From a virus, in the IMG/VR virus record IMGVR_UViG_3300015360_000089, positions 1-39,860 of that record: a stretch of DNA of 39,860 nucleotides; one strand, 5' to 3'. How positions within the stretch are numbered: position 1 is the first letter of the stretch; each line of letters begins with the position of its first letter. Positions 1-39,860 of the stretch are shown piece after piece. The notes under the pieces are model-generated. The model was given only the letters and a program-made list of their open reading frames with translations, did not search any database and was not told the DNA's origin. The position numbers and the translations under genes are program-made.

Positions 1-104
1 CTCTAGGGCCGACATGGTTACGAGTCGTCGGCCGTAGCGGATAGCCTTTCCGTCAAGTTCCGCCGCGTTAGCGACGGCCCACATGACCAGGCTCAGGACG
101 ATTC
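1..104 (-). other. Possible -1 frame extension of the tail assembly chaperone
   Basis: Just before the chaperone stop codon, the -1 frame is open and continues to the window edge, reading LSLVMWAVANAAELDGKAIR and beyond. The zero frame stops at the chaperone TGA and the +1 frame stops soon after. Phage tail chaperones are often extended by a -1 slip just upstream of the tape-measure gene. I see no canonical X-XXY-YYZ slippery heptamer, so it could instead be a separate overlapping gene starting at an internal ATG. Confidence 0.5.
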
Positions 105-527
105 GGTAGGGCGGCCAGCCACCTCTGTGATCAGGGCTTCCACCACCTTGTTCAACTCATCCATCTCGATCACGGGCTGGGCCGTGCGGAGGTAATGCTC
201 GACGGCCGCAACATCATCGGAATGGACGGCGGCGTGGAGGAACTGACGGACGGCCCGAAGCTGTTCCCCCTGAGTGGCAGCAGGATCCGAAGCAAGGCCG
301 AGATCAAGCAAGATGATGCCGGGGAGTTGGTTCACCAGGCGGAACTCCTTGTCCCGGATGGTGATGTTGCGGACGGCCTCATCAGCCTCGGCCGTTTCCT
401 CAGCCTTCATCGCCTTGTAGGCGGAAGTGGAGACCGCCTGATCCGGGGCCTCACTCACCTCAACCTCGTTGGGGGCCATGGCGTTGGCGGTGGTCACGAC
501 GACGGGCTGGGAAGAAGTATCACTCAT
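93..527 (-). CDS. Tail assembly chaperone-like protein
   Basis: This 144-residue protein has a low-complexity acidic N-terminal half (about residues 1-55) and a compact C-terminal half with the pattern ITIRDKEFRLVNQLPG followed by helices. That layout and its place downstream of the tail-tube, head-tail and gp10-like genes fit the small tail chaperone (lambda G-like), which loads the tape-measure protein during tail assembly. The tape measure itself would lie beyond position 1. The reading frame may continue by a -1 slip at its 3' end (separate entry). The function is inferred from position and size, since this family is poorly conserved in sequence. Confidence 0.6.
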   Translation of the reverse strand: MSDTSSQPVVVTTANAMAPNEVEVSEAPDQAVSTSAYKAMKAEETAEADEAVRNITIRDKEFRLVNQLPGIILLDLGLASDPAATQGEQLRAVRQFLHAAVHSDDVAAVEHYLRTAQPVIEMDELNKVVEALITEVAGRPTESS

Positions 528-577
528 GGGGCCTATTCTCCATCTTGGAATCGGTTGGTGTCAACTATACCCAATAC

Positions 578-1036
578 TTACCTGTACGGGCGCATGGCCA
601 CCAGGAGAGCTTTCCAGAGGAATGGGTTGGGCTTGTTGCCGGGATGATTGACCGATTGGACGGCCACGATCTTGCCGCCCTTGCCGGGGAAGGTCAATAG
701 TTTCGGCGGCCTAGCCGTGATCTTGTGAGGCTTGGCCCCCTGATGTACGAAAGTGGCGTAGCTGGTAACGGCCCCTACTTGCATCTCCAGGTTGATCCCT
801 GGCCATAGGGTGATGCGGAGGTTGGCCTTGAGGTAGCCGGGAGGGTGATCCTTGCTGAAGCGCGACCTTTCAACAGGGACCGTCTTATGAGCCTCCCGGA
901 GAGTATGGTTGCCGATCTTCTGTATCGTCTGGCCAACGAAGCCATTGGGAGACTTCAGCATGGCTGTGATGGCACCCTGATTCGGGACGAAGGTGACATT
1001 CGAAGCCATCAGGGGGGCGGGGCTCCAACCCAGCAT
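578..1036 (-). CDS. HK97 gp10-like tail/neck component
   Basis: The 152-residue protein has the typical gp10 signature: a conserved YATFVHQGAKPHKI stretch near the middle, then VNHPGNKPNPFLWKAL near the C-terminus. HK97 gp10-type proteins sit at the head-tail junction or tail terminus and are needed for tail completion. Two starts compete. ATG at 1036 has GGAG eight bases upstream. ATG at 1009 overlaps the upstream stop as TGATG and would give MASNVTFVPN. I list the Shine-Dalgarno-supported start. The gene sits between the connector gene (1009-1566) and the tail chaperone, the usual order. Confidence 0.75.
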   Translation of the reverse strand: MLGWSPAPLMASNVTFVPNQGAITAMLKSPNGFVGQTIQKIGNHTLREAHKTVPVERSRFSKDHPPGYLKANLRITLWPGINLEMQVGAVTSYATFVHQGAKPHKITARPPKLLTFPGKGGKIVAVQSVNHPGNKPNPFLWKALLVAMRPYR

Positions 1037-1566
1037 TCATCAAGCTCCACTGTGTAGGTGAAGTCCCATCCAGCGCAGCCGCCATGAGGTCCATAGGGGG
1101 TGATGTCGCCATAGGCCACCTCTTGGCAGTCCTGGTCGCTAGGGAAGATCAGCCCATTGCAGGCCGCTGACGTGAAACAGCACCGGAACACCTGAACATC
1201 GATCAAGAGGTTCTCGGCCGCGGCCTGCATCACTGAGGCGGCAGGGAAAGGGTTGAAGGCGTCATCGATCAGCGTGGGGAAACAGGGGCGCACCAGGCGA
1301 ATGTTGATATCGGCCACGCCACCCACGTCGCCACATCGAGCCCAGACCTTCTCGCCGGTCACGTAGGCAGCGTTTTGGAATCCGATTCGAGGACGGATTC
1401 TGTCTAGCCAGATGGCCAAGAAGTCACAGCAATCATCAGGCGGGGTGTTGTGGCTGATGTAGCAGTCCTTCGGAACGCCATTGGGCGTCTCGGCCAAGCA
1501 GGCGCACCCCACGTCCAGCATGGTCTGGAGGAGATCGTTGATAGAGCCTGGATTCAGGACAGACAT
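1009..1566 (-). CDS. Putative head-tail connector/stopper protein
   Basis: This is a 185-residue protein with many cysteines, including CACLAET, DDCCDF and FRCCFTSAAC. It sits directly downstream of the head-tail adaptor and upstream of the gp10-like gene, the slot usually held by a head-tail stopper or neck protein. I recognise no diagnostic domain by eye, so the role is positional. Its stop overlaps the next start, which suggests coupled translation. The cysteine richness is shared with the neighbouring virion genes. Confidence 0.5.
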   Translation of the reverse strand: MSVLNPGSINDLLQTMLDVGCACLAETPNGVPKDCYISHNTPPDDCCDFLAIWLDRIRPRIGFQNAAYVTGEKVWARCGDVGGVADINIRLVRPCFPTLIDDAFNPFPAASVMQAAAENLLIDVQVFRCCFTSAACNGLIFPSDQDCQEVAYGDITPYGPHGGCAGWDFTYTVELDECWVGAPPP

Positions 1567-1568
1567 GG

Positions 1569-3425
1569 TTACCCCGAGAAGGTCGTGTTGCCGGACCTTT
1601 TATCCGGGCGATGGACCCGTGACCGGCGCTTCAGCTTAGAGGGGTTCACGCTGTTGAGCCAGATGTCCACTTCGTAGATTCCCGTTTCACCCTTAGCGAT
1701 GAACTCTAGGGGATCGGCAAAGCTCATGGTCACGTCTTGGCGGGTGATCTGCTTCAACCGCTGGGGGAGACAGTTGTCGGCGCCGCATCGGTTCTTGGCA
1801 ATCTCGCAGGCGAAGATGGAGGCCGCCATGCGCCCTTCTAGGGGGACCGGCTTGCCATAGTCATAGGTGATGGTCCAGGTCCCTGGATCCCCCGGCTCAC
1901 CCGTAAGGTCATTGGTACATGGCCAGCCCTGGCCATCGACGCGGCATACGCGGCGGTAGGCCTCAATCTTGTAGGCAGTGGCAGGAAGAAGGACTCCATC
2001 AACCCAGATGGCCACGATGTCATTGACGGTGGCAGGGAGATCGATACAGGGGAGGTGGCACTTCTTAGAGCATCGACCGATGTTGACGAACCCGGTCCCG
2101 AAGCCGTTGGCCACGGGGTAGGCCGGGTAGTTGTTGAAGGCCCACCACCAATCTGAGCCCACGAGGGAATCCCACAGGCCAGAGCAGCACCCACAGTTGT
2201 CCCCGCGACAGTTGTGAACGGCGAACCCGTTGGCCAAGAAGGAATGGTCTTCTTCGACCTCGATATCATAGACGGGGACAGAAAGCCCCGACGCTTCCAT
2301 CTTCTTGACGCGTGACCAGACGTGTTCATTGTCGGTCCACGTGTACTTGGTCTCTCCTTCAAACCATCCAACCGTGAATGACGGCTTGACGCTTACGGAG
2401 CGGCCCTGGATTTCACCCTTAGGCGCCTTGCATCTCGACAAGGTAGATGAGAAGCCAAGACTTGTCACGAGAACCCTGAGGCTAATCGCCATTCGTTCAC
2501 TGACTGTAGAGATTCTGGATTCGACACGCTTGCCTTGATATCGTTCACAACCATCAGCGGAAAGATAGCCAGCGAGGAAGGAACGACGCACATCTTCTGG
2601 CGCCCCAAACATCCACCCAGGGATGTCCTTCTCGGACGCTCCTGAACCAAAGTTCAACGTCAGCCACTCTCGTAGTGGTCCGTCCTGGGTATGGAATCGA
2701 ACGGTAGTCTTCTGCTCGCGCTCCTTCCATCTCATGTCTGTTGTAGCAAGGGCCGAGGCCAGTTCATCTCGTTCGTGCTTTCCACAACGGATGAAGACAG
2801 AGTTGGCGTTGTGGTTTGGGTTATCAAGGTCTCCCTGAACCCAGCCATCGCCAAGCCAGCGACCCACCATCCACCAGAAAGACTGGTCGTCTGGGTCCGT
2901 CCCCAAAGGTACTCGCAGTTCGGCTGTTTCAATGGAGCGAGGGGTGGCCCAGGCGTTTCCGACCATAGACCTGGCCTCAGCCCATTCTGGCTGGCCTAGC
3001 TTTACCTCGCGCTCTGACCAATTGAACGGCTTGATCTCACGTGACCAGAACCTATGGTCGGCAGTCGAGCTAACTGAGCCACCTTGACCCGACAGCTTGA
3101 ACGTCTCCTCAATACCCGTTTGGCCAGATCGTGTGACCTTACGCCAACGCCCGCGATGAGTTAGAACTACGTCTCCTGGTTCGATATCTTCGATTGGCCG
3201 CTGGCCGCCGATTGTCGTGACCATTGTTCCTGCTGGGAAGCATGGCCAAATGGTCCGCTCACACTCACCGGGGAATTGACGGCCAGAGAGGCGATAGAGG
3301 ATGGCTGAAGCAAACTGAATGGCCACGGTCAGGTCATAGGCTGGATCCAGGCCGTTACAGCAGAGACGAACCTCCTCGGGGGTCGTCCAGGGCTCGCAAG
3401 GGATTTCGACGGGGGGAGCAGCCAT
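1569..3425 (-). CDS. Head-to-tail adaptor interrupted by an intein
   Basis: The 618-residue precursor consists of a 61-residue N-extein, a 344-residue intein (62-405) and a 213-residue C-extein. The joined exteins read ...ERTIWP|CRGDNCGCC..., resembling the actinophage head-to-tail adaptor pattern in which an RLxGRQF helix is followed by a conserved PCR segment. The mature protein (about 274 residues) would cap the portal and join head to tail. It is rich in cysteine. It lies downstream of the tail-tube and HNH genes and upstream of the connector gene. The Shine-Dalgarno signal before the ATG is weak. Confidence 0.8.
   Translation of the reverse strand: MAAPPVEIPCEPWTTPEEVRLCCNGLDPAYDLTVAIQFASAILYRLSGRQFPGECERTIWPCFPAGTMVTTIGGQRPIEDIEPGDVVLTHRGRWRKVTRSGQTGIEETFKLSGQGGSVSSTADHRFWSREIKPFNWSEREVKLGQPEWAEARSMVGNAWATPRSIETAELRVPLGTDPDDQSFWWMVGRWLGDGWVQGDLDNPNHNANSVFIRCGKHERDELASALATTDMRWKEREQKTTVRFHTQDGPLREWLTLNFGSGASEKDIPGWMFGAPEDVRRSFLAGYLSADGCERYQGKRVESRISTVSERMAISLRVLVTSLGFSSTLSRCKAPKGEIQGRSVSVKPSFTVGWFEGETKYTWTDNEHVWSRVKKMEASGLSVPVYDIEVEEDHSFLANGFAVHNCRGDNCGCCSGLWDSLVGSDWWWAFNNYPAYPVANGFGTGFVNIGRCSKKCHLPCIDLPATVNDIVAIWVDGVLLPATAYKIEAYRRVCRVDGQGWPCTNDLTGEPGDPGTWTITYDYGKPVPLEGRMAASIFACEIAKNRCGADNCLPQRLKQITRQDVTMSFADPLEFIAKGETGIYEVDIWLNSVNPSKLKRRSRVHRPDKRSGNTTFSG
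2211..3242 (-). other. Intein with LAGLIDADG-type homing endonuclease (in head-tail adaptor)
   Basis: The intein begins at Cys62 with CFPAGTMV (block A) and has the block B pattern SSTADHRFW. It ends in YDIEVEEDHSFLANGF then AVHN (blocks F and G), followed by Cys+1 of the extein. Between these lie two endonuclease motifs, VGRWLGDGW and FLAGYLSADG, in the positions of LAGLIDADG helices, so it is probably an active or recent homing element. Splicing would join WP to CRGD in a cysteine-rich, conserved part of the adaptor. Confidence 0.88.
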
Positions 3426-3591
3426 ACCCTAAAGACTACTCCTGAATCTGGCTCGCTAGAGTTTTGCCCTAAGGGCCAGGAGAGCCCCCCAGGAGACCGC
3501 TGGCGGCCCTAGAGCCCCCAAAACGCACAGAGGACACCTCTTTGGCAGGGGTACCCCTCTGTGGTCAGAGAGCTTCGTGTTCCTGGTCGCC

Positions 3592-4107
3592 CTATCCAGC
3601 GACAGGGAGCCATTCCTCCCAGGCTGGCTCCAGGTCCCCGATCAGCAACATGAGCCGACGGGTCCCTTCCGGGCGCGTCGGGACAAGGCGGAGCTTCCAG
3701 CCGATCTCGTCCAGCAAGCGGTCGTCCTTGGTTTGGTTGCAGGGGTAGCAGCAGGCCACGACGTTCTCCCAGGAGTGGAGACCCCCCCGAGAACGAGGGA
3801 CGATGTGGTCCATGGTGGAGGCAGCCTTGCCGCAGTAGGCGCAGAGCCCGCCGTCCCGCTTGAGCACTGTCCGTCGAGACAGGTAGGCCTTGCGGAAGTG
3901 GGGGATGTTGACGTACCGCACCAGCCGGATGACAGAGGGCATCGGCATCTCTCGGGTGGCCGAGTGGACCACCCGGTCCTCGTAGGACGAAACGACCTCA
4001 GCCTTTTCCAGCAACACCAGAACCACGGCGCGCTTGAAGGAGACCACGCAAATGGGCTCGTAGGAGGCGTTAAGGAGGAGCACCGAAGTTTCCATAGAGG
4101 GGATCAT
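3592..4107 (-). CDS. HNH endonuclease
   Basis: This 171-residue protein opens with the VLLLNASYEPICVV block typical of a common actinobacterial and phage HNH family. It then carries the nuclease core CAYCGK (Cys89, Cys92), DHIVPRSRGG (His101) and CCYPCN (Cys120, Cys123). HNH enzymes of this group nick or cut DNA; in phages they act as free-standing homing enzymes or helpers of packaging. ATG at 4107 is preceded by AGGTGG seven bases upstream. It sits between the tail-tube gene and the adaptor, separated from the former by a terminator, and looks like an insertion in the virion operon. Confidence 0.85.
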   Translation of the reverse strand: MIPSMETSVLLLNASYEPICVVSFKRAVVLVLLEKAEVVSSYEDRVVHSATREMPMPSVIRLVRYVNIPHFRKAYLSRRTVLKRDGGLCAYCGKAASTMDHIVPRSRGGLHSWENVVACCYPCNQTKDDRLLDEIGWKLRLVPTRPEGTRRLMLLIGDLEPAWEEWLPVAG

Positions 4108-4143
4108 ATATCAACCACCTGACAGTGTGAACAGATAACGCGA

Positions 4144-4167
4144 AAGACCCCCCTAGCGGGGGGCCTT
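4144..4167 (-). terminator. Hairpin terminator after the major tail gene
   Basis: On the minus strand a 10-bp stem, rich in C then G with a GCTA loop and one G-U pair, ends in TCTTTC. It lies between the tail-tube stop and the HNH gene. The T-run is short, so it may be leaky. Confidence 0.6.
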
Positions 4168-4197
4168 CCACATTGGTCTTGCTGGTCGCGAGTTGGC

Positions 4198-5004
4198 TCA
4201 GGTGCCCGCCGTGACCGGGACGTAGCCGCAGTCATCGATGGGGCTGGGCAGAGCGGCAACGCACTTCCAGGCCAGAGGGCCGCCCGTCTGGATGGCCGTC
4301 TGATCCGAGAGGGACCAAATGTCAGCCGTGACGCCAGGAGGAAGGAGGGGGTTGGGGTTGCCAGGGGCAATCCCGGTGGGGACGGCCAGAGGATTGCCGC
4401 CAGCAGGGACGTAGGCCGGGAAGGTCCCGTCCGGGTAGCTGGGGAACCACAGAGGGTTGTTCTCGGCGTAGCCCTTGAGGGTGACCTCAAGCGCATCCAT
4501 CGTGAAGTTGAAGTTGCCGGAAATCTCCCAATTGATCGTGCGGGGCAGGACCCACTGCACGTAGAGGTTCTCGACGGTTCCAGCGACGTTGCAGACGCCC
4601 TTGTCGGCGTTCTTGCTCCAGACCTCAAGGGCCTTGGAGTTCTCGCAGGGACCCGACTTCGAGTCACGCAAGACCATGCCGTTGAAACCACCGGCGCCGT
4701 CGCTGAGCAGCGTGGCGCCAATGAGCATCTCGATGACGGGGAGCGGGATGCCACAGAGCTTCAACTCAACGTCGAAGCCCTTCAGGCGGTCGCAGTCCTT
4801 GTCGCGGATGCAGATGTCACCACAGGCGTTCTTCGTGGTGATGTCGTTGCCGCCTTCGATGTCAGGCGAGAGGTTCAGTTCCATGAACCCATTCGACTGA
4901 ATGCGGCTGTTGGGGACCAAGGGATCCAGCGCTACGTCACACTCGTTTTGACGAGTGATCCGCATGGCGCAGGCCTTGATGGACTTGGGGCAGCAAATTG
5001 CCAT
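4198..5004 (-). CDS. Major tail (tube) protein
   Basis: This 268-residue protein begins MAICCPKSIKACAMRITRQN and has the layout of an actinophage major tail subunit: central beta-strand segments such as GFDVELKLCGI, and NWEISGNFNFTMDALEVTLK near the C-terminal half. Tail-tube proteins polymerise around the tape measure. The start is ATG 5004, because the upstream codons of the longer frame are the Shine-Dalgarno AGGAGGG nine bases before it. About a dozen cysteines are spread along the chain, which is unusual for a tube protein. It is followed by a terminator. Confidence 0.75.
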   Translation of the reverse strand: MAICCPKSIKACAMRITRQNECDVALDPLVPNSRIQSNGFMELNLSPDIEGGNDITTKNACGDICIRDKDCDRLKGFDVELKLCGIPLPVIEMLIGATLLSDGAGGFNGMVLRDSKSGPCENSKALEVWSKNADKGVCNVAGTVENLYVQWVLPRTINWEISGNFNFTMDALEVTLKGYAENNPLWFPSYPDGTFPAYVPAGGNPLAVPTGIAPGNPNPLLPPGVTADIWSLSDQTAIQTGGPLAWKCVAALPSPIDDCGYVPVTAGT

Positions 5005-5070
5005 GTCGTTCAGCCCTCCTAAGAGCTTGACCAATTAAGGCCATTGTAGATGGCGGTGGTTCCTAAAGGG

Positions 5071-5367
5071 TCAATCCCCTAGTCGGAGTCTGGCAAGAAG
5101 GGTCTTGCGCTCCTTGCCCTTCTTTTCTTTCCAGATCGCTTCTTCACGGCGATCCGAGTCATCTCCGACCCAGGCGACGATTTCATCGATGGTCATGGTG
5201 CTGACATCGAGGATTTCTTCGCTTGACTCTGGCTCGGGGGTAACTTCAATGGCGGGCTCCGAAACCACTTCAGGTTCGGGCACCGCAGCGACAGGGGTGG
5301 GAGCCTCAATGGGGCCACGGTTCACAGCCGGGTAGCGGCTATGTCGTCCACTCGTAAGCTTGATCAT
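5071..5367 (-). CDS. Small Pro/Glu-rich phage protein
   Basis: The 98-residue product has an N-terminal basic patch, a long proline- and glutamate-rich linker (about residues 20-55), and a charged C-terminus with DEIVAWVGDDSDRREEA. That C-terminal pattern is frequent in small actinophage proteins next to head and tail genes, but its role is unknown to me. ATG 5367 overlaps the upstream stop as ATGA and has GGGAG eight bases before it, so translation is coupled to the preceding gene. Confidence 0.65.
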   Translation of the reverse strand: MIKLTSGRHSRYPAVNRGPIEAPTPVAAVPEPEVVSEPAIEVTPEPESSEEILDVSTMTIDEIVAWVGDDSDRREEAIWKEKKGKERKTLLARLRLGD

Positions 5368-5639
5368 CCGGTCAACTCCCACGCATCAGGGTTTCGCAAT
5401 CTTAGGGAGTCCAAGAGGATGCCCGTGGGATCGTCGCGTCTGACCTCAACAATAGCCGATCCAGCGGCAACCACGAGATCTACGCCGTAATTCGTATTGC
5501 CATCGAGAGTTATGCCCACCTCTTGGGCTACTCCGGTAATCCAGAAGGTCTCGCGGTGTGCCGTCCTATTGGCCAATTCGATCGACACCTTGGCCGAGGA
5601 TTCCGTCGGGCGAATAGAAGCCTCAATTAGTCCGCTCAT
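5364..5639 (-). CDS. Hypothetical virion-region protein (91 aa)
   Basis: I do not recognise this 91-residue protein. It looks all-beta, with segments such as AKVSIELAN and YGVDLVVAAGSAIVEVRRD. It lies in a chain of overlapping genes between a repeat-rich structural gene and the tail-tube gene. Its end overlaps the next start by four bases. A minor structural or assembly role is possible from position only. Confidence 0.6.
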   Translation of the reverse strand: MSGLIEASIRPTESSAKVSIELANRTAHRETFWITGVAQEVGITLDGNTNYGVDLVVAAGSAIVEVRRDDPTGILLDSLRLRNPDAWELTG

Positions 5640-5947
5640 GGGCCGGGAGGTGGCGTGAAGATTAGGGCCTGCACTTCGGGTGGGACGCTGAAGCGACCAG
5701 AAAGAAGTGAAAGGTATAGGAACCCCTGCATGACCGGCTGGCGCTGATCGTTGGCGTCGTCAAGGGTGAGAACGACAATCCCATCGGAAAACCAATCAGC
5801 CACCCCCCCTGTGATGGCGGGTTCATTGGCGTGGTCCGTGATGAAGGAAGTGATGTCGCTCTCGTCGCCATGATCAAGGGAGGCCACGATTTGAGTTATG
5901 GCGAGGGTGCCATCACCTCGGGCACGCAACTTGAAGCTGGACTCCAT
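5636..5947 (-). CDS. Hypothetical virion-region protein (103 aa)
   Basis: This 103-residue protein is acidic in its N-terminal half (DHGDESDITSFITDHANEPA) with a beta-type C-terminal half ending TPPPGP. I recognise no family. Its stop overlaps the following start and its own start touches the upstream stop, so it belongs to one tightly packed translation unit with its neighbours. Confidence 0.6.
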   Translation of the reverse strand: MESSFKLRARGDGTLAITQIVASLDHGDESDITSFITDHANEPAITGGVADWFSDGIVVLTLDDANDQRQPVMQGFLYLSLLSGRFSVPPEVQALIFTPPPGP

Positions 5948-6336
5948 CAGAATTCCTCCACTATCAGAAGATCGTTGTTCCCAGCCTTCGTCTCTACAAC
6001 AAGTGTGCCGGGGTAATCAAAGATGTAGGGAGCACCTCCAGGGGATGCTGATACCGAGATGTCATTGATAGTGGGGCGACCTTGTCGATTCCCGCCGACG
6101 GGAGCAACGATCGTCAGAGTCACCCGCCGTGTGTTCGGATCGGTTATGTATCTGGCGCCGTTGCCATGCAGGGCGGTAATGACAGGCTGGGGGGCGGCGG
6201 GAGCGGCGTCCAGGATCGCGGCCGCATGGGCCGAGTAATCGATTTCAGTGCATTCCACGAAACCATCCGGGACGAGATCCACATTATCGGCCGTGATGGC
6301 GAGGCTGGCGGGCTCAGCAAACCAGAACTTGGTCAT
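5947..6336 (-). CDS. Hypothetical virion-region protein (129 aa)
   Basis: This is a 129-residue protein with no family I can name. It ends with TKAGNNDLLIVEEF, close to the end of the upstream gene product (TNLISDDLTVVEEL). The shared tail motif suggests that both C-termini dock to the same partner or descend from one module. It is translationally coupled to its neighbours by short overlaps. Confidence 0.6.
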   Translation of the reverse strand: MTKFWFAEPASLAITADNVDLVPDGFVECTEIDYSAHAAAILDAAPAAPQPVITALHGNGARYITDPNTRRVTLTIVAPVGGNRQGRPTINDISVSASPGGAPYIFDYPGTLVVETKAGNNDLLIVEEF

Positions 6337-7601
6337 AGTTCCTCCACGACCGTCAGGTCATCTGAAATGAGGTTCGTTCGGATCGTGAACGATGGAAGCG
6401 TCCCCCCTGTGGCCAGATCCCCAAGGGTGATCGCCGCCCCACCTTGGCTGGACTGCTGAAACAGGGTCACGCCGTTGAGGGTAGGCCGTGTAGCCACCGT
6501 TGCCGAGTTGTTCTCCCAGAGGATCGTGACACGACGGGCGAGCGCCGAAGTGATCCGTTGGGCCGTGGCGACCGGGAACGCTCCAGACACGCGGGTAACG
6601 ATGATCGAGGCGGTGTTCGTCCCGACTCCACCCGGAATGGATGAACAACGCGAAACCACCCCTACAGGAACGTAAGCGGTGGTTCCATCGACCGTTGTGT
6701 CGGTGATGGTTACGACCCCAGCATTGTTGACGGTGTAACTCCGCAAGAACGAGGTAACGTTATCGCAGAGGATCTGGCTGAAGATATCGCGTCGGTTGGT
6801 GACTGAGGTGGGACATACCCCGACGGCCCCGATCGGGACGTAGGGGGCGCCTCCCAAGGTGGAATCCGCCACCGAGACGTTCCCCGCCAGGTCTGTGCGG
6901 TAGCGCCGCTGGAAGGTGGTGACGGTATCGCATAGGATGACGTATTCGTCATCGAACTGATTCTCCAGTTTGACTATTCCCTCAATGTCGATGGGGTTGC
7001 CGCTGGGGTTGGTCACCTCAATGGGCTGGCCGTCGATCGTTACGGAGCAGCGGATGACCGGCCCAAACACCACGTAGGGGATGCCGTCTAGGTCCGTATC
7101 CCTAACGGGGATGGTTCCGCTGGGCGAATAGGTGTAGAACCGGACGAAAGGGACATTGGCGGCCCCCGAATCGCAGAGCACCTCCACTGCCAACCGATCC
7201 TCGGGGCAGCGCGTTATGATCCCCATGGGGATGTAGGGCAGTCCATCGACGCCGATCAGGGTGATGCCAATGACGGCGCCAGAGGCGTCCCGTCCAATCT
7301 GAACTAGGGCAATGCCCGCCACTGATCCATCGGGAAGGATGTCGCAGAGCCAACCCGAAAGGGCGAAGCCAAGGTTGTCGCCAGCATTGCACGCCCCCGT
7401 TCCTGGGGGTGGGCTACCGGCAGTGAAGGTACCGGAGGTGAGATCAATCCAACCATCCTCAGTGGTGACGCCATTACAGTTGCGAGTAACCACCACAGCG
7501 ATGGGGGTGGTGTCGGACAGGCAAAGCCCCACCGTTGCCACAGAAGTGGTCAACTCGGGGTAATCCGTGCAATCTACATTTAGGATGGGAGCGCCTGCCA
7601 T
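6333..7601 (-). CDS. Repeat-containing phage structural protein
   Basis: The 422-residue protein contains four imperfect tandem units of roughly 50-60 residues. Each carries LCD at its start, a beta hairpin, and a closing pattern like G-x-PYVPxGxVxxC; examples are GAPYVPIGAVGVCP, TAYVPVGVVSRC and GLPYIPMGIITRC. Such cysteine-closed beta repeats occur in minor virion or decoration proteins of actinophages. The C-terminal 90 residues are a different beta domain ending in DDLTVVEEL. The location between capsid and tail genes supports a surface or connector role, but the exact function is not known to me. Confidence 0.65.
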   Translation of the reverse strand: MAGAPILNVDCTDYPELTTSVATVGLCLSDTTPIAVVVTRNCNGVTTEDGWIDLTSGTFTAGSPPPGTGACNAGDNLGFALSGWLCDILPDGSVAGIALVQIGRDASGAVIGITLIGVDGLPYIPMGIITRCPEDRLAVEVLCDSGAANVPFVRFYTYSPSGTIPVRDTDLDGIPYVVFGPVIRCSVTIDGQPIEVTNPSGNPIDIEGIVKLENQFDDEYVILCDTVTTFQRRYRTDLAGNVSVADSTLGGAPYVPIGAVGVCPTSVTNRRDIFSQILCDNVTSFLRSYTVNNAGVVTITDTTVDGTTAYVPVGVVSRCSSIPGGVGTNTASIIVTRVSGAFPVATAQRITSALARRVTILWENNSATVATRPTLNGVTLFQQSSQGGAAITLGDLATGGTLPSFTIRTNLISDDLTVVEEL

Positions 7602-7705
7602 AGTCTCTATCTTATAACAAGTCGAGGGCTGTCACCGTGTCTGGGCGGGCAGAATGAGCAGCCTGAAGGGCCAGCATGGCATCCAGGAACTCCCAACCAA
7701 CATAG

Positions 7706-7780
7706 TCACTCCAGGATGGAGACGGCCGCTCCTTCAGGATTGGAGATGCACTCTGGGATGGGGGCTCTCTGATGACTCAT
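7706..7780 (-). CDS. Short ORF, possible front part of a frameshifted small gene
   Basis: ATG 7780 has a perfect AGGAGG seven bases upstream and encodes only 24 residues (MSHQRAPIPECISNPEG...). The +1 frame is open from 7776 down to a TAA at 7612 with a protein-like end (SDYVGWEFLDAMLALQAA) but has no start codon of its own. A real small protein may be made by a +1 shift around codons 15-20, or the frame may be broken. Confidence 0.35.
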   Translation of the reverse strand: MSHQRAPIPECISNPEGAAVSILE

Positions 7781-7794
7781 GGTTTCCCCTCCTG

Positions 7795-15539: not shown

Positions 15540-16625
15540 TCAGAGTTCTTCGCTCTGGTTGACGAAGGGCCGGGAGTATTCAGGCTTGACCTGCTGCCAC
15601 AGGGCATCTTCGATGGACTTACCATCAAGTAGCTTGAATAGGAACCCCGAGTTGGGGCTCCGCTTGGCTTGGTCGGCAAACTTCTTCCGGCTCTCCGTCC
15701 CCACGTCGGCCACGAGGCGCAGAAACTCCATACGGACCTCGTTTTCCAAAGCGTTGCGCTGGCGGATGAGTTCCACCTGAGTTGACTTCACCCAGGCGTA
15801 GAACTCGTCAGGCACGTTGTCGAGGATCTCCGTGAGGTTCCCCCGAGAGAGAGCCTCCCAGATGATCTTGGTGGAGCAGTTGGTGATGATGCGGTGCAGC
15901 CGGACGTAATCCGGGTGCTTGATCTTCACGCGGAAGCTCACTTCACCCGGCCGGTACCAAACGGCAACGACGCCTTCATCGGTGGCCTTGTCGTTGCCCG
16001 TGGCGAAGCGATGAGCCTCATCGATGTTGTTGATGCCGTGGTGAACATCCACCTTGAGGCCGGGCCACCAATCGATCATCCACACGGGGATATCGGCACC
16101 CGAATCGATCTCGATGGCAGCGATCAACACCAGCCCTTCCAGGCCGTTGTAGTCCACCACGATCCGGTTGGATGGGTAGATGATCTCCGTCAAGACCGTC
16201 ACGCCTTCGGGCGGAACGAAGTCTGGATGGTTCTCTTGGAGCCACTTGGTGGCCCAGATGGCCTGATCCGAAGCGAAGGATCCACGAGTTGCTACCCGCA
16301 CTTCACCTTGGTGAACGTAGATGATCCCGAGAGATCCATCAAGTTTGTCCGTGATCACCGGAGGGGATCCCAGGGCATGGTTAGGCAGACGGACATCCCC
16401 GTAGTTCTGGAACTTGGGGAAGGGCCGAGCCACGATGGTGTTGTCGGCGGCGACGATCAGGCCCCTGGAATTGGAGGTGGCCTCATTCCACACGCGATCG
16501 AACTGAGCGACGGCCGAGTAGTTGTAGATCACGAGATCCCACTCCGGGTGCAACGTCGCATTGACGTGCTTGTTCTCGATGGCGTCCTGGAGGACTTCTG
16601 CGGGGATGAGATCGTGGAGTTTCAT
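15540..16625 (-). CDS. RNA ligase, T4 Rnl1-like
   Basis: The 361-residue enzyme carries the ATP-dependent RNA ligase motifs in order: KLDGS (motif I, adenylated Lys94), SRGLIV upstream of it, TEIIYPSNRIVVDY (motif IIIa), EGVVAVWY (motif IV) and FRVKIKHPDY (motif V). Rnl1-type ligases join 3'-OH and 5'-phosphate RNA ends, classically to repair anticodon loops cut by host nucleases. ATG 16625 is leaderless, 7 bases after the promoter -10, so the longer N-terminal frame is rejected. It neighbours pnkp, its natural partner. Confidence 0.93.
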   Translation of the reverse strand: MKLHDLIPAEVLQDAIENKHVNATLHPEWDLVIYNYSAVAQFDRVWNEATSNSRGLIVAADNTIVARPFPKFQNYGDVRLPNHALGSPPVITDKLDGSLGIIYVHQGEVRVATRGSFASDQAIWATKWLQENHPDFVPPEGVTVLTEIIYPSNRIVVDYNGLEGLVLIAAIEIDSGADIPVWMIDWWPGLKVDVHHGINNIDEAHRFATGNDKATDEGVVAVWYRPGEVSFRVKIKHPDYVRLHRIITNCSTKIIWEALSRGNLTEILDNVPDEFYAWVKSTQVELIRQRNALENEVRMEFLRLVADVGTESRKKFADQAKRSPNSGFLFKLLDGKSIEDALWQQVKPEYSRPFVNQSEEL

Positions 16626-16632
16626 ACTCGGC

Positions 16633-16655
16633 ACAATAACATCCAGGAGTGACGC
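16633..16655 (-). promoter_or_regulatory. GCGTCA-N11-TATTGT promoter, leaderless, for RNA ligase 1
   Basis: TATTGT ends 7 bases before ATG 16625. Confidence 0.8.
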
Positions 16656-16656
16656 T

Positions 16657-17715
16657 CTAGCGGTCGTTCTTGAGTAGGTACCTCGAACTGACGGCCTTCC
16701 AGGAGGCACGCAAGAATCGCCCGTCGTCGGTCTGGACATGTGATTCCTCGCAGCGCCATACAGCGCCTTCGGCCGCCCGATCAGGGGACACCGAGGACTT
16801 GAGGGTCTCGACCTGGGCCAAAGCCTCCTCCACTGTGGACGGGTAGGAGAGATCTAGGGTTGGAACCGAGATTTCCTGAAGCCATACGGGCCACTTGGGA
16901 CGGGGGACTGTCAACCCGTCAACCATGAGGTTGAAGGCGGCGAATCGCTGACCCTTGATCTTCAGGGGATTGCCCTGGATCACCTCTCCAAAGGATTCGC
17001 CCTGGAGTACGATTCGGGAACCCATCACCTCGTGGTCGAGGCAATAGATCAAGAAGGTCTCAATCTCCAGGTCGCGGCCGAGCCGCCACAGGGTATTGCC
17101 CTCCTCCTCAAGCAGGTCAAGGTTTCGAGAGCACACATGGAACCCTCCCTCCTCGCCGTCGTAGCCGAAGGAAGTGCTGGAGCCATCGATCTTCTCGGTG
17201 GCGATCCAGGCGAGATGACTGAAGCTGAGAAGGGCCTCGATGTTCTGGATGCGCTCCTCGTCAGTCTTGGGGATCCAGCCGGGGCGCATACCACGAACCG
17301 ATCCAGCAAGAGAAGCAGGAACCGGAGGTTCCCACTTGATCACACCGAGCAGATCGGTAACATCCTGACCATCACTCCAATGGTTGCCATGTCCCTGGAG
17401 TTCGGGGAATTCCCCCAAAGGCAGGGCAAGGCCCTGAGAGTATTGCCCGCGAAGGCGAGCAGTCTTGAGGACGTGGCCCTTGTGGCCTTCGGCATCGGTC
17501 CTGACCCCTCGGGGTTCCAAGAAGGCGAACCGTGAATCGGTGACATCGAGCAGTGAGTCCACTTCGAAATAGACGACCGGATCGCCTACAGCGAACTCTC
17601 CTTTCTTTACCACGACATCCCAACCCCTGATCCTCGCCCGCTCGATCGAATCAGCATCAGGGATGGGGGCTAGGTCAGCAATGGCCTCGATAGTGGCGAG
17701 TCTGCGATCGGTCAT
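16657..17715 (-). CDS. RNA ligase, Rnl5/DraRnl-like
   Basis: This 352-residue enzyme has an N-terminal OB-like domain (about 1-130) and a nucleotidyltransferase domain with EKIDGSS (motif I, Lys175), FHVCSRNLDL, LQGESFGE (motif III), EGAVWR (motif IV) and SWKAVSSRYLLK (motif V). An N-terminal OB-type domain before the ligase core is the hallmark of the Deinococcus DraRnl (Rnl5) group, which seals nicks in RNA-DNA hybrids or RNA duplexes with a 3'-OH RNA end. It differs from the neighbouring Rnl1-type enzyme, so the phage has two sealing activities. ATG 17715 is leaderless. Confidence 0.9.
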   Translation of the reverse strand: MTDRRLATIEAIADLAPIPDADSIERARIRGWDVVVKKGEFAVGDPVVYFEVDSLLDVTDSRFAFLEPRGVRTDAEGHKGHVLKTARLRGQYSQGLALPLGEFPELQGHGNHWSDGQDVTDLLGVIKWEPPVPASLAGSVRGMRPGWIPKTDEERIQNIEALLSFSHLAWIATEKIDGSSTSFGYDGEEGGFHVCSRNLDLLEEEGNTLWRLGRDLEIETFLIYCLDHEVMGSRIVLQGESFGEVIQGNPLKIKGQRFAAFNLMVDGLTVPRPKWPVWLQEISVPTLDLSYPSTVEEALAQVETLKSSVSPDRAAEGAVWRCEESHVQTDDGRFLRASWKAVSSRYLLKNDR

Positions 17716-17721
17716 GGAGGA

Positions 17722-17744
17722 ATACTAACGAACCCCCATGACGC
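17722..17744 (-). promoter_or_regulatory. GCGTCA-N11-TAGTAT promoter, leaderless, for RNA ligase 2
   Basis: TAGTAT ends 6 bases before ATG 17715. Confidence 0.8.
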
Positions 17745-17755
17745 TCTTGATCCGA

Positions 17756-18205
17756 TTAGATGACCTTCAGGACGGCGATCTCTCGTTCGGCCCGACCGCG
17801 AGCCAGTTCTAGGACTGCCGTTTCTTCGGCCGTTTCTTCTGGGAGGTTGTTCAGTTTCCAATCGGCGTCAAAGTGATCCGCTTCAGCCTTGGCCAGGTTC
17901 ATGGCCCATATCTCTACGCCGATCTTTGAAACATCGGTCTTGGTGGCTTTGGCGATCTTGTTGGCAACCTGACGTACTTCGATCGCCTTGGGGGTGAGGG
18001 CGTCACCGGCCGTTTTGAAGTGGGGGGCATCAGGATCAGTGGATGAACCATGCGCCTTCAAGAGTGCCACCTTGAGTTCCAATACCACGGCGGACTGCTC
18101 AGAGACAAGGGCGTCTCCAGCAGAAAGGATCTTGAGATCTCCCTCCCCCGTTGACAAAGACAAGGCCCGAGCCCGAGCGGCCGGATCGATTGAGGTGTAG
18201 TCCAT
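17756..18205 (-). CDS. Hypothetical protein (149 aa)
   Basis: This 149-residue, Ala-rich, mainly helical protein starts with MDYTSIDPAARARALSLSTG. I do not recognise a domain. Its start overlaps the upstream stop as TAATG, so it is made together with the beta-repeat protein. It could be a chaperone or partner of that protein, which is inference from coupling alone. Confidence 0.6.
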   Translation of the reverse strand: MDYTSIDPAARARALSLSTGEGDLKILSAGDALVSEQSAVVLELKVALLKAHGSSTDPDAPHFKTAGDALTPKAIEVRQVANKIAKATKTDVSKIGVEIWAMNLAKAEADHFDADWKLNNLPEETAEETAVLELARGRAEREIAVLKVI

Positions 18206-19197
18206 TAGGCTGCCAATCCTTGAGAAATGAGGGCGGTAATGGCCGCATCGAGGCCAGGGGTTCCAGTGGGGAGGAGGGGAGAAAGAATCGGGGCCGGAAC
18301 AGGAGTGAGTCCACGGAATGCCACGGCGTCGGCCAAGGTAAGACCATGAGCGAACGTTCTAGCCGTCCCGACCGTAGCGGACGCAGACCCGCAAACGAAA
18401 GAATCAGTGTCCGACGCCACCGAGCCAGAACCGCCAGCGATAACCGTGCGATCTCCCGAGACCGAATTCGAATCCCCAGCGATGATGGCTGAATGAGTAA
18501 CAGAAGTCAGTGTGTTTGACTCTCCCGCCACAATCGCTGAAAACGAACTGTACGTGGTTGGGCCGGTGACGCTGTTAGACCCTCCGGCGAATACTCCGGA
18601 ATTGCTACTCTCAGATACAGTGTTCCCATCACCAGCAATCACCACACATCTGGCCGAATCCCCGCTTATTCCTCCACCTTGCCCTCCAACGATAACCGAA
18701 GTCATCGTGGAAGCTCCTACGATCGTCCCAATTTGACCTCCAAGGATTTGGCTGTTCGAAGCATCAATGAAGTTCGATATACCACCAACAATGGTGGATC
18801 CGTGACCCGTGACTATGTTCGAAGAACCACCAAGGATGTCCGACGACAGGCTCGTAACTATGGCATTACCGAATCCGCCGATCACTGTTGAATCAACGCC
18901 AGCCACCGAATTCCCGAATCCGCCCAAGACGGTGCAATAGTCTCCAGCACATAGGGCGGTCGGATCACCTAGGGCAATCTGAAAAACGCCTCCACCAGAA
19001 GTGGGGGTTTTCCCTGACAGCCAATTGGCTACGATGCCCTGATCTGATTGAACGCCGGGCGTGGGGTCGAATGCGACCGCTCCACCGCCAGCGACAATCA
19101 GACCGTTCACCATGCCATCCATGGCATCAAGACGTTCGCTCAACCCCGGATAGGGGCCGAAAATCTCAGAACGAGAGAGGGAATCTTTGATCGTCAT
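18205..19197 (-). CDS. Beta-repeat protein resembling trimeric adhesin heads
   Basis: From ATG 19197 (AGGGGAG six bases upstream) the product has 330 residues. Residues about 60-270 consist of short repeats of the form S-x-I-x-GG-x-x-N-x-x, for example CTVLGGFGNSVAGVDSTVIG and SAIIAGDSNSVSG. This is the pattern of YadA-type head beta-rolls, where three chains form a left-handed roll. In a phage such a protein may be a fibre, spike or adsorption factor. It is far from the tail operon and lies next to RNA-repair genes, so its role is unclear. Confidence 0.65.
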   Translation of the reverse strand: MTIKDSLSRSEIFGPYPGLSERLDAMDGMVNGLIVAGGGAVAFDPTPGVQSDQGIVANWLSGKTPTSGGGVFQIALGDPTALCAGDYCTVLGGFGNSVAGVDSTVIGGFGNAIVTSLSSDILGGSSNIVTGHGSTIVGGISNFIDASNSQILGGQIGTIVGASTMTSVIVGGQGGGISGDSARCVVIAGDGNTVSESSNSGVFAGGSNSVTGPTTYSSFSAIVAGESNTLTSVTHSAIIAGDSNSVSGDRTVIAGGSGSVASDTDSFVCGSASATVGTARTFAHGLTLADAVAFRGLTPVPAPILSPLLPTGTPGLDAAITALISQGLAA

Positions 19198-19242
19198 GGA
19201 TGTCTCCCCTGGGGCTAGTAAATCCATACTACCCGCAATGCG

Positions 19243-19265
19243 CCGTCATACCTGTATGCTAAGTT
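19243..19265 (+). promoter_or_regulatory. CCGTCA-N11-TAAGTT promoter for the plus-strand RNA cluster
   Basis: This is a plus-strand copy of the promoter class. The start would be near 19273, ahead of an unassigned RNA and the CUA-anticodon tRNA. Confidence 0.7.
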
Positions 19266-19272
19266 CTCATCC

Positions 19273-19426
19273 CTACCCCTCATGGGGAAGGAAGTGGCCC
19301 TGGTCACCTAACCAATCATGCGTCGGCCCGGTAGATCGGGGGCCTGCTGTTGGAAACCGTCCGCAAGGTACCTTGCCTCGGTGAAAGGCGACAGGAGAAG
19401 GGGGTAGAACCCTTCCGGCGCTCCAA
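19273..19426 (+). ncRNA. Unassigned structured RNA leader
   Basis: About 150 bases lie between the plus-strand promoter and the first tRNA. They hold several hairpins: GGCCCGGTAGATCGGGGGCC, GCAAGG/CCTTGC, and GAAGGG/CCCTTC. I could not match a known RNA family and see no ORF beyond 9 codons. Confidence 0.35.
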
Positions 19427-19498
19427 GCTCCACTAGCTCAACGGCAGATCAGCGCCCTCTAAAAGCGTTAGTTGGGGGTTCAAGTCCCCCGTGGAGCT
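19427..19498 (+). tRNA. tRNA with CUA anticodon (amber suppressor-like)
   Basis: Acceptor GCTCCAC/GTGGAGC, D-stem GCTC/GATC (one mismatch), anticodon stem GCGCC/AGCGT (C-A mismatch next to the loop), loop CTCTAAA with anticodon CTA, T-arm GGGGG-TTCAAGT-CCCCC. A CUA anticodon would read UAG. The stem flaws leave room for doubt. Confidence 0.7.
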
Positions 19499-19502
19499 CC
19501 CT

Positions 19503-19538
19503 GGGGCGTTCAAGGCGGAAGTCTTGGGCGCCCCACCA
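19503..19538 (+). ncRNA. Minihelix-like RNA ending in ACCA
   Basis: GGGGCG pairs with CGCCCC, an inner stem CAAG/CTTG follows, and the 3' end reads ACCA directly after the helix. This is the shape of a tRNA acceptor minihelix with an encoded CCA end. No known family is assigned. Confidence 0.4.
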
Positions 19539-19539
19539 T

Positions 19540-19613
19540 TCCCCGCAGCTCTGGTGAGCGAACCCCATGGACGCATGGGGGAGGGCGAGGTTTGATTCCT
19601 CGGCGGGGAGCCA
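19540..19613 (+). ncRNA. tRNA-like RNA with encoded CCA but no normal anticodon loop
   Basis: Acceptor TCCCCGC/GCGGGGA then G-CCA, D-stem GCTC/GAGC with only a 4-base loop, T-arm CGAGG-TTTGATT-CCTCG. The anticodon arm is a 7-bp CCCCATG/CATGGGG stem with a GACG tetraloop, so it cannot decode normally. Confidence 0.5.
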
Positions 19614-19648
19614 ACATTAGACTCAGGCATGAGATAGGCATAGGGAGA

Positions 19649-19670
19649 GAACCCTTGCAGGGGTTCCCTT
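19649..19670 (+). terminator. Weak hairpin terminator after the plus-strand RNA cluster
   Basis: A GAACCC/GGGTTC stem with a 6-base loop followed by CCCTT lies before the convergent zinc-finger gene. The T-run is poor. Confidence 0.3.
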
Positions 19671-19702
19671 GGCCAACTGCAACGCGGCCAAGTGCCTAAG
19701 CC

Positions 19703-19903
19703 TCAAACTCGGAAAGTTGCAACTTCCCGAGGGGATCGTTGCATGTTTGCAAGATGGGTTTCGCGATTATCAACATACCAACCGTGCATCTTCTCTTTGG
19801 AGCAATCCTTGCAGTATGGCTGTAGGCCATCTTTGGCCGCAGTCTTTCTGTGGAAACCCGAAGCGTCCTTGGTTCTGTTGCATCTAGAGCATGTCTTGTC
19901 CAT
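19703..19903 (-). CDS. Zinc-finger protein, endonuclease VII N-terminus-like
   Basis: The 66-residue protein from ATG 19903 has CSRCNRTKDASGFHRKTAAK followed by DGLQPYCKDC, two CxxC pairs spaced as in the N-terminal zinc site of phage recombination endonuclease VII and related HNH proteins. The nuclease core that should follow is missing, so it is either a truncated relic or a stand-alone zinc finger. It directly follows tRNA group B on the same strand, a common place for homing-type genes. Confidence 0.6.
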   Translation of the reverse strand: MDKTCSRCNRTKDASGFHRKTAAKDGLQPYCKDCSKEKMHGWYVDNRETHLANMQRSPREVATFRV

Positions 19904-19923
19904 CTCTGGGCTATAGCTCTTAG

Positions 19924-19996
19924 TCCGCCCCTCGGGCCACGATCCCGAAACCTTCACTTTAAGAGAGTGTTGCTCTGCCAATTGAGCTAGAGGCGG
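19924..19996 (-). tRNA. tRNA-Lys(CUU), copy 1
   Basis: Acceptor CCGCCTC/GGGGCGG, D-stem GCTC/GAGC, anticodon loop CTCTTAA (anticodon CTT), T-stem TCGGG/CCCGA, A73. The T-loop ATCGTGG departs from TTCRANY and lacks A58. Confidence 0.8.
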
Positions 19997-20001
19997 ATAG
20001 G

Positions 20002-20074
20002 TCCCCCGAGCAGGACTCGAACCTGCAATTGTCGCATTAAGAGTGCGCTGCCTTGCCAATTAGGCTACCGGGGG
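20002..20074 (-). tRNA. tRNA-Lys(CUU), copy 2
   Basis: Acceptor CCCCCGG/TCGGGGG, D-stem GCCT/AGGC, loop CTCTTAA (CTT), T-arm GCAGG-TTCGAGT-CCTGC, A73. Confidence 0.9.
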
Positions 20075-20089
20075 TTGACTTGTCTTACG

Positions 20090-20161
20090 CTCCAGCGCCC
20101 CGGATCGAACAGGGAATTCACGGGTAACAACCGTGTGCGTTTCCATTTACACCACGCTGGA
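20090..20161 (-). tRNA. tRNA-Asn(GUU)
   Basis: Acceptor TCCAGCG/CGCTGGA, D-stem GTGT/ACGC, anticodon stem CACGG/CCGTG, loop TTGTTAC (GTT), T-loop TTCGATC, G73. Confidence 0.9.
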
Positions 20162-20164
20162 ATG

Positions 20165-20270
20165 AAATTGTGCTATTAGCTGACTAATCGACTCGAACCG
20201 ATTTCTCCGGGGCCACATCCCGACGTGTCATCCACTTCTACTTCAGCCAGATCTTCTGAGTGGTAGGCCA
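20165..20270 (-). ncRNA. Degenerate tRNA-like remnant
   Basis: The segment contains an AATCG/CGATT arm with a GTTCGAGT loop and a possible TGGCTGA/TCAGCTA acceptor, but these cannot be combined in one regular cloverleaf. It is probably a decayed tRNA between Asn and Gln genes. Confidence 0.3.
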
Positions 20271-20276
20271 CTCTAG

Positions 20277-20348
20277 TTCCGGGAGGAGGATTCGAACCCC
20301 CAAAGCAAGTGTCAAAGGCTTGCGTCTTGCCAGTTAAACGATCCCGGA
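20277..20348 (-). tRNA. tRNA-Gln(UUG)
   Basis: Acceptor TCCGGGA/TCCCGGA, D-stem GTTT/AGAC, loop CTTTGAC (TTG) with a C-A pair next to the loop, T-arm GGGGG-TTCGAAT-CCTCC, A73. Confidence 0.88.
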
Positions 20349-20363
20349 ATGGATCTATGTTTG

Positions 20364-20436
20364 GGCTGACCGAGGAGAATCGAACTCCCTACGACGGGGA
20401 CACAACCCGTTGCCTCACCATTCGGCTTCGGCCAGC
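20364..20436 (-). tRNA. tRNA-His(GUG), no encoded G-1
   Basis: Acceptor GCTGGCC/GGTCAGC, anticodon stem ACGGG/CCCGT, loop TTGTGTC (GTG), T-arm GGGAG-TTCGATT-CTCCT, C73. The base before G1 is T, so the G-1 needed by HisRS is not encoded. The phage Thg1 gene at 30435-31205 could add it opposite C73. Confidence 0.9.
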
Positions 20437-20449
20437 ATGTTGTACTGCG

Positions 20450-20521
20450 CTCCCCAGCTTCGACTCGAACGAAGATCAGCGGCTTCAGAGGCCGTTGTGC
20501 TGCCAATTACACCATCGGGGA
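20450..20521 (-). tRNA. tRNA-Gln(CUG), copy 1
   Basis: Acceptor TCCCCGA/CTGGGGA (one mismatch), D-stem GTGT/GCAC, loop CTCTGAA (CTG), T-arm CTTCG-TTCGAGT-CGAAG, G73. Confidence 0.88.
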
Positions 20522-20566
20522 ATGTTTGTGCTCACACTTTGAGCGGTTCTGCTCACAATGCGATTG

Positions 20567-20640
20567 CACCCAGGGGAGGCTTCGAACCTCCAAATTCCAC
20601 TTTCAGAGAGTGGTGACTTTGCCAGTTTGTCTACCTGGGT
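20567..20640 (-). tRNA. tRNA-Gln(CUG), copy 2
   Basis: Acceptor ACCCAGG/CCTGGGT, anticodon stem CCACT/AGTGG, loop CTCTGAA (CTG), T-arm GGAGG-TTCGAAG-CCTCC, G73. Confidence 0.9.
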
Positions 20641-20655
20641 ATGTATTGTCTTGCG

Positions 20656-20727
20656 TCGGGTAGAGAGGAATCGAACCTCCTTGGTCTCGGCCCCAAACCG
20701 AGTGCCTGACCATCCGGCACCTACCCG
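20656..20727 (-). tRNA. tRNA-Pro(UGG)
   Basis: Acceptor CGGGTAG/CTACCCG, D-stem GCC/GGC, anticodon stem CTCGG/CCGAG, loop TTTGGGG (TGG), T-arm GGAGG-TTCGATT-CCTCT, A73. Confidence 0.92.
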
Positions 20728-20731
20728 TTGG

Positions 20732-20800
20732 TCGGAATGCCAGGACGCTATCCCTGGTCCAACGACCCCATGGCCGCCGTGCGCTTTACACCACACTCCG
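20732..20800 (-). ncRNA. Degenerate tRNA-like RNA with CAT in the anticodon position
   Basis: Acceptor CGGAGTG/CATTCCG, D-stem GTGT/GCAC, anticodon stem ACGGC/GTCGT with a 9-base loop centred on CAT, T-stem CCAGG/CCTGG with loop GATAGCGT. D-loop GG, U33 and the T-loop signature are all missing, so normal tRNA function is doubtful. Confidence 0.45.
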
Positions 20801-20804
20801 ATGG

Positions 20805-20878
20805 TCGGGTTGGGGGGACTCGAACCCCCATGATGTCCTCGTCCCGAACGAGGCGGCTTACCATTAGCCCACAACCCG
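20805..20878 (-). tRNA. tRNA-Pro(CGG)
   Basis: Acceptor CGGGTTG/CAACCCG, D-stem GGCT/AGCC, anticodon stem CCTCG/CGAGG, loop TTCGGGA (CGG), T-arm GGGGG-TTCGAGT-CCCCC, A73. Confidence 0.92.
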
Positions 20879-20905
20879 ATGTTGTGATTGTTTCGATTGT
20901 CAATG

Positions 20906-20980
20906 TGCGGCTGGGGAGATTCGAACTCCCAGACCAGAGGGTTTAAGCCTCCGAGGTATGCCGGTTCCGCTCACAACCGC
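20906..20980 (-). tRNA. tRNA-Leu(UAA), short variable loop
   Basis: Acceptor GCGGTTG/CAGCCGC, loop CTTAAAC (TAA), T-arm GGGAG-TTCGAAT-CTCCC, A73. The variable loop has 5 bases, although bacterial tRNA-Leu is normally class II with a long arm. The D-stem is weak. Confidence 0.8.
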
Positions 20981-20984
20981 TTCG

Positions 20985-21060
20985 TCCCCCCGGTGGGAGT
21001 CGAACCCACAGAATCTCCGCCTTCTAAGGGCGGCGCCTTTACCAGTTTGACCACGGGGGG
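20985..21060 (-). tRNA. tRNA-Leu(UAG), short variable loop
   Basis: Acceptor CCCCCCG/CGGGGGG, anticodon stem CCGCC/GGCGG, loop CTTAGAA (TAG), 7-base variable loop, T-arm GTGGG-TTCGACT-CCCAC, A73. Confidence 0.85.
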
Positions 21061-21064
21061 TTGG

Positions 21065-21138
21065 TCCTCCTGGTGAGATTCGAACTCACACTCACTGGTT
21101 CTTGAAACCAGCGCCTCTGCCAGTTGGGCTACAGGAGG
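21065..21138 (-). tRNA. tRNA-Leu(CAA), short variable loop
   Basis: Acceptor CCTCCTG/CAGGAGG, anticodon stem CTGGT/ACCAG, loop TTCAAGA (CAA), 5-base variable loop, T-arm GTGAG-TTCGAAT-CTCAC, A73. Confidence 0.88.
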
Positions 21139-21143
21139 TTGAG

Positions 21144-21217
21144 TCCTCCGGGCGGGATTCGAACCCGCACTAACCGCCATCTCATGACAGCGCCTCTGCC
21201 AATTGGGCTACCGGAGG
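21144..21217 (-). tRNA. tRNA-Leu(GAG), short variable loop
   Basis: Acceptor CCTCCGG/CCGGAGG, anticodon stem CTGTC/GGCGG with wobbles, loop ATGAGAT (GAG), 5-base variable loop, T-arm GCGGG-TTCGAAT-CCCGC, A73. Confidence 0.85.
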
Positions 21218-21223
21218 TTGAGC

Positions 21224-21309
21224 GCCACTCCGGCCTTCACGACTCGCTTCAGCGATTTCGCGGCTTGGATTTCGGCCGCGGCTGATGCTTGCGTTGAGCC
21301 AGGAGTGGC
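21224..21309 (-). ncRNA. Structured leader RNA of tRNA group B
   Basis: GCCACTCC and GGAGTGGC close a domain containing GCGGC/GCCGC and TCGCT/AGCGA hairpins. It lies between the group B promoter and its first tRNA and overlaps a small leaderless ORF, so it may be an ncRNA or a processing signal. Confidence 0.35.
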
Positions 21310-21350
21310 TGTCGCAGCAATCGAGCTAAAAGTTGTGGTCGGGTTTCCAT
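21249..21350 (-). CDS. Leaderless small basic peptide at the head of tRNA group B
   Basis: ATG 21350 lies exactly 7 bases after the promoter -10 TATGGT. It opens a 33-codon frame starting METRPQLLARLLRQPLLAQR and ending in a lysine- and arginine-rich tail. No Shine-Dalgarno is present, as expected for a leaderless transcript. A leader-peptide role for the downstream tRNAs is possible, but translation is unproven. Confidence 0.4.
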   Translation of the reverse strand: METRPQLLARLLRQPLLAQRKHQPRPKSKPRNR

Positions 21351-21357
21351 GTGGACC

Positions 21358-21380
21358 ACCATAGCACTCCACCATGACGC
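21358..21380 (-). promoter_or_regulatory. GCGTCA-N11-TATGGT promoter for tRNA group B
   Basis: The motif lies between the methyltransferase stop and the group B tRNAs. TATGGT is also used by groups C and D. Confidence 0.8.
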
Positions 21381-21394
21381 CATGTCCAGAGATT

Positions 21395-22105
21395 TCAGAA
21401 TCCGGACAATCTCTCCCGCGTGATGCGGACGGCCTCGGGGTTTTCGTCAGACAAAAGACACGGACGGCCCAGGGTCATAGCGGCGTCTCCTGTGGTGCCA
21501 GAGCCGCAGAAGAAGTCGGCCACCACATCGCCGGGGTTGCTCCAAACCTCCACGGCTCGCTTCAGGAGGGCCACCGGCTTCTGGGTGGGGTACCCGGTGC
21601 GCTCCTTGGCCGTGGTGGAGATGAAGCTGATGTTCCAGACATCGGTGATCATGCGGCCCTCAGGGTGGAAGCCTGGTCGGCCCTGCACGTCAGGAGTGGC
21701 GTAGGGCTCGCGCAAGATGTTGAAGCAGTAGTTGTCCGTCTTGGACCACCACAGCAATACGTCGTGCTTCTTGGAGAGGTGTCGCTTGGATGCCCCGCCC
21801 GAGGCATAGGCCCAGATGATCTCATTGCGGAAGTTGGCCGAGCCAAAGACCTCATCGAGTGCCACCTTCAGGTAGTGGGAGGCATGGGGGTCCACATGGA
21901 GCACGAAGTTGCCGCGGTCGTTGAGAAGCTCACGGGCCTTCATGGCATGAGCCTTGATGAAGGCCACGTAGGCCTCCATGGATTCCCACCGATCGTCAAA
22001 GGCCTTGAAGTCGCGGCCGGTGAAGAAGGGAGGGTCCATGTAAATCAACGTGACGATGCCTGGCTCCGTGGCCCCCATTACCTCCAGGGCCTTTCCGCAG
22101 ATCAT
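21395..22105 (-). CDS. DNA methyltransferase (N4/N6-type, beta order)
   Basis: The 236-residue enzyme has the catalytic DPPF motif early (24-27) and the AdoMet-binding motif FFCGSGTTGDAA near the C-terminus (about 195-206), the order of beta-class amino-methyltransferases. Between them lie NFVLHVDPHASHYLK and KERTGYPTQKPVALL, the latter typical of this family. It would methylate adenine N6 or cytosine N4 in phage DNA, probably to escape host restriction. No cognate nuclease is nearby. Its ATG overlaps the upstream stop as ATGA, so it shares an operon with two phosphoesterases. Confidence 0.9.
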   Translation of the reverse strand: MICGKALEVMGATEPGIVTLIYMDPPFFTGRDFKAFDDRWESMEAYVAFIKAHAMKARELLNDRGNFVLHVDPHASHYLKVALDEVFGSANFRNEIIWAYASGGASKRHLSKKHDVLLWWSKTDNYCFNILREPYATPDVQGRPGFHPEGRMITDVWNISFISTTAKERTGYPTQKPVALLKRAVEVWSNPGDVVADFFCGSGTTGDAAMTLGRPCLLSDENPEAVRITRERLSGF

Positions 22106-22854
22106 GAGATCTCCTCGATCATCTCATCAATTCGTTCGGTGTCGATGATGACGTAGGACTTGTTACCGGACCCGTCGCGATCGAGTCCACAGATCATACT
22201 GTTGGCCCATCGCTCGTTGTAGCGATGGTGATAGTGGCCATGCAGGATCAACTTGGGCTCGGCCGACTGAGCTATGGCCGCCATGGCCAGGCGGTTGGAC
22301 CGCGAGGCCCGATCAAGCTTGATGTTGATTCCCTTGAATCTCTCCAGGTAGGATTGGAGCCGGATCGGGAGTTGAGGGACATCGTGGCTCAAGAGGATGT
22401 CCACTCGCCCCTTTTGACAGGCCCGGTTCACGTCGGCATCCGTGATGGACTCCTGGGGCCACCAGTCCACCCATTCGGTGCGTTCCTCTTTGTCGATGGA
22501 AACAGCGCCGCCCATGGACATGAACCGCACCCCGTCCCAATCCCAGGTGAACCCCCTGGGGAGATAGGTGATGTTCTCTGAGAGCGGAACAAAGCGATCG
22601 GCGTCGTGAGTTGCCCCGTAAAGGTCCTCAAGACCCGGATGGAAGTCGTGGTTGCCGTCAAGGAAGAACATCTGAAGTTTGTATTGCTTCAGGACGTTCG
22701 TGGCCCGCCCGACTCGGAACTCCTCGCCTGGCCAGAGGTAGCCCCAATCGCCTACCTGCACGATGGTGTCCACGCCGTTGCGCTGGGCCCATTTGCAGAG
22801 CTTGTGAAGGTGGTCCATCTGCCCGTGGGTGTCGCCAGCGACAAGTAGCTTCAT
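22102..22854 (-). CDS. Metallophosphoesterase (complete)
   Basis: The 250-residue protein starting MKLLVAGDTHGQ has all calcineurin-type motifs: GDTHG, VGDWG, DGNHDFH, LLSHD and LHGHYHH. The family hydrolyses phosphoesters in nucleotides, nucleic acids or proteins with two metal ions; the phage substrate is unknown. ATG 22854 overlaps the preceding stop as ATGA, and the frame upstream of it is not used. It lies between a shortened relative and a DNA methyltransferase. Confidence 0.88.
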   Translation of the reverse strand: MKLLVAGDTHGQMDHLHKLCKWAQRNGVDTIVQVGDWGYLWPGEEFRVGRATNVLKQYKLQMFFLDGNHDFHPGLEDLYGATHDADRFVPLSENITYLPRGFTWDWDGVRFMSMGGAVSIDKEERTEWVDWWPQESITDADVNRACQKGRVDILLSHDVPQLPIRLQSYLERFKGINIKLDRASRSNRLAMAAIAQSAEPKLILHGHYHHRYNERWANSMICGLDRDGSGNKSYVIIDTERIDEMIEEIS

Positions 22855-23252
22855 CGGCCATCTCCATGCAGTAGGGCCACGATCTCGGTTCCCGAAACGG
22901 GGGCATAGTCCCACGCATCGACCCCGACGTTGATCATTAGGGTCCCCTTCTTCGACCGGCGCACCTTCCACACGTCGTGGACGTGGCCGTGAAGAAGTGG
23001 AGTCCCATCATCGGTAGGGCGATGCTCAGAGTACCGATCTTCCTCATGGCCGTCATCACGACGGCCCATCACCATGTCTCCAAGGCACACCACCAGGTCG
23101 TCGGGTATGACCCGCTCGTTCCAGTTCTTCACGAGCATCTCGTTCATGAAGGGAACGTCGGGGTTGCCACCGGCATCCCGGAAGGGGCGGTTGCAGTAGT
23201 CGATGATGTTGGCATGGCCGATGTGGAGGTCGGACGTAAACCAGAGCGTCAT
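22851..23252 (-). CDS. Shortened metallophosphoesterase lacking the GNHD motif
   Basis: The 133-residue product begins MTLWFTSDLHIGHANIIDYC and has the motifs SDLHIGH, VVCLGDMV and LLHGHVH, then NVGVDAWDY as in the phage and bacterial MPE family with these signatures. The segment that normally carries GNHD/E and the next histidine is missing: GDMVMG runs almost straight into a short charged linker and HGHVH. Activity is therefore questionable. ATG 23252 is leaderless, 6 bases after the -10, which rejects the 8-residue upstream extension. Confidence 0.8.
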   Translation of the reverse strand: MTLWFTSDLHIGHANIIDYCNRPFRDAGGNPDVPFMNEMLVKNWNERVIPDDLVVCLGDMVMGRRDDGHEEDRYSEHRPTDDGTPLLHGHVHDVWKVRRSKKGTLMINVGVDAWDYAPVSGTEIVALLHGDGR

Positions 23253-23268
23253 GGGGCGATGATAACAT
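23246..23268 (+). promoter_or_regulatory. GCGTCA-N11-TAACAT promoter, plus strand
   Basis: It drives the plus-strand operon 23300-24642. It interlocks with the minus-strand promoter at 23259-23281, the two -10 boxes sharing bases 23263-23264. Confidence 0.7.
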
Positions 23269-23281
23269 GCGACCACGACAC
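23259..23281 (-). promoter_or_regulatory. GTGTCG-N11-TATCAT promoter, leaderless, for the phosphoesterase operon
   Basis: TATCAT ends 6 bases before ATG 23252. The upstream hexamer is a variant of GCGTCA. Confidence 0.65.
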
Positions 23282-23299
23282 TCTAGAAAGGAGCTTAGA

Positions 23300-23722
23300 T
23301 TGCGCTGTTACGCCTGCGACGAAATACTCATCCCCGACCTGACGGCCTTCCAGGAGGCGCCGGTTTTGGTGGATGGCAAACCGCACTACGACATCGGCTT
23401 CGATGACCACTATGGGTTCGACAACGCCCTATGGATCAAACTTGGCGGCGGCTACGGCATGTTCGTGGAGTCCGACGGGTTCGTAGGGGCCCCCAACACC
23501 AACAAGGCCGTGATCTGTCACGACTGCGCCCACGAGGCCTGCGAGAAGCTCCCGTGGCTCCGACGTATGATCGACCCCTGGGCTTCGCACTCCCACAAAT
23601 CAGCCTACGTGGAGGCCCACCCCGATCATTGGGGTTGGGACTACTCCAGGTGGGCCAACCCAGATCTGGGGCCAACCGAGAGGACCCCGCGTCCCCCCGA
23701 GCATGAGATCCCTGGTGCGTAG
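23300..23722 (+). CDS. Cysteine-paired hypothetical protein
   Basis: The TTG start at 23300 is set by AAAGGAG six bases upstream and gives 140 residues. It opens with a CYACDE pair and later has CHDCAHEAC, so a zinc site is likely. The middle part FDDHYGFDNALWIKLGGGYG resembles small proteins I have seen described in phages, without a known function. It is the first gene of a plus-strand operon leading to an HTH protein and a macrodomain. Confidence 0.7.
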   Translation: MRCYACDEILIPDLTAFQEAPVLVDGKPHYDIGFDDHYGFDNALWIKLGGGYGMFVESDGFVGAPNTNKAVICHDCAHEACEKLPWLRRMIDPWASHSHKSAYVEAHPDHWGWDYSRWANPDLGPTERTPRPPEHEIPGA

Positions 23723-24182
23723 GGAGTACCTCCGACGCCTCATGCAAGGCATGGAGGACTACTACGTGACTCACCCGTGGCCCCCCGCCTGCGAATGCGG
23801 ATGCCACGAACCAACATCCTTTTCCCAGAGAGGGACGCCCAACCGCTTCGTGAACCAATCCCATTCCAACTACGCCCGAAGGGATCGCTACCCTGAGATC
23901 AACGCCAAGGCGAATGAAACTCGACATCGAGATGCCATTCCCATCGAGGACTTTCGTCGGGTGGTGAAAAAGATCAAGGCCCAAAAGGGTTGGACCTGGG
24001 CCGAGATGGCTCGGATCTCAGGGGTGAACCCAGGGCAATTGAGTGTCTGGATGTTCTCGACAGTGCCACGTAGAGTGAGTAGGAAGTCGGCCGAGCAGTT
24101 CTTCCGTCGGCTTGCCGGACAGGCAACGCTGCCCACCAAGTACGAGAGGAGGCAAGATGTCGATACGTTACGTCGAGGGTGA
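23703..24182 (+). CDS. Helix-turn-helix protein with an N-terminal Cys cluster
   Basis: The 159-residue frame has PPACECGCHEP near residue 28, followed by a short module with FVNQSHSNYARR, then an HTH-like segment VVKKIKAQKGWTWAEMARIS with GVNPGQLSVW as a recognition helix. It may bind DNA through this part. The start is uncertain: ATG 23703 overlaps the upstream stop by 20 bases, and ATG 23745 or 23754 are possible. The gene overlaps the macrodomain start, so the three plus-strand genes are one operon. Confidence 0.65.
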   Translation: MRSLVRREYLRRLMQGMEDYYVTHPWPPACECGCHEPTSFSQRGTPNRFVNQSHSNYARRDRYPEINAKANETRHRDAIPIEDFRRVVKKIKAQKGWTWAEMARISGVNPGQLSVWMFSTVPRRVSRKSAEQFFRRLAGQATLPTKYERRQDVDTLRRG

Positions 24183-24642
24183 TGCCACCAGGCCCCTGGG
24201 AGACGATCCCTGCATCGTGCTACATGTGTGCAACGACTTTGGCGCATGGGGACGCGGTTTTGTTCTGGCCATCTCTGGCCGCTGGCCTCAACCAGAACAG
24301 GAATATCGGAGGTGGGTGAAGGACCGGGCGTATGCAGATCCGCACACACCCTTCGAGCTTGGCCAGATCCAGATGGTCCTCGTGGACAACGACTTCTGGG
24401 TGGCCAACATGGTCGCCCAGCATGGGATCGGTCGGCATCGAGGGCGTCCGCCCATTCGTTACGACGCCGTTCAGGAATGCCTCCGGCAGGTAGCCCTGGA
24501 GGCCGTCGCCCTGGGTGCCTCCATCCACATGCCCCGGATCGGCTGTGGGCTCGCCGGGGGCCAATGGGGAGTGATTGAGCCCATCATCGAGGAGCAGTTG
24601 ATTGAGAAGGGCCTCTCGGTGACGGTCTACGACCTGCCCTAG
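24157..24642 (+). CDS. Macrodomain protein (ADP-ribose 1''-phosphatase / deacylase type)
   Basis: From ATG 24157 (GAGGAGG four bases upstream) the 161-residue protein is one macrodomain of the Poa1p/ALC1-like kind. It shows [20 protein letters not shown] (ligand loop 1), [31 protein letters not shown], and [13 protein letters not shown] (loop 2). Such enzymes bind ADP-ribose and remove 1''-phosphate or acyl groups. In tRNA splicing of the 2'-phosphotransferase type, ADP-ribose 1'',2''-cyclic phosphate is a by-product, which would fit the RNA-repair genes here; counteracting host ADP-ribosylation defence is the alternative. Its TAG overlaps the recA TAG on the other strand at CTAG. Confidence 0.88.
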
Positions 24643-26489
24643 TCGGGCAGCACGCCGCCGTTCATGGCGACCCTGGTGAGCCGATCCACTTCGTCCATCA
24701 CGTCGGGATTGTCAGCGAGGTACTGCTTGGTGTTCTCGCGGCCCTGACCAATGTTCGAGCCATCATAGGAATACCAAGCCCCCTTCTTTTCGATGATCCC
24801 GTAGATCTCTGCCACGTCGAGAGTGCAACCCTCTTGGCTGATGCCGGTGCCGTACATGATGTCAAACTCGGCCTTCTTGAAAGGAGCCCCCACCTTGTTC
24901 TTGACCACCTTGACTTCGGTCTTGTTCCCCTCAACGTCAGTCCCGTCCTTGATCTGGTCGCGGCGACGAACATCGAGGCGCACCGACGAATAGAACTTGA
25001 GGGCACGGCCACCGGGGGTGGTTTCGGGGGACCCATATATGACCCCGATTTTTTCCCGGATCTGATTGATGAAGATGACCAGGGTCCCGGCCCGCTTCAT
25101 GTTGCCGGTCAGCTTTCGCATGGCCTGGCTCATCAGGCGGGCCTGAAGGCCGACGTGGGAATCACCCATGTCTCCTTCGATCTCGGCCCGAGGGACCAAG
25201 GCGGCCACGGAGTCCACAACGATGACGGCCATCTCGTTGGATCGGCAGAGCATGTCCACGATTTCCAGAGCTTCCTCGCCGTTGTTGGGCTGGCTGATGA
25301 GGAGTTCGTTGAGGTCCACCCCGATCGCCGCCGCATAGACGGGATCAAGAGCGTGCTCGGCGTCCACGATGGCGCAGATGCCACCCTTCTTCTGGGCCTC
25401 GGCAATGACATGCAGGGCCAAGGTTGTCTTGCCGCTATTATGGACGACGAACCCTTGGGCCACATAGTTGTTGTAGGGCGACTCCATTCGAAGATCGTAA
25501 GTGTCGCGCTCTCCGATCGCCATGATGTCGATGATCTCGGCCCCGACGACAGTGAACCTGAGATTGTTCGCATTCTCAAGGGGGTGAAGTCGTCCATGTT
25601 CCGTGGGGCTAATTACCACAAGGTTGTCGGGATCGTTGTTGTGGTAGTTCTCGTCTACGTGATGGACGTGACAAGAGGGGTCCAAGAATGAGAATCCGCT
25701 CAGGTCTCCCTCGGTGAATTTCTGTCGGTACTCGATGAGGGTCAGCCCATTGAGGGCCGCTTCTGCTACGGCGCGAGAAAGTTGAAGGCGTGAGTAGGTG
25801 TACTCCACCGCGTCAGTCGTAACGCTCTTTTTGGGTGCGTGTGGGTGGATAGGAGCGACGTAGATATCGGGCCTCCAGCTCTTGCAATCCCTTTCCTCCC
25901 CTCCGTTCTGGAAATGCGTATTGTTGTGGATCATCAACTGATCCCCGATTTTCAGATCTGAGAGAGGTAGAAAGCGGCCATCGGTGAAGAACTTGTGTTC
26001 TGCCGTCGCTGTGATCTTCCCTTCCGTTGTGATAACAGTAAAACACGGCTTCGACCCGGTGTGTACCACATCAAGGATCTGATTCTGGAAAATGCGCCCC
26101 TCGTCGTTCATGCAAGGGGCAAAATAGACGGAGCCCTTAGTGCTCGGCCTCAGGTAGGCACCACTGCGGGGGCGTTCGATCTGGTGGAATCGGTGCCACA
26201 GGGAGGAGATCGAACCCCCCTTGTCGTCCTGACGCTTACCATCGGGCGTACGGACCTCGTAGTGGACGAAGGTGTCAGCATCAACACAAGACTCAGGGCC
26301 GAAAAGCTCGACGGCGCGCCCCCGAGGGAGGCCCCCGCAGCCGAGGGCCAGGTCAAGTGAAAGCGCCCCAGTGGAGATCACTTCCACGTCCATCCGAGGG
26401 GCCTCGTTGACCCGCATCACGGATCCTTCGCCGTAGGCCTTCTTGATTAACGCCAGAGCCTCGGTGAGGCCTTTGCCATGTTCGGTCAT
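24639..26489 (-). CDS. recA: RecA recombinase interrupted by an intein
   Basis: The 616-residue precursor holds a 284-residue intein (68-351). The joined exteins give a 332-residue RecA with a Walker A GPESSGKTT split by the intein, [12 protein letters not shown] (Walker B), [30 protein letters not shown] and [14 protein letters not shown] (DNA-binding loops). RecA pairs and exchanges DNA strands; in phages it supports recombination-dependent replication and repair. It is driven by its own GCGTCA-N11 promoter with a leader of about 20 bases and AGGGG before ATG. Confidence 0.95.
25437..26288 (-). other. Intein with HNH homing domain in the RecA Walker A motif
   Basis: Cys68 begins the intein ([12 protein letters not shown]), block B is TATAEHKFF (about 159-168), and the end is VAQGFVVHN before Ser+1 of SGKTT. 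The inserted nuclease is an HNH type, [20 protein letters not shown] (273-292), unlike the LAGLIDADG inteins in the other two genes. Insertion is inside the ATP-binding loop, so RecA is inactive until splicing. Confidence 0.92.
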
Positions 26490-26516
26490 GTAATCCCCTA
26501 GTCAGTTTGGGGACCC

Positions 26517-26539
26517 ATGTTAGCTGCTGGCCCTGACGC
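26517..26539 (-). promoter_or_regulatory. GCGTCA-N11-TAACAT promoter for recA
   Basis: Transcription would start near 26509, giving a short leader with AGGGG before ATG 26489. Confidence 0.75.
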
Positions 26540-26551
26540 TGTTTTCGGATC

Positions 26552-27185
26552 TCAGAACTTTCCCTTACGGAAGTCCCCCAACCTCCAAGATCGCCCCGTG
26601 TTGTGATCCACCACTTCGTTGCGCTGGGTGTTGTGGGTGAAAGACTTGGCCGACCGCTCGGGGTTGATCTGGGTGCGCCGCTGGTCGTTGTGCTCCACTT
26701 CGGCCATCCCCTCCAGGTGCTCTGCTATCCGTTCGGATAACACCCGGCGCGCTTCTTGGCGATTCTGCCATTGCGAGCGTCCGTCGATCCTGGCTTCGAT
26801 GCCCGTGGGGATGTGTGTCAAAACGACACAGGAGTCCGTCTTGTTGCGATGTTGGCCACCTGGGCCTGAGCCTCGGGCGAAGCGCTCGGCCAAGTCTCCC
26901 TCGATGAGCACAAAGTCGCTTTCGTCTCGATCAAGAATAGCGACAGTAGCGGTAGAGGTGTGGCGGCGCTGAGCCCCTTGGGGAATGCGCTGGACGCGAT
27001 GGGTGCCCACGAAGGGCTCCAAGAAGGAGGCGTCCTCCACTTCCAAGACCATGGTGCGGGCGGAGTCATCGACGCTGGTCTTGATTCCACGTCGGCGCGC
27101 CGCGGCCTGGAACGCGTCAAAGGCAGTCCTGGGCAAACCTCAGGGCATCGGCCCCACCTTCACCGGGACGGATCTCTACTCTCAT
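26552..27185 (-). CDS. Short release factor needing a +1 frameshift at CUU UGA C
   Basis: ATG 27185 (AAGGAG six bases upstream) opens 22 codons beginning MRVEIRPGEGGADALRFA, the usual start of the RF1/RF2 core. They end at CTT TGA. The +1 frame continues at 27118 with DAFQAAARRRGIKTS and completes the protein: GTHRVQRIP, RRHTSTATVAIL and the catalytic GSGPGGQHRNKTDS. CTT-TGA-C is the exact shift site of bacterial prfB. The product (about 210 residues) lacks RF domain 1. Where RF1 has PxT and RF2 SPF it has a shorter PQGAQ loop, as in rescue-type factors such as PrfH. It lies downstream of tRNA group C. Confidence 0.88.
27116..27127 (-). promoter_or_regulatory. Programmed +1 frameshift site CTT TGA C
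   Basis: The shift codon CTT is 27122-27120, the in-frame stop TGA 27119-27117, and the next base is C. An AGGA sits four bases upstream of CTT, where prfB has its stimulatory Shine-Dalgarno-like element. Confidence 0.85.
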
Positions 27186-27206
27186 GAACTTCTCCTTCTT
27201 GGTTGG

Positions 27207-27278
27207 AGCCCCCGGCCGGATTCGAACCGACTTCTACCTGCTTACAAGACAGGGCATCACCTGCAATGCTTCAGGGGC
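27207..27278 (-). tRNA. tRNA-Thr(UGU)
   Basis: Acceptor GCCCCTG/CGGGGGC, D-stem GCAT/ATGC, anticodon stem CCTGT/GCAGG, loop CTTGTAA (TGT), T-arm GTCGG-TTCGAAT-CCGGC. Confidence 0.9.
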
Positions 27279-27310
27279 TTGATGCCGAAAGGGTTCTTTC
27301 GGCTGGGCAG

Positions 27311-27383
27311 TCCGGCAGGGGGGAATCGAACCCTCCCATCAACCCATTATGAGTAGGCGGCTACACCAGTTAGCTTCTGCCGG
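27311..27383 (-). tRNA. tRNA-Met(CAU), copy 1
   Basis: Acceptor CCGGCAG/CTGCCGG, D-stem GCTA/TAGC, loop CTCATAA (CAT), T-arm GAGGG-TTCGATT-CCCCC, A73. Elongator, initiator or Ile2 identity cannot be settled by eye. Confidence 0.87.
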
Positions 27384-27407
27384 GGGACATACTATCAACT
27401 TGCGTGG

Positions 27408-27479
27408 AGCACCCGCACAGACTTGAACTGTGCTCTGAGCCTTACCATGGCCCTGTGTCGCCATCTACACCTCGGGTGC
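27408..27479 (-). tRNA. tRNA-Thr(GGU)
   Basis: Acceptor GCACCCG/CGGGTGC, D-stem GTGT/ACAC, anticodon stem GGGCC/GGCTC, loop ATGGTAA (GGT), T-arm CACAG-TTCAAGT-CTGTG. Confidence 0.9.
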
Positions 27480-27488
27480 GAGGTTTGT

Positions 27489-27547
27489 GAGATGTCTTTA
27501 CCTGCCGTTGCTGGGCAGGCCCTCGCCCTTGCGGATAGAGGCATCTC
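27489..27547 (-). ncRNA. Two-armed structured RNA between tRNA genes
   Basis: GAGATG/CATCTC closes two arms: CCTC/GAGG ending in CC-GCAA-GG, and CCTGCC/GGCAGG with a 7-base loop CAGCAAC. It is not a cloverleaf. Role unknown. Confidence 0.35.
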
Positions 27548-27554
27548 GCTGTGG

Positions 27555-27622
27555 AGCACCACCGGGGACTCGAACCCCGCCTGCCTCATTACGAAAGAGG
27601 CGTCCTGCCGTCAGGGTGGTGC
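27555..27622 (-). tRNA. tRNA-Thr(CGU), compact D-arm
   Basis: Acceptor GCACCAC/GTGGTGC, loop TTCGTAA (CGT) above a T-T mismatch, T-arm CGGGG-TTCGAGT-CCCCG. The D-region is only CCTG-ACGG-CAGG, so the molecule is 68 bases. Confidence 0.75.
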
Positions 27623-27626
27623 ATGG

Positions 27627-27699
27627 TCGCCATGGCGAGATTCGAACTCGCTTCCTTCGGCTTATGAAACCGACGCTCATCCTCATGGGCTTCATGGCG
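27627..27699 (-). tRNA. tRNA-Met(CAU), copy 2
   Basis: Acceptor CGCCATG/CATGGCG, anticodon stem TCGGT/GCCGA, loop TTCATAA (CAT), T-arm GCGAG-TTCGAAT-CTCGC, A73. It could be Ile2 if C34 is modified to lysidine. Confidence 0.88.
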
Positions 27700-27703
27700 T
27701 TGG

Positions 27704-27778
27704 TGCGTGAGGTGGGATTTGAACCCACGCATTTCTTCCGTGTCATGGAAGGGCCTTACCGGACTTGGCCACTCACGC
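27704..27778 (-). tRNA. tRNA-Val(GAC)
   Basis: Acceptor GCGTGAG/CTCACGC, D-stem GCC/GGC, anticodon stem CTTCC/GGAAG, loop ATGACAC (GAC), T-arm GTGGG-TTCAAAT-CCCAC, A73. Confidence 0.92.
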
Positions 27779-27782
27779 ATGG

Positions 27783-27856
27783 TCCGCAGGGGGAGATTCG
27801 AACTCCCGGCCACCGCTTTATCAGAACGGGGCTCTACCAGGCCGAGCTACCTGCGG
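27783..27856 (-). tRNA. tRNA-Ile(GAU)
   Basis: Acceptor CCGCAGG/CCTGCGG, D-stem GCTC/GAGC, anticodon stem CCGTT/AGCGG, loop CTGATAA (GAT), T-arm GGGAG-TTCGAAT-CTCCC, A73. Confidence 0.92.
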
Positions 27857-27921
27857 ATGTTTCCCTTTTTCGGGAATTGCTTTCCACAAATGGGAAGATG
27901 AATTCCAATTCGTGGAAGTGG

Positions 27922-27993
27922 AGCACCAGGAGGGATTCGAACCCTCGTGTGCAGCTTTGCAGGCTGCCGCCTATGCCTCTCGGCCACTGGTGC
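27922..27993 (-). tRNA. tRNA-Cys(GCA)
   Basis: Acceptor GCACCAG/CTGGTGC, anticodon stem GCAGC/GCTGC, loop CTGCAAA (GCA), T-arm GAGGG-TTCGAAT-CCCTC. Confidence 0.92.
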
Positions 27994-28018
27994 ATGATGT
28001 TTCGATTGTTTCAATCGG

Positions 28019-28089
28019 TCGGCCTGGAGGGCATCGAACCCCCGTATGCGGTGTGTAGGACCGCTGCTAATCCCCTCAGCTACAGGCCG
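28019..28089 (-). tRNA. tRNA-Val(UAC) with C33
   Basis: Acceptor CGGCCTG/CAGGCCG, D-stem GCTG/TAGC, anticodon stem GCGGT/ACCGC, loop CCTACAC (TAC), T-loop TTCGATG, A73. Position 33 is C instead of the near-universal U. Confidence 0.82.
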
Positions 28090-28123
28090 TTGTTTGTAGA
28101 TCTTCAAACACTAAACACTTTGG

Positions 28124-28195
28124 TGGTCTCACCAGGACTCGAACCTGGACCTCGCGGGCTTCAACCGCACGCTCTACCGCCTAAGCTATGAGACC
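28124..28195 (-). tRNA. tRNA-Phe(GAA)
   Basis: Acceptor GGTCTCA/TGAGACC, D-stem GCTT/GAGC, anticodon stem TGCGG/CCGCG, loop TTGAAGC (GAA), T-arm CCAGG-TTCGAGT-CCTGG, A73. Confidence 0.92.
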
Positions 28196-28330
28196 TTGTT
28201 TCCTCCGCCACGACCGTGATGAATTCTCATTCAGTGATCGATATGTGGAGGTGAGTGAATGGCAGTTCAGACATAGAAGCTGAAGATTGCTCCTACTGTT
28301 GTGAAGGGCATCCCCGTCGATTCGTGGCGC

Positions 28331-28390
28331 TCCACCCGGCTCCCGGTCCCAGGCGACCTCGCGGTCCTCGGTCCAGGCACTCCGGGTGGA
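28331..28390 (-). ncRNA. Structured RNA with 9-bp closing stem
   Basis: TCCACCCGG/CCGGGTGGA closes a domain with a GACC-GCGA-GGTC hairpin. It lies in the 222-base gap between Phe and Gly tRNAs, where I see no convincing gene. Confidence 0.35.
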
Positions 28391-28417
28391 ACTTGATCAT
28401 CAGCTACAGCACCATGG

Positions 28418-28489
28418 AGCGGCCACGGGGACATGCACCCCGCTCTCATGCTTGGCAAGCATGTATCTCGCTACCTAGACCTTGACCGC
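28418..28489 (-). tRNA. tRNA-Gly(GCC)
   Basis: Acceptor GCGGTCA/TGGCCGC, D-stem GTCT/AGAT, anticodon stem CATGC/GCATG, loop TTGCCAA (GCC), T-stem CGGGG/CCCCG. The T-loop TGCATGT is non-standard. Confidence 0.82.
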
Positions 28490-28527
28490 ATTGGTGGGGA
28501 GTCGTCCGATGCACCAGACAACTCCCC

Positions 28528-28601
28528 CGTAGGTCCATTCAGCCCGTCTGATTTCCTCCTCCCGTGCATGGAAGTGTCGTGTCTCTCGCGGGTCACCTAC
28601 G
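28528..28601 (-). ncRNA. tRNA-sized RNA without a T-loop
   Basis: A 74-base element has a 7-bp end stem CGTAGGT/ACCTACG and a 5-bp CTTCC/GGAGG arm with a 7-base loop ATGCACG, like an anticodon arm. The expected T-arm is TCAG-ACGGG-CTGA and no D-arm signature is seen. It may be a decayed tRNA or a tRNA mimic. Confidence 0.4.
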
Positions 28602-28605
28602 TTGG

Positions 28606-28677
28606 AGCGGCGCGGGGGACTCGAACCCCCCTCCTCTGCTTGGAAGGCAGATACATCACCATCAATGCTTGCGCCGC
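28606..28677 (-). tRNA. tRNA-Gly(UCC)
   Basis: Acceptor GCGGCGC/GCGCCGC, D-stem GCAT/ATGT, anticodon stem TCTGC/GCAGA, loop CTTCCAA (TCC), T-arm GGGGG-TTCGAGT-CCCCC. Confidence 0.92.
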
Positions 28678-28682
28678 ATATG

Positions 28683-28747
28683 GACCAACGGGAGAAACTA
28701 TTCACCTGGGTGCCCCTGCCCTTTCGGCGCAGAGCATCCCGTTGGTC
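28683..28747 (-). ncRNA. Structured RNA with 11-bp closing stem
   Basis: GACCAACGGGA/TCCCGTTGGTC closes an arm CTGC/GCAG topped by a GAAA tetraloop and a small CACC/GGTG hairpin. Role unknown. Confidence 0.4.
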
Positions 28748-28750
28748 GAG

Positions 28751-28820
28751 TGGAGCTAGGGAGATTTGAACTCCCGGAGATCTGCCTGCCAGACGGATGT
28801 GCGACCAGACCGCTAGCCCC
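28751..28820 (-). tRNA. tRNA-Ala(GGC)
   Basis: Acceptor GGGGCTA/TAGCTCC, short D-arm GCG/CGC, loop CTGGCAG (GGC) on a stem with one mismatch, T-arm GGGAG-TTCAAAT-CTCCC, A73. Confidence 0.82.
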
Positions 28821-28866
28821 ATGTCTATTCAATTTTCAAAAGGCTTGTCATACCCTATTAGTATGG

Positions 28867-28937
28867 TGGACCTGATGGGATTCGAACCCACATTGGACTC
28901 CTTGCAAAGGAGGTGCCTCCCCATTGGCTACAGGCCC
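28867..28937 (-). tRNA. tRNA-Ala(UGC)
   Basis: Acceptor GGGCCTG/CAGGTCC, D-stem GCC/GGC, anticodon stem CCTCC/GGAGT, loop TTTGCAA (TGC), T-arm GTGGG-TTCGAAT-CCCAT, A73. Confidence 0.9.
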
Positions 28938-28941
28938 AAGT

Positions 28942-29018
28942 TGGGTTCCTGCCGCTGAGGTGCTGGAGTGTGCCATTGACGGAAGTCTCCAGACTTCATA
29001 CCTAAGCGGTCAGGACCC
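28942..29018 (-). ncRNA. Structured RNA with long bulged closing stem
   Basis: TGGGT-CCTG-A-CCGCT pairs with AGCGG-CAGG-A-ACCCA and encloses a GAAGTC/GACTTC hairpin with a TGGA loop. It lies between Met and Ala tRNAs. Role unknown. Confidence 0.4.
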
Positions 29019-29026
29019 AGATTGGT

Positions 29027-29097
29027 GGCGACGATGGGAGTTGAACCCAATGTCTCCTGGTTATGAGCCAGGCGAGGAAACCGTTTCTCCCCGTCGC
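29027..29097 (-). tRNA. tRNA-Met(CAU), copy 3
   Basis: Acceptor GCGACGG/TCGTCGC, anticodon stem CCTGG/CCAGG, loop CTCATAA (CAT), T-loop TTCAACT. It is the first tRNA of group C. Confidence 0.82.
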
Positions 29098-29110
29098 TAA
29101 CCGTGTGCTG

Positions 29111-29236
29111 TTAGGCGATTCGGGTAAATCGACCGGAGCCAGCAAAGGTCGCCGCGGCGGTCCCTCGCATTCGGGTTGTTACGGTGGTACACGTTCGCAC
29201 GGCTACCTCCTCAGTAGGCTCAACGGTGAATGTCAT
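29111..29236 (-). CDS. Leaderless small peptide at the head of tRNA group C
   Basis: ATG 29236 lies 7 bases after the -10 TATGGT and opens 41 codons (MTFTVEPTEEVAVRTCTTVT...). No Shine-Dalgarno is present. It has no recognised family and may be a leader peptide for the tRNA operon. Confidence 0.4.
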   Translation of the reverse strand: MTFTVEPTEEVAVRTCTTVTTRMRGTAAATFAGSGRFTRIA

Positions 29237-29243
29237 GTGACTC

Positions 29244-29266
29244 ACCATAGCACCCGCCCATGACGC
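29244..29266 (-). promoter_or_regulatory. GCGTCA-N11-TATGGT promoter for tRNA group C
   Basis: It would drive 15 tRNAs and, by read-through, the release-factor gene. Confidence 0.8.
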
Positions 29267-29276
29267 AATCCAGGGA

Positions 29277-29960
29277 TTATCGAAGATCCTTCAAACGGAG
29301 GCGCACGAGGAGGTCATCGATCTCGCTCCGATCGGGCTCAAGGGGCAAGTCGGATGGGATGGAATCGAAGGCCTGGATGGCCGAGGTGGCCATCTTGGAG
29401 AAGCCTTCCACATCGTTGGCGGCCATCTGTCCGGCCTCACGGCATTCCTGGGCCTCATCCTCGGTGAGCTTCACCCGCAGCTTCCCTTCGCGTAGGGCAT
29501 TGCCCCCCTGGAGGATGAGCCGATAGCAATGGCGCCCGTGCTTCTCGGTGCGGTTGCGAAGGTCGGAGGCGAAGGAGCCGTCCCGTTCCACCAGCCTCTT
29601 ACGTTGAGACTCTGCGTAGCCTCCATAGGTATTGCGGATCCGCTGGCTCAAGAACTTCTCCCGAGCCCAGACGAGATTGAACCCGGCCTCCTCGGCCTTC
29701 TCGAAATCCTCCAGCCAGAGCAACTCCAGCACCGTAGGGTTCGCCGCCAAGGCGAGCCGGATGAACTTGCTCAACTCGTGGAGGGTCCGATCAGGAAGCG
29801 GGGCGTGCTCAACGATGGATTCCTTCGGGGGGTTAAGACTCAAGACATCCTCAGTGAGCGCCTGCCAGATGCCCAAGCGATCTACGTCGCTTTGCGGGGT
29901 CGAGAGCCCATAGGCCTGAGAGCCAACTACGCCCTGAAGAATGATCCGATGAGCGTTCAT
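29277..29960 (-). CDS. RlaP-type nucleotidyltransferase
   Basis: The 227-residue protein has the DNA-polymerase-beta-like signature GVVGSQAYGLSTPQSDVD, with the GS helix (13-14) and metal-binding Asp25/Asp27, followed by an all-helical domain with NRTEKHGRHCYRLILQG. This matches the RlaP family (PF10127 type), which is genomically linked to RNA ligases and predicted to add nucleotides to damaged RNA ends. It is translated from an ATGA overlap behind a small gene and Thg1, so three genes form one operon of probable tRNA end-processing enzymes. Confidence 0.85.
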   Translation of the reverse strand: MNAHRIILQGVVGSQAYGLSTPQSDVDRLGIWQALTEDVLSLNPPKESIVEHAPLPDRTLHELSKFIRLALAANPTVLELLWLEDFEKAEEAGFNLVWAREKFLSQRIRNTYGGYAESQRKRLVERDGSFASDLRNRTEKHGRHCYRLILQGGNALREGKLRVKLTEDEAQECREAGQMAANDVEGFSKMATSAIQAFDSIPSDLPLEPDRSEIDDLLVRLRLKDLR

Positions 29961-30433
29961 TCCACCACCATCCCTGTTGGGGTTTGGGTGATGGTGATGA
30001 CCCCAGACTTGGGGCCACGGGCGATGTTCTGGATGGACTTCATGTTGGGGAAGATCTGCTTGTTCCCTCCAAACTTCATGTCGAAATCATTCTTTTCTTC
30101 GTCTGAGGCGCTCTTGTGGGGCATGGAGGTGGCGGGCATCCAGGCGTGGCCGAAGCTAGAACGCCACACCATCCACCCATCCCAGGCGTAGGCGTAGTCA
30201 GAGGTCCCGCTGTCCTCCCATGGCCACGGCCACCCCTCGTTAACGAAGATGCCGTCGTGCTGAGCAAGGTACTTCTGCACTCGCTTGCGAAACGAGACCT
30301 CGTTCCGGGCGGCCAGGATCCCCATAGAGACCCCGTTCTTGTATTGGTCCTCGGGATAGCCGTCGTAACCAATGGATCCAATCCATTCAGCCGTCTCGCC
30401 GCGCCCCACGTAGAAGTCTGCCCGCGTGCCCAT
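29957..30433 (-). CDS. Hypothetical phage protein (158 aa)
   Basis: From ATG 30433, one base after the Thg1 stop, the product is 158 residues and begins MGTRADFYVGRGETAEWIGS. The aromatic-rich core (VNEGWPWPWEDSGTSDYAY) recalls small proteins described in phages, but I know no function for it. The longer frame upstream lies inside Thg1 and is not used. The location between Thg1 and RlaP suggests a link to RNA repair. Confidence 0.65.
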   Translation of the reverse strand: MGTRADFYVGRGETAEWIGSIGYDGYPEDQYKNGVSMGILAARNEVSFRKRVQKYLAQHDGIFVNEGWPWPWEDSGTSDYAYAWDGWMVWRSSFGHAWMPATSMPHKSASDEEKNDFDMKFGGNKQIFPNMKSIQNIARGPKSGVITITQTPTGMVVE

Positions 30434-30434
30434 G

Positions 30435-31205
30435 TCAGTTTCCGAACCTTTCGATGTGGTTGTCGTAGAACCAGTTGCGGAGGAACTCAGCCGGGGCGGC
30501 CTTCCAGACGAAGCGTTCCACCTCGATCGTCTGTTCCTCTTGCGTGCGCTTGTGGGTGAAGGTGACGGGACCTCTTTCCTGCACGGAGTGGATGAGGCGC
30601 CCATTGAGGAACCCCCGGTCCACCGACTCGGGATCGAAGCCTTGTGCGGTCAGGAGACCAGCCCGCTCGCGGGTGCCCAGGCCCATGATGACATTCTTGC
30701 CGATGTAGTGGTGGGCCAACATAGAGATGGCGTTGCGGCGACAATCGGTCTGCCTCCACCTCAAGTAGTCCGCCACGTCCCCAACGGTTTCCAGGGGGAA
30801 CACGCGTGCATCGAAGTGGGCTGGGCGAACAGGGAACTTGACGAAGCCCTCCTCGGCAGCGGCATTGAACACCTGAGTGGCGATGGCGGCGGAAACGGAG
30901 ACCACCTTCTGGACGACCCCACCAAACCAGGCCTCCGTGTTCTCATGGATCAAATCGGTCGTGATGACCGAGATCTCGTCAGACTGCACGTAGGCACAGA
31001 GGGCGCCAGAGATGTTCTGACAAAGGGCCACGGCCGTGCCATTCATCACGCTGTTGAAGGTGGGATCGAAGGGCTTGCATAGTCCCCGAGTCCAGGTGTG
31101 GAAGGCCCTCCCGTCGACGCGGACCACCATGAATCCCTTGGCTGGGATCACGGCCTTCCATTTGGCCTCGATGGCCTTGAATCGGCCTCCTAGAGTATCT
31201 TGCAT
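30435..31205 (-). CDS. thg1: tRNA-His guanylyltransferase (Thg1-like)
   Basis: The 256-residue enzyme starts MQDTLGGRFKAIEAKW and contains the family signatures RVDGRAFHTWTR (metal-binding Asp31), YVQSDEISV (Asp76, Glu77) and HFDARVFPL. Thg1-like proteins add nucleotides in the 3'-5' direction: G-1 onto tRNA-His, or missing 5' bases onto truncated tRNAs. The phage tRNA-His has C73 but no encoded G-1, giving a direct substrate. ATG 31205 is leaderless, 7 bases after the -10, so the 7-residue extension is rejected. It is first in an operon with RlaP. Confidence 0.93.
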   Translation of the reverse strand: MQDTLGGRFKAIEAKWKAVIPAKGFMVVRVDGRAFHTWTRGLCKPFDPTFNSVMNGTAVALCQNISGALCAYVQSDEISVITTDLIHENTEAWFGGVVQKVVSVSAAIATQVFNAAAEEGFVKFPVRPAHFDARVFPLETVGDVADYLRWRQTDCRRNAISMLAHHYIGKNVIMGLGTRERAGLLTAQGFDPESVDRGFLNGRLIHSVQERGPVTFTHKRTQEEQTIEVERFVWKAAPAEFLRNWFYDNHIERFGN

Positions 31206-31212
31206 GGGGGTG

Positions 31213-31235
31213 ACGGTACCAGCCACCCATGACGA
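31213..31235 (-). promoter_or_regulatory. TCGTCA-N11-TACCGT promoter, leaderless, for thg1
   Basis: TACCGT ends 7 bases before ATG 31205. The first base of the hexamer differs from GCGTCA. Confidence 0.75.
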
Positions 31236-31247
31236 CCTATTTCAACC

Positions 31248-31379
31248 CTACGCAGGGATTGGTTCCCGGTCCGGCTTCACGGGCGCCGGTTGAGGGGACG
31301 GCTCGCGCACTGGGGCTGTCCTGGGTGGCGACGGAACCACGTAGGGCTCCTCGCTTTCAGGCTTGCCGATCTGTCCCAT
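31248..31379 (-). CDS. Small proline-rich phage peptide (43 aa)
   Basis: A 43-residue frame starts MGQIGKPESEEPYVVPSPPR and is rich in proline and glutamate to its end. Short proteins beginning MGxxGxP and continuing as Pro/Glu stretches are common in actinophages, with no known function. It overlaps the end of the upstream gene by 23 bases and is followed by the thg1 promoter. Confidence 0.6.
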   Translation of the reverse strand: MGQIGKPESEEPYVVPSPPRTAPVREPSPQPAPVKPDREPIPA

Positions 31380-32085
31380 CGCCGGTCAACCCCTTCCACA
31401 TGTAGCGTCCGATGTCCAGGACGGTTTCGATGGCTTCCTTGCCCATCTTCACGGTCATCCCCCAGGTGTCAAGATCTAGTAGTCGTTTATGGGTCCTGCG
31501 GGACTCATGGGCCTTCTGGATTTCCGGGATCAAATCCTCCACCTTCAGGGTAACCACCGGCACTCCGTAGGAGTCCGCCAGCCATTGGGCCATATCGAGG
31601 GTGATATGACACGCCCCCTCCACGTAGGCGATGCTTTCCACCCGAGCGAACTGAGCCCGCCAGCCATGCTCGTGGGGATAGACGTTCCCCCAGATCCCCA
31701 CTTGGCCCCAGACCATCAGTGGCATTGTCGGGCCGACCTGCATGGAGGGCTTGGGGTTCAGACATGGAAGCCCGGTCATGGGGAAGTCCCAAGCCAGCGC
31801 CGGGATATCCCGGTAGGCGTAGATCCCGCACCCCATCCCGCCATGACGCCCCTTGGAGGGAGAGGGAGGGACGTGGGGCAGCCCGTTGTCCCAATCATCG
31901 GCCGCCAGGGCGCAGATGGCCGTCATGTAGTCACGGTTCCGGTCGCGGGTGGGCCAGATGGCCGTGACCCACGGAGATCGCAGGAGGGGGGTAGTCCCAT
32001 CCCCGCCGACCCTCCAGCACCTCCACCCGACAAGATGCTCGGGGAAGTCTGGGATCTCAATGAGTTCTTCCTGGTCCCCGATCAT
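31357..32085 (-). CDS. Hypothetical protein with a Trp-rich N-terminal domain (242 aa)
   Basis: The N-terminal part (about 15-150) has GWRCWRVGGDG, MGCGIYAYRD and a row of tryptophans, a pattern shared by poorly described actinobacterial and phage proteins. The C-terminal 70 residues are helical. The leaderless ATG 32085, 6 bases after the -10, fixes the start. I do not recognise an activity. It precedes the small Pro-rich gene and the thg1 operon on the same strand. Confidence 0.65.
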   Translation of the reverse strand: MIGDQEELIEIPDFPEHLVGWRCWRVGGDGTTPLLRSPWVTAIWPTRDRNRDYMTAICALAADDWDNGLPHVPPSPSKGRHGGMGCGIYAYRDIPALAWDFPMTGLPCLNPKPSMQVGPTMPLMVWGQVGIWGNVYPHEHGWRAQFARVESIAYVEGACHITLDMAQWLADSYGVPVVTLKVEDLIPEIQKAHESRRTHKRLLDLDTWGMTVKMGKEAIETVLDIGRYMWKGLTGDGTDRQA

Positions 32086-32091
32086 CTCGCG

Positions 32092-32114
32092 ACTCTAACG
32101 TATGGCCATGACGG
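32092..32114 (-). promoter_or_regulatory. CCGTCA-N11-TAGAGT promoter, leaderless, for the 242-aa gene
   Basis: TAGAGT ends 6 bases before ATG 32085. Confidence 0.75.
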
Positions 32115-32128
32115 AGTGGGGATATGCC

Positions 32129-32308
32129 CTAGCTGGGCTCTCTCTCGCAGAAGCCGCATTCGGTGTGTCCGTCGCCGGGGGCCAGCCCTGTTCCCCCGCA
32201 ATGGTGGCACTTTGCCGTGGGGCGTATGACATCCCAATGCTCGAACATGTGCTTCCAGTTGCGGATGACCCCAGCATGTCGGGCCTTGTCGATCTCTTTG
32301 TGATTCAT
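32129..32308 (-). CDS. Small zinc-finger protein with CxxCGGxG (59 aa)
   Basis: The 59-residue frame starts MNHKEIDKARHAGVIRNWKH and has CHHCGGTGLAPGDGHTECGF followed by C, two CxxC-type pairs like a half DnaJ zinc finger. Zinc binding and nucleic-acid or protein contact are likely, but the role is unknown. It begins directly after tRNA-Arg(UCU) and may be transcribed with it. Confidence 0.6.
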   Translation of the reverse strand: MNHKEIDKARHAGVIRNWKHMFEHWDVIRPTAKCHHCGGTGLAPGDGHTECGFCEREPS

Positions 32309-32310
32309 GG

Positions 32311-32383
32311 CGCCCCCGCCAGGAGTCGAACCTGGACATGCCCCTTAGAAGGAGGCCGCTCTAGTCCATTGAGCTACGAGGGC
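32311..32383 (-). tRNA. tRNA-Arg(UCU), transcribed without a leader
   Basis: Acceptor GCCCTCG/CGGGGGC, D-stem GCTC/GAGC, loop CTTCTAA (TCT), T-arm CCAGG-TTCGACT-CCTGG, G73. Its 5' end lies 7 bases after a promoter -10, so the primary 5' end may equal the mature end. Confidence 0.92.
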
Positions 32384-32390
32384 AATCGTC

Positions 32391-32413
32391 ATAGTACCCT
32401 AAGACCATGAAGG
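32391..32413 (-). promoter_or_regulatory. CCTTCA-N11-TACTAT promoter for tRNA-Arg(UCU)
   Basis: The hexamer lies inside the start of the divergent plus-strand membrane gene. It is a weaker match to GCGTCA. Confidence 0.55.
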
Positions 32414-32775
32414 GCTTCATGTGGATTCTCCTAGCTCTGACGCTGATGGGTGGCGGAGCTTTCGTAGGCCGCATGGCTTTCTTGGCCGCCAAGCCTCCTG
32501 AGGCCGAAGGAGATCAGCCCCGCAAGCATTGGACGACGGCTTGGGTGGTGTGGCTCACTGCGACCATCGTGGGATTCTTCGCCATCGAGGGATTGGCCCT
32601 GGTCAATTCCAGTAGAGGCGACACTCTCACTGAGCAGATCCAATACATCGCTGGCCTGTCGCCGGTTTGGACTGTCATCGTGACCGGAGGAATCGTGGCA
32701 TTCTTCTCTTGGTTCCTGCTCCACCTATTCAACAAGGATTCGCGTGTCTGGACCTATCTCAAGCGGCCCAAGTAA
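32407..32775 (+). CDS. Small integral membrane protein (122 aa)
   Basis: The 122-residue protein has three hydrophobic helices at about 5-27, 43-65 and 84-107, separated by short polar loops. I do not recognise the family. TACCCT ends 6 bases before the ATG, so it may also be leaderless. It is one of few plus-strand genes and stands alone. Possible roles include superinfection exclusion or membrane modification, but these are guesses. Confidence 0.7.
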   Translation: MKGFMWILLALTLMGGGAFVGRMAFLAAKPPEAEGDQPRKHWTTAWVVWLTATIVGFFAIEGLALVNSSRGDTLTEQIQYIAGLSPVWTVIVTGGIVAFFSWFLLHLFNKDSRVWTYLKRPK

Positions 32776-32929
32776 GGTCCAAAACTGAAACGAGCGCCCG
32801 AGGGCGCTCGATCCGAGTGGGTTCGGCCATGAAGCCCCTCTGTCTCTGAGCTTCGGCCTCCATCCATTCCAGGAGTTTGGCGTGGCTGTTGGTGTTGATG
32901 CTCTTGAAGAAGACATCCACGTCGGCCAT
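32759..32929 (-). CDS. Small ORF (56 aa) with its own promoter
   Basis: The frame from ATG 32929 encodes 56 residues starting MADVDVFFKSINTNSHAKLL. A promoter of the GCGTCA-N11 class lies 35 bases upstream. No Shine-Dalgarno is seen, and the 3' part of the frame runs through a terminator hairpin, so the product may instead be a short RNA. Confidence 0.45.
   Translation of the reverse strand: MADVDVFFKSINTNSHAKLLEWMEAEAQRQRGFMAEPTRIERPRALVSVLDLTWAA
32791..32810 (-). terminator. Hairpin terminator between convergent units
   Basis: CGAGCGCCC/GGGCGCTCG with a 2-base loop is followed on the minus strand by TTTCAGTTTT. Confidence 0.7.
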
Positions 32930-32963
32930 GGTGGAGATGGGCCGGATGTTGCTGTATGGACAG

Positions 32964-32986
32964 ATACTACCTCGTTGAGGTGACGC
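32964..32986 (-). promoter_or_regulatory. GCGTCA-N11-TAGTAT promoter for the 56-aa ORF or small RNA
   Basis: The predicted start is near 32956. The transcript to the terminator would be about 175 bases. Confidence 0.65.
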
Positions 32987-32991
32987 TGAAG

Positions 32992-33065
32992 TCCGCCTGG
33001 AGGGACTCGAACCCCCAATCACCTCTTTAGGAAAGAGGAGCCTTAGTCCATTGGGCCACAGGCGG
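32992..33065 (-). tRNA. tRNA-Arg(CCU)
   Basis: Acceptor CCGCCTG/CAGGCGG, D-stem GCC/GGC, anticodon stem CCTCT/AGAGG, loop TTCCTAA (CCT), T-arm GGGGG-TTCGAGT-CCCTC, A73. Confidence 0.92.
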
Positions 33066-33069
33066 GTGG

Positions 33070-33143
33070 TCGGGCACCCCGGATTTGAACCGAGACTTCC
33101 GCTCCCCCAGAGCGGTGTTCAACCAAATCGACACTCGTGCCCG
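33070..33143 (-). tRNA. tRNA-Pro(GGG)
   Basis: Acceptor CGGGCAC/GTGCCCG, D-stem GTG/CAC, anticodon stem CCGCT/AGCGG, loop CTGGGGG (GGG), T-loop TTCAAAT, A73. Position 26 appears to be missing. Confidence 0.87.
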
Positions 33144-33155
33144 TTGATTTTTGCG

Positions 33156-33227
33156 TCCCCCACCCAGGAATTGCACCTGGAACTGCGCCTTCGGACGACG
33201 CCGTGATCTCTGTTTCACTAACGGGGG
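33156..33227 (-). tRNA. tRNA-Arg(CCG)
   Basis: Acceptor CCCCCGT/GTGGGGG, D-stem GTGA/TCAC, anticodon stem GCGTC/GGCGC, loop GTCCGAA (CCG), T-stem CCAGG/CCTGG, A73. T-loop TGCAATT and a D-loop without GG are non-standard. Confidence 0.82.
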
Positions 33228-33232
33228 TTGGT

Positions 33233-33346
33233 TTACTTCTTCTTTCTCCAATACCCCCGAGGGGGCTTGGAGATTTCATACTTCTTACACCATTTTCCCA
33301 CCGCCACATCTGAGACCCCATACAGCGAAGCTACATGCGTTTTGTG
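33233..33346 (-). pseudogene. C-terminal remnant of an HTH/HNH-associated protein
   Basis: An open frame without a start codon reads THVASLYGVSDVAVGKWCKK and ends GYWRKKK. This GVSDxAVxKWCKKY pattern is the helix-turn-helix tail common in phage HNH homing proteins. The 5' part is replaced by the tRNA-Arg(ACG) gene, so this is a gene fragment. Confidence 0.6.
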
Positions 33347-33351
33347 TTGTG

Positions 33352-33421
33352 CGCCCCGAGGGAGACTCGAACTCCCACGCTCCACGATTCGTAGTCGTAG
33401 TTCCGTCCAATCGGCCGGGGC
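33352..33421 (-). tRNA. tRNA-Arg(ACG)
   Basis: Acceptor GCCCCGG/TCGGGGC, short D-arm CCG/CGG, anticodon stem TACGA/TCGTG, loop CTACGAA (ACG), T-arm GGGAG-TTCGAGT-CTCCC. Confidence 0.85.
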
Positions 33422-33425
33422 TTGG

Positions 33426-33497
33426 CAGGAGTGCAGGGACTCGAACCCTGGTCAACGGTTTTGGAGACCGCCATGCTAGCCGCTACACCACACTCCT
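33426..33497 (-). tRNA. tRNA-Trp(CCA)
   Basis: Acceptor AGGAGTG/CACTCCT, D-stem GTGT/GCAT, anticodon stem GCGGT/ACCGT, loop CTCCAAA (CCA), T-arm CAGGG-TTCGAGT-CCCTG, G73. Confidence 0.92.
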
Positions 33498-33510
33498 ATA
33501 TTGTTTTGCG

Positions 33511-33581
33511 TCCCCCCACGGAGACTCGAACTCCGTTCACCGCCTTGAAAGGACGAGGGCTTACCCATAACCGATGGGGGG
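33511..33581 (-). tRNA. tRNA-Glu(UUC)
   Basis: Acceptor CCCCCCA/TGGGGGG, D-stem GGTT/AGCC, anticodon stem TCGTC/GGCGG, loop CTTTCAA (TTC), T-arm CGGAG-TTCGAGT-CTCCG, A73. Confidence 0.92.
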
Positions 33582-33585
33582 TTGG

Positions 33586-33657
33586 CGGTCCATGGGGGTA
33601 TCGATCCCCCTACCCTGCCTTGACAAGACAGTGTGATAGCCAGTTCACCAATGGACC
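33586..33657 (-). tRNA. tRNA-Asp(GUC)
   Basis: Acceptor GGTCCAT/ATGGACC, D-stem GTGA/TCAC, anticodon stem CTGTC/GGCAG, loop TTGTCAA (GTC), T-arm GGGGG-ATCGATA-CCCCC, G73. Confidence 0.9.
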
Positions 33658-33671
33658 TTGATGTGATTGCG

Positions 33672-33743
33672 TACCCCCGACGGGAATCGAACCCGCTACT
33701 TCCTGGCTGAGAACCAGGCGACTCGCCATTTGTCCTCGGGGGC
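33672..33743 (-). tRNA. tRNA-Glu(CUC)
   Basis: Acceptor GCCCCCG/CGGGGGT, D-stem GAC/GTC, anticodon stem CCTGG/CCAGG, loop TTCTCAG (CTC), T-arm GCGGG-TTCGATT-CCCGT, A73. Confidence 0.92.
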
Positions 33744-33765
33744 AAGAGTGCCCCACAAGGGGGCT

Positions 33766-33855
33766 TTAGCGCTCGGGTCGCCAGAACGCGACGGGAGCGC
33801 GCCGATCTCGGCGTTCCTCCCTCTCAGTACGTTCGGCAAGACTCATGAACTCCAT
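33766..33855 (-). CDS. Leaderless small charged peptide at the head of tRNA group D
   Basis: ATG 33855 lies 7 bases after the -10 TATGGT and opens 29 codons (MEFMSLAERTEREERRDRRA...), rich in arginine and glutamate. No Shine-Dalgarno is present. Translation is unproven. Confidence 0.4.
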   Translation of the reverse strand: MEFMSLAERTEREERRDRRAPVAFWRPER

Positions 33856-34228
33856 GAGGACCACCATAGCACGCGGGCATGACGGCACTAATCAATTTTC
33901 TCGAAAGATCAGGGCCACACCCATCCAGCAGTCCAGCCACATCTGTCAGCCCAAGCCCCACCAAAAGGCTGACTGGAACAAGAATGACATCGCCAACTAT
34001 GCCTGCGATTGGGCGACCACCGCTGCTCCTGGTGGTGATGGTTCCTACGGCGAGAACGAGCCGGGCATCTTCTTCACCACCGAAGATATCTACATCACCT
34101 GGAACGGGCTCTATCAATACTCCGATGCTCCACTCAAGGTGGATTCAGTGACCCACCGAATCGAAGGACTCATCGAAGGCGCCAAGCCCACCAGCGTGGG
34201 GGAGGCGGCCGACACCCGCAACAAGTAG
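33845..34228 (+). CDS. Hypothetical protein, plus strand (127 aa)
   Basis: From about residue 40 on (DWNKNDIANYACDWATTAAP...) the codon usage (strong C/G third positions, regular amino-acid mix) marks this as a real gene ending just before WhiB, convergently. The start is less certain: ATG 33845 or 33854 are possible. A weak promoter-like GCGTTC-N11-TACGTT ends 11 bases before 33845. I do not recognise the family. The start overlaps the divergent tRNA group D promoter. Confidence 0.6.
   Translation: MNSMRTTIARGHDGTNQFSRKIRATPIQQSSHICQPKPHQKADWNKNDIANYACDWATTAAPGGDGSYGENEPGIFFTTEDIYITWNGLYQYSDAPLKVDSVTHRIEGLIEGAKPTSVGEAADTRNK
33863..33885 (-). promoter_or_regulatory. CCGTCA-N11-TATGGT promoter for tRNA group D
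   Basis: It drives eight tRNAs from Glu(CUC) down to Arg(CCU). Confidence 0.78.
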
Positions 34229-34522
34229 TCAGTCCCCAACGAGTTGCAACAGGGCAGTTCCTTTGGGGCTGTCCTGCTGCCGTTTTGCCCGACGGATCTT
34301 CAGGCGCTCGAACTGGCTCACCCCACCCCAAACCCCGAAGTTCTCATTGGTGGCGAAGCTGTAGTCCAGACATTCCTGGCGGACATCACAGGCCCGGCAG
34401 AACTCCTTGGCGGGCTCCGTAGAGCCCCCTCTGGGTGGGAAGAAAAGCTCTGGGTCGGCGCCGTTGCAGTTTGCATCAGCCTTCCAGGATTGGTCCACCC
34501 ATACGGGGGCATGTTCGATCAT
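34229..34522 (-). CDS. WhiB-family transcription regulator
   Basis: The 97-residue protein has the four iron-sulfur cysteines of WhiB proteins (Cys19, and CRACDVRQEC at 42, 45, 51), the GVWGGV turn (63-68) and a basic C-terminal tail KIRRAKR. WhiB proteins hold a 4Fe-4S cluster and bind the primary sigma factor to change promoter choice. They occur only in Actinobacteria and their phages, which fixes the host group. It could be the factor behind the unusual promoter class here. TACAAC lies 6 bases before the ATG and no Shine-Dalgarno is visible, so it may be leaderless. Confidence 0.93.
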   Translation of the reverse strand: MIEHAPVWVDQSWKADANCNGADPELFFPPRGGSTEPAKEFCRACDVRQECLDYSFATNENFGVWGGVSQFERLKIRRAKRQQDSPKGTALLQLVGD

Positions 34523-34562
34523 GGGTGAGTTGTATCACGAGATCGACACCGGGCTCAAGTGG

Positions 34563-34649
34563 CGGAAAGGAGAGGAATCGAACCCCATGCCATTTCTGAC
34601 ACGATCTGCTTTCAAGGCAGTCCCGGCGCTCCTGTCCGGTTCCCTTTCC
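34563..34649 (-). tRNA. tRNA-Ser(UGA)
   Basis: Acceptor GGAAAGG/CCTTTCC, loop CTTGAAA (TGA), long variable region (class II), T-loop TTCGATT, G73. Confidence 0.9.
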
Positions 34650-34653
34650 GTGG

Positions 34654-34740
34654 CGGAGAGCCGAGGACTTGCACCCCAAGGGCCGAAACCCCCGTGCGGT
34701 TTTCGAGGCCGCCCCAGCACGCTTGTCTGGTTGACTCTCC
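34654..34740 (-). tRNA. tRNA-Ser(CGA)
   Basis: Acceptor GGAGAGT/GCTCTCC, loop CTCGAAA (CGA) above a C-A mismatch, long variable arm with GGG/CCC, T-loop TGCAAGT (non-standard), G73. Confidence 0.87.
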
Positions 34741-34744
34741 ATGG

Positions 34745-34828
34745 CGGAGAGCGGAGCAATCGAAGCCCAGGCCATAAGACCCGCACACCTTTCCAGGGCG
34801 GCCCAGGACCCTGCCTGGTTCACTCTCC
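34745..34828 (-). tRNA. tRNA-Ser(GGA)
   Basis: Acceptor GGAGAGT/GCTCTCC, loop CTGGAAA (GGA), long variable region, T-loop TTCGATT, G73. Confidence 0.88.
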
Positions 34829-34845
34829 ATGTTGTGCCCCAGGGA

Positions 34846-34909
34846 GCACATGTGTGGATTCCCGGACATTGGTGCTCTAGTGGCCCTTTGTCGGGAAATC
34901 CCCACATGC
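34846..34909 (-). ncRNA. Long imperfect hairpin between Ser tRNAs
   Basis: CATGTG/CACATG, GGAT/ATCC and TCCCG/CGGGA stack into a nearly continuous helix of about 20 bp with an A-rich loop. It lies between Ser(GCU) and Ser(GGA). Role unknown; it may be a processing signal. Confidence 0.4.
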
Positions 34910-34994
34910 GGAAGGCGGAGTAGTCGAAACCCATGCCCCGAAGGGCACCATCTCCTTAGCAGGGAGCGCCAGGACCCTGCCTGGTTCACCTTCC
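34909..34994 (-). tRNA. tRNA-Ser(GCU)
   Basis: Acceptor GGAAGGT/GCCTTCC, loop CTGCTAA (GCT), variable arm GCCC-TTCG-GGGC, T-loop TTCGACT, G73. Confidence 0.9.
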
Positions 34995-34996
34995 TT

Positions 34997-35063
34997 GACC
35001 TCACCCCAATTTCAACGGTGCAGCCTCACAGGACAGACACGGAATCAGTTGGGGATCAGGGTC
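34997..35063 (-). ncRNA. Structured spacer between Ser and Tyr tRNAs
   Basis: GACC/GGTC and CCCCAA/TTGGGG close a domain just downstream of tRNA-Tyr. It resembles the other closed-stem spacers of the tRNA groups. Confidence 0.3.

Positions 35064-39860: not shown

What the first reader, a model, noticed from the sequence alone, without database searches (positions are those of the whole stretch)
26552..27185. Phage release factor with a prfB-type programmed frameshift (CTT TGA C)
Seen: the start frame encodes a clear RF-like N-terminus (MRVEIRPGEGGADA) and stops at CTT TGA. The +1 frame directly continues the RF fold to GGQ and the end, with AGGA four bases before the slip codon. Known: bacterial prfB uses CUU UGA C with an upstream Shine-Dalgarno-like element to sense RF2 levels. 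The product here lacks RF domain 1 and has a shortened PQGAQ loop where RF1/RF2 read the stop codon, like rescue factors of the PrfH kind. Inference: a rescue or release factor whose synthesis rises when UGA termination is slow, for instance when host ribosomes or RF2 are compromised during infection.
Basis: partly seen in the sequence, partly recalled or inferred. Interest (0 to 1): 0.92.

Follow-up and report, generated by a model that had tools for sequence, protein, structure and literature searches.

The report
Phage release factor with built-in frameshift
This phage gene for a protein that ends protein synthesis can be made in full only if the ribosome skips one base at an internal stop codon, and nearly all of about 170 related phage genes carry the same frameshift trick or an in-frame stop codon that must be read through, so the protein is probably made mainly when normal termination is slow.

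Summary
On the minus strand (27185-26552) a 22-codon frame ends at CTT TGA C. The +1 frame continues a 210-aa release factor with domains 2-4 of RF1 and no domain 1. Sequencing error is excluded: four close relatives keep the same CTTTGAC at the same codon, and the base differences in the leader are mostly at third codon positions.

A script classified 170 distinct, mostly viral, relatives. Fifty need a +1 frameshift, and all 50 slip at CTT (stop TGA 42, TAG 7, TAA 1), with GGAG(G) or GGGGG 3 nt upstream in 41. Another 118 have an in-frame stop (119 TGA, 2 TAG) where bacterial RF1 mostly has Trp. Two are uninterrupted. As controls, 73 of 73 bacterial RF1 genes are uninterrupted, and sampled phages use the standard code.

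Best reading: phages gate an RF1-like factor by programmed recoding that senses slow termination, mainly at UGA. The signals are shown by sequence; the sensing and the product's activity are inferred. The nearest precedents are bacterial prfB and Mimivirus eRF1. PrfH kinship is not supported. The window's subgroup has also lost the PxT codon-reading motif.

The parts
27192..27197 (-). ribosome binding site AAGGAG, 6 nt before the ATG
   Evidence: read in sequence
27117..27185 (-). frame-0 leader ORF: ATG to TGA, 22 codons, MRVEIRPGEGGADALRFAQDCL
   Evidence: differences among five relatives fall 28/12/94 on codon positions 1/2/3
27127..27130 (-). SD-like stimulator AGGA, 4 nt upstream of the slip codon (in relatives GGAG/GGAGG/GGGGG, usually 3 nt upstream)
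27120..27122 (-). slip codon CTT (P-site tRNA-Leu, CUU to UUU)
   Evidence: CTT in 50/50 distinct frameshift genes
27117..27119 (-). internal stop TGA followed by C (weak termination context)
26552..27118 (-). +1-frame ORF: rest of PCRF domain (with the loop that replaces PxT), RF-1 domain with GGQ, ends at TGA 26554-26552
   Evidence: predicted fold matches RF1
26552..27185 (-). whole frameshifted gene: 210-aa RF1-like factor without domain 1
21143..21217 (-). phage tRNA-Leu(GAG), the tRNA expected to read the CUU slip codon
   Evidence: ARAGORN; link to slippage is inference

Best explanation
The gene encodes a phage release factor made of RF1 domains 2-4 without domain 1. Its synthesis is gated by programmed +1 ribosomal frameshifting of the prfB kind. 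Ribosomes translate 22 codons and pause with UGA C in the A site and tRNA-Leu on CUU in the P site. If UGA is terminated quickly, a 22-aa peptide is released. If termination is slow, the upstream AGGA pairing with 16S rRNA and the slippery CUU U let the P-site tRNA move to UUU, and the remaining 188 codons are translated to give the active GGQ factor. The device belongs to a whole phage family in which nearly every gene is interrupted, either at CTT plus a stop (+1 frameshift) or by an in-frame stop that must be read through (mostly UGA at the conserved Trp codon of RF1). The factor is therefore made mainly when release is slow, mostly at UGA, and would then take over or supplement termination or rescue. 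Shown by sequence: interruption, slip site, SD element, +4 context, conservation, fold. Inferred: that recoding happens in vivo, that slow termination is what raises it, and what the factor does on the ribosome.
For: Window and four close relatives: same CTT TGA C at the same codon. Device-blind homology searches gave 170 distinct genes: 50 frameshift, all at CTT; 118 in-frame stop; 2 uninterrupted. A GGAG(G)/GGGGG-type motif ends exactly 3 nt before CTT in 41/50; SD-like motif 45/50 against 15% of control positions. +4 base: C at 27/42 frameshift UGAs (p 2e-6) and A at 81/119 readthrough UGAs (p 1e-10), T never, against unbiased ordinary UGA stops (counts are not phylogenetically independent). 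Readthrough UGA (105 genes) and CTT slip (42 genes) fall in the same alignment column, where bacterial RF1 has Trp in 56/73. Controls: 73/73 chromosomal RF1 genes uninterrupted; helicase, polymerase and terminase genes in the same phages have no internal stops; 20-kb samples carry long standard-code ORFs with TGG codons and TGA stops. Published huge-phage records show it too (LR745208 frameshift; LR745206, LR756501, LR756502, LR756504 in-frame TGA). Fold and sequence match RF1.
Against: No expression, proteomic or reporter data. Most relatives have an RF1-type reading head (PxT, predicted UAA/UAG), so a UGA-gated factor would not shut off its own synthesis as RF2 does; the feedback would be cross-regulation, or absent. 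The window's own SD match (AGGA, 4 nt) is weaker than that of most relatives, and 5 of 50 frameshift genes have none. A few members are uninterrupted (L055, L301, L300, L347, L072/L073, L195).
Confidence: 0.85

Rival explanations
1. The recoding site is a fixed dosage limiter: it keeps a potentially toxic release factor at a constant low ratio and does not sense anything.
For: RF2 overexpression is toxic and RF1 less so (PMC12421855). Weak +4 contexts and two mechanistically different devices would both give low constant output.
Against: A weak ribosome binding site would do the same without a stop codon. Retention of stops in more than 95% of genes, with devices changing place and type on the tree, fits a need for the stop codon itself.
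Confidence: 0.2
2. The gene is broken or misassembled (pseudogene or sequencing error), or the phages read UGA/UAG as sense codons (code 4/15).
For: One-base frame breaks and in-frame TGA are the usual marks of both. Some code-4 phages are reported to encode RF1 (PMC10746230).
Against: Same CTT+stop in 50/50 frameshift genes from many metagenomes, third-position divergence in the leader, published huge-phage genomes affected. Other genes in the same phages are intact under the standard code with TGA as a real stop. Recoding of UGA would not explain +1 shifts.
Confidence: 0.02
3. The two frames are separate products: a 22-aa peptide, and a C-terminal protein started internally (e.g. TTG 27136 in the +1 frame).
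For: The window has a TTG in the +1 frame 5 codons before the slip.
Against: Only 32/50 frameshift genes have any possible start in that stretch and only 11 an ATG, at no fixed place. Without the leader the PCRF domain lacks its first strand and the GGxDA tip, which are conserved in frame 0 in the aligned genes. It does not explain CTT, SD spacing or the +4 base.
Confidence: 0.05
4. The window's subgroup, having lost PxT, is a PrfH-like rescue factor for damaged or stalled ribosomes, gated by slow UGA termination.
For: PxT loop shortened by two residues in W, L002, L003, L035 and L043; no domain 1; long branch on the tree.
Against: Nearest family is RF1, not PrfH. Gln181, His193 and Thr194 equivalents are kept. 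The gene next to it is recA; I saw no RtcB gene beside it.
Confidence: 0.25

Closest known systems
prfB (RF2) programmed +1 frameshift of bacteria
   Same: CTT slip codon, UGA C stop, SD-like element 3 nt upstream, full release factor only after +1 shift
   Different: Phage product is RF1-like without domain 1; the slip lies inside domain 2, at four different places in the family (columns 26, 38, 58, 72), not before domain 1; the stop can be TAG (7/50) or TAA (1/50), whereas TAG was never found in 8,164 prfB motifs (PMC12421855)
Mimivirus/Megavirus class-I release factor R726/mg280 (PMC3521657)
   Same: A virus-encoded release factor that needs recoding: UGA readthrough, probably as Trp, and a frameshift at a stop
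   Different: That is an eRF1-type factor of eukaryotic viruses with both events in one gene; here a bacterial-type RF1 in phages, mostly one event per gene, with prfB-like CTT and SD signals
Bacterial RF1 (prfA) and mitochondrial mtRF1a
   Same: Nearest in sequence, profile and fold; PxT, Gln181, His193, Thr194 kept by most relatives
   Different: No domain 1; separate clade (SH-aLRT 99); gene interrupted; no programmed frameshift is reported for prfA (PMC12421855)
PrfH (RFH)
   Same: No domain 1; altered codon-reading loop in the window's subgroup; GGQ
   Different: Far weaker match; no rtcB partner seen beside the gene; no recoding reported in what I read

Membership tests
prfB-type programmed +1 frameshift | CTT slip codon directly before the internal stop, +1 frame continues the protein | tested here: met
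   window and 49 other distinct genes, 50/50
prfB-type programmed +1 frameshift | SD-like element about 3 nt upstream of CTT | tested here: met
   AGGA at 4 nt in the window; 41/50 genes at 3 nt
prfB-type programmed +1 frameshift | product is RF2 and reads the internal stop (autoregulation) | tested here: not met
   product nearest RF1, no SPF motif; codon specificity itself not assayed
prfB-type programmed +1 frameshift | frameshifting occurs and responds to release-factor level | not testable with these tools
   needs a reporter or proteomics
bacterial RF1 (prfA) | PCRF + RF-1 domains with GGQ | tested here: met
   GGQ at residues 109-111 invariant
bacterial RF1 (prfA) | domain 1 present, NCBIfam prfA cut-off reached | tested here: not met
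   131 bits against cut-off 400 and 121 against 423; only 2 residues precede the PCRF match
bacterial RF1 (prfA) | PxT codon-reading motif | tested here: not met
   PQG in the window, loop two residues shorter; kept by most relatives
PrfH | NCBIfam release_prfH cut-off | tested here: not met
   60.8 bits against 166.65
PrfH | rtcB gene directly upstream | tested here: not met
   upstream of the gene lie tRNA genes
code-4/15 phage gene | in-frame TGA/TAG in other genes of the same phage | tested here: not met
   tested in relatives' records:

The most novel reading that the evidence does not exclude
Standard-code phages have, as a rule, put their RF1-like release factor under control of a stop codon, by changing between two recoding devices (CTT frameshift and UGA/UAG readthrough) at several places in the gene. 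This makes it a dedicated sensor of host termination capacity, convergent with Mimivirus eRF1. It includes the UAG-gated RF1-type gene and the early in-frame UGA release-factor gene that a 2016 review called unknown. In the window's subgroup the factor has also changed its codon specificity.
Probability: 0.5. Interest if true: 0.95.

Novelty: new variant of a known kind. Interest (0 to 1): 0.88.

Why it matters
Programmed recoding of a bacterial-type release factor was thought to be a property of RF2 alone, and no RF1 counterpart was known (PMC5009743, PMC12421855). Here a phage RF1-like family has it almost universally, in two forms, with natural UAG and UAA versions of the frameshift signal. 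That makes it testable why viruses keep a release factor under stop-codon control, whether phages sense or attack host termination, and how the signal works at stops other than UGA. Gene callers would split or truncate these genes, so phage release factors are probably undercounted in annotated genomes (inference).

Tried and rejected
Sequencing error or pseudogene: rejected. Alternative genetic code: rejected for the sampled phages by intact helicase, polymerase and terminase genes and long standard-code ORFs. Coding-density tiling under codes 11/4/15/6 was too blunt to decide. PrfH membership: rejected. Internal start in the +1 frame: no conserved start codon. Literature searches for a phage release factor with programmed frameshift or readthrough found none in the open-access library; subscription journals and preprints were not searchable. 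The amber-type tRNA was not found in the sibling records.

Full report
Observation. The reported frames are on the minus strand. ATG 27185 opens a 22-codon frame that ends in CTT TGA C, and the +1 frame runs to TGA 26552. Read with one base skipped at CTTT, the product is a 210-aa protein matching Pfam PCRF (residues 3-81, across the junction) and RF-1 (91-194). AGGA lies 4 nt before the slip codon. A strong ribosome binding site and a tRNA-Thr gene lie upstream. The surrounding record is a 39.9-kb tailed-phage fragment with 38 predicted tRNA genes and major head, portal and head-tail adaptor genes.

Is it an error? No. Four related phages (L002, L003, L035, L043) keep CTT TGA C at the same codon with GGAG 3 nt upstream. 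Base differences among the five leaders fall 28/12/94 on codon positions 1/2/3, so the 22 codons are under protein-level selection.

The family. Homology searches that use only conserved protein stretches found hundreds of relatives in IMG/VR. A script that locates the domain-2 motif and GGQ and asks how the frames connect classified 170 distinct genes: 50 +1 frameshift, 118 in-frame stop, 2 uninterrupted. One of the 170 (L146) comes from a bacterial metagenome-assembled genome that has a separate ordinary RF1. Seven more genes were read by eye: L193, L196 and L197 carry in-frame TGA, while L195, L300, L347 and L072/L073 are uninterrupted. The same test on 80 chromosomal loci gave 73 uninterrupted RF1 genes, 6 with no call, and one frameshift, L146. 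The counts are not phylogenetically independent; a thinned set for the tree still had 50 frameshift, 40 readthrough and 2 uninterrupted genes.

The signals. All 50 frameshift genes slip at CTT. The stop is TGA 42, TAG 7, TAA 1. GGAGG, GGAG, GAGG or GGGGG ends 3 nt before CTT in 41/50, and an SD-like motif lies within 10 nt in 45/50 against 15% of control positions. At frameshift UGAs the next base is C in 27/42. At readthrough UGAs it is A in 81/119. It is never T, while ordinary UGA stops in the same loci are unbiased. C after UGA is what prfB has. That A after UGA favours natural readthrough in E. coli is from my own knowledge, not from a tool.

Where the stop sits. In 105 genes the UGA, and in 42 genes the CTT slip, fall in one alignment column, where 56 of 73 bacterial RF1 proteins have Trp. 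A single TGG to TGA change would create the readthrough device. Other places are used as well: column 51 (TGA or TAG), columns 47 and 61 together in three genes, frameshifts at columns 58 and 72, and column 26 in the window's subgroup. On the tree (quick method) the phage proteins are separate from bacterial RF1 (support 99). The interrupted genes form one group (96), with L055 and L301 outside it. Device type needs at least 4 changes in all, and place plus type about 10.

Not a recoded genome. Helicase, DNA polymerase and terminase genes in the same records have no internal stops, and 20-kb samples from ten of these phages show dense standard-code ORFs, in most samples up to 400-2800 aa, with TGG as Trp and TGA as a normal stop. 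The stop is therefore special to the release-factor gene. Each sampled phage record has only one RF-1-domain gene.

The product. NCBIfam scores rank prfA 131, prfB 84, prfH 61 bits, all far below cut-off. In the PDB the best matches are RF1, by sequence and by fold for the window's +1-frame part (TM 0.78) and for a full-length readthrough relative (TM 0.9). Domain 1 is absent. The codon-reading residues equivalent to Gln181, Pro184, Thr186, His193 and Thr194 are kept in nearly all readthrough genes and most frameshift genes. The window's subgroup has lost Thr186 and two loop residues, so its codon specificity is open.

Mechanism. By analogy with prfB, slow termination at the internal stop gives time for slippage (or for Trp-tRNA to read UGA), so the factor is made when release is limiting. 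With UGA as the usual sensor and an RF1-type product, this is probably cross-regulation (sensing RF2). In genes with UAG or UAA it could be true feedback. These functional steps are inference.

Known background. A survey of more than 12,000 bacterial genomes found the motif in prfB, never with TAG, and no convincing programmed frameshift in prfA (PMC12421855). All CUU-stop frameshifts in RECODE belong to prfB (PMC10885494). A 2016 review states that an early in-frame UGA in RF2 genes, and the UAG counterpart in RF1 genes, were unknown, and points to the one viral case (PMC5009743). That case is Mimivirus eRF1, with UGA readthrough plus a frameshift (PMC3521657). Huge phages were reported to encode RF1 and RF2 with no mention of frameshifting (PMC7162821). 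I found no report of this phage family's recoding in the searchable open-access library.

Verdict. Real, conserved and widespread; a new variant of a known kind. The frameshift reading is near certain from sequence, the sensor role likely, the biochemical activity unknown.

Noticed in passing
L036-L040, L044, L047, L049 and about 110 more loci: In-frame TGA (or TAG) inside the same release-factor gene family, mostly at the conserved RF1 Trp codon, in standard-code phages: apparent programmed readthrough.
   Followed up: yes
window 19426-19501 +: A tRNA-like cloverleaf with CUA (amber) anticodon (called tRNA-Pyl by ARAGORN; fold z-score -2.95), on the strand opposite to all other tRNAs; not found in the four sibling records.
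   Followed up: partly
window 24639-26489 -: RecA interrupted by an intein with an HNH-type domain, next to the release-factor gene.
   Followed up: no
window 1569-3425 -: Head-tail adaptor gene interrupted by an intein with a LAGLIDADG domain.
   Followed up: no
window 12102-13730 -, 15540-17715 -, 30435-31226 -: Ro60/TROVE-like protein, two RNA ligases and a Thg1-like tRNA guanylyltransferase: an RNA-repair set beside the large tRNA array.
   Followed up: no
L053, L104, L198 (and L197): Release-factor genes with two in-frame TGA codons; the first three share both places (columns 47 and 61), and L197 is in the 735-kb phage LR756501.
   Followed up: partly
L146: A frameshifted phage-type release factor on a 25-kb contig of a Hydrogenophilales metagenome-assembled genome that also has an ordinary RF1: phage contig or prophage.
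   Followed up: partly
L157: A Gottesmanbacteria contig has an uninterrupted RF1-like gene with only 13 codons before the PCRF motif, i.e. apparently also without domain 1.
   Followed up: no
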